The position numbers and the translations under genes are program-made. The notes under the pieces are model-generated. The model was not told where the DNA came from. It did not search any database and saw only the letters and a program-made list of their open reading frames with translations. A stretch of DNA of 64,000 bases from Brevinematales bacterium (GTDB lineage: Bacteria > Spirochaetota > Brevinematia > Brevinematales > Thermospiraceae), in assembly GCA_026417555.1 (NCBI GenBank), contig JAOADA010000005.1:1-64000 (forward strand), read 5' to 3'. Of this stretch, positions 1-64,000 are shown in pieces (position 1 is the first letter of the stretch; each line of letters opens with the position of its first letter).

Positions 1-486
1 GCGTATATAGCTTCTCAGGGCTGGAGTGAGGACAAGCTGTCTATCTACTACTGGCGTGCTACGACGAAGCAATGGGTGAAACTTGGGGGCAAGGTTGATC
101 TCAATACTCATACGGTGAGTGTGAAGGTGAGTTATCTCCACAAGTACTATACGGTGATGGCGGACACGGCGGAGAGGATGAAAGAGGGATTTGTCAGTGT
201 GAGGACGGATCCGAAGGTGTTTACGCCTCGTCGTGGGGGGCGGGAGGTACAGAACATGAAGCTTTCGATTGTCTTTGAGAAGCCGGTACAGAAGTATGTG
301 GTACGGATCTATGATCTCAAGGGCAATCTTGTTTACAAGGTGGAGCGGAGTGGTGAGTATGGGAATGGAGAGGTCTTCTGGGATGGACGGGATCTTTCTG
401 GGTATGATGTACCTGGAGGGGTGTATGTGTACAAGATTGAGGCTGAAGGGCAAGTGTATAGCGGGACGATTGTGATAGCCAGATAA
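1..486 (+). CDS. C-terminal part of a secreted/surface protein with FlgD-Ig-like domain (5' end outside window)
   Basis: The frame is open from the first base of the window, so the gene begins upstream; a GTG at 76 is only an internal codon. The last ~90 residues resemble the FlgD-Ig-like/sorting-type C-terminal domain: a beta-strand YVVRIYDLKGNLVYKV, then VFWDGRDLSGYDVPGGVYVYKIEA. Such domains end large secreted or surface proteins in spirochaetes and Bacteroidetes-like bacteria, where they act as structural or secretion modules. The function of the missing N-terminal part cannot be judged. A strong terminator follows 8 bases after the stop, so this is the last gene of its transcript. Confidence 0.75.
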   Translation, partial: AYIASQGWSEDKLSIYYWRATTKQWVKLGGKVDLNTHTVSVKVSYLHKYYTVMADTAERMKEGFVSVRTDPKVFTPRRGGREVQNMKLSIVFEKPVQKYVVRIYDLKGNLVYKVERSGEYGNGEVFWDGRDLSGYDVPGGVYVYKIEAEGQVYSGTIVIAR

Positions 487-493
487 CAAAGAG

Positions 494-523
494 GCGCCCT
501 CTGAGAAGGAGGGCGCTTTTTTT
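494..523 (+). terminator. Rho-independent terminator after the surface-protein gene
   Basis: An 8-bp perfect stem GCGCCCTC/GAGGGCGC (494-501 with 509-516) closes a 7-base loop and is followed directly by seven T (517-523). This is a textbook intrinsic terminator. Confidence 0.93.
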
Positions 524-674
524 GGTGTGTTTGAGAAGGGAGAGAAGCCTTGTTATGGTGGGAGGGTTTTGAAACGGAGAGTTTTTATGAAGCAGTCAAA
601 AAAGAAAAGAGGTTCGTGAAAAATTTTTCTAGGCAAGGCATGATAAGATTCTTTGTAAGGGAGGCGACTTTCTC

Positions 675-701
675 TCAACCATTTTGTTCTTGTGCCGATA
701 C
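675..701 (+). promoter_or_regulatory. Sigma-28 (FliA)-type promoter of flgG
   Basis: GCCGATAC at 694-701 matches seven of eight bases of the flagellar sigma-28 -10 consensus GCCGATAA. Fifteen bases upstream lies TCAA (675-678), a 3/4 match to the TAAA core of the -35 box; TAAA-N15-GCCGATAA is the classic arrangement. No sigma-70-like -35 box fits the overlapping TACAAT. Because flgG follows with a good RBS, the location makes sense. The remainder of the 244-base gap (487-730) holds the upstream terminator and no convincing gene. Confidence 0.7.
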
Positions 702-730
702 AATAATCAAATACATCAAAGGAGAAATCT

Positions 731-1525
731 ATGATGCGTTCCCTCTGGACAGCCGCCTCAGGTATGATCGGAGAACAGTTTCATATTGACACGATAGCCA
801 ATAATCTTGCCAATATCAATACCACGGGGTTTAAGAAAACGCGGGCGGAGTTTGAGGATCTTCTCTACCAGACAATACGCTTGGCTGGGACGCCTTCGTC
901 TGAAATATCGCAGTATCCTACTGGGATTCAGGTAGGGTTGGGGGTTCGTCCGGCAGCTACCCAGAAATTTTATACGCAGGGGAGCCTTCAGAATACAGGC
1001 AACAAACTTGATATTGCTATTGAGGGAGAGGGTTTTTTGGGGGTGATTTTGCCCGATGGAACCCAGGCCTATACGAGGGATGGCACCCTCAAACTTGATA
1101 GTAATGGGGAGATTGTAACTTCTCAAGGGTATCGTCTGAATCCTCCTATTGTACTTCCTGATGAGTTTGAGATTCAAAGCCTTACGATATCTAAAGATGG
1201 TCTCGTCACTGTCAAAATAGCCGGTGGAGATGAAGATATTGAGGTAGGAAGAATTCTTCTTTATCGTTTCATTAACCCGGCGGGTCTCACCAATATTGGT
1301 GAAAACTATGTCAAAGAAAGCCCTGCCTCTGGTCCAGCCGTTGAAGGTATCCCTTCGTTGGCTGGGTATGGGAAGCTTCATCAAGGGTTTCTTGAAATGT
1401 CCAATGTGAATGCCGTTCAGGAGATGGTTGATATGATTGTGGCTCAAAGAGCTTATGAATTCAATTCTCGGGCTATCCAAACCAGTGATTCCATGCTGGG
1501 AACAGCAAACTCCCTGAAGCGTTAA
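731..1525 (+). CDS. flgG: Flagellar basal-body distal rod protein FlgG
   Basis: 264 residues, the usual FlgG length. FlgG polymerises into the distal rod that links the flagellar motor to the hook; in spirochaetes the filaments are periplasmic. The N-terminus (MRSLWTAASGM, then NLANINTTGFKKTRAEFEDLLYQT) and the C-terminus (GFLEMSNVNAVQEMVDMIVAQRAYEFNSRAIQ) are the conserved coiled-coil halves of rod/hook proteins, with the variable D1 region between. Two ATGs (731, 734) are possible; GGAG at 721-724 sits 6 or 9 bases ahead. No flgF or other flagellar gene adjoins it, which is unusual since flgF-flgG pairs are common. A sigma-28-like promoter lies upstream and a bidirectional terminator downstream. 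Confidence 0.95.
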   Translation: MMRSLWTAASGMIGEQFHIDTIANNLANINTTGFKKTRAEFEDLLYQTIRLAGTPSSEISQYPTGIQVGLGVRPAATQKFYTQGSLQNTGNKLDIAIEGEGFLGVILPDGTQAYTRDGTLKLDSNGEIVTSQGYRLNPPIVLPDEFEIQSLTISKDGLVTVKIAGGDEDIEVGRILLYRFINPAGLTNIGENYVKESPASGPAVEGIPSLAGYGKLHQGFLEMSNVNAVQEMVDMIVAQRAYEFNSRAIQTSDSMLGTANSLKR

Positions 1526-1551
1526 CCCCTCCCCCAATTCCCTTCTTAAAG

Positions 1552-1588
1552 AAAAAAGGGCTACCACAAGGTAGCCCTTTGTGTTTTT
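1552..1588. terminator. Bidirectional terminator between flgG and rny
   Basis: A 9-bp stem AGGGCTACC/GGTAGCCCT (1557-1565 with 1570-1578) has a tetraloop. It is preceded by an A-run and followed by a T-rich tract, so it can end flgG transcripts on the plus strand and rny transcripts on the minus strand (rny stops at 1600). Confidence 0.88.
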
Positions 1589-1599
1589 CTCAGGGTAAA

Positions 1600-3132
1600 T
1601 TAACGGGCATATTCGATGATGCGGGTTTCTCGGATGAGGGTGATCTTTATCTGGCCGGGATATTTCATCTCGTTTTCAATTTTCTTGGCTATATCGCGGG
1701 CCATGATGGTAGCTTTTTGATCATCTACCTTGTCACTTGCCACAAACACTCGTATCTCTCGTCCAGCCTGAATGGCATATGCCTTCTCTACACCTTCAAA
1801 AGAGGTCGCAGCAGCCTCGAGAGATTGAAGGCGCTTGATATAGTTTTCAAAGGACTCACGGCGAGCTCCTGGGCGAGAGGCGGAGATGGCATCGGCGGCA
1901 CTGACAATAGCCGCTGTCAGGTATTTCACCTCAACTTCACCGTGATGGGCAGCGATGGCATTGACTACTTCTTCTGGGAGTCCATACTTACTTGCCACAT
2001 CAGCCCCAACAGTAGCATGCACCCCTTCTCCAAGGGTTTTGATACCCTTGCCAATATCATGCAAGAGGCCAGCCATTTTGGCGTACTCAACATTCGCACG
2101 AAGTTCACCCGCTATCATACCAGCAATGTTGGCTACCTCAATGGCATGATCATAAACATTCTGCCCATAACTCGTACGATACTTGAGACGGCCAATGTAG
2201 GGGTAAAGCTCTCGAGGAAGGACTATCTTGAGATCAATACATGCCTGTTTCCCCGCGTCAACCATGTTTTGTTCCATGTCTTTGGTGATCTTCTGAATAA
2301 CCTCTTCGATCCTGGCAGGGTGGATACGTCCATCCTGGATGAGTTGCTCAAGAGCCCGTTTTGCAACTTCACGACGGTATGGATCAAAAGAAGAAATCAC
2401 CACAACTTCTGGCGTATCATCAATAATCAGATCAACACCTGCGATCGCTTCAAACGATCGAATATTTCTTCCCTCTCTTCCGATGATACGGCCCTTCATT
2501 TCATCGTTTGGCAAGGTGATGGTAGAGATAGCTTTTTCGGCGGTAACTTCTGCGGCATTGCGCTGGATAGCAGAGAGAATAATCTCTCGGGCGCGACTCT
2601 CGGCCTGATCTTTGGCCTCATCCTCCATCTTTTTGATCATATTGATGGAGTCTTTTTTTGCCTCTTCCAGCATCTCATCGATCAGCATCTGTCTTGCCTG
2701 CTCGGCTGTCATCTGAGCAATTCTTTCCAGTTCTTTCAGATGCTTTTCATGGGCTGCCTGCAGTTCTTCAGCCTTTTGCTTGAGAAGTCGTCTCTCCTGC
2801 TCAAGCTCCTGTTCCTTCTTGTCTAGCGTTTCCATACGCTTGTCAAGAAGGTCTTCTTTTTGCATGAGCCGGCGCTGATTCTGTTGGAGTTCTGCGCTTC
2901 GGTCTCGAAACTCCTTCTCGAGCTGCCGCCGTTCCTCTAGAAGCTTGTCTTTGGCCTCTAGAAGCATCTCTCGTTTTTTGGTTTCAGCTTCCCGGATGGC
3001 TGCCTCAAGAATCTGGGTCACTTTTTTTTCAGTTGATGTCAACTGAAACCGTGCCCATATCCATCGCAGGAAAAAACCAACACCTATACCAATCAGAGAG
3101 GGGATAAGCCAACTCAGTATTTTTGCAAACAT
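1600..3132 (-). CDS. rny: Ribonuclease Y
   Basis: 510 residues with the full RNase Y layout. An N-terminal membrane helix (~residues 5-25) is followed by a long charged coiled coil (~30-200). Then comes a KH RNA-binding domain (GRIIGREGRNIRSFEAIAG, ~215-280) and an HD domain with the metal motif LLHDIGKG (~355). RNase Y is the membrane-tethered endonuclease that starts decay of many mRNAs in bacteria lacking RNase E. It is monocistronic: its own consensus-like promoter lies at 3166-3194 and a terminator follows the stop. It is divergent from the lytic transglycosylase gene. Confidence 0.97.
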   Translation of the reverse strand: MFAKILSWLIPSLIGIGVGFFLRWIWARFQLTSTEKKVTQILEAAIREAETKKREMLLEAKDKLLEERRQLEKEFRDRSAELQQNQRRLMQKEDLLDKRMETLDKKEQELEQERRLLKQKAEELQAAHEKHLKELERIAQMTAEQARQMLIDEMLEEAKKDSINMIKKMEDEAKDQAESRAREIILSAIQRNAAEVTAEKAISTITLPNDEMKGRIIGREGRNIRSFEAIAGVDLIIDDTPEVVVISSFDPYRREVAKRALEQLIQDGRIHPARIEEVIQKITKDMEQNMVDAGKQACIDLKIVLPRELYPYIGRLKYRTSYGQNVYDHAIEVANIAGMIAGELRANVEYAKMAGLLHDIGKGIKTLGEGVHATVGADVASKYGLPEEVVNAIAAHHGEVEVKYLTAAIVSAADAISASRPGARRESFENYIKRLQSLEAAATSFEGVEKAYAIQAGREIRVFVASDKVDDQKATIMARDIAKKIENEMKYPGQIKITLIRETRIIEYAR

Positions 3133-3165
3133 ATTATCCCCTTGTCTCTTTTTTTGGTTCTATAA

Positions 3166-3194
3166 ATTGTACATGAAAAATGTAGAATTGTCAA
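3166..3194 (-). promoter_or_regulatory. Sigma-70 promoter of rny
   Basis: Read on the minus strand: TTGACA (3194-3189), 17-bp spacer, TACAAT (3171-3166). It lies 34 bases ahead of the rny ATG and back to back with the promoter of the transglycosylase gene. Confidence 0.85.
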
Positions 3195-3245
3195 TATATT
3201 GAAAAAAGAATTTTTTCTCAAGATTTTTTTTAGGAAAGCGTTTTT

Positions 3246-3274
3246 TTGACAGAATTTCTTTTCTTCCTTATAAT
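3246..3274 (+). promoter_or_regulatory. Sigma-70 promoter of the lytic transglycosylase gene
   Basis: Perfect consensus TTGACA (3246-3251), 17-bp spacer, TATAAT (3269-3274). Predicted start near 3281 gives a ~36-base leader before the ATG at 3317. Confidence 0.9.
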
Positions 3275-3316
3275 AATGTCTTTCTTATCTCTACGAGGTA
3301 TACATAAGGGGGAATC

Positions 3317-5569
3317 ATGCATAGACTGAAACATCTTGTCCGGTGGGAATTTTTAGCATTGTTTTTGATGACGGTTCTTGTGTTTAATTTTGCTTATGAA
3401 CCAAACCAACGGGCATTGATCGAGTCGCTTTTTGAGAAGCACTATAGCGATCTTCAGCAGTTTTATCAGGTGTATCAGGCGGTGGAGACGAAACCAAAGC
3501 TTTCCCGTGCTGATGTGCAGTACGCGGAGAGGGTGCTTTCAAACCTGATTGAGAAGGGCTTTATTCTCAAGCCAGAGGCCTACCACACGTTAGGAAAGCT
3601 TTATGAACGGGAGAAACGTCCAACCTTTGCTTTGTCAGCTTACGAGTCAATGCTTTCCCTTTCTATAACAGAGGGTTTTTTGAAGCGAGAGGCATATCTG
3701 GGAATAGCACGGGTGAGACAGGCTCAACGTCGTTTCACGCAGGCAAAAGAGGCCCTTGAGAAAGCCTGGGCGATTCCTACGACCTATCGGGAACAGGAGA
3801 CAGCCTTTGCTCTTTTGGATATTTATTCTCAGATTGGTGAGAAAAACAAACAAAAGGCTGTCCTTTTGAAACTTAACGATGTGTTTCCCTCATATCTCTC
3901 CCTGTATCACACTGTTCTTCGTCGGTTGTGGGATGAGTTTTCTCCTTCGGAACAGCTTTCTCTTCTTGAGAGGTGGTTTGTTCCCTCGATGGTTGATCTT
4001 CTTGCTGAACAGGGAAAACGTTACATTGCCAAGGCCAATCCTCCTCTTGAATGGGTAGAAAAATGGGCTGTTTTTTTGGCAAGCTATATGGAGAATGAGA
4101 GGTTACGTGGTATTGAGATTTTCCTGAAACAGCGGGGATATGGGAGTGTGGCTGAGGAACTCTCAGCCTACCGTGTGATGAATCTTGTCTCCCTTCCTAC
4201 AGGGAGTTCTTCGGCTCAGGCAGCCTATGCTTACAAAGCGCTCCGTGCTGTGTCTCGTAGAGCGAATTACAAGCCTTCCTTGGCGGAGAAATACTATGAG
4301 AATTTTCTTGCTCGTGGCTTTCATTCGGAGTATGTTTCGAAAAATCTCGAGCTTCTCATTCGAAATCTTTTGGCGTATAAGCAGTATGACAGGGTAGTTT
4401 TTTGGGTGGAAAAGACCTATGAGAAGATGGGGGTTTCAGAGACGTCCTTCGCTCTTGCAGAAAATATTTCTTTCTGGTATGGGTATAGTGCATGGAGGAT
4501 GGGGAATCTTGAGGTGGCGCTCAGGGAATGGGGAAGAACGGTGGCCACTGCCCCAGGGGGATACTTTGGCTCCCTTGCTGTAAGTTATCTTCGAGAGGTG
4601 GTTCCCTCAGAACTCCTTGAGGAGTATATCAGGACGTTGAAAAAAAAGCGTGAAGAAAGCAAATATCCGTCTGACATACTCTTTTTCAATCGGCTTTTGT
4701 ACGGTCTTGCTGAAAAAGGGATGGAAAAAGAAAAGTATAAAAAAGAAGTCGTCACTGGGCTGAGTCAGCTGTATCCAGATCTTTTTGGTTCTTCTCTTGC
4801 GGCTTTAGATAAACTTCCTATGGAAAAGTATTTTCGTTGGTTGGTGTATAGCCGTTTCGGGTTTACAGAATACGCGAGAGAGCTTTTGTATGAAACAGGT
4901 ATCAAGAATGAGATTGTTGCGGATCTTGCTGTTTTGAAGGTATTGGTTTACTACAAGAACTTTGCTCGAGCACGAGAGCTTTTTTCTCGCATAGAGAATG
5001 ATCCTCTCATCAAACCCCATGTGGTCTTTCTTCCCTCAGAGTTTCAGAAAGTCTTGTATCCCTTGCCCTATACACAGGAAGTTCGCCTTGCTTTGGCCAT
5101 GCAGACTAATGATCTTTGCGATGTCTATTTGGTTCACGCGGTTATTAAGGGGGAGAGTCTTTTTTATCCACGAGCCATTTCTCGTGTGGGGGCCCGGGGA
5201 CTTATGCAATTGATGCCGGCTACGGCACGACTTCTTATTCCTTCGGTGTTTGATGAGACCATGGTGAGTCTCTATGATCCGGCGAACAATATTGTATTGG
5301 GAACCAAGTTTTTGGCAAATTCTCTCCAGACCTATGGGCTTGTTGGGGCGCTGGCTGTTTACAATGGAGGGCAGCGGGTAGTGGAGAGAACCAGAAATCT
5401 TTTTCAACCAGATGACGAGGTGGTTTTGGCTGAGATTCTTCCCTATACAGAAACACGGTTGTATGTACGAAAGATCTTGGGGTATTATCAGGGGTATTTG
5501 GCTACTTATGAGAATAGGCAGCTTCCCCTCTCTCTTGTGACAACTCCTCGTTTCTTGACAAAAAAGTAG
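3317..5569 (+). CDS. Slt70-like soluble lytic murein transglycosylase
   Basis: 750 residues. A hydrophobic N-terminal segment (~residues 10-28) is a signal peptide or anchor. A long helical, TPR-like solenoid follows (~40-590), matching the doughnut domain of Slt70. The C-terminal SLT catalytic domain (~595-735) carries the catalytic glutamate in AVIKGESLFYPRAISRVGARGLMQLMPATA and the later AVYNGG motif. These enzymes cleave peptidoglycan glycan strands to 1,6-anhydro-muropeptides in the periplasm, for recycling or insertion of envelope machines. The start has a GGGGGA ribosome site nine bases or fewer upstream and a perfect promoter. Symbol withheld because several paralogue types exist. Confidence 0.93.
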   Translation: MHRLKHLVRWEFLALFLMTVLVFNFAYEPNQRALIESLFEKHYSDLQQFYQVYQAVETKPKLSRADVQYAERVLSNLIEKGFILKPEAYHTLGKLYEREKRPTFALSAYESMLSLSITEGFLKREAYLGIARVRQAQRRFTQAKEALEKAWAIPTTYREQETAFALLDIYSQIGEKNKQKAVLLKLNDVFPSYLSLYHTVLRRLWDEFSPSEQLSLLERWFVPSMVDLLAEQGKRYIAKANPPLEWVEKWAVFLASYMENERLRGIEIFLKQRGYGSVAEELSAYRVMNLVSLPTGSSSAQAAYAYKALRAVSRRANYKPSLAEKYYENFLARGFHSEYVSKNLELLIRNLLAYKQYDRVVFWVEKTYEKMGVSETSFALAENISFWYGYSAWRMGNLEVALREWGRTVATAPGGYFGSLAVSYLREVVPSELLEEYIRTLKKKREESKYPSDILFFNRLLYGLAEKGMEKEKYKKEVVTGLSQLYPDLFGSSLAALDKLPMEKYFRWLVYSRFGFTEYARELLYETGIKNEIVADLAVLKVLVYYKNFARARELFSRIENDPLIKPHVVFLPSEFQKVLYPLPYTQEVRLALAMQTNDLCDVYLVHAVIKGESLFYPRAISRVGARGLMQLMPATARLLIPSVFDETMVSLYDPANNIVLGTKFLANSLQTYGLVGALAVYNGGQRVVERTRNLFQPDDEVVLAEILPYTETRLYVRKILGYYQGYLATYENRQLPLSLVTTPRFLTKK

Positions 5570-5630
5570 TGGTGGTGTTTTCCATGAGAGGATGGAAAAG
5601 AGGTTTTTTCTTCGCAAAAGGAGAATGATG

Positions 5631-7046
5631 ATGAGAGATATGACGAAAGGAAAGATATCCCATGCCCTTGTTTCTTTTATGGTTCCACTCTTTTTGGGCA
5701 GTGTGTTTCAACAGCTTTACAATGTCGTGGATAGTATTGTGGTTGGACAATTTGTGGGCAAAGAAGCCATGGCTGCTGTTGGTGTGAGTTTCCCTCTTAT
5801 GTTTCTTCTTATTGCCTTGGTGATGGGAGCAACGATGGGAAGTACTGTACTTATTTCTCAGTATTATGGAGCCAAGGATTTTTCGGGTTTGAAGAGGACG
5901 ATTGATACGACGGTTCTTCTTCTTTTTTGGACGGTGATTGTGGTAACGATAGCAGGGCTTCTCTTTGGAGGGTGGATTCTGCGGGCGATGCATACACCGG
6001 GAGATATCTTCTTTATGGCACATAATTATACCCGAATTATGTTCTTGGGAATGGTGGCACTTTTCGGTTATAATGGTCTGAGCGCTATTTTACGGGGTAT
6101 GGGGGATTCGAAAACGCCACTTTATCTTCTCATTCTTTCTACCGTGGTGAATATTGTTCTTGATCTGGTGTTTGTTTTGGTGTTTCACTGGGGAGTCGAG
6201 GGTGTGGCTGTAGCTACCGTTGTAGCACAAGGGGTGTCTTTTGTACTCGGATGGATTATCCTGGCAAAGAGAAGTGAGCTTTTTCGTTTTAAACTTTCAG
6301 AACTTCATTTTGATGGAGAGATTCTTCAAAAAAGTTTAGCTATTGGGATGCCCTCAGGGGTTCAGCAGGTGATGGTCGCCATTGGGAGCATGGTGCTTGT
6401 GGGGCTTGTGAACCGTTTTGGGACAGATGCTATTGCAGCATTTACAGCCGCAGGAAGGATTGAGTCGTTTGCCATGATGCCTGCTATGAATATTAGTATG
6501 GCTCTTTCTACCTTTGTGGGCCAAAATATTGGTGCTGGTCGAGAAGATAGGGTGAAAGATGGGGTAAAGGTGGCTTTTCTGATAGGCAATAGTATTGCTT
6601 GTGTTTTGTCTCTTCTTATGGTGGTTTTTGCTTCTCCTCTTGTTATGGTGTTTAATCGCGATCCTGCGGTTGTTCGTATTGGTCAGGAGTATATGTGGAT
6701 TGTGGCTCCGTTTTATGTGGCTTTTATGACCATGTTTGTATACAATGGAGCGCTTCGTGGGGCGGGGGATACCTTTATCCCTATGATTGTGACAGTTCTT
6801 TCTCTTTGGGGACTTCGCATACCTGTGTCGATTTTCTTCTCTCGGTTATGGGGGACCCATGGGATCTGGTGGGGAATTCCTGTGGCTTGGTTGTTTGGAA
6901 TGGTGGCTTCATGGGTGTATTTTACTACAGGGAGATGGAAACGAAAGGTTATAGTCAAACCTCGTCCCCTCTCTCCTGAGGCGCTTGAGGCTCTCGCTGG
7001 ATTGGAGTGTGAAGAGAGTGAGCGCAAAGAGTCTCTCCATCCCTGA
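5631..7046 (+). CDS. MATE-family multidrug/Na+ exporter
   Basis: About 471 residues with roughly twelve membrane helices. It opens with the family pattern PLFLGSVFQQLYNVVDSIVVGQFVG (quoted in part: FQQLYNVVDSIVVG), and this two-fold repeated architecture continues through the second half (FGTDAIAAFTAAGRIESF). MATE proteins expel cationic drugs or metabolites across the inner membrane using Na+ or H+ gradients; the substrate is unknown. The reading frame is open from an ATG at 5592, but AAGGAG at 5618-5623 fits an ATG at 5631 (7-base spacing) and not 5592, so the shorter start is chosen. Its end overlaps the next gene. Confidence 0.92.
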   Translation: MRDMTKGKISHALVSFMVPLFLGSVFQQLYNVVDSIVVGQFVGKEAMAAVGVSFPLMFLLIALVMGATMGSTVLISQYYGAKDFSGLKRTIDTTVLLLFWTVIVVTIAGLLFGGWILRAMHTPGDIFFMAHNYTRIMFLGMVALFGYNGLSAILRGMGDSKTPLYLLILSTVVNIVLDLVFVLVFHWGVEGVAVATVVAQGVSFVLGWIILAKRSELFRFKLSELHFDGEILQKSLAIGMPSGVQQVMVAIGSMVLVGLVNRFGTDAIAAFTAAGRIESFAMMPAMNISMALSTFVGQNIGAGREDRVKDGVKVAFLIGNSIACVLSLLMVVFASPLVMVFNRDPAVVRIGQEYMWIVAPFYVAFMTMFVYNGALRGAGDTFIPMIVTVLSLWGLRIPVSIFFSRLWGTHGIWWGIPVAWLFGMVASWVYFTTGRWKRKVIVKPRPLSPEALEALAGLECEESERKESLHP

Positions 7047-7344
7047 TATTTGTGACTGTCGGCAAGGATGTGGGGCATGTTGTATTGCTCCCTCGATTGT
7101 TACCCCTTTTGTAGGAATGCCAGAGGGAAAACCGGCAGGGGTTTTTTGTGTTCATCTTGATGAGGATTTTCGTTGTCGGTTGTATGGGAGTCCTGAGAGG
7201 CCATCGTTTTGCGTGTCCCTCAAGCCTTCCTTGGAGATGTGTGGCCGAAATCGAGAGGAGGCCATGGAGTATCTTGCCCAACTTGAGAAATGGACATCCC
7301 CTCGCGAAACGTCGGAGACTGTTGATCAAAAGTTTGAGGTGTGA
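7018..7344 (+). CDS. YkgJ-family cysteine-cluster protein (probable metal/Fe-S binding)
   Basis: About 108 residues. It shows the family's N-terminal cysteine cluster (CDCRQGCGACC), then F-C near residue 37, DFRCRLYGSPERPSFC, and a later MCG. Members are thought to bind zinc or an iron-sulfur cluster; their biochemical role is unknown. The frame extends further upstream, but a GTG at 7018 preceded by GGAG (7004-7007) gives a start just before the cysteine motif, overlapping the MATE gene by 29 bases and implying translational coupling. The nearby promoter at 7366 belongs to the next gene. Confidence 0.8.
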   Translation: MSAKSLSIPDICDCRQGCGACCIAPSIVTPFVGMPEGKPAGVFCVHLDEDFRCRLYGSPERPSFCVSLKPSLEMCGRNREEAMEYLAQLEKWTSPRETSETVDQKFEV

Positions 7345-7365
7345 GGATAACGGCGCGCCTGGGAG

Positions 7366-7394
7366 TTGTCGAGGGGTTTCTTTTGCTTTATAAT
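7366..7394 (+). promoter_or_regulatory. Sigma-70 promoter of the tsaC/sua5 gene
   Basis: TTGTCG (7366-7371), 17-bp spacer, perfect TATAAT (7389-7394), about 35 bases ahead of the ATG at 7430. Confidence 0.8.
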
Positions 7395-7429
7395 ACCAAA
7401 GGGTATCCTAGAGAGAAAAAGGACGGTGT

Positions 7430-8440
7430 ATGCGCAATACCTATCTTTTTGTTTCGCCTCTTCGTGATGCAGATATGAGGATGGCTGCTCAATTGCTTCG
7501 TGAGGGGAAATTGGTCGTTTTCCCTACGGAGACAGTGTATGGGCTTGGAACGAACGCTTTTTCGGAGGAAGGGGTGAGATCTATCTTTGAGGCCAAAAAA
7601 AGGCCACAAGATAATCCTCTCATTGTCCATATTGCTGATGTTTCCTTTCTTCCCCTTGTGACGAAAAATCTCTCAGAGGAGGAAAAAAGACTATTTGCCT
7701 GTTTTAGTCCAGGCCCTCTCACGGTATTGTGTGAGCGTTCAGACACCATTCCTTCTGTGGTGAGTGCTGGTCTTCCTACCATAGGGGTGAGAATTCCTGC
7801 TCATCCGGTAGCCCATGCCCTTCTTGCTCTTGCTGGGGTACCGGTGGCGGCTCCTTCTGCAAATCTTTCTGGGAGGCCAAGTCCTACGACATTTGCCATG
7901 GCGAGACAGGATATGGAGGGAAGAGTAGATGCTATCCTTGATGGGGGAGACTGTGAACATGGGTTAGAATCGACTGTGGTCATGGTGAGAGAGGGAAAGG
8001 TGAGCATTCTTAGGCCTGGGGCAATCACAGAGGAGATGTTTCGTGAGAAGGGTTTTGAGGTGGGGGGTGGTGGGGAGAAAAGAGGTGATCGTCCGATTTC
8101 TCCGGGGATGAAATATACCCACTACAAACCCCATGCCGAGGTCTATCTCACTCGAAAATGGGATGAAAAAAAACTTTGGAGTCGCTTTCAAGGCACTCGT
8201 TTGGCTCTGGTAGGGCTTGTTCCTCCTTCAGGTCCCTGGGAGAGGGTGGTGTTTTCTGATGTAACCTCATATGCCAGAGGGCTTTTTGCTACCTTTGCTC
8301 GTTTAGAACAGATGGGGATAGAGGTTATTGTCCTAGAAGCGGTGGAGGAAAAAGGGATAGGAAAAGCCTTGATGAATCGGATGCGAAAAGCCAGTGGAAA
8401 CCAATGGGTTGAGGAAGCTCATGATACTTTCTCTGAGTGA
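7430..8440 (+). CDS. L-threonylcarbamoyladenylate synthase (Sua5/TsaC)
   Basis: 336 residues, the long Sua5 form. It makes threonylcarbamoyl-AMP from threonine, bicarbonate and ATP, the first step of the t6A37 modification of ANN-decoding tRNAs. The YrdC-like domain (~residues 12-205) shows VVFPTETVYGLGTNAF, KKRPQDNPLIVHI, FSPGPLTV and APSANLSGRPSPTT. The Sua5 C-terminal domain begins after the typical linker RPISPGMKYTHYKPHAEV (~residue 222). AAAAGGA lies 7 bases before the ATG. The end overlaps the next gene by 20 bases, so the two are likely co-expressed. Confidence 0.95.
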   Translation: MRNTYLFVSPLRDADMRMAAQLLREGKLVVFPTETVYGLGTNAFSEEGVRSIFEAKKRPQDNPLIVHIADVSFLPLVTKNLSEEEKRLFACFSPGPLTVLCERSDTIPSVVSAGLPTIGVRIPAHPVAHALLALAGVPVAAPSANLSGRPSPTTFAMARQDMEGRVDAILDGGDCEHGLESTVVMVREGKVSILRPGAITEEMFREKGFEVGGGGEKRGDRPISPGMKYTHYKPHAEVYLTRKWDEKKLWSRFQGTRLALVGLVPPSGPWERVVFSDVTSYARGLFATFARLEQMGIEVIVLEAVEEKGIGKALMNRMRKASGNQWVEEAHDTFSE

Positions 8441-9185
8441 GTTGTATGAGATTCTTTCCCAAGCGTATGGAAAACAACATTGGTGGCCGATTGTGCAGGG
8501 CGGGGTCTCTCTTTATCTTGAGGAATATAGTCAGCGGGAACGAACCCCACAAGAGGCTCTTGAGATTTGGATTGGGGCGATTCTTACCCAGAACACTACA
8601 TGGAAAAATGTAGAAAAAGCCCTCACCACGCTCAAGGAGAAAGATGTTCTCTCGGTAGAGGGTCTTCTGAATTGTTCTGAGGAAGGTTTGGCACGTATGA
8701 TCCGTCCTGTGGGGTACTATATGCAAAAGGCAAAAAAGATCCATGTCTCTATGCGTTTTCTTGCCACGTATCTTCATGGCAACCCTTGTGAGATGAGATC
8801 GTGGTCTTTGGCAGAGGCGAGACATGCCCTTCTCTCCCTGTGGGGGATTGGACCAGAGACGGCGGATTCTATTCTTTTGTATGCGTTAGGTTTTCCTGTT
8901 TTTGTGGTTGATGCATATACAAGGAGGATTTTGGAGTGTTTGGGGTATGAAGAGGCTTCTGCCCCCTATGAGAGGCTTCAACATCTCTTTCACCAGAAAC
9001 TTGCCCCTGATGTCCACCTCTACCAAGAGTATCATGCTCTTTTTGTGGCTGTAGGCAAGACTTGTGGAAAAAAACCACGATGCTCTTTCTGTCCCCTTTC
9101 GAGCTGGTGTCGCAAAAGTCAGGAGAATGTTTTGGCAGGGGTGGAGAGAAGTCCCTTACAAGAGCGTATGGACAAAAAAAGCTAG
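8421..9185 (+). CDS. HhH-GPD DNA glycosylase, EndoIII-like with Fe-S cluster (probably monofunctional)
   Basis: About 254 residues. It has the six-helix HhH-GPD core: GAILTQNTTWKNVEKAL, the helix-hairpin-helix LWGIGPETADSILLYAL and the catalytic aspartate in FVVDAYTRRI. A C-terminal four-cysteine motif CGKKPRCSFCPLSSWC (spacing C-x5-C-x2-C-x5-C) should bind a [4Fe-4S] cluster. The lysine EndoIII uses for its lyase step (GVGRKTA) is replaced by Glu (GIGPETA), suggesting a monofunctional glycosylase closer to MagIII-type 3-methyladenine enzymes than to Nth. The start at 8421 has GAGGA 5 bases upstream; a start at 8394 is possible but lacks one. The 3' end overlaps convergent coaE by 30 bases. 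Confidence 0.87.
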   Translation: MILSLSELYEILSQAYGKQHWWPIVQGGVSLYLEEYSQRERTPQEALEIWIGAILTQNTTWKNVEKALTTLKEKDVLSVEGLLNCSEEGLARMIRPVGYYMQKAKKIHVSMRFLATYLHGNPCEMRSWSLAEARHALLSLWGIGPETADSILLYALGFPVFVVDAYTRRILECLGYEEASAPYERLQHLFHQKLAPDVHLYQEYHALFVAVGKTCGKKPRCSFCPLSSWCRKSQENVLAGVERSPLQERMDKKS

Positions 9186-9749
9186 TTGTCTTTGGATTTT
9201 TTCGATTCCATCATTGTTAAAAATGATAAAATCTGCCTGTTCTTTGAGAAATTGGAGATACCGCTGGGAAAAAAGTACACTTTGTGCTTTGTCTTCTGAC
9301 CACCCCCGTTGTTTGATCAAGCGATCAAGAAGAAGAGGCTCAGGGGCATCTACCATAAGGATGAAGTCGCAGAGGGGCGCAAGTCCTATCTCATAGAGAA
9401 GAGCCCCATCAAGAATGGTATGGTGTGAGGTATGGGCAAGTTTTTGTTGGACAAGATCTTTGATCTTGGGGTGGGTGATAGCGTTGAGAAGAAGAAGTTT
9501 CTCCATATTGCCAAACACAACTCTGCCAAGAATATGGCGCTGGATGGTATTGTTGTCTCCTATGATTTCTTTGCCAAAATGCCTGACAAGATCTTCTCGG
9601 GAGGCTTCAAGAGCCTTATGTCCCATTTCATCTAGAGAAATCACCTCAAAATGGTACTCTTCGGAGAGGATTTTGGCTACGGTGGATTTCCCACTCCCTG
9701 CTTTCCCAACAAGACCTACGACATAACGTTTTCTTAAGCTCTTTACCAT
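9156..9749 (-). CDS. coaE: Dephospho-CoA kinase
   Basis: 197 residues, normal CoaE length. It phosphorylates the ribose 3'-OH of dephospho-CoA with ATP, the last step of coenzyme A synthesis. Visible are the P-loop [15 protein letters not shown] (~residues 12-24), the substrate-binding [20 protein letters not shown] and the LID-like region [18 protein letters not shown] precedes the ATG. It overlaps the upstream Cys-rich gene by 7 bases and so belongs to a two-gene operon. Its 3' end runs 30 bases into the convergent glycosylase gene, leaving no room for a separate terminator. Confidence 0.95.
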
Positions 9750-10060
9750 AGCTGTTCCTTTTCAAGGGTGGTTCTGATATGAGATACACTCTCTCCTTCA
9801 TAGAAAAGCTCGAGAACTCGTCTGACGACGTGATCCATATGGATCCATTGGCATGGCGAACAATCCCACACAGCGTCTTTTGTGGTGGGTAGCCAAGTGC
9901 CTTTGGTTTTATCCTGGCATGGGTAGAAGGGACAGTAACAAAACAGGCAGTTTTGGTCTTCCATGCTATGGCAGGGATAGTAGGGACAATCCCTATACCG
10001 TTGGTGTTGAAGGGAAAAAAGCAGTTGCTTTTCGAAATACGGCAGTGATATTTCATCCAT
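9743..10060 (-). CDS. Cysteine-rich small-domain protein (zf-like, PF04071 type), probably leaderless
   Basis: 105 residues with a dense Cys/aromatic pattern: DCPYYPCHS, then [11 protein letters not shown], then [11 protein letters not shown]. This matches my memory of the cysteine-rich small domain PF04071, a presumed metal-binding module sometimes found fused to or beside cobalamin-synthesis enzymes. It is first gene of an operon with coaE and is divergent from the cobalamin-riboswitch operon, which fits that link. The frame stays open to 10168, but the promoter at 10068-10096 places transcription start at or beside the ATG at 10060, with no ribosome site between, so a leaderless mRNA is likely. 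Biochemical role unknown. Confidence 0.75.
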
Positions 10061-10067
10061 AGAGAAT

Positions 10068-10096
10068 ATTATAAGGCAAAAGGATTTTTTATGCAA
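10068..10096 (-). promoter_or_regulatory. Promoter of the Cys-rich/coaE operon, abutting the start codon
   Basis: On the minus strand: TTGCAT (10096-10091), 17-bp spacer, perfect TATAAT (10073-10068). Only seven bases separate the -10 box from the A of the ATG at 10060, the normal distance from a -10 box to the transcription start. Confidence 0.78.
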
Positions 10097-10198
10097 AGGT
10101 AGTGGACAAGGAAAAAGAGAGTACCGTTTTGTGACCTTTGTCTGTTTGAGAATGTACAAGGAACTCATTTTTTATGTTTTCTTTTTTCATTCTGTGGT

Positions 10199-10227
10199 TT
10201 GACATTCTTCTCGGTTTCTTTTATAAT
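10199..10227 (+). promoter_or_regulatory. Sigma-70 promoter of the cobalamin operon
   Basis: Perfect TTGACA (10199-10204), 17-bp spacer, TATAAT (10222-10227), placing the transcript start near 10234, immediately before the riboswitch. Confidence 0.9.
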
Positions 10228-10233
10228 ACATCC

Positions 10234-10374
10234 AGAAGGGCCAAGGGAAGAACGGTGAAAATCCGTCGCGGTCCCGCCGCTGTAACCGGGGACGAAATCC
10301 CAAAAATGCCACTGGGAAACTGGGAAGGCTGGGAGAGTAGGAAGATCCGGAAGCCAGAAGACCTGCCTCAGGGG
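10234..10374 (+). ncRNA. Cobalamin riboswitch (aptamer)
   Basis: The leader carries the conserved cobalamin-aptamer elements in order: GGTGAAAATCC near 10255, GGTCCCGCCGCTGTAACCGGG near 10270 (quoted in part: CCGCCGCTGTAACCGG), ATGCCACTGGGAAACTGGGAAGGC around 10304-10328 (core GCCACTGGG), and the B12-box-like AGCCAGAAGACCTGCC at 10352-10367. It binds adenosyl- or another cobalamin and represses the downstream import/salvage operon when the cofactor is plentiful. The distance from the promoter puts the whole aptamer in the 5' UTR. Confidence 0.95.
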
Positions 10375-10516
10375 GTACTCTTTTCTCCGGAAGAGGGAGA
10401 GAGTACGTCATTTCTTGAGAAGAGTTGTGGTGAAGGAAACGCGTCTTTTGTGAGGACATGAAGACCTCGAAAAAAGTCTTGAGAAAGAAAATTTTTATAA
10501 ACGAAGGAGAAGGGAT
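10375..10516 (+). promoter_or_regulatory. Riboswitch expression platform and leader of btuF
   Basis: Several competing structures are visible. GTACTCT (10375-10381) pairs with AGAGTAC (10400-10406). GAGG (10452-10455) can pair with CCTC (10465-10468), while AAGAC (10461-10465) can pair with GTCTT (10476-10480). TTTTCTCC (10381-10388) is complementary, with two G-U pairs, to the ribosome-binding stretch GGAGAAGG (10506-10513). No strong terminator T-run is evident, so translational control by masking the ribosome site is the better guess, unproven. Confidence 0.5.
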
Positions 10517-11314
10517 ATGAAACGATGGCTACTTTGGATGGGGATACTATTGGTGGTTTATGGGTATGGTCTTCGGATTGTGACGTTGGGGCCACGGCTC
10601 ACGGAACAGGTTTTTGAACTTGGGCTTGGTCAGGATATTGTAGGTAACACGATCTACTGTACCCGGCCTGCGGCTGCCCAAAAAATCCAGAAAATAGGAA
10701 ATGTGATAGAAATCAATGTGGAAGCAATTGCATCTTTGAAGCCAGACATTATTCTTGGGACAGATCTGAACGATCCCAAGCGTATTCAGAGGCTTAGGCA
10801 GTTGGGTTTTACTGTGGTGGTTTTTGGTCAACCAAAAGATTTTGAAGGGATTTGTGCCGAGTATGTAGAGATTGGGAAACTCCTTGGGAAGGAAAAAGAG
10901 GCAAAAGAGCGTGTTTCTGTTCTGAAAAAAGAGGTAGAAAAGATAGCCTCACAAACGGCCAAAGGGCCTCGGCGAAGGGTATTTTTTCAGATTGGTATCA
11001 ATCCTCTCTGGACACTTCCTGATCAGTCGTTTATGCAGGATTATCTCAGATATGCTGGTGCCATCAATATTGCGACGAATGTGGGATATGGGCAGATAAG
11101 TCTGGAGCAAGTAGTAGCTTCTGATCCCGAGGTGATTTTGATTGCTCTCATGGATAGTGAAGCAAAAGAGGCCATGGCACTATGGAAAAACTACCCTTCG
11201 TTAACGGCGGTGAAGAGAGGGGGGATTCATCTTTTGGATACGACGATGGCAACAAGTCCTACCCCAGCCACGTTTGTGGCTATTCTGAAACAGATTGTTT
11301 CTATGACACGGTAG
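10517..11314 (+). CDS. btuF: Cobalamin ABC transporter, periplasmic binding protein (BtuF-like)
   Basis: 265 residues, class III (BtuF/FhuD-type) solute-binding protein. A hydrophobic N-terminal segment (~4-20) exports it to the periplasm. The first lobe shows RIVTLGPRLTEQVFELGLGQDIVG and the backbone-helix entry IASLKPDIILG; the second lobe ends with TPTPATFVAILKQ-like sequence. It would bind corrinoids and deliver them to the membrane permease encoded next. The assignment to cobalamin rather than siderophore rests on the riboswitch and on the cob genes downstream. The ATG has AAGGAGAAGG just upstream. Confidence 0.88.
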   Translation: MKRWLLWMGILLVVYGYGLRIVTLGPRLTEQVFELGLGQDIVGNTIYCTRPAAAQKIQKIGNVIEINVEAIASLKPDIILGTDLNDPKRIQRLRQLGFTVVVFGQPKDFEGICAEYVEIGKLLGKEKEAKERVSVLKKEVEKIASQTAKGPRRRVFFQIGINPLWTLPDQSFMQDYLRYAGAINIATNVGYGQISLEQVVASDPEVILIALMDSEAKEAMALWKNYPSLTAVKRGGIHLLDTTMATSPTPATFVAILKQIVSMTR

Positions 11315-11315
11315 T

Positions 11316-12329
11316 ATGGAAGGAGGGTGGAAACGACCTTTGCTTCTTGTGATAGGGACACTCTTTTTGACGGTGGTGGCAAGTGTGCTTTCTGTAGGGT
11401 GGGGACCAAGTGGGGTCTCTTTCTCGGAGGTGCTGGCAATTTTCCAGGGAGGGGGAGAGGGGCTTTCTCGTGATATTGTGTTCAAGATTAGACTCCCGAG
11501 GTGGGCGTTGGGAATGGCTGTCGGGGGAGCGCTTGCTTTGGCGGGAGGTATTTTTCAGTCACTTTTTGCCAATCCTTTGGTAGAACCATATACGTTGGGT
11601 ATCTCTGGCGGGGCAACCCTGGGGGTATGTGTGGGCCTTGTGATGGGGAAGCTTTTGGGATGGGAGGGAGGTCTCTTTTGGTGGAGCCTTGGAGGAGGGC
11701 TTGTTTTTATGGGGATCTTGTATGGACTTGGCCGTCGTCGTATATTTTCCGGATCTACCATTTTGCTTTCTGATATGCTTCTCTTTGGGCTTATGCTCTC
11801 GTTTCTTTCCTCTGGGCTTGTGATGCTTTTTCTGGCGCTGGCCCGGGCAGCAGATTTGCATCAGATTGTTTTTTGGACAATGGGTTCTCTTGAACAAGGG
11901 GGAGGGGTCAATCTCTTGGGGGTATGGGGAGTGGTTCTTGTGGGGGGAAGTAGTGCCTGGCTCTTTTCTCGTGAGTTGGATGCGTTTCTTTTGGGAGAGG
12001 AGGAAGCCCTTTTTTTGGGCGTACCTGTCCATGTGATGAAGAAGTTTTTTTTCTTTGTGGCAGTGATGCTTACAGCGGTGAGTATTGCGAGTGCTGGCCT
12101 CATAGGATTTGTTGGGCTTCTGATTCCAAATGTGTACAAGCGGCTTCTTCCTTTTAAACATAGGCTGCTGGTACCCCTGTTTCTTGTGGGTGGAGGGGGA
12201 TTTTTGGTTCTGTGTGATTTTCTTGCGAGAGTGATCATTGCTCCATTGGAACTCCCTGTGGGAGTGATTACGGGTATTCTTGGGGGAATGCTTTTTGTGG
12301 TAATGCTCTTTCAGGAGAAAAGGGCATGA
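11316..12329 (+). CDS. btuC: Cobalamin ABC transporter permease (BtuC-like, FecCD family)
   Basis: 337 residues with about ten membrane helices, as in BtuC. Family motifs are IRLPRWALGMAVGGALALAGGIFQSLFANPLVEPYTLGISGGA (quoted in part: LPRWALGMAVGG, NPLVEPYTLGISGGA) and the ATPase-coupling region SIASAGLIGFVGLLIPNVYK. The usual histidine after the IP of that loop (VPHI) is Asn here. It forms the homodimeric inner-membrane channel. The ATG at 11316 lies one base after the btuF stop, with no clear ribosome site, so translation is probably coupled. Confidence 0.9.
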   Translation: MEGGWKRPLLLVIGTLFLTVVASVLSVGWGPSGVSFSEVLAIFQGGGEGLSRDIVFKIRLPRWALGMAVGGALALAGGIFQSLFANPLVEPYTLGISGGATLGVCVGLVMGKLLGWEGGLFWWSLGGGLVFMGILYGLGRRRIFSGSTILLSDMLLFGLMLSFLSSGLVMLFLALARAADLHQIVFWTMGSLEQGGGVNLLGVWGVVLVGGSSAWLFSRELDAFLLGEEEALFLGVPVHVMKKFFFFVAVMLTAVSIASAGLIGFVGLLIPNVYKRLLPFKHRLLVPLFLVGGGGFLVLCDFLARVIIAPLELPVGVITGILGGMLFVVMLFQEKRA

Positions 12330-13123
12330 ATGTTGTAGAGGTAAAAAATCTTTCAGCAGGATATGGGGAAAGACAGGTTCTTCACGGGGTTTCCTTTGAG
12401 GTAAAGGAAAAGGAGATCATGGGTATTCTGGGTCCCAATGGAAGTGGAAAGTCTACGCTGGTAAGGGCTTTGGTTGGGGCGATTGGCTCTACTGGAGTTA
12501 TCTTTTACAAAGGGGAAGATGTGAGGCATTTTTCTCGTCAGAGACTGGCCAAAACGGTAGCGGTGGTTAGCCAGACACCTTCTCGTCCTCCCATGGATGT
12601 TTTTTCGTATCTTGCCTTGGGCCGTTATCCCTATCATGGGGTGTGGGAGTTTGGACTTTCCTGTGAGGAGAAGGAGATGATTTTTTCTCTTTCTCGTCAA
12701 TTTGGGGTGGAGAGATTTCTTGGACGCAAACTCTCGGAACTCAGTGGTGGGGAGTTTCAGATGGTTCAGATTGTTCGGGCGTTAGTCCAGCAGCCAGAAC
12801 TTCTTCTCATGGATGAACCTACAGCCCATCTTGATATTCATCATCAGGTGAGAATCCTGGATTGGCTTGAGATCCTCAAGGAAAGGATTACGGTGATGAT
12901 TGTTTTTCATGATATCAATCTCGCAGCTCTCTATTGTGATAGAGTCATGATTCTTTCTGAGGGAAGGGTTGAAGGGATAGGGGTTCCTCACGAGGTACTC
13001 ACCTATGAACGGCTCGAGCGGGTTTTTGGGACTCCTGTGGTGGTGTATCCGTCTCCCTTGGAAGGAAGACCCCACGCCTATCTTGTTCCTGCACGGTTTC
13101 TCAGAGGAGACAACCATGGCTAA
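12326..13123 (+). CDS. btuD: Cobalamin ABC transporter ATP-binding protein (BtuD-like)
   Basis: 265 residues. Complete ABC ATPase: Walker A GPNGSGKST (~residue 37), Q-loop VVSQTP, signature LSGGE (~138), Walker B LLLMDEPTAHLD (~158), H-loop VFHDIN (~193). It hydrolyses ATP to drive corrinoid import through BtuC. It overlaps btuC by 4 bases (ATGA) and cobU by 8 bases, so the import and salvage genes are translated as one unit. Confidence 0.92.
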   Translation: MNVVEVKNLSAGYGERQVLHGVSFEVKEKEIMGILGPNGSGKSTLVRALVGAIGSTGVIFYKGEDVRHFSRQRLAKTVAVVSQTPSRPPMDVFSYLALGRYPYHGVWEFGLSCEEKEMIFSLSRQFGVERFLGRKLSELSGGEFQMVQIVRALVQQPELLLMDEPTAHLDIHHQVRILDWLEILKERITVMIVFHDINLAALYCDRVMILSEGRVEGIGVPHEVLTYERLERVFGTPVVVYPSPLEGRPHAYLVPARFLRGDNHG

Positions 13124-13649
13124 GATGATCTTGGTGACAGGAGGAAGGAGATCGGGAAAAAGCTCTTTTGCGGAAAGGTATGCTTTGGAGGCATCAGAGC
13201 ATCCTCTCTATGTGGCTACAGGGGTTGAGTTGGATGAAGAATTCCGGATCCGCATTGAACACCATCGCACGACTCGGGACAAGCGTTTTCTTACCATTGA
13301 GGAACCGTTTCGTGTGAAAGAGGTCATAGAAAAGCAAAGATGTTTTAGTGTGATTGTGTGGGAGTGTGTGACAATGTGGTTGGCAAATCATTTCCATGCA
13401 CGTGGTTGGGTTTTTCCAGAAACGGCAGAAAAGTCCTTAAAAGAGGAATTAGTGGCTATAGTCGAATGTGTCCAGGCGCTTGATCATACGCTTATTGTGG
13501 TTACCAATGAGATAGGACTTGGGGTGATTCCTGCTGATGAGGTTTCACGTCGCTATGGGGATGTTCTCGGTCGATACAATCAGTATCTTGCCTCTGTTTC
13601 GGATGAGGTGTATTTTCTGGTGAGCGGTATTCCCTGGAGGTTGAAGTGA
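13116..13649 (+). CDS. cobU: Adenosylcobinamide kinase / adenosylcobinamide-phosphate guanylyltransferase
   Basis: 177 residues, the normal CobU size. It phosphorylates adenosylcobinamide and then attaches GMP to give AdoCbi-GDP. P-loop TGGRRSGKSSFAERYA (~residues 7-20), the guanylylation-site region with EHHRTTRDKRF, and VVTNEIGLGVIPADEVSRRYGDVLGRYNQ (quoted in part: TNEIGLGVIPADEVSRRYGD) are family signatures. The ATG at 13116 has AGAGGAGA 5 bases upstream. Product passes directly to CobS, whose gene starts inside the cobU stop. Confidence 0.95.
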   Translation: MAKMILVTGGRRSGKSSFAERYALEASEHPLYVATGVELDEEFRIRIEHHRTTRDKRFLTIEEPFRVKEVIEKQRCFSVIVWECVTMWLANHFHARGWVFPETAEKSLKEELVAIVECVQALDHTLIVVTNEIGLGVIPADEVSRRYGDVLGRYNQYLASVSDEVYFLVSGIPWRLK

Positions 13650-14380
13650 GAGGTTTGTTGGCAGCCCTTTCTCTTTTGACGGTTTTTCCTTTGCGAGTGA
13701 GCAAAATGCCACCGGTGGGAAGTGTCGTGGTTTTTTTCCCTCTGGTAGGGGCCTTGTACGGAGGAGTTGTTGTAGGTTGGATAGCGTTGGCACGTCTGGG
13801 AAATATCCCGCAACCACTCGTTGTTATGGGGATGATAGGCATTCCTCTTTTTATGAGTGGGTTTCTTCACTTTGATGGGTGGTGTGATGTCTGGGATGGT
13901 TTCTTTGTCTCAGGGGGAAAAGAGAGACGTCTGGAGGTGATGAAGGATAGTCGGGTAGGGGTATTTGGTCTTGCCATGGGGGTGAGTCTTCTTCTCTTTC
14001 GGTATAGTCTTTATCCCCTTGTTATGCAACAGGAGTTGGGAATAGTATTCTCCTGGGTGCTTTCAAGGACATCAATAGTGGGAGTAGCCTACCGTGCTGT
14101 GTATCCACGGGACAATGGAACAGGGGCTTTTCTTGTGGGGAGGGTTTCTTTTTTGTCATGGCTGGGGGTACATATGCAAGTGGTTGCTCTGGGAATTTTC
14201 CTGTGTTGGTGGGAAGGGAGTGTGAGGCCTTTGCTTGCCTGGGGATGTATGCAGATAGTGGTGATAGCAATGAAAGTTCTTTCTTCTCGAAGGATTGGGG
14301 GTGTGACAGGGGATGTGATGGGAGCTACAGCGGAACTTGTTGAGGTGATGACCCTTTTGGCGTGGGTGGGGGCAAGATGA
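13646..14380 (+). CDS. cobS: Adenosylcobinamide-GDP ribazoletransferase (cobalamin synthase)
   Basis: 244 residues, integral membrane. CobS joins AdoCbi-GDP to alpha-ribazole (phosphate). The family's acidic motif appears as HFDGWCDVWDGFF (~residue 74), with KDSRVGVFGL next and the C-terminal GGVTGDVMGATAEL. Several hydrophobic helices flank these motifs. GTG start at 13646 overlaps the cobU stop (GTGA), and the end overlaps the cbiR-like ATG by 4 bases. Confidence 0.95.
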   Translation: MRGLLAALSLLTVFPLRVSKMPPVGSVVVFFPLVGALYGGVVVGWIALARLGNIPQPLVVMGMIGIPLFMSGFLHFDGWCDVWDGFFVSGGKERRLEVMKDSRVGVFGLAMGVSLLLFRYSLYPLVMQQELGIVFSWVLSRTSIVGVAYRAVYPRDNGTGAFLVGRVSFLSWLGVHMQVVALGIFLCWWEGSVRPLLAWGCMQIVVIAMKVLSSRRIGGVTGDVMGATAELVEVMTLLAWVGAR

Positions 14381-15189
14381 AAACCCTTTCATGGCTTTTT
14401 CCTGGGAGAAGAATAGGGACTACCTCGTATATTTTTCCTTTCGGAGAAACACCTCAGCAGAGCTATGAGAAAAATCTTGAACTTTTAGGTCCCCACGTGG
14501 AATTTGTGCAGCTTCTTTTGTTGGGGAGAGAGTATACGGATATGTGGGATGATGCTCTGTGGGTAGAATCCGTAGTAGCTTTGAAAGAGGCATATAACCT
14601 TGGGATTGTGGTACATCTTCCCCTTGATCTTCACCTCTGGCCAAAACTCGATGAGAAGCATCTCAATGTCCTTGAAAGGCTTCTATGGAATCTTGCTCCC
14701 TTGCAACCATTTGCCTATGTTCTTCATCTTGACACGAGTGATGGAATGGCACAACCTTATTTTCCGTGTTCTCAGGAAAAAAGGTTTTTTCATAGGCTTC
14801 TCAAGAGGCTTGAATATCTGGGGAAGTATCCTCTTGTATTTGAGAACACCCAGTATGATCTCACTTTTTTTAGGGATGAAATTCTTTGCTCGCCTTTTGG
14901 AGTGTGTTTTGACATAGGACACTGGTGGCTTTTAGGGAGGGATGAAAGGGAATTTCTTGAGAGTTTTGGAGAAAGGGTGAAGCTTTTTCATCTTCATGGG
15001 GTAAGGGGAGCAGAGGATCATCTCTCCCTTGCGGTGATGGAGGAAAAGCGGCTTGAAAGGGTTCTTTCCCTTGTAGGAGAAACCCCGACAGTGATTGAGG
15101 TCTTTTCACTTCAGGAGCTTCTTTCGTCTTTGGTGATGTGGAAAAATGTTGAAAAGAGGAGAGAGATATGGAGAAGGTTTTGCCTGTAG
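14377..15189 (+). CDS. cbiR: CbiR-like cobamide-remodelling phosphodiesterase (AP-endonuclease-2/TIM-barrel fold)
   Basis: 270 residues with a xylose-isomerase/AP-endonuclease-like barrel: VEFVQLLLLGRE, GIVVHLPLDLHLW, YVLHLDTSDG, PLVFENTQ, VCFDIGHWWLLGR, VKLFHLHGVRGAEDH and TVIEVFS line up as the metal-binding His/Glu/Asp strands. CbiR, described from Akkermansia, is a member of this superfamily that hydrolyses the nucleotide loop of adenosylated cobamides so that the lower ligand can be exchanged. Position between cobS and cobT in a B12-riboswitch operon makes that role likely. The alternative is an unrelated sugar-phosphate or nucleic-acid hydrolase. The ATG at 14377 overlaps the cobS stop (ATGA). 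Confidence 0.82.
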   Translation: MKTLSWLFPGRRIGTTSYIFPFGETPQQSYEKNLELLGPHVEFVQLLLLGREYTDMWDDALWVESVVALKEAYNLGIVVHLPLDLHLWPKLDEKHLNVLERLLWNLAPLQPFAYVLHLDTSDGMAQPYFPCSQEKRFFHRLLKRLEYLGKYPLVFENTQYDLTFFRDEILCSPFGVCFDIGHWWLLGRDEREFLESFGERVKLFHLHGVRGAEDHLSLAVMEEKRLERVLSLVGETPTVIEVFSLQELLSSLVMWKNVEKRREIWRRFCL

Positions 15190-16199
15190 ATACCCAATGG
15201 TTTGCTTTGGCAAAGAAAGCCATGGACAACAAGACGAAGCCTCTGGGTTCGTTGGGAAAACTTGAAGAGGTGGCTTGCCGTTTGGCGGCCATCCAACGTT
15301 CTTTGAAGCCATCAGGAGAAAAAGTATGCGTCGTGGTGTTTGCGGGGGATCATGGAATAGCAGAAGAAGGGGTTTCTTTGTATCCCCAGGAAGTGACAGC
15401 CCAGATGGTCTATAATTTTCTGGCAGGAGGAGCGGCAATAAATGTGATGGCCCGTCATCTAAAAGCAGAACTTCTTGTGGCAGACATGGGAGTGAAGGGA
15501 AGTTTTTCTCCCCATCCAAACCTCCTCTCTCTCAAGGTGCGAGAGGGAACAAGAAACTGTCTGTTGGAAAATGCTCTCACCCGCTCTGAGGTAGAGGAGG
15601 CTATAGAAAAGGGGAAACGTGTTGCCTTTGAGTATGGCAAGGAGATGGATCTTTGTATTGCCGGAGAAATGGGGATAGGAAATACCAGTGCTGCCTCTCT
15701 TGTGGGAGCCGCCCTTCTTGAGATTCCCCTTGAGGATATGGTGGGGAGAGGGACGGGTGTAGAGGGAGAGAGATTTTCCCACAAAAAAAAGATTCTTGCC
15801 AAAGCTTTTCAATCCCGAACGTGGGAACGAAACGATCCGTTGTCGATTCTTGAGGCTTTTGGTGGCTTGGAGATAGCGGGGATGGCAGGGTTTTATCTTG
15901 GGGTTGCTCTGTTAGGCAAGGCTTTTGTGGTGGATGGCTTTATTGCGACAACTGCCTTTGCGGTAGCCAGGGCACTTGATCCAGGGGTCGAGGAGTATGC
16001 TTTCCTAGGTCACCTCTCTGAGGAACAGGGACATCGCTTGATGGTAGAGAAGCTCAGGATGGATCCCCTTCTTCGTCTTGGCATGAGGTTAGGAGAGGGA
16101 ACGGGGGCACTTCTGGCGGTACCTCTTCTCCGTGTGGCGACTCAACTTCTTGCGGAGATGGCCTCGTTTGAGGAAGCCGGGGTTTCACGAGAAGGGTGA
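15168..16199 (+). CDS. cobT: Nicotinate-nucleotide--dimethylbenzimidazole phosphoribosyltransferase
   Basis: 343 residues, full length. CobT makes alpha-ribazole phosphate from nicotinate mononucleotide and a lower-ligand base, choosing which base is built into the cobamide. Family motifs: KTKPLGSLGKLEE, VFAGDHGIAEEGVSLYP, GEMGIGNTSAAS, GRGTGV and the near-C-terminal catalytic-Glu segment LGMRLGEGTGA. It overlaps the cbiR-like gene by 22 bases. No gene for alpha-ribazole-phosphate phosphatase (cobC) or a corrinoid adenosyltransferase is present in the operon. Confidence 0.96.
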   Translation: MEKVLPVDTQWFALAKKAMDNKTKPLGSLGKLEEVACRLAAIQRSLKPSGEKVCVVVFAGDHGIAEEGVSLYPQEVTAQMVYNFLAGGAAINVMARHLKAELLVADMGVKGSFSPHPNLLSLKVREGTRNCLLENALTRSEVEEAIEKGKRVAFEYGKEMDLCIAGEMGIGNTSAASLVGAALLEIPLEDMVGRGTGVEGERFSHKKKILAKAFQSRTWERNDPLSILEAFGGLEIAGMAGFYLGVALLGKAFVVDGFIATTAFAVARALDPGVEEYAFLGHLSEEQGHRLMVEKLRMDPLLRLGMRLGEGTGALLAVPLLRVATQLLAEMASFEEAGVSREG

Positions 16200-16255
16200 T
16201 ATCCTTTTTGTATTGATCTCCTTGAAAAAAAGGAGTATAGAACGCTCTTTTCTTA

Positions 16256-16284
16256 TTGACTTTTTCCTTTTTTTCTGTTATGCT
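16256..16284 (+). promoter_or_regulatory. Probable promoter of the kinase/phosphatase gene
   Basis: TTGACT (16256-16261), 17-bp spacer, TATGCT (16279-16284), 30 bases before the ATG. A small stem CTCCTT/AAGGAG (16218-16223 with 16230-16235) just upstream may partly end the cobalamin transcript but has no adjacent T-run. Confidence 0.6.
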
Positions 16285-16313
16285 ATGGCGGAACATAGAA
16301 AAAAGGGGGCGAT

Positions 16314-19300
16314 ATGCGTATATTAGAACCCCTTGATCGAGACTATGAAATCCTTGCCCCTCTCGCAGAAACCTCCCAATCTCGAGTCTTTCTTGGCAAG
16401 CGACGTCAAGATGGTCAGGACGTCGTTATCAAAACACTTCAGGCAGTAACCACAAAACCCGAAGAGGTTTTCCGTCTTCGGCGGGAATATGGGATGCTCC
16501 GAGAACTCTCTATGGAGGGGGTGATAAAAATCTATGATCTTCGAGAGATGGAGGGAATCCCAGCGTTGGTCTTGGAACGATTTGAGGGGGTAACGCTTCA
16601 GAAATATATGGAAAAGTACCCAAAAGGGCTTCCGTTGAAACTCTTTTTCCCCATTGGGTTGCATGTAGTTTCTACCTTGGCAGAGGTACACAAACGGGGG
16701 ATACTCCATCTTGATCTCAAACCGAGTAATATTCTCATCTCTTCAAAACGGGTGTGTCTCACAGATTTTGGTATATCTCGGATGATGGGAACAGCCACTG
16801 GAAATATCCTTGAAGGGAGTCTTCCCTACATGTCTCCTGAACAGACAGGGAGAACCTCGTTTGCTGTTGACCAGAGAAGTGATCTTTATTCCCTGGGGGT
16901 AGTTTTTTATGAGATGATTTTTGGGTATCGTCCTTTTGAGGCCAAAGATCTTGCAGGGTGGGTGCATGCCCATCTTGCTGAAAAACCAAAACAAAACGAA
17001 GAACTTGCTGGGCGTTATTCAGGTCTTGTTGCCATTATCATGAAATTATTAGAAAAAGATCCTGGGAAACGCTATCAGAGCAGCTATGGGCTCCTCTACG
17101 ATCTTCATAAGGCCTATCAGTATTATCAAAAAGCGGAGAAAATTCCGGAGTTTGTTCTTGGGGAGAGGGATTTTCCTCAGAAACTCCAATTTTCTCGAAA
17201 ACTATATGGTCGAGAAAAAGAAAAGGAGGTGCTGGAAGAGGGATTAAGACGAAGTGTGTTAGGAAGTTTGCAGCATCTTGTTTTGGTAGGGGAAAAGGGG
17301 ATAGGAAAAACCCTTCTTCTTGACACCGTGTGGACAGCCTCTCAAGAGAGGGAGATGTGGAGGGTAAGGGTGACTTTTTCTCAGGATCGACAATCGACGC
17401 CGTATCATGGACTGAGGCAATTTCTCTATGATATTGTCCAGCAGATGTATACCCTTCCTGTGAGTGAACAAAAGGTTTTGCAAGAGGGGTGGGAACGCAT
17501 AGCTGATCAAGGAAAAGTTCTGAGTGCCCTCTTTCCAGAGATGGAGAAGGTGTTTCCCTCGCGAGGAGAGGTAGAGGTGCTTGATCCTGAAGCTGCTCAG
17601 AAGAGACTCTTTTATGTCTTTGTTGAGTTTCTTCGCGTGTTAGTTTCGAGAAAGCGGCCTTTATGGCTGGTGCTTGACCATATCCAGTGGGCTGATGGAG
17701 AGAGCAGAAGTCTTTTTCTCTATCTTGTGCGACAAAGTCTTGCCTATGTATATGTGGTAACGGTTTTCCAGGGAAAGAGAAACGAATGGGAGGAATGGGC
17801 TCGATGGTATGAGGGAACATCGTATCGCCTTGTGGAGATGGAGGGATGGACACGTGAGGATCTCAAATCGTGTCTTTCAGATCTTTTTGCTGAGAAGACA
17901 GAGCGGCTTGAGGGATTGGCGGGGATACTTTTTGACAAGACACACGGCAATCCTCTCCAGTGTGTATTTCTCTTGCAAGAACTAGAAAAAGAAGGACTCC
18001 TTTTCTTGGATGGGTATCGAGGCTGGAAATGGAAAGAAGAGGCTATAGCCGCCTACCATCCTGTCCCCACCGAAAAAACCATTCATGAGATGCTTGGAGA
18101 ACTTGATGAGGATAGTCGTCGGATTTTGGGGCTTGCTAGCTGTATTGGGAATCGGTTTACTCTTCAGATGATTCAAGAGGTGGTAGGAACCTCAGAAGAG
18201 GAGATCCTGGCCCTTCTTGTGCCTCTTATGGAAAAGAGGTTGGTGAATATTCAGTCGGGAATGGTTGTTTGGAGTCATAATATTCTTCGCGAGGCGGTGT
18301 ATGCGGCTCTTGAAGAAAAGGAGAGAACCTCTGCCCATTATTTGGTAGGGATGTATTTTCTTCAGCAAGGGATGGAAGCGTATGAAGACAAAGTTTATTT
18401 TGTCTTAGATCATGTTCTGAAAGGTCTTGCATGTATTGATCCACATGAAGAGGGGGAGATGGTCTTGTCTCTTGTCATGAAAGTGGCGGAACAGAATAAG
18501 CAGTCAGGGGCTTTTTCAGCCTCGTATGAGAGTTTGTCTCAGGTGAGGTTTTTGGTGTCTCAGACAGGAGAGGGGGAGTGGTTTTTGCGTTTTTATGAGG
18601 CCTATGCGGAGTCGGCTTATTATACAGCACATTACAATGAACTGGAAGAGGTGTTGGAGGTTTTGAAAAAAGCTGGCTATGACGAAATGGTGTGCTTTGA
18701 TCTCTGGATCCTCTTTATGAAAGCCTTGGGAAGTCAGGAGAAATATGAGAGGGCTACAGAGGTTTTCTTTCATTTAGCGTCTCTTCTCTCTCTGCCTGTG
18801 CCTCGACGGATAAGTATTGGGCGAGTGTTGCCTCTATTGGGAGAGGTCCTCTGGAAACTGCGTGCACTTTCTGACAAAAAACTTCAGGAAATGCCGGTTA
18901 ATCAGGATCCCCTCGCGGGTAAACAAGCAAAACTTCTATTTTCTTTTGCCCCACTAGCGTTTTTTACCTCGCCTTTTTTAAATGTTTTTATGAACCTCTT
19001 TGGGGTGAAACTCTCTTTGAGGAAGGGGCTTTTTCCTGAGACACCTTTCTTTTTGATAGCAAGTGGTGCTATCCTCTCAGGACTTGGCCAGAAAAGATTA
19101 GGGAACCAGGTGGCGGATAAGGGAATTTATTTAATGGAAAAAATGGAGTATACTACCAATGCCGCTGGAAATTATTTTGTGTATTATTCTTTTCTTTTTT
19201 CTTGGGTTCATTCCCAGCATGAGATGCCAGAGCGGTTGACCCGTGTGTATGAGAGAGCAGTTGTTCAGGGAGATGTAGAGTATGCTGCTTATGCCCTCAT

Positions 19301-21395
19301 GGTTATGAGTCTTCAACAGTGGCAGGTTGGTTCTTCTCTGGCAGTGGGATGGGAATATATCCGGAACAATGTTCAAACCATCCAGGGGCTTGGTCAGAGA
19401 TCTCAAGAAATTGTGACAAGACTCTGTCTTCAGATGGTAGAGAATGTAGTGAAACCCTCTGAAGATCCTTCACAACTTGAGGGGGAGTGGTACAGAGAAA
19501 GTGAAATGCGTGCTCTGCATGAGAGAGAAAAAGACTATTTTGCTTTGAGGTATTTGTTGCTTTACAAGTTAATTATAGCGTATGTTTTTGAGAAATATGA
19601 AACAGCCTATTTTCTGGGAAAGTCTATAGTCCCTTTTGAGGCAACCACCAAATCAACAGCCGCTTATGTCCTTTATCTTTTGTTTATGGGACTCATTGGG
19701 AGTAAACTTGCCATTGTCTCAGCAGGGAAACATAGACAAGAGTTTATAAAGTGGTTACAGAGAGCGGAAAAAATGTATGGAAAATGGGTAAAATTGTCAT
19801 CAGAAAACTATGCCCCAGGGTACTATCTCCTGCGTGCAGAAAAATTCAGGGTTTTGCGAAGACCCTGGGAAGCTCTCCATTGGTATGGGAAGGCAATAGA
19901 AGCAGCGCATCAGAATGGATATCGGTTGTATGAGGCTATCGCTTTTGAGCGAAGGGCGGACTATTGGGAATCTCAGGGGGAACATGATCTTGCGGAACAG
20001 GATAGAAGACAGGCTTTTCGTGTCTATAAGCGCTGGGGGGCGGAGGCCAAAACTCACCATATGGTGAAACAGTATCCCATGCTGGGAGCGAAAGTGTCTC
20101 CCCATGACGAAACCACGACGCACCATACTCTGACGGCCACAGGGACACAAACGGTAGACCTGGTTACCATGGTGAAAGCGAGTGAGGCCCTGATGGGAGA
20201 AACAGATGTGAATGCCCTCTTGAGGCAGATCCTTACCATGGTAGTAGAGAATGCAGGGGCTGAGAAGGGGGTGTTTCTTTATGAAAAGGATGAGTGTCTC
20301 ATGGTCAGGGCAATCAAAAATCCTAGCTGTGAGGCTGAGGTGGTTTCTCTTCCCTTTGAGGAATATACTGATATGCCTCAACGGGTGATCCAGTATGCTT
20401 TGCAGAAGGATGAGGAACTGGTGGTGGAAGATGCCCAAGAAGAGTCTCTCTTTGTCTCTGATCCCTACATCATGAATCAGATGGTACGTTCTCTTTTAGT
20501 GATACCTGTCTATCGTGTGGGGCGTCGTGTAGGACTTGTCTATCTTGAGAACAACATGGGGCGGGGAATGTTTACCAGGGAAAGGATTGGTACCCTTCGG
20601 ATTCTTCTTGCCCAGGCCTCAATAGCCCTCCAGAATGTGGATCTCTTGAACCGTGTTAAGGATGCCACCCGCTTAGAAACTGAGATGCACCTTGCCAAGG
20701 ATATGCAGATAGGGCTTTTGCCCAAGAAGCCATATCTTCCTGGCTATGAGGTGGTAGGATTTATGAAAACGGCTGATGAGGTAGGGGGGGATTATTATGA
20801 TGTGATAGGAGAGACTTCTCCCGGGTGGGTGATGATAGGAGATGTCTCTGGGCATGGGTTTTCCTCGGGACAGGTGATGGCCATGACACAGACGGCCTTG
20901 CAGGTTCTTGTGAGAGAAAATCCCCTTCGCCTTCCCACAGAACTTCTCCAGTTTGCCAATCGTGCCATTACCTACAATATAGGCAATATTTTTTATGAAG
21001 ATTTTAAATATGTCACTATTACCGTTTTGCAGGTATGGGAAGATGGGCGGATTTTGTATGCGGGGCAACATCAGGATATCTGGGTGTTTCGGCAAGCGAC
21101 GGGAGAGGTGGAGGTTTTTTCTACGGATGGACTGTGGTTGGGGATAGATAATCTGTTGGGGAGAGAAGAGACAAACAAGCAATGTTTTCTCGAAAAAGGA
21201 GATGTGATGCTTCTCTACACAGATGGTTTGACTGAGGCACGCCAGAATGGGGAATTGGTAGGAGAAAAGGCCAAGGATATTTTCCAGCAATGGGGAAGAG
21301 AGACCTTAGAAACCATCCAGAGGGAACTGGTGGGTTTTATTAACCAGTGTGAGGTACGGGACGATGTCACGTTTGTTCTCATACGAAAGCAATGA
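16314..21395 (+). CDS. Giant Ser/Thr kinase - AAA ATPase - GAF - PP2C/SpoIIE phosphatase signalling protein
   Basis: 1693 residues. Eukaryotic-type kinase (~10-270): VVIKTL lysine, catalytic loop LHLDLKPSN (Leu replaces the usual Arg of HRD), DFGIS, SPEQTG, DQRSDLYSLGVV. Next an AAA-type ATPase (~300-550) with P-loop GEKGIGKT (~326-333) and Walker-B-like WLVLDHIQWADG (~450). A long helical TPR-like region follows (~600-1260). Then a GAF sensor (~1290-1430) and a C-terminal PP2C/SpoIIE domain (~1465-1690) with metal-binding acids in GGDYYD, GDVSGHG, YTDGLTEAR and RDDVTFVL. The protein therefore joins a kinase and a phosphatase. Targets are unknown; it is monocistronic. Comparable multidomain kinases are common in spirochaetes and cyanobacteria. 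Confidence 0.92.
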   Translation: MRILEPLDRDYEILAPLAETSQSRVFLGKRRQDGQDVVIKTLQAVTTKPEEVFRLRREYGMLRELSMEGVIKIYDLREMEGIPALVLERFEGVTLQKYMEKYPKGLPLKLFFPIGLHVVSTLAEVHKRGILHLDLKPSNILISSKRVCLTDFGISRMMGTATGNILEGSLPYMSPEQTGRTSFAVDQRSDLYSLGVVFYEMIFGYRPFEAKDLAGWVHAHLAEKPKQNEELAGRYSGLVAIIMKLLEKDPGKRYQSSYGLLYDLHKAYQYYQKAEKIPEFVLGERDFPQKLQFSRKLYGREKEKEVLEEGLRRSVLGSLQHLVLVGEKGIGKTLLLDTVWTASQEREMWRVRVTFSQDRQSTPYHGLRQFLYDIVQQMYTLPVSEQKVLQEGWERIADQGKVLSALFPEMEKVFPSRGEVEVLDPEAAQKRLFYVFVEFLRVLVSRKRPLWLVLDHIQWADGESRSLFLYLVRQSLAYVYVVTVFQGKRNEWEEWARWYEGTSYRLVEMEGWTREDLKSCLSDLFAEKTERLEGLAGILFDKTHGNPLQCVFLLQELEKEGLLFLDGYRGWKWKEEAIAAYHPVPTEKTIHEMLGELDEDSRRILGLASCIGNRFTLQMIQEVVGTSEEEILALLVPLMEKRLVNIQSGMVVWSHNILREAVYAALEEKERTSAHYLVGMYFLQQGMEAYEDKVYFVLDHVLKGLACIDPHEEGEMVLSLVMKVAEQNKQSGAFSASYESLSQVRFLVSQTGEGEWFLRFYEAYAESAYYTAHYNELEEVLEVLKKAGYDEMVCFDLWILFMKALGSQEKYERATEVFFHLASLLSLPVPRRISIGRVLPLLGEVLWKLRALSDKKLQEMPVNQDPLAGKQAKLLFSFAPLAFFTSPFLNVFMNLFGVKLSLRKGLFPETPFFLIASGAILSGLGQKRLGNQVADKGIYLMEKMEYTTNAAGNYFVYYSFLFSWVHSQHEMPERLTRVYERAVVQGDVEYAAYALMVMSLQQWQVGSSLAVGWEYIRNNVQTIQGLGQRSQEIVTRLCLQMVENVVKPSEDPSQLEGEWYRESEMRALHEREKDYFALRYLLLYKLIIAYVFEKYETAYFLGKSIVPFEATTKSTAAYVLYLLFMGLIGSKLAIVSAGKHRQEFIKWLQRAEKMYGKWVKLSSENYAPGYYLLRAEKFRVLRRPWEALHWYGKAIEAAHQNGYRLYEAIAFERRADYWESQGEHDLAEQDRRQAFRVYKRWGAEAKTHHMVKQYPMLGAKVSPHDETTTHHTLTATGTQTVDLVTMVKASEALMGETDVNALLRQILTMVVENAGAEKGVFLYEKDECLMVRAIKNPSCEAEVVSLPFEEYTDMPQRVIQYALQKDEELVVEDAQEESLFVSDPYIMNQMVRSLLVIPVYRVGRRVGLVYLENNMGRGMFTRERIGTLRILLAQASIALQNVDLLNRVKDATRLETEMHLAKDMQIGLLPKKPYLPGYEVVGFMKTADEVGGDYYDVIGETSPGWVMIGDVSGHGFSSGQVMAMTQTALQVLVRENPLRLPTELLQFANRAITYNIGNIFYEDFKYVTITVLQVWEDGRILYAGQHQDIWVFRQATGEVEVFSTDGLWLGIDNLLGREETNKQCFLEKGDVMLLYTDGLTEARQNGELVGEKAKDIFQQWGRETLETIQRELVGFINQCEVRDDVTFVLIRKQ

Positions 21396-21423
21396 GAAAC
21401 ATTTTCAAAAAAGGCGTTGTAAC

Positions 21424-21452
21424 TTGACAAAAAAGAGATATGATGCTATGAT
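21424..21452 (+). promoter_or_regulatory. Sigma-70 promoter of the outer-membrane protein gene
   Basis: Perfect TTGACA (21424-21429), 17-bp spacer, TATGAT (21447-21452), 47 bases before the ATG at 21499. Confidence 0.82.
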
Positions 21453-21498
21453 GGTGAGGCAAGAAGAAATGAACAAAAAAATTGAGAAGGAGGGAACC

Positions 21499-22140
21499 AT
21501 GAAGAAGATCATGAGTGTGGTGGGAGGGCTCTTTGTCTTCACCTCTCTGTGGGCAGCCAACATGGGAATGGTGAGTGTCTATGGTGGATACAATGCTTGG
21601 GTGTTGGGACAGCTTTTGGTGAGTGAGATTGATAAGCCAACCAACACGGAGGCCAAGATTGATGGAGGAGGGTTCTCCTTTGGGGTTGAAGGGCTGTGGG
21701 GAGATATTGAGAAGACCCAGTTTGGGCTTGAGGTGAGCTGGCAACCGCTTTTCACAATGTCGGGCAAAGATCCTACGACGGGAGAGTTTAAGAACGTGGG
21801 TATTGTCCAGATACCTGTCCTGGGAAAAGTGGTTTTTGGTGGGAAGGGCTTGTATGGGAGTGTGGGAGCAGGGATTTCTTTTATTTCTTCTTTTGGAGAT
21901 AAAGAACTTCTTGAGATGATGAAGCTTGTGTTTACTGATCCTGCGTTTACCCTCAAGGCAGGGGCTGGTTTTCGTCTTCCTCTTGCCCAGATGGTGGGTT
22001 TTGATGTAGGGGCTGATACAACGATGGTATTGGGAGACTACGGGGCTTTTAAAAACTCTTCGGAGAAACCTCCCGTGTGGTTGAATATGATTCTCTGGTG
22101 GCAAGTAGGACTGAGAGCAGGAGTGAGTGTGTACTTCTAA
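21499..22140 (+). CDS. Outer-membrane beta-barrel protein, function unknown
   Basis: 213 residues. A signal peptide (MKKIMSVVGGLFVFTSLWA, likely cut before residue 20) is followed by alternating hydrophobic/polar strands rich in Gly and aromatic residues: GMVSVYGGYNAW, GGGFSFGVEGLWG, GLEVSWQPLF, GLYGSVGAGISFIS, FTLKAGAGFRLP. The chain ends in a C-terminal phenylalanine (GVSVYF), the outer-membrane sorting signature. Start at 21499 has AAGGAGGG 4 bases upstream; the frame is open further but without a ribosome site. It faces the convergent rluD gene across an 82-base gap. Confidence 0.8.
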   Translation: MKKIMSVVGGLFVFTSLWAANMGMVSVYGGYNAWVLGQLLVSEIDKPTNTEAKIDGGGFSFGVEGLWGDIEKTQFGLEVSWQPLFTMSGKDPTTGEFKNVGIVQIPVLGKVVFGGKGLYGSVGAGISFISSFGDKELLEMMKLVFTDPAFTLKAGAGFRLPLAQMVGFDVGADTTMVLGDYGAFKNSSEKPPVWLNMILWWQVGLRAGVSVYF

Positions 22141-22222
22141 CGGCCGGGAACAGAGGTTTTTTTCTCAGAGGGAGAGCGATTGTCGTAGAGGAGTGTGAGA
22201 TTATCAGGGTGTGGCTGTTTTC

Positions 22223-23128
22223 TTATGCTAGTTTTTCAAGAAGATCGTGCATCTCTTTGGGAAGATCGATGGAGAAGTGGAGTTCTTCTCCACGTATCGG
22301 ATGGACAAACGAAAGTTCTTTCGCACAGAGGGCGATACCAGGGAGACGGTATTGACTTGCATGTCGGGAGTAGAGAGGGTCTCCTGCGATGGGATGACCA
22401 ATGGAGGCCATGTGTACCCGGATTTGGTGTGTTCTTCCGGTGTGGATTCTTATCTCGACAAGAGCGTGGTTTTTGAGATATTGAAGTACCCGATATTCTG
22501 AGAGAGCAGGTTTACCTGAAGGAACGATGGCCATTTTTTTTCTGTTGGTGTTACACCGGCCAATAGGGGCATCAATGACTCCTTCTCTCGGGGGGTGACC
22601 TTTGACAATGGCCTGGTATATCTTTCGAATACGGCGATGTTTGAAATCCTCGACCAATCGGTGATGAGCAATGTCTGTTAAAGCAACAAGGAGGAGCCCG
22701 GTCGTATCTTTGTCAAGACGATGAACGATACCGGGTCTTTCTTTTCCACCGATAGAGGAAAGACGCTCACCCAAATGGTAAAGGAGTCCATGAACAAGAG
22801 TGCCTTCTTCATGGCCTTTGGAGGGATGAACCACAATCCCAAACGGCTTGTTGATAACAGCGATATGGTCATCTCTATAGAGAACTATAAAATCGACGGG
22901 TTGTGGGATGAGATCAAGGGGCTTTGGATCCGGAATCTCAAGGGTAATGGTATCGCCTGTTTTTACTTCATAACTCAATTTCTCACGTCGGTGATTGACA
23001 AAGATAGGGATAGCTTGGGCTTTGAGGCCACTTCGGGTGATGCTATGTCCTTGGCTTTGAAGGTAGTTTGCCACAACCTTGTCAAGCCTTCCTTCTTCTT
23101 GGGCCATGAATTCTACGTGAATGGGCAT
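22223..23128 (-). CDS. RluD-type rRNA pseudouridine synthase
   Basis: 301 residues. N-terminal S4-like RNA-binding domain (residues ~10-70, GRLDKVVANYL), then the RluA/RluD catalytic domain with HRLDKDTTGLLL containing the active-site Asp, followed by KIYQAIVKG, HTGRTHQIRVH and GDPLY. It isomerises specific uridines of 23S rRNA. The frame continues upstream into rlmN, but the ATG at 23128 lies 2 bases past the rlmN stop and precedes the S4 domain, so it is the likely start. It is the last gene of a reverse-strand operon. Confidence 0.9.
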   Translation of the reverse strand: MPIHVEFMAQEEGRLDKVVANYLQSQGHSITRSGLKAQAIPIFVNHRREKLSYEVKTGDTITLEIPDPKPLDLIPQPVDFIVLYRDDHIAVINKPFGIVVHPSKGHEEGTLVHGLLYHLGERLSSIGGKERPGIVHRLDKDTTGLLLVALTDIAHHRLVEDFKHRRIRKIYQAIVKGHPPREGVIDAPIGRCNTNRKKMAIVPSGKPALSEYRVLQYLKNHALVEIRIHTGRTHQIRVHMASIGHPIAGDPLYSRHASQYRLPGIALCAKELSFVHPIRGEELHFSIDLPKEMHDLLEKLA

Positions 23129-23130
23129 GA

Positions 23131-24234
23131 TTACAGTTTCACCTCTCGGTTTTTCCAAATAAGGCCAAGTTGGCCACAACCAGCGGCGATTTTTCTTCCA
23201 CGGCTTTTTCGAAGGGTAGCAGAAATACCTACTTCGTCTAAGAAACGGAGAAAGGTTTTGATTCTGCCTGGTGAGGGAGTTTCCCATTCAATCCCTTCCA
23301 CAGGATTGTAGGGAATGATGTTGAAAAGATATTTAAAAGGAAAAAGAAGTTTTCGGAGTCCTTCTGCATCCTCACGCCGATCATTTATACCGGCGATGAC
23401 GGTGTACTCAAAAGTGATACGTCTCCCTGTGTGGTCCTGGTATTCTCGAAGGGCCATCATCAGATCGTCAAGAGGGTTGGTTTTTGAGATGGGCATGAGT
23501 CGTTCCCGTCCCATCCGAAAAGGGGAATGTAGGGAGACAGCCAAACGAATTGGTTGGTTCCATTCAGTGAGTTTGTGTATGCCTTCCAGGATACCTGCTG
23601 TGGAGATGGTGATATGTCGATACCCTATGCCGTAGCCTTTTGGAGATGTGAGAATGCGGATGGCTTTCTGAACGTTTTCCCAATTGAGGAAAGGTTCTCC
23701 CATACCCATAAAAACGAGGTTTGATATTTTTCTTTGAGAGGGCAAAGAGAGACCAAACAGATGGGGATGATTCTGTAACACCTGTTCAGCGAGAATAACC
23801 TGACCGAGAATCTCATCGACTTCAAGGTTTCTGGCAAATCCAATCTTTCCCGTAGCACAGAAAACACACCCCAAGGGACAACCTACCTGAGAAGAGAGAC
23901 AGAGGGTGAGGCGCTTCTTGGGATCCTCTGTTTCTTCCGTAGCCTCATCTTGTTTGAGGATAACGGTTTCAATGTGGTGTCCATCCATGGTTTGAAAAAG
24001 GAGCTTGATACTTTCATCTTCTTCAAGGGTGTCCACAAGACGAAGAGGAAGCAGAACAAGATCTTGGGAAAGTTCGTCTCGCCATTTCTGAGGAAGGTCT
24101 GTCATCTTTTGAATATCAGTGACAAACTTGGTCCATACCCATGTCCATATCTGGTTGGCCCTATGAGCTGGTTGTCCTATAGTTTCCATAAGTGTCCTAA
24201 GATCCTCAAGAGAGAGGTTTAACCAGCGTTTCAC
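23131..24234 (-). CDS. rlmN: 23S rRNA/tRNA (adenine-C2)-methyltransferase RlmN
   Basis: 367 residues. Radical-SAM enzyme that methylates A2503 of 23S rRNA and A37 of some tRNAs. The cluster motif CPLGCVFCATG (CxxxCxxC) follows SSQVG; NLVFMGMGEPFLNWENV, HITISTAGI, RLAVSLHSP, FEYTVIAGIND and NIIPYNP are family blocks. The second catalytic cysteine is in AAGCGQL near the C-terminus. Its ATG overlaps the ppa stop by 4 bases. Confidence 0.96.
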   Translation of the reverse strand: MKRWLNLSLEDLRTLMETIGQPAHRANQIWTWVWTKFVTDIQKMTDLPQKWRDELSQDLVLLPLRLVDTLEEDESIKLLFQTMDGHHIETVILKQDEATEETEDPKKRLTLCLSSQVGCPLGCVFCATGKIGFARNLEVDEILGQVILAEQVLQNHPHLFGLSLPSQRKISNLVFMGMGEPFLNWENVQKAIRILTSPKGYGIGYRHITISTAGILEGIHKLTEWNQPIRLAVSLHSPFRMGRERLMPISKTNPLDDLMMALREYQDHTGRRITFEYTVIAGINDRREDAEGLRKLLFPFKYLFNIIPYNPVEGIEWETPSPGRIKTFLRFLDEVGISATLRKSRGRKIAAGCGQLGLIWKNREVKL

Positions 24235-24968
24235 ACAAGCCTCCCTGAGGCACGGGCAGCGGTGATATCTGTTGCATAAAGAGAGAGGTAATCCTCGTGA
24301 GAACGTCGTATAACTTCTTGAGCCTCATCTTTTCCATACACATGGGTAATTTCGCACCGATTGTCTTCATTGTCTGGGGCATGTTTGTAGGTGAGAAAAT
24401 AGTGAACAATACGGTCGAGAAGCAAAGGAGGAAGATCCTTTATATCCTGATACATCTCATACACAGCGTCCTTGACCATCACAGCGACGATTTTGTCATC
24501 AGCTTCTCCATGATCTATCATACGGATGCCGCCAATAGGACGCGCATGAAGAAGAATATCCCCATGGAAAAGAGCTTTCTCAGAGAGAACGCAGATATCA
24601 AGAGGATCCATGTCACCAACAACAGAAAAGCGGTTGGTCTTTTCTCGACAGAAGGCAGCTGTTTGTTCTCCACAGAGGGTCTGAGGGATAAAACCGTACA
24701 GCATGGGGGGGATACTCGAGTAGAGCTGGGGCCTATCTACCTTGAGCATGCCTGTTTCTTTGTCTAGTTCGTACTTGACGGTGTCAGAGGGAACAAGTTC
24801 AATATACGCAGAGACTATGTGAGGGTATTCATTGCCTATGGAAACGCCATGCCAGGGATGAGCACGAAACACGCAATACGGACTTTTCTCTTTCAAGGGT
24901 TTCTCCTTTGGAACGTGTGTATTAGTGTAAGGAGAAACAGGGCGAAAATCAACTTCTCTCTTGACCAC
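24231..24968 (-). CDS. ppa: Inorganic pyrophosphatase, family I
   Basis: About 245 residues, longer than the ~175 of E. coli Ppa. It hydrolyses pyrophosphate and so drives biosynthesis; cytoplasmic and Mg-dependent. The family I signature is VVGDMDPLDICVL (~residue 120), with GFIPQTLCGE before it and metal-binding acids afterwards. A GTG at 24968 has AAAGG 7 bases ahead and is preferred; an in-frame TTG at 24986 without a ribosome site is the alternative. It overlaps rlmN by 4 bases and may be transcribed from the promoter at 25727-25755. Confidence 0.9.
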   Translation of the reverse strand: MVKREVDFRPVSPYTNTHVPKEKPLKEKSPYCVFRAHPWHGVSIGNEYPHIVSAYIELVPSDTVKYELDKETGMLKVDRPQLYSSIPPMLYGFIPQTLCGEQTAAFCREKTNRFSVVGDMDPLDICVLSEKALFHGDILLHARPIGGIRMIDHGEADDKIVAVMVKDAVYEMYQDIKDLPPLLLDRIVHYFLTYKHAPDNEDNRCEITHVYGKDEAQEVIRRSHEDYLSLYATDITAARASGRLV

Positions 24969-25268
24969 TTTGTAGCCTTTGTCCAAATTTCACGTATGTA
25001 TTTTTGTAGGGAAACGGAGCATGGATGTTCTTTTTGAGAAAGGGTTGAGATCGTGTGAAGGAAAATCTCCAACAAGGAAGGATACTCGGGAGTGAGAGAT
25101 TCTTGTAGCGAGGAGAGAAAACCCTTGGAAAGAGGGGGGTGATGTCTTGAAAAGGAAAAAGCCTTTTTTCCAAAAAGAGAAATTTTTCTATTTTTTGAGC
25201 AAAAAACAGAAGTTTTCTCTTTTGAAGGAGGAAGAAACAAGAGGAAAACACTGTGTGGAGATGGTTTT
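24969..25268. other. 300-base gap without a convincing gene
   Basis: The minus strand has an open frame here (TTG at 25240 to a stop at 24893) that would encode ~115 Lys/Phe/Ser-rich residues and run 76 bases into ppa. It has no ribosome site, no recognised domain and a weak start, so a gene is not called, though a small unknown protein cannot be excluded. No promoter for ppa was recognised, suggesting read-through from the upstream ferritin-like gene. Confidence 0.4.
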
Positions 25269-25709
25269 TTAGGGTTTCTGCTGTTCTAAGGTGGTATGCC
25301 ACATCTTTTCTTTTTCAAGAATGCTCTGGATATCTTTTTGTATGAGATCATCCTGGGTGGAGAGAAGAAGATTATTGAAAAAGGTCAAGATCTTTTCGTG
25401 ATTGGTGATCCATGAGTGAAGGATGTCATGTGGAGTGAGAGAGGAGACGGGTTGGTTCTGAAAGGTCAAAATGTCGGCAAAAATGTCTCTCAGGTAAGCA
25501 AGAGTATCTTCGTTATCGACGTATTGGCAGATCTTTTGAGAGCGTTTTTTTTGTTTTTCTTCTCTAGCATAGAAGAGACGTATATCCTCTAAAATCTTAC
25601 TCAGCTCTTCGGTATGGGAAAGATATTTTTTTGCCTTTTCAAGGAATTGCTTCTCTTCCTCTTTGATGAGTCTGGCAATTTCAAAAAGTTCGATCTCTGA
25701 GAAATTCAT
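25269..25709 (-). CDS. Ferritin-like/rubrerythrin-like four-helix protein (possibly degenerate)
   Basis: 146 residues, all predicted helix. The pattern resembles rubrerythrin-type ferritin-like domains: helix 1 ELFEIARLIKEEEKQFLEKAKKYL, helix 2 FYAREEKQKKRSQKIC, helix 3 WITNHEKILTFFNNLL, helix 4 ILEKEKMWHTTLEQ (core EKMWH). Glu residues sit where iron ligands are expected, but the canonical E-x2-H pairs are incomplete (REEKQ, EKEKMWH), so metal binding is uncertain. GAGGAGG precedes the ATG, and a good promoter lies upstream. First gene of the reverse operon leading to ppa, rlmN and rluD. Function unknown. Confidence 0.62.
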   Translation of the reverse strand: MNFSEIELFEIARLIKEEEKQFLEKAKKYLSHTEELSKILEDIRLFYAREEKQKKRSQKICQYVDNEDTLAYLRDIFADILTFQNQPVSSLTPHDILHSWITNHEKILTFFNNLLLSTQDDLIQKDIQSILEKEKMWHTTLEQQKP

Positions 25710-25726
25710 GGCAACCTCCTCATACT

Positions 25727-25755
25727 ATTGTAGCGAGAGGGGAGCAAGAAGTCAA
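25727..25755 (-). promoter_or_regulatory. Sigma-70 promoter of the ferritin-like gene
   Basis: On the minus strand: TTGACT (25755-25750), 17-bp spacer, TACAAT (25732-25727), 18 bases before the ATG at 25709. Confidence 0.82.
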
Positions 25756-25822
25756 TTTTTGGTTTTTGTTTTTGTGGTGTTTGTATGTGTCGCTTCAAAG
25801 GAGAGGCTCTCATCTGGAAAAT

Positions 25823-25864
25823 AGGCTTAAAAATTTGCCTCTAAGCCTTGTTTATAAGTATATT
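25823..25864 (+). promoter_or_regulatory. Candidate heat-shock promoter with overlapping inverted repeat
   Basis: An inverted repeat AGGCTTA (25823-25829) - 12 bases - TAAGCCT (25842-25848) overlaps the best -35/-10 pair found, TTGCCT (25835-25840), 18-bp spacer, TATATT (25859-25864), 30 bases before grpE. The repeat is not the CIRCE element (TTAGCACTC-N9-GAGTGCTAA). It could be an operator for another heat-shock repressor, or an RNA hairpin. Confidence 0.45.
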
Positions 25865-25894
25865 TAAGACAAAAGTGAGCAAAAAGGAGGAGGT

Positions 25895-26548
25895 ATGGCT
25901 GAAGAATTGAAGCCACAAGCCCAGGAGACAGAATCCGTATCCCATCCAGATCAGGTCTCCACTACCTCTTCTGAAGAGGAGAAACATGCCAAAAAGACGA
26001 AAAAAGAAAAACATGATCAGGAGAAGAGAGTGGAGCAGTTGCAACAGGAGATAGGAAAGTTGAAAGAAGAAAGGGAAAGGTTAGAAGATGCCTATAAGCG
26101 CAAGGTGGCAGAATTTGACAATTACAAGAAACGTATTCAGAAAGAAATGGAGGAATTGCGTTTTCAGGCCAACAAAAAATTGTTGCAACATATTTTGCCG
26201 GTGTATGATAATTTTTCTCGGGCAATGGCAACCGTAGAAACGGCCTCGAAAGAAAATCTCCAAAAGGGTCTCTCTATTATCTTGGCTGAGTTTACCAAGG
26301 TGATTGAGGATGCGGGAGTGAGACCCATTGAATGTGTAGGGCAAGAATTTGATTATGCTCGGCACGAGGCACTGATGATGGAGGAACGAGAAGATGTTCC
26401 CTTCTCCATGACGGTGATACAAGAGCTTGAGAGGGGGTACATGTTGGGCGAAGACGTGCTTCGTCCAAGCAAGGTTAAAGTGGCAAAAAAAGTGGTGCCT
26501 CAACAAGGGACTTCTGATCAATCCCCACAAGAAGAAAAAAAACAATAA
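25895..26548 (+). CDS. grpE: Nucleotide exchange factor GrpE
   Basis: 217 residues. GrpE is the homodimeric ADP-release factor of DnaK. A charged, low-complexity N-terminus (~1-35) leads into a long coiled coil (VEQLQQEIGKLKEERERLEDAYKRKVAEFDNYKKRI in part: AEFDNYKKRI). The C-terminal beta domain follows with PVYDNFSRAM, FDYARHEALMM and ERGYMLGEDVLRPSKVKVAK (core GYMLGEDVLRPSKV). AAGGAGGAGG precedes the ATG closely. First gene of grpE-dnaK-dnaJ; no hrcA is in front of it. Confidence 0.96.
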   Translation: MAEELKPQAQETESVSHPDQVSTTSSEEEKHAKKTKKEKHDQEKRVEQLQQEIGKLKEERERLEDAYKRKVAEFDNYKKRIQKEMEELRFQANKKLLQHILPVYDNFSRAMATVETASKENLQKGLSIILAEFTKVIEDAGVRPIECVGQEFDYARHEALMMEEREDVPFSMTVIQELERGYMLGEDVLRPSKVKVAKKVVPQQGTSDQSPQEEKKQ

Positions 26549-26560
26549 AAGGAGTCATAT

Positions 26561-28456
26561 ATGCCAGGAAAAGGAAAAGTGATTGGTATTGACCTCGGAA
26601 CAACAAACTCTGTTGTGGCTGTTATTGAGAATGGTCAGCCAGTAGTGATTCCCAACCAAGAGGGCGCACGAACTACACCCTCTATTGTGGCCTTTACTGA
26701 GAAGGGAGAAGTATTGGTGGGGCAGCCAGCGAAAAACCAGATGATAACCAACCATGAGAACACTATCTATTCAGCCAAAAGGTTTATTGGTCGTCGGTAT
26801 GAAGAGGCTCAAGGTGAGATCAAAATGGTACCGTACAAAGTAAAGCCTGGTCCCCACAGTGATGTTCGCTTTGTTACGAGGGCTGGAGAATTTAGTCCTC
26901 AAGAGATTTCTGCTCGTGTGCTTATGAAGCTCAAACAAGCTGCTGAAGACTACCTTGGGGAGAAAGTGGAGAGGGCGGTTATCACCGTGCCTGCCTACTT
27001 TAATGATTCTCAACGCCAGGCAACCAAAGATGCCGGAACTATTGCTGGCTTGAATGTGGAACGAATCATTAATGAACCGACAGCCGCAGCGCTTGCGTAT
27101 GGTCTTGACAAGAAAAAAGAAGGTATTATTGCAGTGTATGATTTTGGTGGAGGAACCTTTGATATCTCTATCCTTGAGATAGGGGATGGAGTATTTGAGG
27201 TGAAAGCTACGAACGGGGATACCCACTTGGGTGGAGATGATATTGACCACGCCTTGATGGACTACATGATCCAGGAGTTTAAAAAAGAGACGGGAGTTGA
27301 TCTTTACAAGGATCCCATGGCTGTTCAGCGTTTGAAGGATGCGGCAGAAAAAGCCAAGATCGAACTCTCCTCAAAGCTGGAAACGCAAGTGAACCTCCCT
27401 TATATTACTGCTGATGCCAGTGGTCCAAAACATCTCCAGATGAATATTACTCGAGCGCAACTTGAGAAAATTGCCAAACCTTTTGTTGATAGGTCTATTG
27501 AGCCTTGTCTTCAGGTGATGAAGGATGCAGGGATTACCAAGGATCAGATTGACGAAGTGATCCTTGTTGGGGGAATGACCCGTATGCCCCTTATTGTCCA
27601 GACGGTGAAAAACATCTTTGGTAAGGAGCCATCCAAAGGAGTGAATCCTGATGAGGTAGTTGCTATTGGGGCAGCTATTCAGGGTGGGGTGTTGACTGGC
27701 GAAATGAATGATCTGTTGCTTTTGGATGTGACACCACTTTCCCTTGGTATTGAGACGTTGGGAGGGGTATTTACGGTGCTCATTCCACGGAATACTACCA
27801 TTCCCACGAAGAAGTCCCAAATCTTCTCTACAGCTGAGGACAACCAGACAGCTGTGACTATCCATGTACTTCAGGGTGAACGTCCGATGGCAAGAGATAA
27901 CCGTACCTTGGGGATGTTTACCCTTGATGGGATTCCCCCTGCTCGTCGAGGGGTTCCCCAGATTGAAGTGACCTTTGATATTGATGCGAATGGTATTCTT
28001 CATGTGACAGCCAAGGACCTTGGGACACAAAAAGAACAAAAGATCCGTATAGAGGCTTCCAGTGGTCTCAGTGAGGAAGAGATTAAACGCATGCAAGAAG
28101 AGGCTCAAAAGTATGCCGAACAGGACAGAAAGGCTCGAGAACTCATTGAGCTCAAAAACCAGGCAGATTCTTTGGTGTATAGTCTTGAAACCTTCCTCAG
28201 TGAGAACGGAGACAAGGTGCCAGCCTCGGAAAAAGCCCAAGTAGAAGAGGCCATCAAACAGGTGAAGGAGGCTATCAAGACAGACGATGAGGGTCGAATT
28301 AAATCAGCTATGGAAAATCTGCAGAAGAAGTCTCAAAAGATTGGAGAAATGATCTACAAGTCTCATGGAGCACAAGGACCCCAGAGTGGAGGATCCTCTC
28401 AGCAAGGTGGTGGTGACGAAAAGGTGGTGGATGCGGAGATTGTAGATGACAAGTAA
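26561..28456 (+). CDS. dnaK: Chaperone protein DnaK (Hsp70)
   Basis: 631 residues, full length. ATP-driven chaperone that binds exposed hydrophobic segments of unfolded proteins. N-terminal ATPase (~1-380): [59 protein letters not shown]. Then the substrate-binding domain ([14 protein letters not shown]) and a Gly/Gln-rich C-terminal tail ending [10 protein letters not shown]. It follows grpE by 12 bases with an AAAGGAG site. Two hairpins separate it from dnaJ. Confidence 0.98.
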
Positions 28457-28463
28457 AGAAAGC

Positions 28464-28525
28464 CCTCGGGGGCTTCGTCCCCCGAGGATACTCTGAAGAT
28501 GCCAATGGCATCTTCTGTCTTTATT
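28464..28525 (+). promoter_or_regulatory. Two strong RNA hairpins between dnaK and dnaJ
   Basis: Stem 1: CCTCGGGGG/CCCCCGAGG (28464-28472 with 28479-28487), 9 bp, loop containing TTCG. Stem 2: GAAGATGCC/GGCATCTTC (28495-28503 with 28507-28515), 9 bp, three-base loop, followed by TGTCTTTATT. The pair could partly stop transcription or protect the dnaK mRNA end, giving less DnaJ than DnaK. Confidence 0.7.
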
Positions 28526-28554
28526 CCATGAGCATACAAACGAGGTGAGGAAAT

Positions 28555-29628
28555 ATGGCAGAGAAGGATTATTATCAGATTCTGGGTGTGCCGCGTAATG
28601 CTTCACAGGAAGAAATCAAAAAAGCCTATCGAAAACTAGCCATGCAATACCATCCTGATAGAAACCCTGGCAACAAAGAAGCCGAGGAGAAGTTTAAAGA
28701 AATTACGGAAGCGTATGAAATTCTCTCAGATCCAGAAAAACGTCGAATGTACGATCAGTATGGATCGGCAGCCTTTGGGCAACAGGGTGGTTTTGGGGCA
28801 GGGGGATTTGACTTTGAGGATATCTTTGGAGGGGGAGGGTTTGAGGATATCTTTGCCTCTTTCTTTGGGGGAGGAGGGCGTCGATCGCGACGGAGTAGTG
28901 CCAATCGAGGGGGGGATATTCGCGCTGATTTGACACTTGATATGCGTGATATTTTAGAAGAGAAAACACTCAAAATCAAAGTTCGTCGTAAGGAAACGTG
29001 TGAGGTATGCCATGGGACGGGGAGTCGAAGTGGGAATCAATCGACTACCTGTCCTACGTGTGGAGGAACCGGGGCTGTTCGGGTAGCCCAAGGGTTTTTC
29101 TCTATTTCTACCACCTGTCCCCAGTGTCACGGCACAGGAAGGGTGATCTCTGATCCCTGTTCGGTTTGTCGTGGGGAGGGAGCTATTGAAAAAGAGAGTG
29201 TAATCTCTGTGAGGGTACCTGCCGGTATTGATGATGGCATGAAGCTTCGGGTGGCAGGTGAGGGAGATATTGGGAGAAATGGGGGACCACGAGGAGACCT
29301 CTATGTGGTGATCCATGTCCGGAATACCACAGACTTTCGTCGAGAAGGAGCAGATCTCTACGGAAAAGTTTATATCAGCTTCCCAAGGGCTGTCTTTGGC
29401 GGGGTAGTGGAAGTGGATACGTTGGTAGGCAAGAAAAAAATTTCTATCCCTGCTGGTGTCCAGTCGGGGCATATGATTCGACTTCGTCATGAGGGACTCC
29501 CTGATATACGAACAGGGGAACGGGGTGATCTCTACTTTGAGGTTATTGTAAAGATTCCTAAGAATCCTTCATTTCGTGAGAAGGAGATTCTTCGAGAGTA
29601 TGCCCGAGTGATAGGAGAAGAGGTATAG
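28555..29628 (+). CDS. dnaJ: Chaperone protein DnaJ (Hsp40)
   Basis: 357 residues. Stimulates the DnaK ATPase and delivers substrates. N-terminal J domain with the HPD motif (YHPDRNPG, ~residue 33), a Gly/Phe-rich linker (~75-115), four zinc-binding repeats ([32 protein letters not shown]; ~145-210) and the C-terminal substrate-binding domains ([16 protein letters not shown]). Standard type I DnaJ. GAGGTGAGG-like ribosome site upstream; a strong terminator follows. Confidence 0.97.
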
Positions 29629-29641
29629 GTTTCACACAAAC

Positions 29642-29678
29642 AACAGGAAAAGGCTGCGTTAAGCAGCCTTTTCCTGTT
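29642..29678. terminator. Strong terminator after dnaJ
   Basis: A perfect 16-bp stem, AACAGGAAAAGGCTGC with GCAGCCTTTTCCTGTT, around a 5-base loop (29658-29662). The inner GC core followed by TTTT behaves as an intrinsic terminator. It ends only 19 bases before the ATG of the next gene. Confidence 0.85.
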
Positions 29679-29697
29679 ACGAGAGGAAGGGAGAGTT

Positions 29698-30933
29698 ATG
29701 ATTTCTTTTGTGGCGTTGGCTTTTGTTTTTGTGATGATGATGGTCAGAAAAATCGGGAGTTTTCACTTTGAGCTCTGGCAGATAATGGGGGTTGGTGCCC
29801 TTGTGGTGCTTCTGACAGGAGAGCTCTCTCTTCGTGAGGCTTTTTTTGCCATCAATTGGGAGGTAATGCTTTTTCTCATGACGATGTTTCTCATTGGGGC
29901 AGCGATGGAGGAGAGTGGGTATCTCTCTCACCTGACATACGAAATATTCAAACGAACCAAAACCATAGATGGGTTGGTACTAATGATCCTTTTTGTGATG
30001 GGGGGAGGATCAGCTTTTCTTATGAATGACACGTTGGCTATTGTTGGGACACCAGTGATGCTTCATCTCGCGAAGAAGCATCATCTCAAAGCCTCTTTTC
30101 TTCTTGTGACGCTTGCTTTCGCAGTGACGATAGGGAGTGTGATGAGTCCTTTGGGAAATCCTCAAAATTTCCTTATTGCGAGTGAGGGGCATATTTCTTC
30201 TTCTGTGGGGACTTTTTTGCGATATTTGGCCGTTCCTACTCTTTTTAATCTTTTTGTAGCGTATGGGGTTTTGCGTGTGTTTTACCGAGATCAGTTTCGC
30301 AGATTTTCTCCTCTTGTTCATTCTCAGGAACCTATCCATGATCATCAGATGGCTATGTTGGCAAGGATTTCTCTTGTTGTGCTTGTGGTAGGTGTGGGGA
30401 TAAAGGTGGTTTCTTCCTTTCTCCCAGGGTTGTACGATATTCCCTTGCTTGGAGTAACGACGTTAGCGTCTCTTCCACCACTTCTCTTTGGGAAAAAGAG
30501 AAAACTTTTGCTTCAGCGTCTTGATTGGCATACGTTACTTTTTTTTGCAGCAATGTTTATCCTTATGCGAAGTGTATGGAATACAGGGTATGTCCAGACA
30601 TGGTTAGAGAGGTTACCGTTTTCTCCTACTTCTCTCGAAATGATTGGAGCGATCAGTGTCTTGGGCAGTCAGATTCTCTCTAATGTGCCCTTGGTAGCCT
30701 TGTATCTTCCTATGCTTCGAGCGTCAGGAGGTGGGATAAGGGAGATGATGATACTTGCAGCTGGCAGTACTATTGCTGGAAATCTTACTCTTCTTGGGGC
30801 AGCAAGTAACGTGATCATTCTCCAAAATGCTGAGAAACGGGCAAGAGAGACGGTTTCGTTTTGGGAATTTTTTAGAATAGGCCTGCCGTTGACAGTTTTC
30901 AATCTCTTTGTGTATGCCCTCTTTCTCAGATAG
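29698..30933 (+). CDS. SLC13/ArsB/CitM-superfamily ion transporter
   Basis: 411 residues, about ten or more membrane helices. The first half has the superfamily layout: INWEVMLFLMTMFLIGAAMEESGYL, then GGGSAFLMNDTLAIVGTPVML and SVMSPLGNPQNFLIA; the second half repeats it with SNVPLVALYLP and GNLTLLGAASNVIIL (re-entrant SNT/GNxT-type anion-binding loops). Substrate could be arsenite, dicarboxylate, Na+/H+ or another ion; sequence alone does not decide. GGAAGGGAGAG precedes the ATG. No promoter is visible between it and the dnaJ terminator. Confidence 0.85.
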   Translation: MISFVALAFVFVMMMVRKIGSFHFELWQIMGVGALVVLLTGELSLREAFFAINWEVMLFLMTMFLIGAAMEESGYLSHLTYEIFKRTKTIDGLVLMILFVMGGGSAFLMNDTLAIVGTPVMLHLAKKHHLKASFLLVTLAFAVTIGSVMSPLGNPQNFLIASEGHISSSVGTFLRYLAVPTLFNLFVAYGVLRVFYRDQFRRFSPLVHSQEPIHDHQMAMLARISLVVLVVGVGIKVVSSFLPGLYDIPLLGVTTLASLPPLLFGKKRKLLLQRLDWHTLLFFAAMFILMRSVWNTGYVQTWLERLPFSPTSLEMIGAISVLGSQILSNVPLVALYLPMLRASGGGIREMMILAAGSTIAGNLTLLGAASNVIILQNAEKRARETVSFWEFFRIGLPLTVFNLFVYALFLR

Positions 30934-30975
30934 GAGCAATTAGAACGGTGCGGAAAAAGTGCAAAAAAGAGGTGA

Positions 30976-31004
30976 TTGACTTTTTTCACAGCCATCGTTA
31001 TCAT
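30976..31004 (+). promoter_or_regulatory. Sigma-70 promoter of mraY
   Basis: TTGACT (30976-30981), 17-bp spacer, TATCAT (30999-31004), 31 bases before the mraY ATG. Confidence 0.78.
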
Positions 31005-31035
31005 ATACCATCATTTTTCGAAAAAGTGAGGATAT

Positions 31036-32136
31036 ATGCTGTATTTTTTGCTTTATCCTTTGAGGGAATGGTTCTTTGGGTTTAATCTTTTGAAGTATAT
31101 CACCTTTCGGTCACTGATGGCGTTTTTTACGGCTTTTTTGGTTGGGGTATGGATTGCTCCGTATTTTATTCGTCGGTTTAGCCAGACAGGAGTGAAACAG
31201 GCTATCCGTGATGATGGTCCCCAGACCCATCTGGTAAAGGCCGGGACCCCTACTATGGGTGGGATTTTTGTGATGGTAGCGGTACTTGTAGCGCTGGTGC
31301 TTTGGGGGATGCCAGTGTATTATGTGTGGGTCACAGCATTGGCTCTTGTGCTTTTTGCTCTGATTGGTTTCTTGGATGATTATCTCAAAGTACGCTTCAG
31401 AAATTCTCAGGGGATCACAGAGGGGGTGAAGTTTTCGATGCAGGTGGGGGTATCGCTTCTTCTGGCTTTGCTTGTGGTCCTCAACCCTGATCCTTCGCAG
31501 GTTCTCCTCTTTTATGTGCCTATCTACGACAAACCGGTTTTTGTGTGGCCGTTGTGGCTTGGCATTGCTTTTTATGTGTTTACTATGGTGGCGTTTTCCA
31601 ATGCGACGAACCTTTCAGATGGGTTAGATGGGCTGGCATCGGGGATGGGGATTATTCTCTATATTCCCTTTGGGATTTTTGCCTATGTCATAGGGAATGC
31701 GATTGCGGCTCAATACCTTAAATTTCCGTATCTTCCTGGGGCGGGAGAGTTGGCTGTAGTCATTGCGGCTTTGATTGGGGGCTATACAGCCTTTCTTTGG
31801 TATAATGTCCATCCAGCAGAGGTTTTTATGGGCGATACGGGGTCTCTTCCGATGGGGGGGACTATTGCTCTGGTGGCAATTTTTCTGAAGCAGGAGGTGC
31901 TTCTTGTGATAGCCGGGGGAATGTTTGTCGTGGAAACATTGTCAGTGGTTTTGCAGCGTTCGTATTTTAAATGGACGAAGCATACTCAGGGAACAGGAAA
32001 ACGTATCTTTTTGATGGCTCCGATCCATCATCACTTTGAAAAAAAGGGATGGAAAGAGACCCAAGTGGTGATTCGGTTTTGGATCTTGGCGGCGTTGTGT
32101 GCTCTTGCGTCTCTAGCCTTTCTCAAGATTCGGTAG
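31036..32136 (+). CDS. mraY: Phospho-N-acetylmuramoyl-pentapeptide-transferase
   Basis: 366 residues, about ten membrane helices. MraY transfers phospho-MurNAc-pentapeptide from UDP to undecaprenyl phosphate, making lipid I at the inner membrane. Signatures: AGTPTMGGI, IGFLDDYLKV (catalytic DD), NATNLSDGLDGLASG, AEVFMGDTGSLPMGG and MAPIHHHFEKKGW. It is outside a division/cell-wall (dcw) cluster: neighbours are a transporter and AMMECR1. It has its own promoter. Confidence 0.97.
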   Translation: MLYFLLYPLREWFFGFNLLKYITFRSLMAFFTAFLVGVWIAPYFIRRFSQTGVKQAIRDDGPQTHLVKAGTPTMGGIFVMVAVLVALVLWGMPVYYVWVTALALVLFALIGFLDDYLKVRFRNSQGITEGVKFSMQVGVSLLLALLVVLNPDPSQVLLFYVPIYDKPVFVWPLWLGIAFYVFTMVAFSNATNLSDGLDGLASGMGIILYIPFGIFAYVIGNAIAAQYLKFPYLPGAGELAVVIAALIGGYTAFLWYNVHPAEVFMGDTGSLPMGGTIALVAIFLKQEVLLVIAGGMFVVETLSVVLQRSYFKWTKHTQGTGKRIFLMAPIHHHFEKKGWKETQVVIRFWILAALCALASLAFLKIR

Positions 32137-32144
32137 GAGGGTGT

Positions 32145-32702
32145 ATGCGTTTGGAGTTAACAACGGAACAAAAAAAAGCGCTTCTTCTCACAGCACGGCT
32201 TTCTATCGAGGAGAGGCTTTTTGGACGAGTTTCTCAGGAGTATCCAGATTTGTCAGCGGCGGTTTTTGGAGAAAAGTGTGGGCTTTTTGTTACCCTCTCA
32301 CGTGAGGGTACCCTCAGAGGGTGTATTGGGTATGTTGAGGGTGTGAAGCCTATCCGTGAAGCGGTCAAGGAAATGGCCTGTGAAGCAGCCTTTCATGATC
32401 CTCGTTTTCACCCCCTTCGACGGGAGGAGTTTCCCTTTATTGAGATTGAGATCTCAATTTTAACTCCCTTGGAAGAGGTGAAAGACGTCCGAGAAATTGA
32501 GGTGGGACGGCATGGGTTGGTGATGCAACGGGGGTATCATCGTGGACTTCTTCTTCCTCAGGTGGCCACAGAGTATGGTTGGGGACGAGAAGAGTTTCTT
32601 AACCAAACCTGTCGTAAGGCGGGAATGGAACCTTATTGTTGGGAGAACGGAGCAAAGGTTTTTTCGTTTGAGGCTCTCGTGTTTGGTGAACGTGATCTAT
32701 GA
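32145..32702 (+). CDS. AMMECR1 / AmmeMemoRadiSam protein A family
   Basis: 185 residues, standard length. Family core: LRGCIGYVEGVKPIREAVKEMACEAAFHDPRFHPL (quoted in part: GCIGYVEGVKPIREAV, DPRFHPL), then EIEISILTPLEEV and GLLLPQVATEYGW. Members often sit with a Memo protein and a radical-SAM enzyme; here neither neighbour is present. Molecular activity is unknown. The frame is open further upstream into mraY, but the ATG at 32145 has TAGGAGG 5 bases ahead. The end overlaps the next gene by 4 bases (ATGA). Confidence 0.92.
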   Translation: MRLELTTEQKKALLLTARLSIEERLFGRVSQEYPDLSAAVFGEKCGLFVTLSREGTLRGCIGYVEGVKPIREAVKEMACEAAFHDPRFHPLRREEFPFIEIEISILTPLEEVKDVREIEVGRHGLVMQRGYHRGLLLPQVATEYGWGREEFLNQTCRKAGMEPYCWENGAKVFSFEALVFGERDL

Positions 32703-33595
32703 GATATCAGGGGGAGATTGCCTCGCTTTTTGCTTCTGTAGGGTGGGCGGGAAGCGCTCTGTTTTTTGAGTTTAGTTCTCGTCGGATTGGAAGTCAGTAT
32801 GTCAATCTCTGGCGGCTTCTTTGGGCTTTTGTGTTGCTTTGGATAGTGAATGGTATTTTCTGCCATTCTTTTTTGCAAGATATTTTTCTCACGGATGTGG
32901 CATGGCTTCTTCTTTCTGGGTTTGTGGGTTTTTTTGTGGGGGATATGTTTCTTTTTCAATCGTTTGTGATGATTGGGAGTAGGTTAAGTCTTTTGATTAT
33001 GCTGGCTCATCCATTGCTGAGCGCCGTGGTGGCTTTTTTTCTTTTTGGTGAGATGCTTGGGATACGCCAGTGGATTGCTATGGGGGGAACTCTTCTCTCT
33101 ATTGCCGGTGTACTCGTGTTCCACCAGAGAGAAGAGCAACGAGAAAAAGCACAGGATACGAGATCTCTCTTTGTGGGAATATTGGCTGCTTTGGTGGGGA
33201 TGATGGGACAATCAGGGGGAGCTCTTCTCGCAAAACCTGCATTGTTTCATGCTGGGTGTGTGTTTGAAGCGACGTGGTTGCGTATCATCGGCGGGCTTGG
33301 GGGATTTGTTTTGTGGCTTATTGGTAAGAGGGCTTTTCGAGAGTGGATTGCTTCTTTTGGGGATAGAAAAGCCATTGCCGCTACGATCGGGGGAAGTTTC
33401 TTTGGGCCTTTCTTGGGGGTGTCTCTTTTTCTTGTTGGGATGAAGTATGCTCCTTTGGGAGTGGCCTCAACGCTTTCGTCTCTTGCTCCCCTTCTCCTTT
33501 TGGTGGTGGATAGGGTTCGTGGGAAAAAACTTCATGCAGGAGAAATTCCTTTAACGGTAGCGGCCTGTGGGTTTTTGGCAATGTTTTTTCTGTAG
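32699..33595 (+). CDS. EamA-family (drug/metabolite) transporter
   Basis: 298 residues, ten predicted membrane helices in two repeated EamA halves, for example MLAHPLLSAVVAFFLFGEML in the first and APLGVASTLSSLAPLLLLVVD in the second. DMT-superfamily permeases export or import small metabolites; the substrate is not inferable. It starts in the AMMECR1 stop codon (ATGA), so it is co-translated with that gene. Confidence 0.88.
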   Translation: MRYQGEIASLFASVGWAGSALFFEFSSRRIGSQYVNLWRLLWAFVLLWIVNGIFCHSFLQDIFLTDVAWLLLSGFVGFFVGDMFLFQSFVMIGSRLSLLIMLAHPLLSAVVAFFLFGEMLGIRQWIAMGGTLLSIAGVLVFHQREEQREKAQDTRSLFVGILAALVGMMGQSGGALLAKPALFHAGCVFEATWLRIIGGLGGFVLWLIGKRAFREWIASFGDRKAIAATIGGSFFGPFLGVSLFLVGMKYAPLGVASTLSSLAPLLLLVVDRVRGKKLHAGEIPLTVAACGFLAMFFL

Positions 33596-33885
33596 GTGTT
33601 TGTTTAAGGGTGCATTCGAACGGTTTTTGTGTGTGGTGTGGTCATGGTAACTTTTGAGCCCAAAGCTTTCGAAAAGTCTTGTAGGTATATACCCTCTCTC
33701 CTTTTCTCACACAAAAGAAATGTATCTTCTTTTTAGGGAATGTGTTACGGGTGTTTTTATTGAGGAAGCTCTCTCTGGTCTTTTTCGTGTTCTTCCATTT
33801 CTGGCATCCCTTTTTGAAAAACAAGAGCCTACAGCCTACAATGGAGAAATCAGGCGTGGGTTTTTTGGGGGATATGTGTCAAAAC
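33596..33885. other. 290-base gap without a recognisable gene
   Basis: Short open frames occur on both strands but lack ribosome sites and protein-like composition. No tRNA-like fold was found; an isolated TTCGAAC at 33615 has no acceptor or anticodon arms around it. The region ends at the promoter of the TPR-protein gene. Confidence 0.5.
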
Positions 33886-33914
33886 TTGAAAAAACTTCTC
33901 TCTTTCATTATCCT
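33886..33914 (+). promoter_or_regulatory. Probable promoter of the exported TPR-protein gene
   Basis: TTGAAA (33886-33891), 17-bp spacer, TATCCT (33909-33914), 25 bases before the ATG at 33940. Confidence 0.6.
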
Positions 33915-33939
33915 ATCCTTTGTGAAAAAAGGAGTGTGT

Positions 33940-34668
33940 ATGAAAAGACAACTGTGTATGGTGTGTTTCCTGCTCTTTTTTCTTGTGGGGACAGTATCCA
34001 TAGGGTTTTCCCAAGAGGCAGAAGGTGGAATCGGCAGTGAGAATGTCTCTCCGCCCTCTGAGACCTCCCCCCCACCAGCGGTTGTCCAACCTTCCCAACC
34101 ACAAACCCCACAACAGGAAACTCGTCGCTCACCGACTGTAACGATAGCGGGGGAAGATCGTCTCTTGCAGGCTATTCAAGCCAATCCTACCGACAAGAAT
34201 GCCTACAATCGTCTTTTGGAATATTATCGAGCGCAGAATAGGATTCAGGATCACCTTAAAATTCTCATCAAAGCTATTCAGAATGTAGGTGGAAACCTCA
34301 CCTATTACCTCTGGATGGGTGATGATTACATGGAGTTGACAGATTATTCAAAAGCAATTATCTCTTACCAGTATGCCCTCAAAGAGGCTCCAACGAATCC
34401 GGTTGTGTATCTCAAGCTAGGCAATGCCCATCTTTTGCTCAAGAATTATTATAGTGCGGAAACAGCCTTGCTTGCCTCTCTCTACTATGGAGAGAAATCA
34501 GGCAAGATCAATATTCCCTTTGCTTACCGTTTGCTTGGGGAGTGTTATGAGGGAGTGAAGAATTATCTTGAGGCTCTCAAATGGTACCAAAAAGCCTACA
34601 GACTTTCTCCTAGCCAGGAGTACAAGGCCTTGGTGGATCGTGTGCAGGCTCAGGTAACAAACGATTAA
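33940..34668 (+). CDS. Exported TPR-repeat protein
   Basis: 242 residues. A signal peptide (~residues 1-25, cut near GFSQ-E) is followed by a Pro/Ser/Gln-rich linker (~26-70). Then come TPR repeats (~80-235): TYYLWMGDDYMELTDYSKAIISYQYALKEAPTNP (part: DYSKAIISYQYALKEAP), YLKLGNAHLLLKNYYSAETALLASL, YRLLGECYEGVKNYLEALKWYQKAYRLSP. Likely a periplasmic scaffold. AAGGAG 5 bases before the ATG fixes the start, although the frame is open upstream. Partner unknown. Confidence 0.85.
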   Translation: MKRQLCMVCFLLFFLVGTVSIGFSQEAEGGIGSENVSPPSETSPPPAVVQPSQPQTPQQETRRSPTVTIAGEDRLLQAIQANPTDKNAYNRLLEYYRAQNRIQDHLKILIKAIQNVGGNLTYYLWMGDDYMELTDYSKAIISYQYALKEAPTNPVVYLKLGNAHLLLKNYYSAETALLASLYYGEKSGKINIPFAYRLLGECYEGVKNYLEALKWYQKAYRLSPSQEYKALVDRVQAQVTND

Positions 34669-34738
34669 GGTTTCCCCCCTTGGAAAGGGGAGAGGTTGAC
34701 TTGAAGAGAGAAAGGAGAGAAACAGCTAAAAAAATATT

Positions 34739-35893
34739 CTAATAGATATACTCCCCATGGGGGGTGAGAAGAACGACTTCGTTGTTTTCTGAGGAAGAAG
34801 ATTCTATTCTCCCGATGATTTTCCCCTCAATGTGGTATTTCTCTCCCACGTCGAGGAGAGAAGGGGCCACCTCTCGAGAAACATAGAACTCGATTCGATG
34901 TCCCATGTTGAAAACTTGATACATTTCTTTCCAGGAGATGCCGGTTTTTTGGATGGCATGGAAAAGAGGGGGAACGGGAAAGAGATTATCCTTGATATAG
35001 CGAAGCCCTTTGCCAAAATTCTTGCACTTGACTTGTCCCCCACCCGTGCAATGGACTATCCCATGGATGTGTTCCCGATAGAGAGAAAGGATCTCCTTAA
35101 CAAGGGGGAGGTAGGTGCGCGTCGGAGAAAGGAGAGCCTCGCCAATGGTGAATTCGCTCTCCGGAAGGATGTCTTCAAGATGGTAAGGTCCCTGGTAGAC
35201 AAGATGTTCAGGGAGTGTAGGAGAATAGGTTTCGGGGTAACGCACAGCATACTCATGGGAAAGAAGTTGGTGTCTTGCGAGAGTAAGTCCATTCGAGGCA
35301 ATTCCAGAATTGGGGCGGTCTTCGTAGATAGCCTTTCCTGTTGAGGAAAAGCCCACGATGATATCCCCTGGCTGCATTCGCATGGTGACAATCTCTTTTA
35401 AAGAGAGAGTGGTGACGGCTGTAGCGTCGACAACAAGCGTTTGGACAAGATCCCCTACATCGGCTGTCTCGCCCCCACTCATAAGACAGGTAACCCCATA
35501 GGGACGAAGAGAGGCAAAAAAGGCTTCATATCCATGAATGATGGCTTTGATGGCTTCTCCAGGGATACGGTGAGTGTTCCTTCCGATGGTATTGGAAAAG
35601 AGAAAAGGGCCTACTGCACCAACACACCCCATGTCGTCGATATTCATCACCGCCGCATCCTGGGCAAGGCCACTGTACCAATGGGGATCGTGAGTTTCCT
35701 GTGCCATGAGATAGGCAATACTGGATTTGGTACCTGTACCATCAGCGTGCATGAGAATATACGTACCTTTTTCAAAAGGATTGTCTAAGATTTTGCAAAA
35801 ACTTCCTGGGAAAGCCCCTTCATCCATTCCTTTTAGGGCGGCATGAACATCTTCTTTGGTGGGAGAAACTCCCCGTTTGCGGTAGGTATCCAT
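34739..35893 (-). CDS. purM: Phosphoribosylformylglycinamidine cyclo-ligase (AIR synthase), Bacteroidetes-type
   Basis: 384 residues. It closes the imidazole ring of purine biosynthesis (FGAM + ATP to AIR). The protein has the PurM pattern but the longer variant best known from Bacteroidetes: RKRGVSPTKEDVHAALK, MHADGTGTKSSIAYLMA, IAQDA-like LAQDAAVMNIDDMGCVG, SNTIGRN, MSGGETADVGDLV, DIIVGFSSTG, SNGLTLARH, HCTGGGQVK. It starts at the ATG at 35893 (GGAG 5 bases ahead); the frame is open further upstream without support. It has a perfect consensus promoter and is divergent from the ribosomal operon. Confidence 0.93.
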   Translation of the reverse strand: MDTYRKRGVSPTKEDVHAALKGMDEGAFPGSFCKILDNPFEKGTYILMHADGTGTKSSIAYLMAQETHDPHWYSGLAQDAAVMNIDDMGCVGAVGPFLFSNTIGRNTHRIPGEAIKAIIHGYEAFFASLRPYGVTCLMSGGETADVGDLVQTLVVDATAVTTLSLKEIVTMRMQPGDIIVGFSSTGKAIYEDRPNSGIASNGLTLARHQLLSHEYAVRYPETYSPTLPEHLVYQGPYHLEDILPESEFTIGEALLSPTRTYLPLVKEILSLYREHIHGIVHCTGGGQVKCKNFGKGLRYIKDNLFPVPPLFHAIQKTGISWKEMYQVFNMGHRIEFYVSREVAPSLLDVGEKYHIEGKIIGRIESSSSENNEVVLLTPHGEYIY

Positions 35894-35924
35894 GGTGTCT
35901 CCGTTGATTTTGATGAGCACATGT

Positions 35925-35953
35925 ATTATAAGCAAAGGGACCTTTTCTGTCAA
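35925..35953 (-). promoter_or_regulatory. Sigma-70 promoter of purM
   Basis: On the minus strand: TTGACA (35953-35948), 17-bp spacer, TATAAT (35930-35925), a perfect consensus match 31 bases ahead of the ATG. Confidence 0.9.
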
Positions 35954-36002
35954 AGGGAAACGGAAAAATTTTTTCTTTTCTTTTGCAGAAGCCCCTCTTT
36001 GC

Positions 36003-36031
36003 TTGACAAATGGATTTTTTTGGTTTATAAT
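36003..36031 (+). promoter_or_regulatory. Main promoter of the ribosomal-protein superoperon
   Basis: Perfect TTGACA (36003-36008), 17-bp spacer, TATAAT (36026-36031). A leader of about 40 bases precedes rpsL. It is the only clear promoter found ahead of the long str-S10-spc-alpha run. Confidence 0.92.
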
Positions 36032-36077
36032 ATTTTTCACTTTAATTTCCTGAAAAAAGGACAAGGAGATATTTGGT

Positions 36078-36452
36078 ATGCCAACGATCAATCAATTGGT
36101 GCGCAAGGGCAGACAAAAGGTGCTCTACAAGAGTAAATCCCCAGCTCTTGAGGGGAATCCTCAAAAGAGAGGGGTGTGTGTGAAGGTGACGACCATGACA
36201 CCAAAGAAACCAAACTCCGCTTTGCGAAAGATTGCGAGGGTTCGGTTGAGTAACGGGATAGAAGTAACGGCGTATATTCCCGGGATTGGGCATAACCTTC
36301 AAGAGCACTCAGTGGTTCTTGTGAGAGGGGGACGTGTGAAGGATCTTCCCGGTGTTCGTTATCATATTATTCGTGGTACTCTGGATGCCCTTGGGGTAGA
36401 GAAGCGATATACTAGCCGATCCAAGTACGGTGCCAAAAAACCAAAATCCTAA
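36078..36452 (+). CDS. rpsL: 30S ribosomal protein S12
   Basis: 124 residues. S12 lies at the decoding centre and controls accuracy. [23 protein letters not shown] and the loop [19 protein letters not shown] (the segment normally carrying the methylthio-Asp and streptomycin-resistance sites) are intact with wild-type-like Lys at the PKKPNS position. First gene of the str segment; ribosome site AAGGAGA lies 9-10 bases ahead. Confidence 0.98.
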
Positions 36453-36465
36453 GAGAGGGTGAAAT

Positions 36466-36939
36466 ATGCCAAGAAGAAAAACGACAGCGTTAGTTCGTCC
36501 TGTGACCCCAGATCCTAAATATAAAAGTGTCCTTGTAGCGAAGCTGATTAATCGTGTTATGAGGGATGGGAAAAAGGCCATCGCCCAGAAGATTGTCTAT
36601 GGGGCGATGGATTATCTTGCTGAGAAAACCAAACTCCCTGCTCTTGAGGCCTTTGAAAAAGCTATTGAGAACATAAAACCACCCATTGAGGTTCGCTCTC
36701 GCCGGGTGGGAGGAGCCACCTATCAGGTTCCTGTAGAGGTTCGGCCTGAGCGTCAGATTGCGCTCACATTTCGGTGGTTGGTGACCCTTTCAGAGAAGCG
36801 CAAGGGTCATTCGATGGCGGAGAAGTTGGGGGCTGAGCTTTTTGATGCTTATAACAACACAGGTTCGTGTGTGAAGAAAAAAGAAGATACGATTAAGATG
36901 GCAGAGGCAAACCGTGCCTTTGCGCATTACCGCTGGTAA
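36466..36939 (+). CDS. rpsG: 30S ribosomal protein S7
   Basis: 157 residues, usual length. Binds the 3' major domain of 16S rRNA and nucleates head assembly. Opens [19 protein letters not shown] and closes with [17 protein letters not shown], both family blocks; [15 protein letters not shown] lies in the middle. It follows rpsL by 13 bases and is followed by fusA after 9. Confidence 0.98.
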
Positions 36940-36948
36940 GGAGTGGGT

Positions 36949-39027
36949 ATGGCTGCGGAAAAGATATATCCCCTTGATAAGGTTCGTAATATTGGTATTG
37001 CTGCCCACATTGATGCGGGGAAGACCACAACGACAGAACGCATCCTGTACTACACCGGGAAAACTCACAAGATTGGAGAGGTTCACGAGGGTGCGGCTGA
37101 GATGGACTGGATGATTCAGGAGAAGGAGCGTGGTATTACCATTACCAGTGCTTCGACTACCTGTTTCTGGAAAGATATCAAGATCAATATCATTGATACC
37201 CCAGGGCACGTGGATTTTACTGCGGAGGTGGAGCGTTCTCTTCGTGTGCTTGATGGGGCTATTGCAGTTTTTGATGCGGGAGAAGGGGTGGAGCCTCAGT
37301 CGGAAACGGTTTGGCGGCAAGCTGATAAGTACAATGTGCCCCGTATTGCCTTTGTGAACAAGATGGACAAGGTAGGGGCTGATTTTTATGCGGCTGTGGA
37401 TTCTATGCACAAGAAATTAGGAGTGAAGGCTTTGCCTATCCAGGTTCCTCTTGGGTCTGAATCCACCTTTGTTGGGGTTATTGATGTTATTGAGGAAAAG
37501 GCTTATGATTGGTCAAACGATGATCAAGAAGGAATGAAGTATGAGGTAAAGCCTGTTCCCGAAGAATATAAGGACAAGGTGAGGGAATTTCGTCACCATA
37601 TTGTAGAAACAGTATGTGAATCAGATGATGTTCTTTTGGAAAAGTATCTCAATGGCGAGGAACTTACTGTTGAGGAGATCAAGCGAGGTTTGCGAAAACT
37701 CGTGATCCAGTGTAAGGTGTTTCCCGTGATTTGTGGAAGTGCCTTGAAAAACAAGGGTGTTCAGTTGATGCTTGATGCCGTGAAGGATTATCTTCCTTCA
37801 CCTCTTGATATTGCAGCTGTGAGAGGGACAGATCCAGCCACTGGGCAAGAAGTTGTCTGTAAGACTATTGATTCCGAACCATTTGTGGGGCTTGCTTTTA
37901 AAGTGATGGTAGATCCTTTTGTGGGGAAACTTGTCTTTGTTCGTGTCTACTCTGGAAAGCTTGAGAAAGGGAGCTATGTGTACAATGCCACGAAGGGAGT
38001 AAAAGAGCGTGTGGCACGACTCCTTCGTATGCATGCTAACAAGCGAGATGAGATTGATTTTGTGACAGCAGGGGATATTATTGCTGTGGTGGGATTAAAA
38101 GACACTGTGACTGGGGATACCTTGTGTGCTGAAGAGCGCAAGGTGGTACTTGAGGCTATTGACTTCCCAGAGCCTGTGATCAATGTGGCGATTGAACCGA
38201 AGAGCAAAGATGATATTGATAAGATGAACGAAGTGCTTCGCAAGTTGCAAGAAGAAGATCCCACCTTTAGGGTACGGACGGATGAAGAAACAGGTCAGAC
38301 TCTTATTTATGGGATGGGAGAGCTTCATCTTGAGATTATTGTGGATCGAATGCTTCGAGAATTCAAAGTGCAGGCTAATGTAGGGAAACCTCAGGTGGCC
38401 TACCGAGAGACCGTCCGTAAGAATGCGAAGGTGGAAAGCAAGTACATACGCCAGAGTGGTGGAAAGGGTCAGTACGGTCACGTGATTATGGAGATAGAGC
38501 CTCTTCCTGAAGGTAAAGGGTTTGAATTTGTGGACAAAGTGGTAGGTGGGCGTATTCCGAAGGAGTACATTCCTGCGATCCAGAAGGGTGTGGAAGAGGC
38601 AATGAACAATGGGGTGATTGGTGGCTATCCTGTGGTGGATGTTCGTGTCAGTGTCCTGGATGGGAGCTACCATGAAGTGGACTCCTCAGAAATGGCGTTT
38701 AAGATTGCGGCTTCCAAGGGATTCAAGGATGCTATGTCACAAGCAGATCCTGTGCTTCTTGAGCCCATCATGAAAGTGGATGTTATTGTTCCTGAAGATT
38801 ATCTTGGAGATGTGATTGGGGATTTGAGTTCTCGCCGTGCCAAGATTGAGGGGATGGAACAAAAGGGCAATGCGCGTTTGGTAACTGCCAAGGTTCCCCT
38901 TGGAGAGATGTTTGGGTATGCCACGACGCTGCGATCGCTTTCTCAGGGTCGTGCCAATTACTCGATGGTGTTTTCAAATTATGCTGAGGTGCCCAAGTCT
39001 TCTTGGGATGCTATTTTGAAGAAATAG
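36949..39027 (+). CDS. fusA: Elongation factor G
   Basis: 692 residues. GTPase that moves tRNAs and mRNA through the ribosome. G motifs: [14 protein letters not shown] (P-loop), RGITITSA (switch I), DTPGHVDFT (G3), NKMDKVGAD (G4), with domains II-V following (e.g. [45 protein letters not shown] in part: [16 protein letters not shown]). AAGGAG at 36938-36943 sits 5 bases before the ATG at 36949, so this start is chosen over a GTG at 36943. Confidence 0.98.
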
Positions 39028-39052
39028 GAATAACCAAAAGGAGGATAAACAG

Positions 39053-40258
39053 ATGGCTGAAGGTAAGTTTGAGAGAACAAAGCCGCATTTAAATGTTGGT
39101 ACAATCGGTCACGTTGACCATGGTAAGACAACACTGACGGCTGCGATTACAAAGTATCTTGCTCTTCAGGGGAAAGCAAAAGCTCGGAAGTACGACGAAA
39201 TTGACAATGCTCCTGAAGAAAAGGCTCGTGGTATTACCATTAATACCGCGCACGTAGAGTACGAGACAGACAAGCGTCACTATGCTCACGTGGATTGTCC
39301 TGGTCACGCAGACTACATCAAAAACATGATTACCGGTGCTGCTCAGATGGACGGCGCTATTCTCGTGGTTGCGGCTACTGATGGTGTGATGCCACAGACC
39401 CGTGAGCACGTGCTTCTTGCTCGTCAGGTGAACGTGCCCTCGATTGTGGTGTTTTTGAACAAGGTTGACCAGATTGCGAAGGGAGATGAAGAGCTCATTG
39501 ATATCGTTGAAATGGATATCCGTGAACTTCTCAACTCCTATCAGTTCCCTGGGGATGAGATTCCTATTATTCGTGGTTCTGCGCTTCTTGCCAACGAATC
39601 TACCTCTACGGATCCCAATGCTCCTGAGTACAAGTGCATCAAAGAGCTCTGTGATGCCCTTGATAGTTACTTCCAGGAACCTCAGCGTGAACTTGACAAG
39701 CCTTTCCTCATGCCAATCGAAGATATTTTCTCGATTACCGGTCGTGGTACAGTAGCCACAGGAAGAATCGAGAGAGGAAAGATCAAGGTTGGAGAGGAAG
39801 TGGAGATTGTAGGATACAAAGAAACCCGCAAGACAACAGTGACAGGTGTAGAAATGTTCCGCAAGCTTCTTGATGAGGGTCTTGCAGGTGACAACGTAGG
39901 TCTTCTTCTTCGTGGTGTGGAAAAAGATGAGATCCGTCGTGGTATGGTTCTCGCGAAACCTGGTTCTATCACTCCTCACAAGAAGTTTGATGCCGAGGTA
40001 TACGTGCTCAAGAAAGAAGAGGGTGGTCGAAGCACGCCTTTCCATGTAGGATACCGTCCCCAGTTCTACATCAGAACTGCTGATGTGACAGGAAGCATTG
40101 TGGCCATTAAGGGTGCGGATCTTGTGATGCCCGGTGATAATGTGAACATGACGATTGAACTCATTGCCAATGTGGCTATCGAAAAAGGTATGCGGTTTGC
40201 TATCCGCGAGGGTGGTCGAACCGTTGGTGCTGGTGTGGTCACAAACATCATTGAATAA
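39053..40258 (+). CDS. tuf: Elongation factor Tu
   Basis: 401 residues. Delivers aminoacyl-tRNA to the ribosome as a GTP complex. [14 protein letters not shown] (P-loop), [14 protein letters not shown] (switch I), [23 protein letters not shown] (G3; quoted part DCPGHADY), NKVDQI (G4), SALLANES-type G5, then beta-barrel domains 2 and 3 ending [18 protein letters not shown] precedes the ATG. The long complementary open frame on the other strand is a codon-usage shadow. Confidence 0.98.
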
Positions 40259-40275
40259 ACGAAAGCGAGGCACGT

Positions 40276-40578
40276 GTGAGTAGGATTAGGATCAGACTGA
40301 AAGCGTACGATGCTGCGCTGATTGACCGATCCGCCAAGATGATTGTGGAAACTGTGAAGAACAAGGGAGGAAGGGTATCGGGTCCGATACCCCTTCCCAC
40401 CCGTATTCGGAAATATACTGTTCTTCGCTCTCCACATGTGGACAAGGATTCACGAGAACAGTTTGAGATCCGGGTCCATAAGCGTTTGGTTGATATTCTC
40501 AACCCTTCGGCAGAGTTGATAGCAGCTCTTTCTGAGTTGCAACTTCCTGCGGGTGTTGAGATTGAGATTAAACAGTAA
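40276..40578 (+). CDS. rpsJ: 30S ribosomal protein S10
   Basis: 100 residues, normal. GTG start at 40276 with GCGAGG upstream. Family blocks: [53 protein letters not shown] (part: [15 protein letters not shown]). S10 is part of the 30S head and also the NusE transcription-antitermination factor. In many bacteria it begins the S10 operon; here it follows tuf directly and is separated from rplC by a structured gap. Confidence 0.98.
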
Positions 40579-40593
40579 GCGGATTTGGACAGA

Positions 40594-40680
40594 CACTCGT
40601 TACGCTCTAGCAGAGAGATCTGCTACGTGTGGCAAAACTGATTGTGAAAAGGGCCATCTTCCAGAAGAGGGATGGCCTTA
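40594..40680 (+). promoter_or_regulatory. Structured rpsJ-rplC intergenic region, possible ribosomal-protein autoregulatory element
   Basis: The 126-base gap is by far the longest inside the ribosomal cluster. Hairpin A: TAGCAGA/TCTGCTA (40608-40614 with 40619-40625) with loop GAGA, plus flanking ACG/CGT across a CTC bulge. Hairpin B: GGCCATC/GATGGCC (40652-40658 with 40671-40677). Hairpin B lacks a T-run, so simple termination is unlikely. A control site bound by L3 or L4 is a reasonable guess by analogy with S10-operon leaders. Confidence 0.6.
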
Positions 40681-40704
40681 CACTATAAAAGTAGGTGGAG
40701 TAGT

Positions 40705-41286
40705 ATGAAAGCAAAAAAGGTCGGTATTATTGGACGCAAGCTGGGGATGACACAGATGTATGTCGATGGTCAGCTTGTTGGCGTGACTGTTGTTGACTTT
40801 TCCGACATGATTCTGATGGGCACACGAACACACGATAAGGATGGCTATGTGGCTGCTATCCTCGGGTATGATTTCAAGGGCGTGAAACCCCGTTATATCC
40901 GAGAGGTACGTATGGAGAATCCTGCCATCTATGAGGATGGACAGTTTCTTCAGGCCCTCCAAGAGGTAAAGTATGTCGATGTGTTTGGGGTGATGAAGGG
41001 TCGTGGGTTTGCTGGTGTCATGAAGCGGCATGGATTCCATGGGGGTCCGGCTTCTCATGGTGCAAAGCACTGGCACAGAAGACCTGGTTCCATTGGTGGA
41101 CATACCTTTCCAGCAAAGGTGTGGAAGGGCAAGAAGATGCCAGGTCACTACGGAAATACAACAGTAGCCGTACTCCATCAGCAACTGGTACGTGTAGATA
41201 CAGAGAAGCGTCTCCTTTTTGTGAAAGGGGCTATTCCTGGTTCGCGGAACAGTTACGTGATGGTGAGAGATTCGGTCAAGGAGTAA
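40705..41286 (+). CDS. rplC: 50S ribosomal protein L3
   Basis: 193 residues, slightly short for L3 (about 205-215). Binds near the peptidyl-transferase centre. KAKKVGIIGRKLGMTQMYVDG at the start (part: GIIGRKLGMTQ), RGFAGVMKRHGFHGGPASHGAKHWHRRPGSIG in the central extension (part: KRHGFHGGPASHGA), MPGHYGN later. The ATG at 40705 is preceded by GGTGGAG; an in-frame upstream codon at 40672 lies within hairpin B and is rejected. Confidence 0.97.
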   Translation: MKAKKVGIIGRKLGMTQMYVDGQLVGVTVVDFSDMILMGTRTHDKDGYVAAILGYDFKGVKPRYIREVRMENPAIYEDGQFLQALQEVKYVDVFGVMKGRGFAGVMKRHGFHGGPASHGAKHWHRRPGSIGGHTFPAKVWKGKKMPGHYGNTTVAVLHQQLVRVDTEKRLLFVKGAIPGSRNSYVMVRDSVKE

Positions 41287-41290
41287 AACG

Positions 41291-41932
41291 ATGAAGCTGG
41301 ACGTGTTTCAGGGCAATACAAAGAGTGGTTCCGTAGATGTGAAGGTTGTTGTGGTTGACAAACCAGAGAATATTTCAGAGCATTGTATCTACCAGACTGT
41401 TGTAGCTCGTCTCTCTCATGAGAGACAAGGGACCCTCTCTACACTGACAAAGTCTGAGGTTCGTGGTGGTGGAAAAAAACCATGGCGTCAGAAAGGTCTA
41501 GGGCGTGCTCGTGCTGGTTCTATACGGTCCCCGCTCTGGAGAGGTGGTGGAGTGATCTTTGGTCCCAAACCAAGGGATTTTTCTCTCAAGGTAAACCAAA
41601 AGGTGAAGACCAAGGCCTATATTTCTGTTTTTTCCAAGATGCATGAACTTGGGCGTCTCCGGGTGATTACTGGTTTTGCCTACAATGAGATGAAAACCAA
41701 AGCCTTTCTCAAGGCGTTTGCCTCTTATTGTGTCGATGCCAATGAGAAGATGGTGATTATTACTGAGGCTCAGAACCGAGCCCTCTATCTTTCTACCCGC
41801 AACCTTCCCAATGTTACGGTAATGTATGTAGATCAGATGGATATCTTGCCGTTGGTGTATGCTGATAGGATCTATATTACGGACAAGGCCCTGACGCTTC
41901 TTGATGAGCGTTATGGCAAGCTTTTTGCATAA
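41291..41932 (+). CDS. rplD: 50S ribosomal protein L4
   Basis: 213 residues. Lines the exit tunnel and in many bacteria represses its own operon. The tunnel loop is intact: TKSEVRGGGKKPWRQKGLGRARAGSIRSPLWRGGG (part: GGGKKPWRQKGLGRARAGS), followed by FGPKPRDFS. The gene starts 4 bases after the rplC stop. Its autoregulatory habit makes it a candidate ligand for the upstream hairpins. Confidence 0.97.
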   Translation: MKLDVFQGNTKSGSVDVKVVVVDKPENISEHCIYQTVVARLSHERQGTLSTLTKSEVRGGGKKPWRQKGLGRARAGSIRSPLWRGGGVIFGPKPRDFSLKVNQKVKTKAYISVFSKMHELGRLRVITGFAYNEMKTKAFLKAFASYCVDANEKMVIITEAQNRALYLSTRNLPNVTVMYVDQMDILPLVYADRIYITDKALTLLDERYGKLFA

Positions 41933-41943
41933 AGGGGTAGCAT

Positions 41944-42228
41944 ATGAGAGAGCCAAGTATGATTCTTTTAGCACCCGTGATTACCGAAAAGAGTAGTCTT
42001 CTCAAAGAGCAGAAGAAGTATGTCTTTGAGGTTTCCATGGATGCCAACAAGATTGAGATTGCCAAGGCAGTGGAAGCCCTCTACAAGGGTGTAGAAGTGG
42101 CCAAGGTGAATGTTACGAAGGTTCATCCGAAATGGAAGCGAATCCGTTTCCAATCAGGACTTACCAAATGGCGGAAGAAGGCTATTGTTACCCTCAAAAA
42201 GGGTGAAATTGACTTTTTTAAGGCCTAA
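41944..42228 (+). CDS. rplW: 50S ribosomal protein L23
   Basis: 94 residues. Sits at the tunnel exit and docks trigger factor and SRP. Recognised by LAPVITEKSSLLKEQKKYVFEVSMDANKIEIAKAVEALYKG (part: ITEKSSLLKEQKKYVFEV) and VNVTKVHPKWKR in the usual position of the KVR-type loop. Lies between rplD and rplB as in the canonical S10 order. Confidence 0.96.
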   Translation: MREPSMILLAPVITEKSSLLKEQKKYVFEVSMDANKIEIAKAVEALYKGVEVAKVNVTKVHPKWKRIRFQSGLTKWRKKAIVTLKKGEIDFFKA

Positions 42229-42250
42229 AAATTGAACATGAGGGAAAACT

Positions 42251-43081
42251 ATGGGATTGAAGAGATTTAAACCAGTCACCCCCGGTTTGAGACACCGGGT
42301 GAGTTATGACTACAGCGAGATCACCAAGTCAGAACCCGAGAAAACACTGATTGGTGGTACAAAACGAGGGCGCGGAGATGGGCGTAATAGCCAAGGGCGC
42401 ATCACCGTGGATCATCGTGGTGGTGGGAACAAGAGGTTTTATCGTATCATTGATTTCAAGCGAGACAAGTGGAATGTGCCCGCCAAGGTGGTAGCAATAG
42501 AGTATGATCCAAATAGGACCGCTCGTATTGCCCTTCTCCATTATGTTGACGGAGAGAAGCGTTATATTTTGGCGCCCAAGGACCTCAAGGTAGGTGATTT
42601 TGTCGAGAGTGGAGAAAATGTGGAAATCAAACCAGGAAATGCGTTGCCGCTCAAGAATATTCCTGTAGGTACGCTTGTTCACAATGTGGAACTCAAGCCT
42701 GGCAAGGGAGGGCAGTTGGCTCGTTCTGGTGGAGCGTATGCCAAGCTTGATGGACGTGAAGGGAAGTATGCTATTCTTCGGCTTCCTTCGGGAGAGATTC
42801 GCATGGTTTTGCAGGTATGTATGGCAACGGTAGGTGAGGTATCCAACTCCGACCGTATTAATATTGTCCTTGGAAAGGCAGGCCATGCCCGACATCTGGG
42901 TATTCGGCCGACGGTTCGTGGTGTAGCAATGAATGCTGTTGACCATCCTCATGGTGGTGGACGTGGAAAACAGAAGGGGTATCCAACTCCTGTGAGCCGC
43001 ACCAATGTTCCTGCCAAGGGGTACAAGACGCGAAAGAAAAACAAGTATACTAACCAGTATATCTTGTCGCGTAAGAAATAA
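42251..43081 (+). CDS. rplB: 50S ribosomal protein L2
   Basis: 276 residues. Essential for subunit joining and peptidyl transfer. [26 protein letters not shown] (part: [14 protein letters not shown]), the [16 protein letters not shown] loop, and the functional histidine region [25 protein letters not shown] (part: [14 protein letters not shown]) are all present. Confidence 0.98.
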
Positions 43082-43095
43082 CGAGAGGTGAGCCT

Positions 43096-43368
43096 ATGAG
43101 TCGTTCGGTAAAGAAAGGACCCTATGTAGATGCGAAACTCTACAAAAAAGTCATAGCCATGCAGAATGCTTCGGAGAAACAGCCGATCAAAACATGGTCG
43201 CGTCGTTCTACGATCATTCCAGAGATGATTGGCTTGACAATTCAGGTATATAATGGTAAAATATTTGTCCCGGTATATATCAACGAGAATATGGTAGGGC
43301 ACAAGCTTGGAGAATTTGCTCCCACCCGTATTTTCCGAGGTCATGCTGGGGCAAAGAAAGCGCAGTGA
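43096..43368 (+). CDS. rpsS: 30S ribosomal protein S19
   Basis: 90 residues. Head protein near the A-site finger. [18 protein letters not shown] at the N-terminus (part: [11 protein letters not shown]), [23 protein letters not shown] and [17 protein letters not shown] are diagnostic. Ribosome site GAGAGGTGAG precedes the ATG. Confidence 0.97.
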
Positions 43369-43379
43369 TGAGGTGAACT

Positions 43380-43718
43380 ATGAACGCAATAGCAAGGGCA
43401 AGATATTTACGGATTTCTCCGCTGAAGTTGCGCAAAGTGATCAAGATCCTCAAGGGAAAAGAACTCCAGGAAGCGATGGATATGGTGAAACTTCTTCCCC
43501 ACAAAGGAGCAAAAATGGTGTACAAGGTACTCCATGCTGCTCGGGCCAATTTTCTTCATCGTTATCCTGATGCCAAGGGTTCGGTATTGGTGATAGACAG
43601 GATTTTTGTGGATGAGGCAGGGGCTTTCAAGCGTATTATGCCTCGTGCACGTGGTCGGGCTGATATTATCCATCGAAGGATGTCTCACCTGACCGTCGTA
43701 GTAAAGGTTATGGAATAA
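43380..43718 (+). CDS. rplV: 50S ribosomal protein L22
   Basis: 112 residues. Spans the 50S; its loop lines the exit tunnel. ARYLRISPLKLRKVIKILKGK (part: RISPLKLRKVIK) and the C-terminal GAFKRIMPRARGRADIIHRRMSHLTVVV (part: IMPRARGRADIIHRR) are standard, with no obvious macrolide-resistance insertion. Confidence 0.97.
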   Translation: MNAIARARYLRISPLKLRKVIKILKGKELQEAMDMVKLLPHKGAKMVYKVLHAARANFLHRYPDAKGSVLVIDRIFVDEAGAFKRIMPRARGRADIIHRRMSHLTVVVKVME

Positions 43719-43731
43719 GAGAGGTGATGCT

Positions 43732-44382
43732 ATGGGACAGAAAGTAAATCCTAATGGACTGCGTCTCGGTATTAGCCGTGGATGGGATTCTATCTGGTAT
43801 AGTGAGAGAAACTACGCAGAGAATGTCCTTGAGGACCACAAGATACGAACCTATCTCAAAAAGCACTATGAGGCAGCCTTTATTTCCCATATAGAAATCG
43901 TCAGGTTTAGTGATCAGGTGCGTGTCACTATCCATACAGCAAGACCGGGTGCGATTATTGGAAAGAAGGGAGCCGAGATAGAAACAATCACCCAGGAACT
44001 TCAAAAGTTGGTGAAAGAGGGGCGACGGGTTTCTGTGTCTGCAAAGGAGATCAAGGTTCCTGAACTGGATGCGAGTGTGGTAGGTCAAGATATTGCCCGA
44101 CAGATTGAGCGGCGAACGAGTTACAAAAGGGCTATTAAGCAGGCTATCCGAAACGCAATGAAGAGCGGAGCCAAGGGTATCAAGGTGAGGATCTCTGGTC
44201 GTTTGAATGGAGCGGAGATTGCTCGAACTGAAGAGTTTAAAGAGGGAAGACTTCCTCTCGCTACCCTTATGGCAGATATTGATTATTGTGTTTCTGAGGC
44301 TGTGACAGAAATGGGTGTGATTGGTATCAAGGTATGGATTTACCGAGATAGTAGAGACACCGTAGAAAAAAGGAGACGCTAA
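43732..44382 (+). CDS. rpsC: 30S ribosomal protein S3
   Basis: 216 residues. Binds mRNA at the entry channel. [20 protein letters not shown] start (part: [13 protein letters not shown]), KH domain with [14 protein letters not shown], and the C-terminal domain ([20 protein letters not shown], part: [13 protein letters not shown]). Its stop overlaps the rplP ATG by one base (TAATG), implying coupling. Confidence 0.98.
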
Positions 44383-44795
44383 TGCTTTTCCCAAGTAGAA
44401 CAAAGTATCGAAAACAACAGCGCGGTACCATGAAAGGGAACGCGCATAAAGGGGAACTGGTTTCCTTTGGTGATTTTGGTTTGATTGCTCTTGAGGCGGC
44501 CTGGATTACCGACCGTCAGATTGAGGCTATGCGTGTGGCTATCAGCCGGAAGTTGGGCAAGAGCGGCAAATCGTGGATCCGTATTTTCCCTGACAAGCCC
44601 TATACCAAGAAGGGAGAGGGCGTCCGTATGGGAAAAGGAAAAGGTATGCCTGACGGATGGGTGGCGGTAGTCAAACCTGGAAGGGTGATTGCAGAGATTG
44701 CAGGGCTTTCTGAAGAGGAAGCCAAAGAAGCATTTCGTTTGGCTTCTCATAAACTCCCAATCACCACCAAGTTTGTTAAGCGTGTGGATGCATAA
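44382..44795 (+). CDS. rplP: 50S ribosomal protein L16
   Basis: 137 residues. Contacts the A-site tRNA elbow. [21 protein letters not shown] start, [16 protein letters not shown], and [20 protein letters not shown]. The last block usually reads GKGNPEYWVA, so the Met-Pro-Asp-Gly variant is mildly divergent. AAAAGGAG lies inside the end of rpsC. Confidence 0.97.
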
Positions 44796-44807
44796 GGGAG
44801 GCGGGAT

Positions 44808-45023
44808 ATGGCAACAAAGAAGGTGAAAGAGCTTCGACAATTGAAGAAAGAAGAGCTTCTCAAGTTACGCGCTGATCTTCAGCAGAAGCTTTTGCAGATT
44901 CGCTTCCGTGCACGGATAGAAAAGCCAGCAAATCCGATGGAGAAGCGAAATATTCGTCGGGAGATTGCTATTATCAACACGCTTCTTCGCGAGATGGAAC
45001 TGAAGCAGGCTAAGGAGAAATAA
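44808..45023 (+). CDS. rpmC: 50S ribosomal protein L29
   Basis: 71 residues. Small two-helix protein near the tunnel exit. KVKELRQLKKEELLKLRADLQQKLLQIRFRARIEKPANPMEKRNIRREIAIINTLLRE (part: ELLKLRADLQQKLLQIRF; NIRREIAIINTLL) follows the L29 pattern. AGGGAGG precedes the ATG. Confidence 0.95.
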   Translation: MATKKVKELRQLKKEELLKLRADLQQKLLQIRFRARIEKPANPMEKRNIRREIAIINTLLREMELKQAKEK

Positions 45024-45025
45024 CC

Positions 45026-45280
45026 ATGGAACAGAAGAAGCCAAAGACACTTATTGGAAAAGTCATCAGTGACAAGATGGAAAAAACCCGCGTGGTGGTG
45101 GTCGAGAGAAGACAGATGCATTCTCATTATGGGAAGCAAGTGCTTCGAGCCCTCAAGGTGTATGCCCATGATGAGAACAACACCTCCCATGTTGGAGATG
45201 TGGTGGAGGTTGCTTTTTCTCGTCCGTTGTCCAAGACCAAACGCTGGGTAGTGACCAAAGTTATCGAGACGAGAGATTAG
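45026..45280 (+). CDS. rpsQ: 30S ribosomal protein S17
   Basis: 84 residues. Primary 16S 5'-domain binder with an OB fold. [31 protein letters not shown] (part: [18 protein letters not shown]) and [15 protein letters not shown] are characteristic. It begins two bases after the rpmC stop; the ribosome site AAGGAG lies in the rpmC tail. Confidence 0.96.
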
Positions 45281-45290
45281 GAGGCACACT

Positions 45291-45659
45291 ATGGTCATGT
45301 TAGGGACACGTTTAACCGTTGCTGACAACACGGGTGCCAAGGTGATTGAATGCTTCCATGTAGAGGGAAGTAGCGGTCGTCGTTATGCTTCCGTTGGTGA
45401 TACGATTATAGCGAGTGTGAAGGTAGCACTTCCCAATTCTGGTGTGAAGAAGGGAGAGGTTGTCCGTGCTGTGGTGGTTCGTACGACCAAAGAAATACGG
45501 AGAAAGGATGGTTCTACTATTCGCTTTGATAGAAACTCTGCCGTGCTGATCAACAAGCAGGGAGAACCTCGTGGAACACGTATTTTTGGGCCAGTGGCTC
45601 GCGAGTTGAGGGAGAAGAACTTCATGAAGATTATATCCCTCGCTCCTGAAGTGTTTTAG
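45291..45659 (+). CDS. rplN: 50S ribosomal protein L14
   Basis: 122 residues, exactly the usual length. Forms an intersubunit bridge. [54 protein letters not shown] (part: [14 protein letters not shown]), and [27 protein letters not shown] (part: [16 protein letters not shown]). Confidence 0.97.
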
Positions 45660-45668
45660 GAGATGGCT

Positions 45669-45989
45669 ATGAAGATTCGAAAGGGTGATACGGTTGTCGT
45701 GATTGCAGGTCGCGACAAAGGGAAGAAATCTGAGGTTGTTCGTGTCGATCGCAAGGCCGACAAGGCTATTGTCAAGGGGATTAACCTGGTGAAAAAGGCT
45801 GTTCGTCGGTCCCAAGAACATCCCTCGGGTGGTTTTGTAGAGATTGAAGCTTTTATCCATGCTTCAAACCTGATGCTTTTTTGTCCGAAATGCAACAAAG
45901 GGGTACGTGTGAAAATGGTCATTGACAAGGATACAAAGTATCGGGCATGCAAAAAGTGTGGATACAAATTTGAAGAGACGAGGAGTTAA
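45669..45989 (+). CDS. rplX: 50S ribosomal protein L24 (zinc-ribbon form)
   Basis: 106 residues. Assembly initiator for 50S. N-terminal KOW motif [25 protein letters not shown] (part: [14 protein letters not shown]). The C-terminus carries two Cys pairs, FCPKCNKG and CKKCGY, so it is the zinc-binding (C+) form. AGGAG at 45658-45662 is 6 bases before the ATG at 45669; an ATG at 45663 would leave no spacing. Confidence 0.95.
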
Positions 45990-45991
45990 TC

Positions 45992-46591
45992 ATGGCAAAG
46001 GCAAAAGCAACATCGAAACCGGCAGCACCGCTTGCCAAAGGCTATGTTCCTCGCTTGAAAAAGCACTATCTTGAGGTAGTGCGCAAGCAGTTGCAGGAGC
46101 AGTACGCGTATTCTTCATCGATGGAGATTCCTCGACTGGAGAAGATTGTGATCAATGTTGGTGTGGGCAAGGACAGTGTGCAAGATAAATCGGCTATTGA
46201 TCCTGTGGTGGAAGAGATTTCTCTCATTGCAGGTCAAAAGGCTATCAAGACCTATGCCCGTGTTTCTATTTCGAATTTCCATTTGAGAGAAGGTATGCCC
46301 ATTGGTGTAAAGGTGACCCTTCGTGGGGCAAGGATGTATGATTTCTTTGACAAACTGGTCTCTGTGGCGTTACCCCGTGTGAGAGACTTCAAGGGTGTTT
46401 CTCCCTCAAGTTTTGATGGAAGGGGCAACTATACGATTGGGCTTCGTGAGCAGTTGGTGTTTCCCGAGATTGATTATGACAAGATCAAGAAGATTCGAGG
46501 TATGGATATAACTTTTGTGACGACAGCCAGAACGGACGATGAGGCATATCAGCTTCTCAAGCTCATGGGTATGCCCTTCAAGGAAAAGTAA
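45992..46591 (+). CDS. rplE: 50S ribosomal protein L5
   Basis: 199 residues, longer than the usual ~180 because of a 15-20-residue Lys/Ala/Pro-rich N-terminal extension ([16 protein letters not shown]). Binds 5S r[53 protein letters not shown] (part: [12 protein letters not shown]) and [11 protein letters not shown] are the family blocks. It starts two bases after rplX. Confidence 0.96.
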
Positions 46592-46603
46592 GGGAGGACG
46601 GCT

Positions 46604-46789
46604 ATGGCAAAAAAATCCATGATTGCAAAATGGAAGAAGCCGAAAAAGTTTAAGGTGAGAGAATACAACCGCTGTAACATTTGCGGTCGCCCCCGTGCCT
46701 ATATTAGAGACTTTGGGCTTTGCCGTCTCTGTTTCCGAAAGATGGCCTCTGAAGGACTGTTGCCGGGTGTTCGCAAATCCAGCTGGTAA
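46604..46789 (+). CDS. rpsN: 30S ribosomal protein S14, zinc-binding type (type Z)
   Basis: 61 residues, the short C+ S14. Zinc ligands are in CNICGR and CRLCFR (C-x2-C...C-x2-C), with the invariant [31 protein letters not shown] end (part: [14 protein letters not shown]). Sits in the 30S head. Confidence 0.97.
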
Positions 46790-46809
46790 AAACAAAAGTG
46801 GAGAAAACT

Positions 46810-47193
46810 ATGGATAGACTGGCAGACGCATTTACCAAAATTCGCAATGCTGTAGCTCGCAAGCATCCTACCGTCAATGTTGCCAAATCCGTGATGATGG
46901 GGGAGATCCTCTCTATTCTCAAAAAAGAAGGGTATATTGTGGACTTCAAGGATGCTGATGATGAGAAGTTTGCATACAAAGTGGAACTCAAATATGTCAA
47001 AGGAAAATCGGTGATTCAGGGCATCAAGCGTGTGAGTAGACTCAGCCGTCGTGTGTACGCCAAGGCCGATGCTCTTCCCCGAGTGTTCAATAATTACGGG
47101 ATAGCTATTCTCACCACCTCTAAAGGAGTGATGACTGACAAGGAAGCACGGAGTCTTGGGGTAGGTGGAGAGGTTATCTGCTATGTGTGGTAA
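46810..47193 (+). CDS. rpsH: 30S ribosomal protein S8
   Basis: 127 residues. Central-domain organiser of 16S rRNA and, in E. coli, repressor of the spc operon. DRLADAFTKIRNAVARKHPTV at the start (part: LADAFTKIRNAV), and the end GVMTDKEARSLGVGGEVICYVW (part: SLGVGGEVICYVW). The ATG at 46810 has GGAG 6 bases ahead; a GTG at 46798 is not needed. Confidence 0.96.
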   Translation: MDRLADAFTKIRNAVARKHPTVNVAKSVMMGEILSILKKEGYIVDFKDADDEKFAYKVELKYVKGKSVIQGIKRVSRLSRRVYAKADALPRVFNNYGIAILTTSKGVMTDKEARSLGVGGEVICYVW

Positions 47194-47202
47194 GGAGGAC
47201 AT

Positions 47203-47742
47203 ATGTCGAGATTAGCCAAGAAGCCGATTGTCCTGCCTTCCGGGGTGAGTGTGAAGGTAGATACGGATACGGTTATTGTTGAGGGAAAGCTTGGGAAACT
47301 GACGCAGGTATACCAGCCCTACTATGTTTCCATTGAGGTCTCAGAAGGGAAAGTGATGGTGACCCCAAAAGAGGTGTATGGGGCTGGCGCATATGCAGGG
47401 TTATACTGGGCCCTTGTTCGCAATATGGTCAAAGGGGTTTCTGAGGGTTTTTCCAAGCAGTTAACCATTCAGGGATTGGGATACAAATGGGAATTAAGGG
47501 GTACCAAATTGGTGTGCACGGTAGGATTTTCACATCCTGTGGAGTTTACCCCACCCCAAGGGATTACCCTTGCTCTTGAGAATAATAATACTGTTCTCAA
47601 GGTCTCTGGAGTGGACAAGCAGCTTGTAGGTCAGGTTGCTGCCAATATTCGTGGTATCAAACCACCCGAACCATACAAAGGGAAGGGTATCCGTTATGTG
47701 AACGAGCATGTGAGACTCAAAGAAGGGAAAACAGGGAAATAA
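47203..47742 (+). CDS. rplF: 50S ribosomal protein L6
   Basis: 179 residues. Near the factor-binding site. SRLAKKPIVLPSGVSVKVD and the second-domain signature IRGIKPPEPYKGKGIRYVNEHVRLKEGKTGK (part: KPPEPYKGKGIRY). Confidence 0.97.
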   Translation: MSRLAKKPIVLPSGVSVKVDTDTVIVEGKLGKLTQVYQPYYVSIEVSEGKVMVTPKEVYGAGAYAGLYWALVRNMVKGVSEGFSKQLTIQGLGYKWELRGTKLVCTVGFSHPVEFTPPQGITLALENNNTVLKVSGVDKQLVGQVAANIRGIKPPEPYKGKGIRYVNEHVRLKEGKTGK

Positions 47743-47755
47743 GTGAGGTGAAGCC

Positions 47756-48121
47756 ATGATTGACAAGGTAAAAGTGAAACGAGAACGCTTTGAGAAGGCA
47801 AAGAAACGAAGCAAAAAGCACCTCAAAGTAGCCGAAGATGCCTGTCGTGTTGTTGTCTACAAGTCGAATAAGTATCTGTATGCTCAGATTGTTGATGCAG
47901 AGAATCGCGTCCTAGGGTGTGTTTCTTCTATCAGCAAGGAGCTCAAGGACAAAAAACTCGGCAAGAATATCGCGAGTGCTGAGGTTATTGGACAGGCGCT
48001 GGCGGAAAAGATCAAAGCCTTGAAGGTAAAGAAGGTTGTTTTTGACCGTAACGGCTATCGGTATCACGGCAAGGTAAAAGCGCTTGCTGATGCCTGCCGC
48101 AAAGCCGGGATACAATTTTAA
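47756..48121 (+). CDS. rplR: 50S ribosomal protein L18
   Basis: 121 residues. Binds 5S rRNA with L5. CRVVVYKSNKYLYAQIVD, KNIASAEVIGQALAEKIKAL and VFDRNGYRYHGKVKALADACRKAGIQF (part: VFDRNGYRYHGKVKALAD). Confidence 0.96.
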   Translation: MIDKVKVKRERFEKAKKRSKKHLKVAEDACRVVVYKSNKYLYAQIVDAENRVLGCVSSISKELKDKKLGKNIASAEVIGQALAEKIKALKVKKVVFDRNGYRYHGKVKALADACRKAGIQF

Positions 48122-48134
48122 GTAGAGGTGAGGT

Positions 48135-48641
48135 ATGGCAGAGAATAAAGTACAGGCGCAGGAATGGCAAGAAAAAGTGGTGAGTATTCGTCGGGCGGCG
48201 AAGGTAACGACAGGGGGAAAACGCTTCCGTTTCAATGCCCTGGTGGTTGTGGGAAATGGGAAGGGTATGGTGGGCTTTGGGTATGGCAAAGCCAATGAAA
48301 TGGCTGATGCTATCCGAAAAGCCAAGGACAAAGCCATCAAAGCGGCTGTAAAAATCAACCTCAAGGGGACAACTATCCCTCATGAGGTTATTGGGAAATA
48401 CAAAAGTGGGGTGGTACTCCTCAGGCCTGCCTCAAAGGGTACAGGGGTTATTGCTGGGGGAGCCGTACGACCACTTTTGGAATTGGTGGGCATCCATGAT
48501 GTGCTTACGAAGTCACTTCGATCCACCAATAGTATTAACCTGGTGAAGGCCACGATGAATGGGCTTTTGCACCTTATGGATATCCGTGAGGTAGCAGAAC
48601 GGCGTGGGCTTTCGGTTGAGAAGATCTTTGGGAAAGAGTAA
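48135..48641 (+). CDS. rpsE: 30S ribosomal protein S5
   Basis: 168 residues. Accuracy protein at the mRNA entry. KVTTGGKRFRFNALVVVGNGKGMVGFGYGKANE (part: GKRFRFNALVVVGNGKG) and IAGGAVRPLLELVGIHDVLTKSLRSTN (part: AGGAVRPLLELVGIHD). In most bacteria rpmD (L30) follows; here rplO follows after 11 bases. Confidence 0.97.
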   Translation: MAENKVQAQEWQEKVVSIRRAAKVTTGGKRFRFNALVVVGNGKGMVGFGYGKANEMADAIRKAKDKAIKAAVKINLKGTTIPHEVIGKYKSGVVLLRPASKGTGVIAGGAVRPLLELVGIHDVLTKSLRSTNSINLVKATMNGLLHLMDIREVAERRGLSVEKIFGKE

Positions 48642-48652
48642 TGGAGGGAGAT

Positions 48653-49096
48653 ATGGCTGTGTTGACGATCAAACCGGCTCCAGGCTCAAGAAAAAAACCG
48701 ATGGTTGTGGGACGTGGAACAGGAAACGGTCATGGAAAAACCTGTGGACGTGGACATAAAGGCCAGAAAGCCCGTGCTGGGGCTGTTATTCGTCCTGGGT
48801 ATGAGGGTGGCCAGATGCCTCTTTACCGACGTCTTCCGAAGCGTGGTTTTAAGAATGCGCACAAAACGGTTTTTAATATTATTACCACGGAGATGCTGAA
48901 CCGGTTTCAGGAAGGAGAGACTGTGGATTATCTCGCCCTTGAAAGTAAAGGGCTCATTCGGCATAAGCATTGTCCTGTTAAGGTGTTGGTAAACGGAGAA
49001 CTCAAGGTCAAAGGCTTGAAACTCAAGGTGAATGCTTTGTCGGCGCAGGCAAAGGCTTTACTTGAGAAGGCTGGCGCAACGATTGAAGTTTTGTAA
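48653..49096 (+). CDS. rplO: 50S ribosomal protein L15
   Basis: 147 residues. Late 50S assembly protein. RGTGNGHGKTCGRGHKGQKARAG and GGQMPLYRRLPKRGFKN are the Gly/Arg-rich RNA-binding N-terminal blocks. GGAGGGAG lies directly before the ATG at 48653; an ATG at 48641 sits on the rpsE stop but is less well placed. Confidence 0.96.
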   Translation: MAVLTIKPAPGSRKKPMVVGRGTGNGHGKTCGRGHKGQKARAGAVIRPGYEGGQMPLYRRLPKRGFKNAHKTVFNIITTEMLNRFQEGETVDYLALESKGLIRHKHCPVKVLVNGELKVKGLKLKVNALSAQAKALLEKAGATIEVL

Positions 49097-49119
49097 AATA
49101 CAACAGAAAAGAGGTTCTC

Positions 49120-50436
49120 ATGATTAAGGCATTTTTAAATATCTTTAGGGTCGAGGATCTACGGAAAAGGTTTCTTTTCCTGATGGGGATGTTGGTAGTG
49201 TATCGTATTGGAGCCCATATCCCTGTTCCTGGTGTTGATGTGGCTGAACTTATGAGAAATCGAGGCTTTTTCGATGAGGGTGCCTTTGGGAATCTGATGA
49301 ACCTCTTTTCTGGTGGGGCGAGGGAAAACATTTCTATCTTCTCTTTGGGTATTATGCCGTATATTACGGCCATGATCATTATGCAACTTTTGAAGGCGGT
49401 TTTCCCCTCTTTGGACAAAGAGTTTCGAGAGGGGCCTGAAGGAAGAAGAAAGTTTCTTCAATACAGTCGTTATGGAACGGTTATTGTGACACTTGTGCAG
49501 GGTTTTCTCTATGCGAGAAGTCTCGTGGCAAGTGCTCCACAGTTTATTTTGGCATCCTTTTCTCCTGTGGCTTTTATTATTGTCTTTTCTCTCACAGTGA
49601 CGGCGGGAACACTTGTTCTTCTTTGGATGGGTGAGCAGATCACCGAGAGAGGTATCGGTAATGGGGTCTCTATCCTCATTATGGCGGGTATTATTGCGAG
49701 ACTTCCTCAAGCTTTGATTCAGCTTGTGCTTCAGGTTCGTAACAATACCATGGATCCGATGAATCTTATCATTGTGCTTGGGCTCTTTTTCCTGGTGATT
49801 GCTCTTGTGGTTTTTGAAGAACAGGCACTGCGGCATATTCCTATTCAACACACCCGTCGGGCTGGTGGGGGACAGGGAATTGCTTCTTCTATGCCGTTTA
49901 AGATCAATCCTACCGGGGTAATTCCTATCATTTTTGGAAGTTCTTTGATGATGTTTATTACCCCACTTTTTACCTGGCTTCGTCAGTTGTGGGATTCTCC
50001 TGTGAGTCGTTCTCTTGAGATCTTGTCTCAGCCGGGGAATACTCTTTACAATGTGATTTTCTTTCTTTTTATCCTTTTCTTTGCCTATTTCTACTTGGAG
50101 ATTGAACTGAATCCCCATGATATTGCTGAGGATCTTCGTCGTCGGGGGGATTTTATACCCGGTGTTCGTCCAGGTCAGAAGACAGAGGAGTATATTGCAG
50201 GAGTGCTGTATCGTTTGACTCTTCCGGGAGCTATTTTTATTGGTGTTATTGCCCTCTTGCCGAACTGGGTTTTGCGATGGATCAATATCCCAGGTCAGCT
50301 CGCCTATCTGATGGGGGGAACATCCCTTTTGATCATGGTGAATGTGGCTTTAGAAACCCTCAAGCAGATTGAATCGCAGCTTATGATGCATCGGCTCGAA
50401 GGTTTTATTGAGAAACGATCCCTAAGGACAAAGTAG
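49120..50436 (+). CDS. secY: Preprotein translocase subunit SecY
   Basis: 438 residues, ten membrane helices. Forms the Sec channel with SecE and SecG. N-terminal NIFRVEDLRKRFLF, plug-region RIGAHIPVPGVDV, GIMPYITAMIIMQLL, ITERGIGNGVSILI, cytosolic loop FKINPTGVIPIIFGSSL, DFIPGVRPGQKTEEYI and FIEKRSLRTK end. Starts 23 bases after rplO with AAAGAGG. Confidence 0.98.
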   Translation: MIKAFLNIFRVEDLRKRFLFLMGMLVVYRIGAHIPVPGVDVAELMRNRGFFDEGAFGNLMNLFSGGARENISIFSLGIMPYITAMIIMQLLKAVFPSLDKEFREGPEGRRKFLQYSRYGTVIVTLVQGFLYARSLVASAPQFILASFSPVAFIIVFSLTVTAGTLVLLWMGEQITERGIGNGVSILIMAGIIARLPQALIQLVLQVRNNTMDPMNLIIVLGLFFLVIALVVFEEQALRHIPIQHTRRAGGGQGIASSMPFKINPTGVIPIIFGSSLMMFITPLFTWLRQLWDSPVSRSLEILSQPGNTLYNVIFFLFILFFAYFYLEIELNPHDIAEDLRRRGDFIPGVRPGQKTEEYIAGVLYRLTLPGAIFIGVIALLPNWVLRWINIPGQLAYLMGGTSLLIMVNVALETLKQIESQLMMHRLEGFIEKRSLRTK

Positions 50437-50437
50437 T

Positions 50438-51088
50438 ATGTTGAGGGTAGCACTCATTGCTCCTCCCGGAGGTGGAAAAGGAACCCAGGCTGCAATGATC
50501 AAAGAGCATTTTCATCTTGCTCATATCGCGACAGGGGATATTTTCCGCGCTATTGTACGCGGAGAGTACAAAGGAAACGCCGATGTAGAGATGATCAAAG
50601 GCTACATGTCTCGAGGGGAACTCATTCCCGATCAGGTAGTGATTGATCTGGTCAAGGAGAGAATTAGTCAGAGTGATTGTGCAGGTGGGTATCTTCTTGA
50701 TGGTTTTCCTCGGACAGTGGAGCAAGCCCGTGCTTTTGATAGGATTGATGAAGAAAAAAGGCTCACCCATGTGATATATCTCCGGGTACCTCACGAGGTA
50801 ATTTTGGAGAGGCTTCTTGGTCGGTGGACCTGTCCTACGTGTCAGGCTGTGTATCATGAAAAGACCCATCCCCCAAAAAGAGCGGGGATATGCGATGTGG
50901 ATGGGACACGGCTTGTTCAACGGGAGGATGACAGAGAAGAAACCATCCGCAAGCGGCTTGAGGTGTATGAGAAGCAGACCATGCCCCTCATTGCCTACTA
51001 TAAAGAGGCCAAAATCTTGACAGAAATCGATGGAAATGCTACAATATATGATGTATTTTCTCGTATAAAGGAGGTATTAAACGCTTGA
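50438..51088 (+). CDS. adk: Adenylate kinase (zinc LID form)
   Basis: 216 residues. Interconverts 2 ADP with ATP and AMP. P-loop [14 protein letters not shown]-binding [19 protein letters not shown], and a long LID containing CPTC...ICDVDG that should bind zinc (C-x2-C...C-x2-D), followed by [13 protein letters not shown]. It lies 1 base after secY and overlaps infA by one base. No map gene is inserted here. Confidence 0.97.
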
Positions 51089-51306
51089 TGGACAAGGAAG
51101 ATGTTCTTCGGGTGGATGGGGTAGTTCTTGAACAACTCCCCAACGCCATGTTTAAGGTGGAATTACCGAGTAAGAAGTGTGTGCTTGCCCATATTTCGGG
51201 CAAGATGAGGTTGAACTCTATCAAGATTATTCCTGGTGATAAAGTGACGCTTGAGATGTCCCCCTATGACCTGACGAAGGGCAGGATTGTGTATCGATAT
51301 AAATAG
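51088..51306 (+). CDS. infA: Translation initiation factor IF-1
   Basis: 72 residues, OB fold. [26 protein letters not shown] (part: [16 protein letters not shown]), [38 protein letters not shown] (part: [14 protein letters not shown]). It binds the A site during initiation. The ATG at 51088 overlaps the adk stop; AAAGGAGG at 51067-51074 is a rather distant 13 bases off, and an in-frame TTG at 51085 is an alternative start. Confidence 0.96.
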
Positions 51307-51316
51307 GAGAGAGCAT

Positions 51317-51445
51317 ATGAAAGTGAGAGCATCGGTAAAGAGAATATGTGAGAATTGTCGGGTAATCCGACGTCATGGGCTGGTGCGTGTGGTGTGTGAA
51401 AACCCTAAGCACAAGCAGCGCCAGCGTGGTTCAAAACGAGGCTAA
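51317..51445 (+). CDS. rpmJ: 50S ribosomal protein L36 (zinc form)
   Basis: 42 residues, translated directly: [19 protein letters not shown]... ending GSKRG. Zinc ligands are C11, C14, C27 and His32 in CENC...CENPKH. It is a few residues longer than the usual 37-38 because of an RGSKRG-like tail. GGAGAGAG precedes the ATG. Lies between infA and rpsM as in the alpha operon. Confidence 0.95.
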
Positions 51446-51457
51446 CGGAGGAAAGGC

Positions 51458-51826
51458 ATGGCTCGTATTGCTGGGAGAGAAATACCGGGGAACAAGGCTG
51501 TTTTCATTGGTCTGACGTATATCTATGGTATTGGTCAGGCGACAGCCAACAAGATTGTTGAGATGGCAAAGATTGATCCTCACAAAAAGGTAAAGGATTT
51601 GACGGAAGAGGAACTTGCCAAAATCCGTGATATTATCGAGAGCAACTACAAGGTTGAAGGAGATCTTCGTACCGAAGTAGCGATGAATATCAAGCGTTTG
51701 ATTGATATTGGATGCTATCGTGGGCTTCGTCACAAAGCGAAACTTCCTGTTCGAGGACAAAGGACGAGAACCAATGCAAGAACACGGAAAGGTCCTCGAG
51801 CCAATAGCATCAAGAAGAAAAAGTAA
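51458..51826 (+). CDS. rpsM: 30S ribosomal protein S13
   Basis: 122 residues. Head protein contacting the P-site tRNA and L5. [28 protein letters not shown] (part: [14 protein letters not shown]), [15 protein letters not shown] and [25 protein letters not shown] (part: [17 protein letters not shown]). Confidence 0.97.
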
Positions 51827-51841
51827 AGGAGTAGTGTGTCT

Positions 51842-52231
51842 ATGGCAAGAGCAAGAACGACGACAAAAAAGAAAGACAAAAAGAATGTAATTGAAGGGAT
51901 CGCCACTATTCGTGCTACTTTCAATAACACTATTATTACCTTGACAGATATGAATGGGAACACCCTTGCTTGGGGAAGTGCAGGAGTTGCGGGGTTTAAA
52001 GGCTCCAAGAAAGGGACACCATATGCTGCCCAGCTGGCGTGTGAAAAGGCTGTCGAGGCGGCGAAGTATCATGGTCTTCAGTATGTCCATGTACGCGTCA
52101 AGGGACCGGGGGCTGGTCGAGAAGCCGCTATGCGGGCATTGGCAGCACAGGGATTGAAGATAAAGACCTTGAGAGATGTGACTCCCATTCCTCATAATGG
52201 ATGTCGACCTCGCAAGAAACGAAGAGTATAA
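51842..52231 (+). CDS. rpsK: 30S ribosomal protein S11
   Basis: 129 residues. Platform protein near the E site. [80 protein letters not shown]. The ATG at 51842 is used; a GTG at 51836 with closer AAAGGAG spacing (4 bases) is an equally possible start that would add two residues. Confidence 0.96.
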
Positions 52232-52248
52232 GGCAAAAGGAGAGTACT

Positions 52249-52887
52249 ATGGGTAGATATACAGGACCTTCCTGCCGTTTGTGTCGTCGAGAGGGCGTGA
52301 AACTTTTTCTCAAAGGGGATCGCTGTCAATCCCCAAAATGTGCTATGGAGAGACGAAAGAAATCTCTCATACCCGGTATGCACGGCGCAGAACGCAAGAA
52401 ACTCACAGAATATGGTCTTCAGCTTCGAGAGAAGCAGAAAGTCAAACGCTACTATGGAGTCTATGAACGGCAATTCAGAAAGTATTTTGAGATGGCGACA
52501 AGGCATAAAGGTGTGACAGGTGAAATGCTTTTGCAGTATCTTGAGCGACGTCTTGACAATGTGATCTATGTGTGTGGCTTTGCTCCCTCTCATAAGGCAG
52601 CACGTCAGTTGGTACGCCATGGTCATGTTCTTTTGAATGGAGAAAAAGTGGATATCCCTTCGGTGATTGTAAAAGTGGGTGATGTGATTTCTTTGGTGCC
52701 GGGTTCGGAAAAGATAGACATGGTGGTTCGTTCGCTGGAAACTGCTTCTTCGAGAACACTTCCTACGTGGCTTGAGATTGACCTTGCCAAGGTGAAGGCT
52801 ACCGTGAAATCGCTTCCCACCCGTACAGAGATGTGTCAGGGAGTCATGGTGAACGAACAGGCTATCGTTGAGTTGTACTCCAAGTAA
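52249..52887 (+). CDS. rpsD: 30S ribosomal protein S4 (zinc form)
   Basis: 212 residues. Primary 16S binder and, in many bacteria, alpha-operon repressor. Starts [16 protein letters not shown]; cysteines in CRLC and later [12 protein letters not shown] form the zinc knot of C+ S4. The S4 RNA-binding domain is [36 protein letters not shown] (part: [20 protein letters not shown]). The ATG at 52249 has AAAAGGAGAG upstream. Confidence 0.97.
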
Positions 52888-52915
52888 CCCTTGACACAAG
52901 GTAGTGGAGGAAGAG

Positions 52916-53920
52916 ATGAGTCAAAGTTTTTTGTTTAAGGATATCATTCTACCTCATGAGACGCGGTTTGATGGGCAGACCTTTACCCCGTATTATGGGA
53001 AGTTTTCGATTTATCCCTTTGATAAGGGGGTAGGGGTTACCATAGCCAATTCTCTGCGCCGGATTCTCTTGAGTGCTATTCCTGGGTATGCAATAACAGC
53101 CATCAAGATAGAGGGCGTGAGACATGAGTTTGAGCCTATCAAGGGAGTGAAAGAGGATCTGGTTGATGTTATTTTGGCTATCAAAAAGATCAATTTGAGG
53201 CTTTTGGACGGGTCAGAGAAGAAGGTTATCCACATCAGCAAGAAAGGACCAGGGGAGCTCTTGGCGAAGGATTTTGCTGTTGATGCTACTCTTGAGGTCA
53301 TGAATCCTGATCTCAAGATTGCGACACTCAATGAGGATGCCGAGCTTTATATGGAAGTTACGATTGAATATGGACGTGGGTATCGTTCAGCAGAGGATCT
53401 CTTGGCCAAAGAGAGTGTGATTTCTCAGATTCCTGTGGATGCTTTGTTTTCCCCTATTACGCGAGTAAATTATCTCATCGAAGATTATCGTGTCGGTGAA
53501 AGAACGGACTGTGAAAAAGTAGTGCTTGAGGTCTGGACAAAGGGAACTATTGATCCCCGGGAAGCAGTATCTATGGCTTCAGCCATTCTCCGAAAGTATT
53601 TTTCTCTTCTTACGACCTTTGAAGAAGAGGAACTGGATATAGGCCGGGGTATGGACAGACAGGGAGATATTTTGGAAAAGCCAATCGAGGATCTCCATTT
53701 GTCGGCGAGGGCTTATAATTGTTTGAAATCAGTTGGTATTGCCACCATAGGAGATTTGGTAAACTATGATCCCGTCTCTCTTTCCAAGATCAAAAACTTT
53801 GGAAAGAAGTCTCTCACTGAAATCTCTGATAAACTCGCTACATATAACCTCAGTTTGAAGAGTAGTTCATCGGGGGGAGAGATAGAGGATTTGTCTGAAG
53901 AAAATGAGGAGCAGGAGTAG
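52916..53920 (+). CDS. rpoA: DNA-directed RNA polymerase subunit alpha
   Basis: 334 residues. The N-terminal domain (~1-230) dimerises and binds beta/beta': GVTIANSLRRILLSAIPGYAIT, then VPVDALFSP-like IPVDALFSPITRVNY. The C-terminal domain (~255-320) binds UP-element DNA and activators: EKPIEDLHLSARAYNCLKSVGIATIGDLV (part: LHLSARAYNCLKSVGI), KIKNFGKKSLTEI. The tail is acidic (SEENEEQE). GGAGG is 5 bases before the ATG at 52916. Confidence 0.98.
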   Translation: MSQSFLFKDIILPHETRFDGQTFTPYYGKFSIYPFDKGVGVTIANSLRRILLSAIPGYAITAIKIEGVRHEFEPIKGVKEDLVDVILAIKKINLRLLDGSEKKVIHISKKGPGELLAKDFAVDATLEVMNPDLKIATLNEDAELYMEVTIEYGRGYRSAEDLLAKESVISQIPVDALFSPITRVNYLIEDYRVGERTDCEKVVLEVWTKGTIDPREAVSMASAILRKYFSLLTTFEEEELDIGRGMDRQGDILEKPIEDLHLSARAYNCLKSVGIATIGDLVNYDPVSLSKIKNFGKKSLTEISDKLATYNLSLKSSSSGGEIEDLSEENEEQE

Positions 53921-53923
53921 TGT

Positions 53924-54313
53924 ATGAGGCACGGCAATAAGGTTAAAAAGCTCAGTCGTAATACTTCGCATCGGCGGGCACTGGTTCGCAATCTGGCGAC
54001 GAGTTTGTTTAAGTATGAACGAATCATTACTACCGTGGAGAAGGCCAAATTTATTCGTCCTTTTGCTGAGAAGCTAATCACAAAGGCCAAGACGGATACG
54101 GTGGCTTCACGGCGCAAGGTCTTTGAGACAATTCGAGATGAAGCGGTGTTAAATAAGCTTTTTGTTGATATTGCAAAGAGATACTTGAATCGTCCCGGTG
54201 GATATACAAGGATTATCCGTTTAGGATACCGCTTTAATGATGGGGCTGAGCGAGCGATTATTGAGCTTGTTGAGGAAAAGCTTGAAAAAGCAACCTCAAA
54301 CAATGCGAAATAA
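53924..54313 (+). CDS. rplQ: 50S ribosomal protein L17
   Basis: 129 residues. MRHGNKVKKLSRNTSHRRALVRNLATSLFKYERIITT (part: LSRNTSHRRALVRNLATSL), KAKFIRPFAEKLITKAK, GYTRIIRLGYRFNDGAERAIIELV (part: YTRIIRLGYRFNDGAERA). It follows rpoA by three bases and overlaps the next gene by 11. Confidence 0.97.
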   Translation: MRHGNKVKKLSRNTSHRRALVRNLATSLFKYERIITTVEKAKFIRPFAEKLITKAKTDTVASRRKVFETIRDEAVLNKLFVDIAKRYLNRPGGYTRIIRLGYRFNDGAERAIIELVEEKLEKATSNNAK

Positions 54314-54848
54314 AATTGTATTTTGGCTTGTGGTTCCCCTATCGATACTCTCGGTAGGGGAGTTTTTTTTATCCTGGAAGGTGGCGGGCGTGGTATTTGT
54401 GGGGCTGTGTGTGGTGATGGGTGTTGCCCGTTTGCGTGTGAAGGAGTTTCTTTTTCGAGCATGGAAGGTGGTGTGGATTACGTTGCCTGTTCTCTTTTTT
54501 ACTCTTCGGACAAAACAAACAGGGCTCTTTTTGGGGTGGTTTTATCTTGATCCTGTGATTGAGTATGGAGTGATGGTGCTACGATTGGGGAATTTTAGTC
54601 TTGCCTTTTGGATGCTCCAGGAGTTTTGGTATTTTCCGTTGGGAAAGGGGTGGAATTGGTGGGGAGTGAGGGTTTTTTGGAGGGCTTTTGGACTGGTAAT
54701 GGATATGTGGAATGATATTCTTGTGTGGCCACGACAGAGATTTTCCTTGTGGACGTGGGTGGAGAAACGCTATGAAGAGGGGAAACGATGGGGAGATCAA
54801 GTTTTGTCTGAAAATATCGATAATCTCTATACACCCACAAAGGAGTAG
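54303..54848 (+). CDS. Unknown small membrane protein after rplQ
   Basis: 181 residues, not recognised. Three or four hydrophobic segments can be seen (about residues 5-20, 26-42, 50-66 and 88-105: IVFWLVVPLSILSVG, VAGVVFVGLCVVMGVA, VVWITLPVLFF, LAFWMLQEFWYF), rich in Trp and Phe. The C-terminal 60 residues are charged and probably cytoplasmic. In several phyla an EcfT transporter gene follows rpoA-rplQ and the topology is faintly similar, but no EcfT motif or ecfA genes are present. It overlaps rplQ by 11 bases and has no obvious ribosome site, suggesting coupled translation. Confidence 0.65.
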   Translation: MRNKIVFWLVVPLSILSVGEFFLSWKVAGVVFVGLCVVMGVARLRVKEFLFRAWKVVWITLPVLFFTLRTKQTGLFLGWFYLDPVIEYGVMVLRLGNFSLAFWMLQEFWYFPLGKGWNWWGVRVFWRAFGLVMDMWNDILVWPRQRFSLWTWVEKRYEEGKRWGDQVLSENIDNLYTPTKE

Positions 54849-54851
54849 TGT

Positions 54852-55418
54852 ATGAAGTGTTTCTGGATACTGTGTATCCCAGTGATGATGATGGCACAGG
54901 GGATCCCATGGGATAAAATCAAGGATTCTGGCGTGAGGCTTGCCTTGCGTACCTATTCGGAATCGTTTGTTTTGAGTTCGACAAATCTGAGGTTTGAGGG
55001 ATATACCATTGTAGATGTCCGTTTTTTTACCAATCTGATGCAGGTGAGGCGACTTAGCCTGTACAATAATCGTATTGAGGATGTGAGTCCTCTTTCGGTA
55101 CTTACCAATCTCGTGTATCTCAACCTTGGCAAGAACCGTCTCAAGGATGTTTCCTCTCTCTCCAATCTCGTGGGGCTTGAGGTGTTGATCCTTCATGATA
55201 ATGTCGAGATAACAAACGTGAGAGGGGTCCATAAGATCCCTACTCTTCGAGAATTGGATCTTCGGAATACGCATGTCTACCATAACAGTTTGAAGACGTG
55301 GGCATTTACCAACACCCTTGGGATCTATGATCGTGAGGGCCAGTACCATGAGATTCCCCCTGCAGAAAAGGAAAAATGGGGTATCTACAATAGTATGGTG
55401 GTTCCTGCCTGGTATTAA
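54852..55418 (+). CDS. Exported leucine-rich-repeat protein
   Basis: 188 residues. A short signal peptide (MKCFWILCIPVMMMAQG, likely cut around residue 16) is followed by at least three 22-residue LRRs of the internalin/SDS22 type: RRLSLYNNRIEDVSPLSVLTN, LVYLNLGKNRLKDVSSLSNL, LEVLILHDNVEITNVRGV, then LRELDLRNTHV. Probably a periplasmic or surface protein-interaction module. AAAGGAG precedes the ATG by 7 bases. Four bases follow the previous gene, so the pair may be cotranscribed with the ribosomal cluster. Its end overlaps a convergent gene by 4 bases. Confidence 0.82.
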   Translation: MKCFWILCIPVMMMAQGIPWDKIKDSGVRLALRTYSESFVLSSTNLRFEGYTIVDVRFFTNLMQVRRLSLYNNRIEDVSPLSVLTNLVYLNLGKNRLKDVSSLSNLVGLEVLILHDNVEITNVRGVHKIPTLRELDLRNTHVYHNSLKTWAFTNTLGIYDREGQYHEIPPAEKEKWGIYNSMVVPAWY

Positions 55419-56719
55419 CGGAAGGTTTGTTCAAGAAGAGCAAGATTCTTTTCAGCTTGTTGTTTCCAGCTTTTGGGATAGTCTCCCTGAATAATGGTTT
55501 GATAGAGTTCCTTGGCTCTCTTGGGGTTGCGAAGTCCTTCATACAGTTGGGCTATCTGAATCATAGACTGGGCAGCACGATTTTTGTCTTTGAGGGAGGC
55601 GGTGAGGGTATCGAGACGGGAGGTGAGGGTACTGTCTGAGATGCCTCCGTTGATCATAACTCGACTAGTGGCTACAATCGCTTCTCCCAAGACACTTCCA
55701 CCTTCATCAAGAGCCTGAATGAGGTATTCGATGGCTCGTGTGGGACGTTGGAGAGACTCGTAGTATAAACCACGGTAATAAGCCCTATACCCTCTGTCTT
55801 GGAGGGTTTCAATACGATTGGAGGCCTTGGTAAGCAAACGTTGCTTGAGATAGTATTCGATGAGGGTATAATTGAGGCGTTCTTTTTCTGTATCAGAGAA
55901 GGTGGCATCTGTTGTCGCCTGTTCCAGGTTTTTGATGGCTTCTCCGGGGGGGAGGGCTTGGAGGCTAGCCAAAAACCAGTCAATATTCTGGGAAGATGGC
56001 TTGGGGGAAATATTGGTCTGGGTATTGGTGTCTTCGGTTGGTAGGGTGGGTTTGCGTGTGACAATGTTGGTGGGGGAAGTGGTTGGGGTATGCTGGATAC
56101 GGAAGTAGTAAGTGAGGTTTTTCTGGAGTTTCCCATCAAGATCATAATATTGGAAAATAGCCCGTCCATTATTGGTGGAGGAAAGAAAAGTGAAGATTTT
56201 TTGGGCCGGATCAGAAGCATCTTTGAGATAGGTGACACCAGTCGTAGATTTGAGGCTAATCAGGGTATTTTCTCCTGAGAGTTGGATGATAAATTCTTTG
56301 TTGGGGGGTATGGTCATATACCGACTTTCCTGAGGGACAGAGGGGGGAGAAGGGGGTTGTGAGGGAGGACGAGAGATCTGGTTGGTAGATTGGGCTTGTT
56401 GGGGCATCTCAAGACCACTTTCTGCAAGGAAGTCTTTGACATCAAACCATTCTGCCCTTTCAAGATTTCGTAGGAGGATGAAGCCTTCTTGATGACAGGC
56501 AGAGAGTATGAGGGATAGCATAAGGGGGATGTGGAGAGTTTCCCCCAATTTTCTGAAAACAAGGGAAGAGAAAGAAAGACAAACCCTCTGGAAAAAGCTT
56601 GATGTCAAGGAAAAGGATCTTTTCTTTTGGAAAAGGAAGGGGGAGCGGAGAGAGGGGGGAGTATGGGCCCGAAAGTATGGCAAAAAGGGGAGGGAAAAGA
56701 GTTTGTGGCATTTTTTCAT
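55415..56719 (-). CDS. Probable TPR lipoprotein/exported protein with beta domain and unusual N-terminus
   Basis: 434 residues. The ATG at 56719 is well supported: AAGGAG 8 bases ahead and a 4-base overlap with the upstream gene's stop. However, a lipobox-like segment (HIPLMLSLILSAC, Cys at ~75) only appears after ~65 Ser/Phe/Arg-rich residues, which is odd for a lipoprotein. A Pro/Ser/Gln linker (~100-130), a beta-rich domain (~130-215: IPPNKEFIIQLSGENTLI, GRAIFQYYDLDGKLQ, TYYFRI) and TPR-like helices (~245-430: YRAYYRGLYYESLQRPTRAIEYLIQAL) follow. Function unknown; last gene of the HD-GYP operon. Confidence 0.75.
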   Translation of the reverse strand: MKKCHKLFSLPFLPYFRAHTPPSLRSPFLFQKKRSFSLTSSFFQRVCLSFSSLVFRKLGETLHIPLMLSLILSACHQEGFILLRNLERAEWFDVKDFLAESGLEMPQQAQSTNQISRPPSQPPSPPSVPQESRYMTIPPNKEFIIQLSGENTLISLKSTTGVTYLKDASDPAQKIFTFLSSTNNGRAIFQYYDLDGKLQKNLTYYFRIQHTPTTSPTNIVTRKPTLPTEDTNTQTNISPKPSSQNIDWFLASLQALPPGEAIKNLEQATTDATFSDTEKERLNYTLIEYYLKQRLLTKASNRIETLQDRGYRAYYRGLYYESLQRPTRAIEYLIQALDEGGSVLGEAIVATSRVMINGGISDSTLTSRLDTLTASLKDKNRAAQSMIQIAQLYEGLRNPKRAKELYQTIIQGDYPKSWKQQAEKNLALLEQTFR

Positions 56720-58314
56720 TGTTTTGACTCCTTGGTAGTCGTAAGAAGACGAAAGTAGGCTTTGGCCTCCTCATGAGAGGGATTGAAGAAAAGAGCTTTC
56801 TTCAGGAGGGGAAGGGCTTCCTTTTTGTAGCCATTTCGGATGAGAAGAAGGGCTAGATCGTAGCAGGTGTTCGCATCCTGTTTGGTTTCACAGTAGGTGA
56901 GAAAGAAAGAAAGAGCCTTGTCTCCCTCTCTGGTTTGGAGATAGCAGAGGCCAAGGGCATAAGCAATATTGGGATGTTGGAAGGGAGTTTGCACACGAAG
57001 AAGGTAGGTTTTTGCCTCATCCCAGTGGTGACGATCTATCTCAACGAGGGCCAAACCATAGAGAAGATTCGGATCATTTGGGTGTTCTTTGATGGCCTCC
57101 CAGAACCAGGCATGGGCTGTTTCTGTTTTTCCTATAGCAAGGTAACTCTTGCCAATGCAATAGGCTGCATACGGGGGGATTGTGCTCTCCGGAGACAGCG
57201 AAGAAGCGAGACGGAGGATAGTTTCTCCTTGGTCTTCATTACTTGAAAAGAGAGCCATGATCAAAAGGAGAAGATCCTCTTTCTTTTGAGAGAGGGAATA
57301 TGCCTTTTGGAGATATTCGCTAGCCAATACATACTCATGATGGGAGAAAGCAAAAGCCCCTCCAATAGTAAAAAAAGAGGGATTGTTTGTTTTCTCATAC
57401 GCCTGTTGACAGAGAAAGAGAAATTCTTTCACAGAGGCCGAGGAGGAAAGAGCGTTAAGGTATGAAGACCAGAGAGAAGAGTCCTGTGGATCTTCTTGTA
57501 TGGCTTGCCAGAGGTGGTCTTGGCTTTTTTCTGTATTATGAACGGTGTGCCATGCCTCAGCAAGAAGGATGTGCCACTCCTTATCAAGCCATTTTTTTGT
57601 GGTTGCCTCCTGGATGAGAGACATAGCTTTTTCGGTTTGGCCTGAGAGAATATGCTGTCTAGCGAGAATCAGGGTGGCAAGAGGAAAATCCTCTTTGTGA
57701 TGGGCTACGAGATCTTCACAGAAGAGCGCAGCTTTCTCGTTTTTGTGTTGTTTTAGACAACAGATGACCATGGCGTAGGAGAGGGGAGGATCATGAGGGA
57801 AGTGTTGGAGAGCTGTGTCAAGAAAAGTCTCTGCCAAGGAAGGATCTTTCTCTATGAGATCATTGGCAATATGAGAGGTGAGAGATGGAGTGATCTGGGG
57901 AGTTTCCCACCAGCGGGAAAGAAAAGACATACAGTCTTCTCCAAGCCGAAGAAGAGTTCTGATGAGTCCTGCGAGGGCTTCAGGTGGGGTGAGGGGATTC
58001 TTTTCTATTGCCAGAAATGTTGTCTTGGCTAGAGCAAGATGGCCACTCTCAAGAGCGCATATCCCTATCATGGTCTTGGTAGAGAGATCAAGGGGACAGA
58101 GGCTATCATACCACTGGAAATAACGGAGGGCATCTTTGTACTGTCCATCAAGATAACAACTCCATGCCAATTTCTCGAGGATGAGGACACGATTGTTGCC
58201 AGGCTTTTCTAAGAGTTTTCTGTACGCTTCAATGGCAGCCGCATAGTGTTGAGAGGCAAAGAGCTCATCAGCAATCTGAAATTCTTCGGAAAGGGTGGAC
58301 TTATTGCCCGACAT
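56716..58314 (-). CDS. Large TPR-repeat protein
   Basis: 532 residues made almost wholly of TPR helices (at least ten units), such as FQIADELFASQHYAAAIEAYRKLLEK, ALRYFQWYDSLCPLD, YCIGKSYLAIGKTETAHAWFWEAIKEHPNDPNLLYGLALVEIDRHHWDEAKTYLLRV (part: AHAWFWEAIKEHPNDP) and ALPLLKKALFFNPSHEEAK. No signal peptide is seen, so it is probably cytoplasmic, serving as an assembly scaffold. It overlaps the upstream lipoprotein gene by 14 bases and the downstream gene by 4. Confidence 0.85.
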   Translation of the reverse strand: MSGNKSTLSEEFQIADELFASQHYAAAIEAYRKLLEKPGNNRVLILEKLAWSCYLDGQYKDALRYFQWYDSLCPLDLSTKTMIGICALESGHLALAKTTFLAIEKNPLTPPEALAGLIRTLLRLGEDCMSFLSRWWETPQITPSLTSHIANDLIEKDPSLAETFLDTALQHFPHDPPLSYAMVICCLKQHKNEKAALFCEDLVAHHKEDFPLATLILARQHILSGQTEKAMSLIQEATTKKWLDKEWHILLAEAWHTVHNTEKSQDHLWQAIQEDPQDSSLWSSYLNALSSSASVKEFLFLCQQAYEKTNNPSFFTIGGAFAFSHHEYVLASEYLQKAYSLSQKKEDLLLLIMALFSSNEDQGETILRLASSLSPESTIPPYAAYCIGKSYLAIGKTETAHAWFWEAIKEHPNDPNLLYGLALVEIDRHHWDEAKTYLLRVQTPFQHPNIAYALGLCYLQTREGDKALSFFLTYCETKQDANTCYDLALLLIRNGYKKEALPLLKKALFFNPSHEEAKAYFRLLTTTKESKQ

Positions 58315-58855
58315 AGGGAGTGAGAACCACCTTCAGTTTGATTTTGATATCCGCAGGGGTTGTTTCATACGAAAGTCTCTCAAGGTATCCTCTCCCTGTA
58401 TAGTGAGAGAGGTGGGAGAGGTTTTGCTCAAGGCCCTCGTGGAGGATCATCATAAGGGGGGAAGCCTTGATCTTGTTGGCTCCTATCCACCTTTCAATCT
58501 CGAAGGTTTTTTCAGGGGGTGAGGAGAGTGAAAGGGTGTATGTATAGGAAAGGGCAGCAAGATGCCATTTCCCCACCTGGAACGTTCGAATCCGGTTCTG
58601 TTCTTCAGGAGAGAGTGAGGAAGAAGAGAGTTGTTTGATAGCAATAGTACCTTGCTTTTTGCTTACAAGGAAACCTTCTCGGATCATACCGACGGTGAGA
58701 CTGAGGTTGATCTCTGCAAGTTCTGGCATAAGATCAATGCCAATAGCCTCTCCTTGAAAGAGGAGGGTGTGTTTCTCAGGGGATTTAGTTTTTGTTCCAC
58801 ATCCTGCGAAAGAGAGGAGAAGAAGGACTACGAAGAGGGTGGTTTTTTTCATCAT
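58301..58855 (-). CDS. Lipoprotein of unknown function
   Basis: 184 residues. Signal peptide MMKKTTLFVVLLLLSFAGC with a lipobox (SFAGC, Cys19), so lipid-anchored in the periplasm. The mature part is beta-strand rich at first (TLLFQGEAIGIDLMPELAEINLSL) and ends in KIKLKVVLTPYVGQ, faintly recalling FliL-like or other beta/alpha periplasmic domains, but no family is recognised. It starts within the HD-GYP gene stop (ATGA overlap), with AAAGGAG just before; a second ATG three bases on is an alternative. Confidence 0.78.
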   Translation of the reverse strand: MMKKTTLFVVLLLLSFAGCGTKTKSPEKHTLLFQGEAIGIDLMPELAEINLSLTVGMIREGFLVSKKQGTIAIKQLSSSSLSPEEQNRIRTFQVGKWHLAALSYTYTLSLSSPPEKTFEIERWIGANKIKASPLMMILHEGLEQNLSHLSHYTGRGYLERLSYETTPADIKIKLKVVLTPYVGQ

Positions 58856-59886
58856 AGGTCTCCTTTTGAGGAAAAGAGGTTTTTCTCAATCATAGAACAG
58901 AAGAGAGGGACAAGATCGGGATCAAACTGCGTACCTGCACAGCGTTTGAGTTCACTAAGGGCTTCAGCCGGTGTTTTGGCTTTTTTGTATACCCTTTCGG
59001 CTACCATGGCGCTGTAGGCGTCAGCAATGGCGATGATTCTGGCGAGTTTTGGGATGGCTTCTCCTCGTTTCCCTTCTGGGTAACCGTTACCATCCCAGTA
59101 TTCGTGATGAGAGTACACAATATCAAGGATATCTTTGTCAAACTGGCCAATAGGGTAGAGGATTTTTTTGCCAATGAGAGGATGTTGTTTCACAATAGTG
59201 TATTCTTCGGGGGTAAGTTTGCTGGGCTTGAAAAGGATCTCATCCTTGATGCCAACCTTGCCTATGTCATGGAGGATACCACCAATTCGGAGTTTTTCAA
59301 GTTCGGTGTCGGAGAGACCAAGCTCTTTTCCCAGGAGTTCTCCATACCAGGTGACATCTTGGGAGTGACGGAGGGTATTGACGTCTCGTGCTTCGAGGAT
59401 ATAAATCGTTGAGGAAAGGATTTCATAAAAAAGGTGGGCAAGATTGTCTGTCGCTTCTTTAACTTTCGATTCGAGGGTTTGCACATAGAGCTTTTTCTCA
59501 TCGAGGAGATGGATGTGTTCGACAAGCCTGCCTATGGTGTGGAGAAACTCCTCGATGTTGATGGGTTTGATGATATAATCATATACCCCCAATTTAAGGG
59601 CTTGTCGAACTTTTTCGATATCAGCATATCCTGAGACCATGATAGCGGAGAGGTCGCTGTGTTTTCGGAAGGCTTCTCTCACAAGATCTATTCCTGACAT
59701 GCCGGGGAGAAGGATGTCTACAATCAGGATATCGACGGTCTCCTTCTCTAATGTGGAAAGGGCCTCTTCTGCACTGAAAGCAGAAAATACCTGGAATGTA
59801 TACGGTTGAAGAGTAAGTACTTCAGAGAGGAGTTTCACAATTGAGCGGTCATCATCGACAATGAGGTAGGAGAGTTTTCTTTCCAT
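58852..59886 (-). CDS. Response regulator with HD-GYP cyclic-di-GMP phosphodiesterase domain
   Basis: 344 residues. Receiver domain (~1-125): acidic pocket DDD, phospho-acceptor Asp in VDILIVDILLPGMSG, and KP in YIIKPINIEEF. A helical linker (~130-165) leads to the HD-GYP domain (~170-335): GGILHDIGKVGI, KQHPLIGKKIL, HHEYWDGNGYPEG (HD and GYP motifs intact), ARIIAIADAYSAM. Predicted to hydrolyse c-di-GMP when phosphorylated. The partner histidine kinase is not encoded nearby. First gene of a four-gene reverse operon with its own promoter at 59917-59945. Confidence 0.95.
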   Translation of the reverse strand: MERKLSYLIVDDDRSIVKLLSEVLTLQPYTFQVFSAFSAEEALSTLEKETVDILIVDILLPGMSGIDLVREAFRKHSDLSAIMVSGYADIEKVRQALKLGVYDYIIKPINIEEFLHTIGRLVEHIHLLDEKKLYVQTLESKVKEATDNLAHLFYEILSSTIYILEARDVNTLRHSQDVTWYGELLGKELGLSDTELEKLRIGGILHDIGKVGIKDEILFKPSKLTPEEYTIVKQHPLIGKKILYPIGQFDKDILDIVYSHHEYWDGNGYPEGKRGEAIPKLARIIAIADAYSAMVAERVYKKAKTPAEALSELKRCAGTQFDPDLVPLFCSMIEKNLFSSKGDL

Positions 59887-59916
59887 AAGATGTCTCCCGC
59901 TTTTTTCTTCTTAAAC

Positions 59917-59945
59917 ATTATAGCAACAAGAGAGAAATAAAGCAA
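59917..59945 (-). promoter_or_regulatory. Sigma-70 promoter of the HD-GYP operon
   Basis: On the minus strand: TTGCTT (59945-59940), 17-bp spacer, TATAAT (59922-59917), 30 bases ahead of the ATG at 59886. Confidence 0.82.
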
Positions 59946-59976
59946 CTTTAAAAGAAGAAGAAAAAAGAAAGAAAAT

Positions 59977-60005
59977 TTGCTTTTTTCATTGAAGACAATT
60001 ATAAT
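59977..60005 (+). promoter_or_regulatory. Sigma-70 promoter of the 2-oxoacid:ferredoxin oxidoreductase operon
   Basis: TTGCTT (59977-59982), 17-bp spacer, TATAAT (60000-60005). It lies divergently 31 bases from the -35 box of the HD-GYP promoter. Confidence 0.82.
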
Positions 60006-60051
60006 ACAGGCAAAAAATCCATGGAGCATGGAGAGTGGGAAGGTGCAGGAT

Positions 60052-60270
60052 ATGGGAGGAAAATTTCAGGTCACAATTTTGCGGGATTGGTGCAAGGGGT
60101 GTGATCTCTGTGTGTCAGAATGTCCCGTCAAAATTCTTGTGAAAGGGAGTCATCTCAACAGTCGAGGACTCCTCTATGTTGAGGTTACTGAGAGTTCTCT
60201 ATGTACTGGGTGTCGGCGATGTGCGACAGTATGTCCTGATGTGGCTATTCGTATAGAGATGGAGGCATAG
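60052..60270 (+). CDS. 2-oxoacid:ferredoxin oxidoreductase, delta (ferredoxin) subunit
   Basis: 72 residues with two [4Fe-4S] motifs: CKGCDLCVSECPVK and CTGCRRCATVCPDVAIRI. It shuttles electrons from the TPP subunit to external ferredoxin. AAGGTG lies 7 bases before the ATG at 60052. Further in-frame starts exist upstream (60028), but with poorer ribosome sites. First gene of a delta-alpha-beta-gamma order like that of Kor/Vor enzymes. Confidence 0.88.
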   Translation: MGGKFQVTILRDWCKGCDLCVSECPVKILVKGSHLNSRGLLYVEVTESSLCTGCRRCATVCPDVAIRIEMEA

Positions 60271-60271
60271 G

Positions 60272-61345
60272 ATGGCACGAGTACTGATGAAGGGCAATGA
60301 GGCTATGGCAGAGGGGGCTATCAGGGCGGGATGTCGGTATTATTTTGGGTATCCGATCACCCCACAGAATGAGGTGCCAGCCTATTTCGCACGAAGAATG
60401 CCAGAGGTAGGGGGTGTCTTTGTCCAGGCGGAAAGTGAAACGGCTTCTATCAATATGGTATATGGGGCGGCCGCGGCGGGGGCTCGTGCCATGACAACGA
60501 CGTCATCTCCTGGATATAGTTTGATGCAAGAAGGGGTTTCGTATCTTGCTGGAGCAAGACTCCCTTGTGTTTTGGCAAATGTGCAGCGAGGGGGACCTGG
60601 ACTTGGAAACATTGCGGCCTCTCAGGCGGATTATTTCCAGGCGACGAAGGGCGGAGGACATGGGGATTATCATGTGTTGGTATTGGCTCCGGCTTCAGTG
60701 CAGGAGATGATGGATTTGACCATGCTTGCTTTTGATCTTGCTGACCGTTATCGGGTGCCTGCTTTGATTCTTTCTGATGGCATCGTGGGGCAAATGGTTG
60801 AACCGGTGGAACTCCGGGATTTTGTGGTTCCTCAGGTGGAAAAGCCTTGGGCATTAACAGGGGCTATGGGGAGATCTCCCAATGTGGTGCGTTCTCTCTG
60901 GTTGGATGATGAGGGGGTTCCACGCAATAACGAATGGCTTCAGGATACCTATGAGACAATATGTTCTCAAGAGGTACGATACGAGGAATTTTTGACCCAT
61001 GATGCTGAGTATCTTGTTGTGGCGTATGGAAGTACGGGGCGTATGGCAAAAGGAGCCATCCGTTTGGCTCGTCAACAGGGATGGCGGGTAGGACTGCTTC
61101 GTCCGATTACGTTGTGGCCTTTTCCTTATCAGATTCTTCAAACGCTTTCTGCCCAGGTAAAGGGTATTCTTGTCTGTGAGATGAGTGCAGGGCAAATGGT
61201 TGAGGATGTGGCTTTGGCGGTGAGAGGAGCGATCCCTGTTTATTTTGCTGGTGAGTTAGGGGGGAGGATGTTTACTGATAGCAAGATTTTTGATCGAATA
61301 GTCTCCATGATGAAGGGAGGGATGCAGGCATGGCAACCAAAATAG
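60272..61345 (+). CDS. 2-oxoacid:ferredoxin oxidoreductase, alpha subunit (VorB/KorA-like)
   Basis: 357 residues. Pyruvate-flavodoxin/ferredoxin oxidoreductase domains: [34 protein letters not shown] (part: [14 protein letters not shown]), [24 protein letters not shown] (part: [15 protein letters not shown]), [20 protein letters not shown] (part: [11 protein letters not shown]), and LSDGIVGQM. Closest in appearance to branched-chain 2-oxoacid (VorB) alpha subunits, though substrate specificity (2-oxoglutarate or branched) cannot be settled from sequence. Confidence 0.92.
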
Positions 61346-62079
61346 TTTTTGATAAGCCGAAAAGCATGAAAGAGGTACCGATGCATTATTGTCCTGGCTG
61401 TGGGCATGGAGTAATTCATCGTCTGATATGTGAGGTTATTGATGAGTTGGGGATTCGTGAGAAAGCCATAGGAGTGGCTCCCGTTGGGTGTGCGGTTTTG
61501 GCATACGATTATTGGGATTTCGATGTGAGTGAAGCGGCCCATGGACGGGCGGCGGCAGTGGCGACAGGTATCAAACGGGTATGGCCGGATCGGCTAGTAG
61601 TGTGTTATCAGGGAGATGGAGATCTCGCCTCTATTGGGATGGGAGAGACCATTCATGCCGCTAACCGTGGTGAGAATATCACCGTTATCTTTGTAAATAA
61701 TGCGAACTACGGTATGACAGGTGGACAGATGGCCCCTACAACCCTTGTGGGCCAAAAAACCCCCACTACCCCCCAAGGGAGGGATCCGGCTACCATGGGA
61801 TTTCCCTTACGGGTGGCGGAAATGTTGGCAGGGTTTCCTGCTGTGCGGTATGTCGTTCGTACAACCGTCGCAGATTTCAAGGGGATTATACAGACAAAAA
61901 TGGCTATCAAGAAAGCCTTTGATCTTCAGATGAAGGGAGAAGGCTATACCTTTGTAGAGATTCTCTCCAATTGCAATACCAATTGGGAGATGTCTCCTGG
62001 AGAAGCCAACCGTTTTATTCTTGAGACGATGGTACAAACTTTTCCCCTGGGGACATTCAAAGATGAGAGGGTAGTATGA
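61330..62079 (+). CDS. 2-oxoacid:ferredoxin oxidoreductase, beta (TPP-binding) subunit
   Basis: 249 residues. [15 protein letters not shown] (Fe-S/TPP entry motif), [11 protein letters not shown], then the TPP-Mg motif [44 protein letters not shown] (part: [24 protein letters not shown]). Catalyses oxidative decarboxylation. It overlaps the alpha gene by 16 bases and gamma by 4. Confidence 0.93.
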
Positions 62080-62606
62080 AAGAGCAAGTGATTATTTCTG
62101 GTTTTGGGGGTCAGGGGGTTCTTTCCGCAGGGTTTCTTCTTGCCGAGGCTTCGATGCATGCTGGTCTTGAGGTGACGTATTATCCCTCGTATGGGGCAGA
62201 GATGAGGGGTGGGGCTGCCAATTGTCATGTGGTGATTGCCGATAGTGATATTTATTCTCCGGTGATTTCTGTAGCGGACACCCTTATTGCCTTGAGTCAA
62301 CAGGCTTTTGAGAGATTTGCTTCTCTTGTAAGGGCTGGTGGGACAATCCTTGCTGATAAAGGAGTGAAACATGGAGAGGGGGCAGCTCACGTGATTACAC
62401 TTCCCTTTGAAGAGGTGACCCTTCATGAATTGGGGAATATTCGAGTGCTCAATACGGTAATCCTTGGGGCCTATGCAGTCCTTCATCAGGGATGGCTCAA
62501 AAAACAGTGGCTGGAAGAGGCTATCACCCATAAATTTTCTTCGAAAGGGCAAAAGGTTGTTGATGTCAATCTGAAGGCTTTAGAAAGAGGATATACCCTT
62601 TTGTAG
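62076..62606 (+). CDS. 2-oxoacid:ferredoxin oxidoreductase, gamma subunit
   Basis: 176 residues, matching the POR-gamma domain: [19 protein letters not shown] (part: [11 protein letters not shown]), [22 protein letters not shown] (part: [14 protein letters not shown]), and [15 protein letters not shown]. Structural/CoA-binding subunit of the complex. Starts at ATGA overlapping the beta stop. Confidence 0.92.
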
Positions 62607-62617
62607 AGGGAGGAGAT

Positions 62618-64000
62618 GTGTACAGATTCCTCTGGTTTGTACTCTGTGTGGTTTCGGCATGGGCATTTGAGGTAACCCTTGATCCCCATGAGATTGGTCT
62701 TGATGAGGTGGCTACCCTTGTCATTTCGCATACAGAGGCAATAGAGGTGTCGAATTTTCCTCAGGTAGAGGGTCTTCGCATCCAGTATGAAGGGGTTTCA
62801 CAGTTTTCTTCGCTCGAGATTATCAATGGCAAAATGACAAGTACGCGAAGCTATCAGTATAGGTATGCTCTTTTCCCCCTTCGGGAAGGGAAATTCACCC
62901 TTCCCTCGTTTGAGGTGAGGGATAAAAAAAATCAAGTGTATCGGACAGACCCGCTTGTTCTCAGGGTGGTAAAAAAGAGAAAACAAAAAGTGTCGTCTTC
63001 TCCTACGACAGAGTATGTTCTTCCGAGGATGTGGTATGAGCTTGTACCAGAGAGATCCTCTGCCTTTCAAAATGAAAGGGTGATTCTCACGGGTTATCTT
63101 GTGGCAGATCAAAAAGAAGCGCTTTTTTATCCTCTTCAGGAAGTACGGCCACTTGTGGCAGATAATTGTCTTCTCTACGATGGCACCTCGTTTCTTTCCT
63201 CGGGAGTGGAAAAGCGGGGAGGGTATTGGGCAAAGCCGGTCCATCAATGGGTGCTTTTTGGGATTGAACCGGGGCTTTTGGCTATAGCTCCCCCCCAGCT
63301 GATAGCAGTTTCTCCTATAGGGCAGGTAAGTATTCCTACGGAGAATATTGCTCTTGATATCAAACGTCAGGACCTCTTTCTCTATCGGGGAAGGTTGGAA
63401 GCCAAAGAAGATCCTTTGCCTTCTGTGGTGACCCAGGGTGAAAGTGTGGAGTATAGGATTGTCTTTCGGGGAAATGGAAATCTCAGCCTTTTTTCAGATA
63501 TCTTCCATGGAGTTTCTCTCTCACATGTTTCTTTTGCTCCTGTGAAGGTGAGCCATGGACTGAGCAATTGGAAGAGGGAACCTGAATTTTTTCAGGAACT
63601 TTCCTACCAAATCACTTTTTTGGAGGAGGGGGTCTATGAGCTTCCTGAGAGGGAGTTGTCCTATCTCGATGAAAGGGGTGGGAAACGACGTCTTCTTTTG
63701 CCGCGAAAGCGTATCCAGGTAGTACCCAAAAAAACGTCTTATGAGGGATTTTCTCCGTTAGTTTTGAAAACAAGACAAGAAATAACGTATGTGGGGGGGA
63801 TGTGGTTTTTCTGGTTTTTGATGATAGGAGTGGTCATACTTCCGTGGGGATGGGTATGGTGGAAACGACATGAAAAGAGAATGGGTGAAGATAGGATCTA
63901 TGCGGGTTTTGTACGCTCTGTGACGCAGATGGATTCGTATTTTTCCTCGGTGAATGAGGCCATGTCGAAACAGCAAACAAAGAGATTTGCCCAGGAGCTC
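62618..64000 (+). CDS. batD: BatD-like aerotolerance/oxygen-tolerance protein, 3' end outside window
   Basis: GTG at 62618 with GGGAGGAG just upstream opens a frame that stays open to the window end (461 codons). The N-terminus MYRFLWFVLCVVSAWAFE is a signal peptide. The body is beta-sandwich-rich like BatD: FPLREGKFTLPSFEV, VTQGESVEYRIVFRGNGNLSLFSD and ELSYQITFLEEGVYELPERELSYLD. A single membrane helix follows (~residues 390-412, WFFWFLMIGVVILPWGWVWW). BatD usually sits beside BatA/B/C VWA and TPR proteins; none precede it, so they would lie beyond 64000. The family call is good; the function in this cell is inferred. Confidence 0.8.
   Translation, partial: MYRFLWFVLCVVSAWAFEVTLDPHEIGLDEVATLVISHTEAIEVSNFPQVEGLRIQYEGVSQFSSLEIINGKMTSTRSYQYRYALFPLREGKFTLPSFEVRDKKNQVYRTDPLVLRVVKKRKQKVSSSPTTEYVLPRMWYELVPERSSAFQNERVILTGYLVADQKEALFYPLQEVRPLVADNCLLYDGTSFLSSGVEKRGGYWAKPVHQWVLFGIEPGLLAIAPPQLIAVSPIGQVSIPTENIALDIKRQDLFLYRGRLEAKEDPLPSVVTQGESVEYRIVFRGNGNLSLFSDIFHGVSLSHVSFAPVKVSHGLSNWKREPEFFQELSYQITFLEEGVYELPERELSYLDERGGKRRLLLPRKRIQVVPKKTSYEGFSPLVLKTRQEITYVGGMWFFWFLMIGVVILPWGWVWWKRHEKRMGEDRIYAGFVRSVTQMDSYFSSVNEAMSKQQTKRFAQEL

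Follow-up and report, generated by a model that had tools for sequence, protein, structure and literature searches.

A riboswitch-led operon with a probable role in cobamide import and remodeling in a genus of Brevinematales

Does the organism that carries this locus take up complete foreign cobamides and exchange their lower ligand, or does it mainly finish incomplete corrinoids? The question arises from seven genes in the window (the whole stretch of 64,000 nucleotides that was analyzed), where genes for uptake, a likely nucleotide-loop hydrolase, and genes for loop rebuilding follow a cobalamin riboswitch. A first-pass annotation had proposed import of foreign cobamides followed by a lower-ligand swap. 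We consider it very probable that this is a corrinoid-controlled operon for the import and remodeling of cobamides.

Operon structure and the riboswitch leader

The seven genes are tightly packed on the forward strand in the order btuF-btuC-btuD-cobU-cobS-cbiR-cobT, with the riboswitch upstream (Table 1). Gene families were called by Pfam and NCBIfam scans and the riboswitch by Rfam, and the resulting map bears out the set of btuFCD with cobU, cobS, and cobT that had been read from the sequence. Neighboring genes overlap by 4 nt at btuC/btuD, cobU/cobS, and cobS/cbiR, by 8 nt at btuD/cobU, and by 22 nt at cbiR/cobT, so that the claimed overlap of the cbiR candidate with both cobS and cobT is correct. 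Also as annotated, no cobC, cbiZ, or adenosyltransferase gene lies within the operon (10234-16199). The gene order recurs unchanged in the two further genomes of the genus examined (Brevinematales, Spirochaetota), and the arrangement is thus not a matter of chance.

Table 1. Features of the operon and its leader (window coordinates)
Feature	Coordinates	Strand	Basis
Cobalamin riboswitch aptamer, RF00174 match	10195..10384	+	103.3 bits, E about 1e-24
Promoter TTGACA-17-TATAAT, 12/12 consensus	10199..10227	+	kept in both congeners
Hairpin immediately 3' of aptamer, tip CTCCGGAAGAGG	10375..10406	+	three-genome comparison
btuF, corrinoid-binding protein of ABC importer	10517..11314	+	Peripla_BP_2
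btuC, permease	11316..12329	+	FecCD
btuD, ATPase	12326..13123	+	ABC ATPase profile
cobU, cobinamide kinase / cobinamide-phosphate guanylyltransferase	13116..13649	+	PRK05800, 170 bits, cutoff 161
cobS, cobamide synthase	13646..14380	+	Pfam CobS 147 bits
cbiR, predicted cobamide-hydrolyzing phosphodiesterase (AP endonuclease 2 superfamily)	14377..15189	+	NF041277
cobT, nicotinate-nucleotide:base phosphoribosyltransferase	15168..16199	+	TIGR03160, 421 bits, cutoff 319

The importer is of the same three-part type as E. coli BtuFCD, and the top solved-structure relatives of BtuF are vitamin B12-binding proteins. Because the subunits fall under the NCBI cutoffs for enterobacterial Btu proteins, their substrate is judged from the riboswitch and the neighboring genes. 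CobU retains the P-loop and HH motif and can be aligned over its full length with the Salmonella-type enzyme of known structure; CobS scores 107 bits on TIGR00317, slightly below the cutoff of 110; and CobT retains its C-terminal GEGTGA motif. The next gene downstream (16314-21395) encodes a 1693-aa signaling protein with Ser/Thr kinase, AAA ATPase, GAF, and SpoIIE phosphatase domains, as far as seen unrelated to cobamides.

Riboswitch control, as originally claimed, is supported by the RF00174 match that precedes btuF (the Rfam gathering score is 31.5), and the aptamer core is near-identical across the three genomes of the genus. The promoters of the two congeners match the consensus at 12/12 and 11/12 positions, with unchanged spacing to the aptamer core, and each of the three promoters overlaps the 5' portion of the Rfam match (here 10195-10240). 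Given this position, transcription of the btuF operon probably begins around 10234, just a few bases ahead of the aptamer core, in which case the 5' strand of the P1 closing helix, as drawn by Rfam, would not be transcribed. In the Rfam alignment, this helix pairs poorly and overlaps the promoter. Unlike the aptamer of the btuF operon, the riboswitch upstream of metE in this genome looks as if it retains P1. The tip of the hairpin that follows the aptamer is identical between species and its stem letters vary. Folding of the stretch from the aptamer to btuF gave no convincing structure (z -0.8).

Identity of the protein encoded between cobS and cobT

The CbiR-like enzyme that had been noted at 14377-15189 can be assigned to CbiR: curated profile, active-site columns, phylogeny, predicted fold, and gene neighbors all agree on this. 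On the curated CbiR equivalog (NF041277), the protein scores 158 bits, 53 bits above the cutoff of 105. Its score on the general Pfam family AP_endonuc_2 is slightly below cutoff, and the nfo model is absent among its profile matches. Ten His/Asp/Glu columns, defined as invariant across 17 Spirochaetota CbiRs, are all kept (H80, H117, E156, D179, H182, H205, H207, D214, H215, and E241). The AlphaFold2 model, which is of high confidence (mean pLDDT 91.8), has a TIM-barrel fold.

The rival reading is that this is a DNA-repair endonuclease or sugar isomerase lying by chance among cob genes. It draws on a shared superfamily and fold: endonuclease IV (Nfo) and the AP endonuclease 2 sugar epimerases have the same TIM barrel and metal-ligand pattern as CbiR, among solved structures epimerases, MJ1311, and endonuclease IV come closest, and the modeled fold is about as near to epimerases as to endonuclease IV. 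(A PDB sequence search gave weak matches, none named CbiR; thus, no solved CbiR structure was found.) However, these relatives differ from CbiR in clade, in conserved columns, and in gene context. In a tree of 52 superfamily proteins built by maximum likelihood (Spirochaetota only, with the Akkermansia CbiR not included and the root arbitrary), a branch with support of 98/97 places the 14377-15189 protein and 17 other CbiRs on one side. The host's separate endonuclease-IV-like protein reaches no more than 21 bits with the CbiR model and falls outside that branch, so the grouping with a DNA-repair clade that had been named as grounds for rejection did not occur. With the curated cutoff exceeded and the placement among cob genes conserved, we regard the repair or isomerase reading as extremely unlikely.

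Also on the CbiR side of the tree is a protein (L018) that scores slightly under the cutoff. A separate, well-supported Spirochaetota clade (L020-L022, L024, L025, L027-L029, L124, and L125) reaches 60-73 bits against the CbiR model, short of the cutoff, and stands apart from CbiR.

Across a 198-genome sample of the phylum, CbiR scored above the cutoff in 17 genomes; the three genomes of the genus are the only ones among them from the sampled order, and one of the three (G014) has a CbiR 61% identical to the protein described here. In several other families, cbiR adjoins cobU, cobS, or cobT, which matches the published pattern (PMC7733943). A further, diverged CbiR above the cutoff (L049:9477-10373, 129 bits) accompanies the cob-linked copy in one genome (G130).

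Cobamide supply and use in the genome

Corrin-ring synthesis is not recognizable in the host genome (2.04 Mb, 98% complete), judged by three profiles searched genome-wide. No CbiG was found, and the sole TP_methylase match is the rRNA methylase RsmI. The GATase_3 matches were considered as CbiA/CbiP and rejected, as they are short amidotransferases that match other GATase families better. The annotated lack of ring-synthesis genes therefore extends beyond the operon for these three profiles, and the full de novo pathway that could have overturned the proposal did not appear.

The genome encodes several consumers of cobamides. MetH is present (800 aa; L081:5823-8225), without its C-terminal activation domain, so that reactivation would need a separate protein. 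The class II ribonucleotide reductase NrdJ scores 632 bits on TIGR02504 (cutoff 400), its closest solved relatives being the B12-dependent enzymes 1xjk and 1xje. Two further proteins with radical-SAM and B12-binding matches are probable B12-radical-SAM users. The genome also encodes cobamide-independent backups, namely MetE and the class III reductase NrdD; hence, the cell appears to use cobamides when they can be obtained, and would presumably grow without them. The second cobalamin riboswitch of the genome had been expected upstream of btuB and instead precedes metE (L080:3396-5950; contig C11, about 181400-183950); metE also lies behind a cobalamin riboswitch in both congeners, judged by position.

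Remodeling and the adenosyl ligand

The proposed CbiR step has a direct precedent. Purified CbiR of Akkermansia muciniphila cuts intact cobamides, as had been stated in the first reading, and results in remodeling in E. coli (Mok et al. 2020; PMC7733943). The Akkermansia enzyme hydrolyzes adenosyl and methyl forms with many lower ligands, and also the cell's own final cobamide, which raises the question of a futile cycle (PMC7733943). CbiR, its reaction, and the location of cbiR beside cobamide and transport genes are thus already published: homologs are reported from 22 phyla, with cobamide genes as neighbors of 80% of the homologs and transport genes as neighbors of 25% (Mok et al. 2020; PMC7733943). 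The Akkermansia locus, in which CbiR is Amuc_1679, resembles the present one in its CbiR family, in having cbiR among cobT, cobS, and cobU, in transport genes nearby, and in the lack of de novo synthesis in that organism. It differs in that here btuFCD, cobU, cobS, cbiR, and cobT form one riboswitch-led operon, and in that the Akkermansia locus also contains cobDQ and cbiB (PMC7733943), both absent from this operon. The CbiZ pathway of Rhodobacter sphaeroides likewise strips the nucleotide loop of imported cobamides for rebuilding, but CbiZ is an unrelated protein that cuts an amide bond, whereas CbiR leaves cobinamide-phosphate, and no linker rebuilding is needed.

We infer every reaction for this organism, remodeling included, with the purified Akkermansia enzyme as the model for the CbiR step. 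Low intracellular cobamide would presumably permit expression of the operon through the riboswitch, and BtuFCD would then import complete cobamides made by neighbors, and perhaps cobinamide. CbiR, as a metal-dependent TIM-barrel hydrolase, would cut the phosphoribosyl bond of the nucleotide loop to give cobinamide-phosphate and an alpha-riboside. CobU would guanylylate the cobinamide-phosphate (its kinase step being dispensable on the CbiR route), CobT would convert the base that the cell presumably prefers into the alpha-ribotide, and CobS would couple the two. The rebuilt cobamide could supply MetH, NrdJ, and the two probable B12-radical-SAM proteins and control metE via the second riboswitch.

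Alternatively, the operon may serve mainly for salvage of cobinamide and other incomplete corrinoids via CobU, CobS, and CobT, with CbiR recycling damaged or surplus cobamides and the lower ligand left unexchanged. Those three enzymes alone are indeed a standard set for cobinamide salvage. However, cbiR is cotranscribed and overlaps both cobS and cobT, the importer-led operon is conserved in the genus, and the purified Akkermansia enzyme acts on intact cobamides as described above, all of which makes this alternative unlikely. Import with remodeling remains our preferred reading: the proposal of the first-pass annotation is supported by the gene set, the CbiR assignment, and the Akkermansia reaction, with the ligand exchange itself as the part that would follow from them.

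The one odd point here is that no recognizable adenosyltransferase accompanies NrdJ, which requires adenosylcobamide. The cobA/pduO and cobC genes, suggested at the outset as targets for a wider search, were not found. For the PduO/EutT type, PF01923 was negative in the three genomes of the genus and TIGR00636, searched up to E 10, gave nothing credible in them (hits of 10 bits were dismissed, as they are located in ORFs >1000 aa). For the BtuR/CobO type, PF02572 was negative in the same three genomes, among them one that consists of a single contig of 2.5 Mb (G026). In control genomes, PF01923 found matches in 9/14 and PF02572 in 7/14. No CobC was recognized by profile search of the host genome, and a general phosphatase could replace it. 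His_Phos hits were considered as cobC and rejected, since phosphoglycerate mutase and SixA fit them better.

The adenosyl ligand would either be imported with the cobamide and kept through remodeling or be added by an unrecognized enzyme; an adenosyltransferase that diverged beyond the reach of the profiles is possible. Tentatively, with the balance of probability somewhat against it, we suggest that the genus maintains its adenosylcobamide supply without any known corrinoid adenosyltransferase. CbiR, CobU, and CobS might exchange the lower ligand and leave the adenosyl upper ligand of the imported cobamide untouched for NrdJ, or a member of an unrecognized adenosyltransferase family might supply that upper ligand. 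If the known adenosyltransferases are truly absent despite NrdJ, this lineage would be a suitable place to search for a new one, and also to look for direct use of adenosylated cobamides. More generally, sensor, importer, hydrolase, and rebuilding enzymes form a complete set within one conserved spirochete operon, a compact system in which the action of CbiR on incoming cobamides could be tested.
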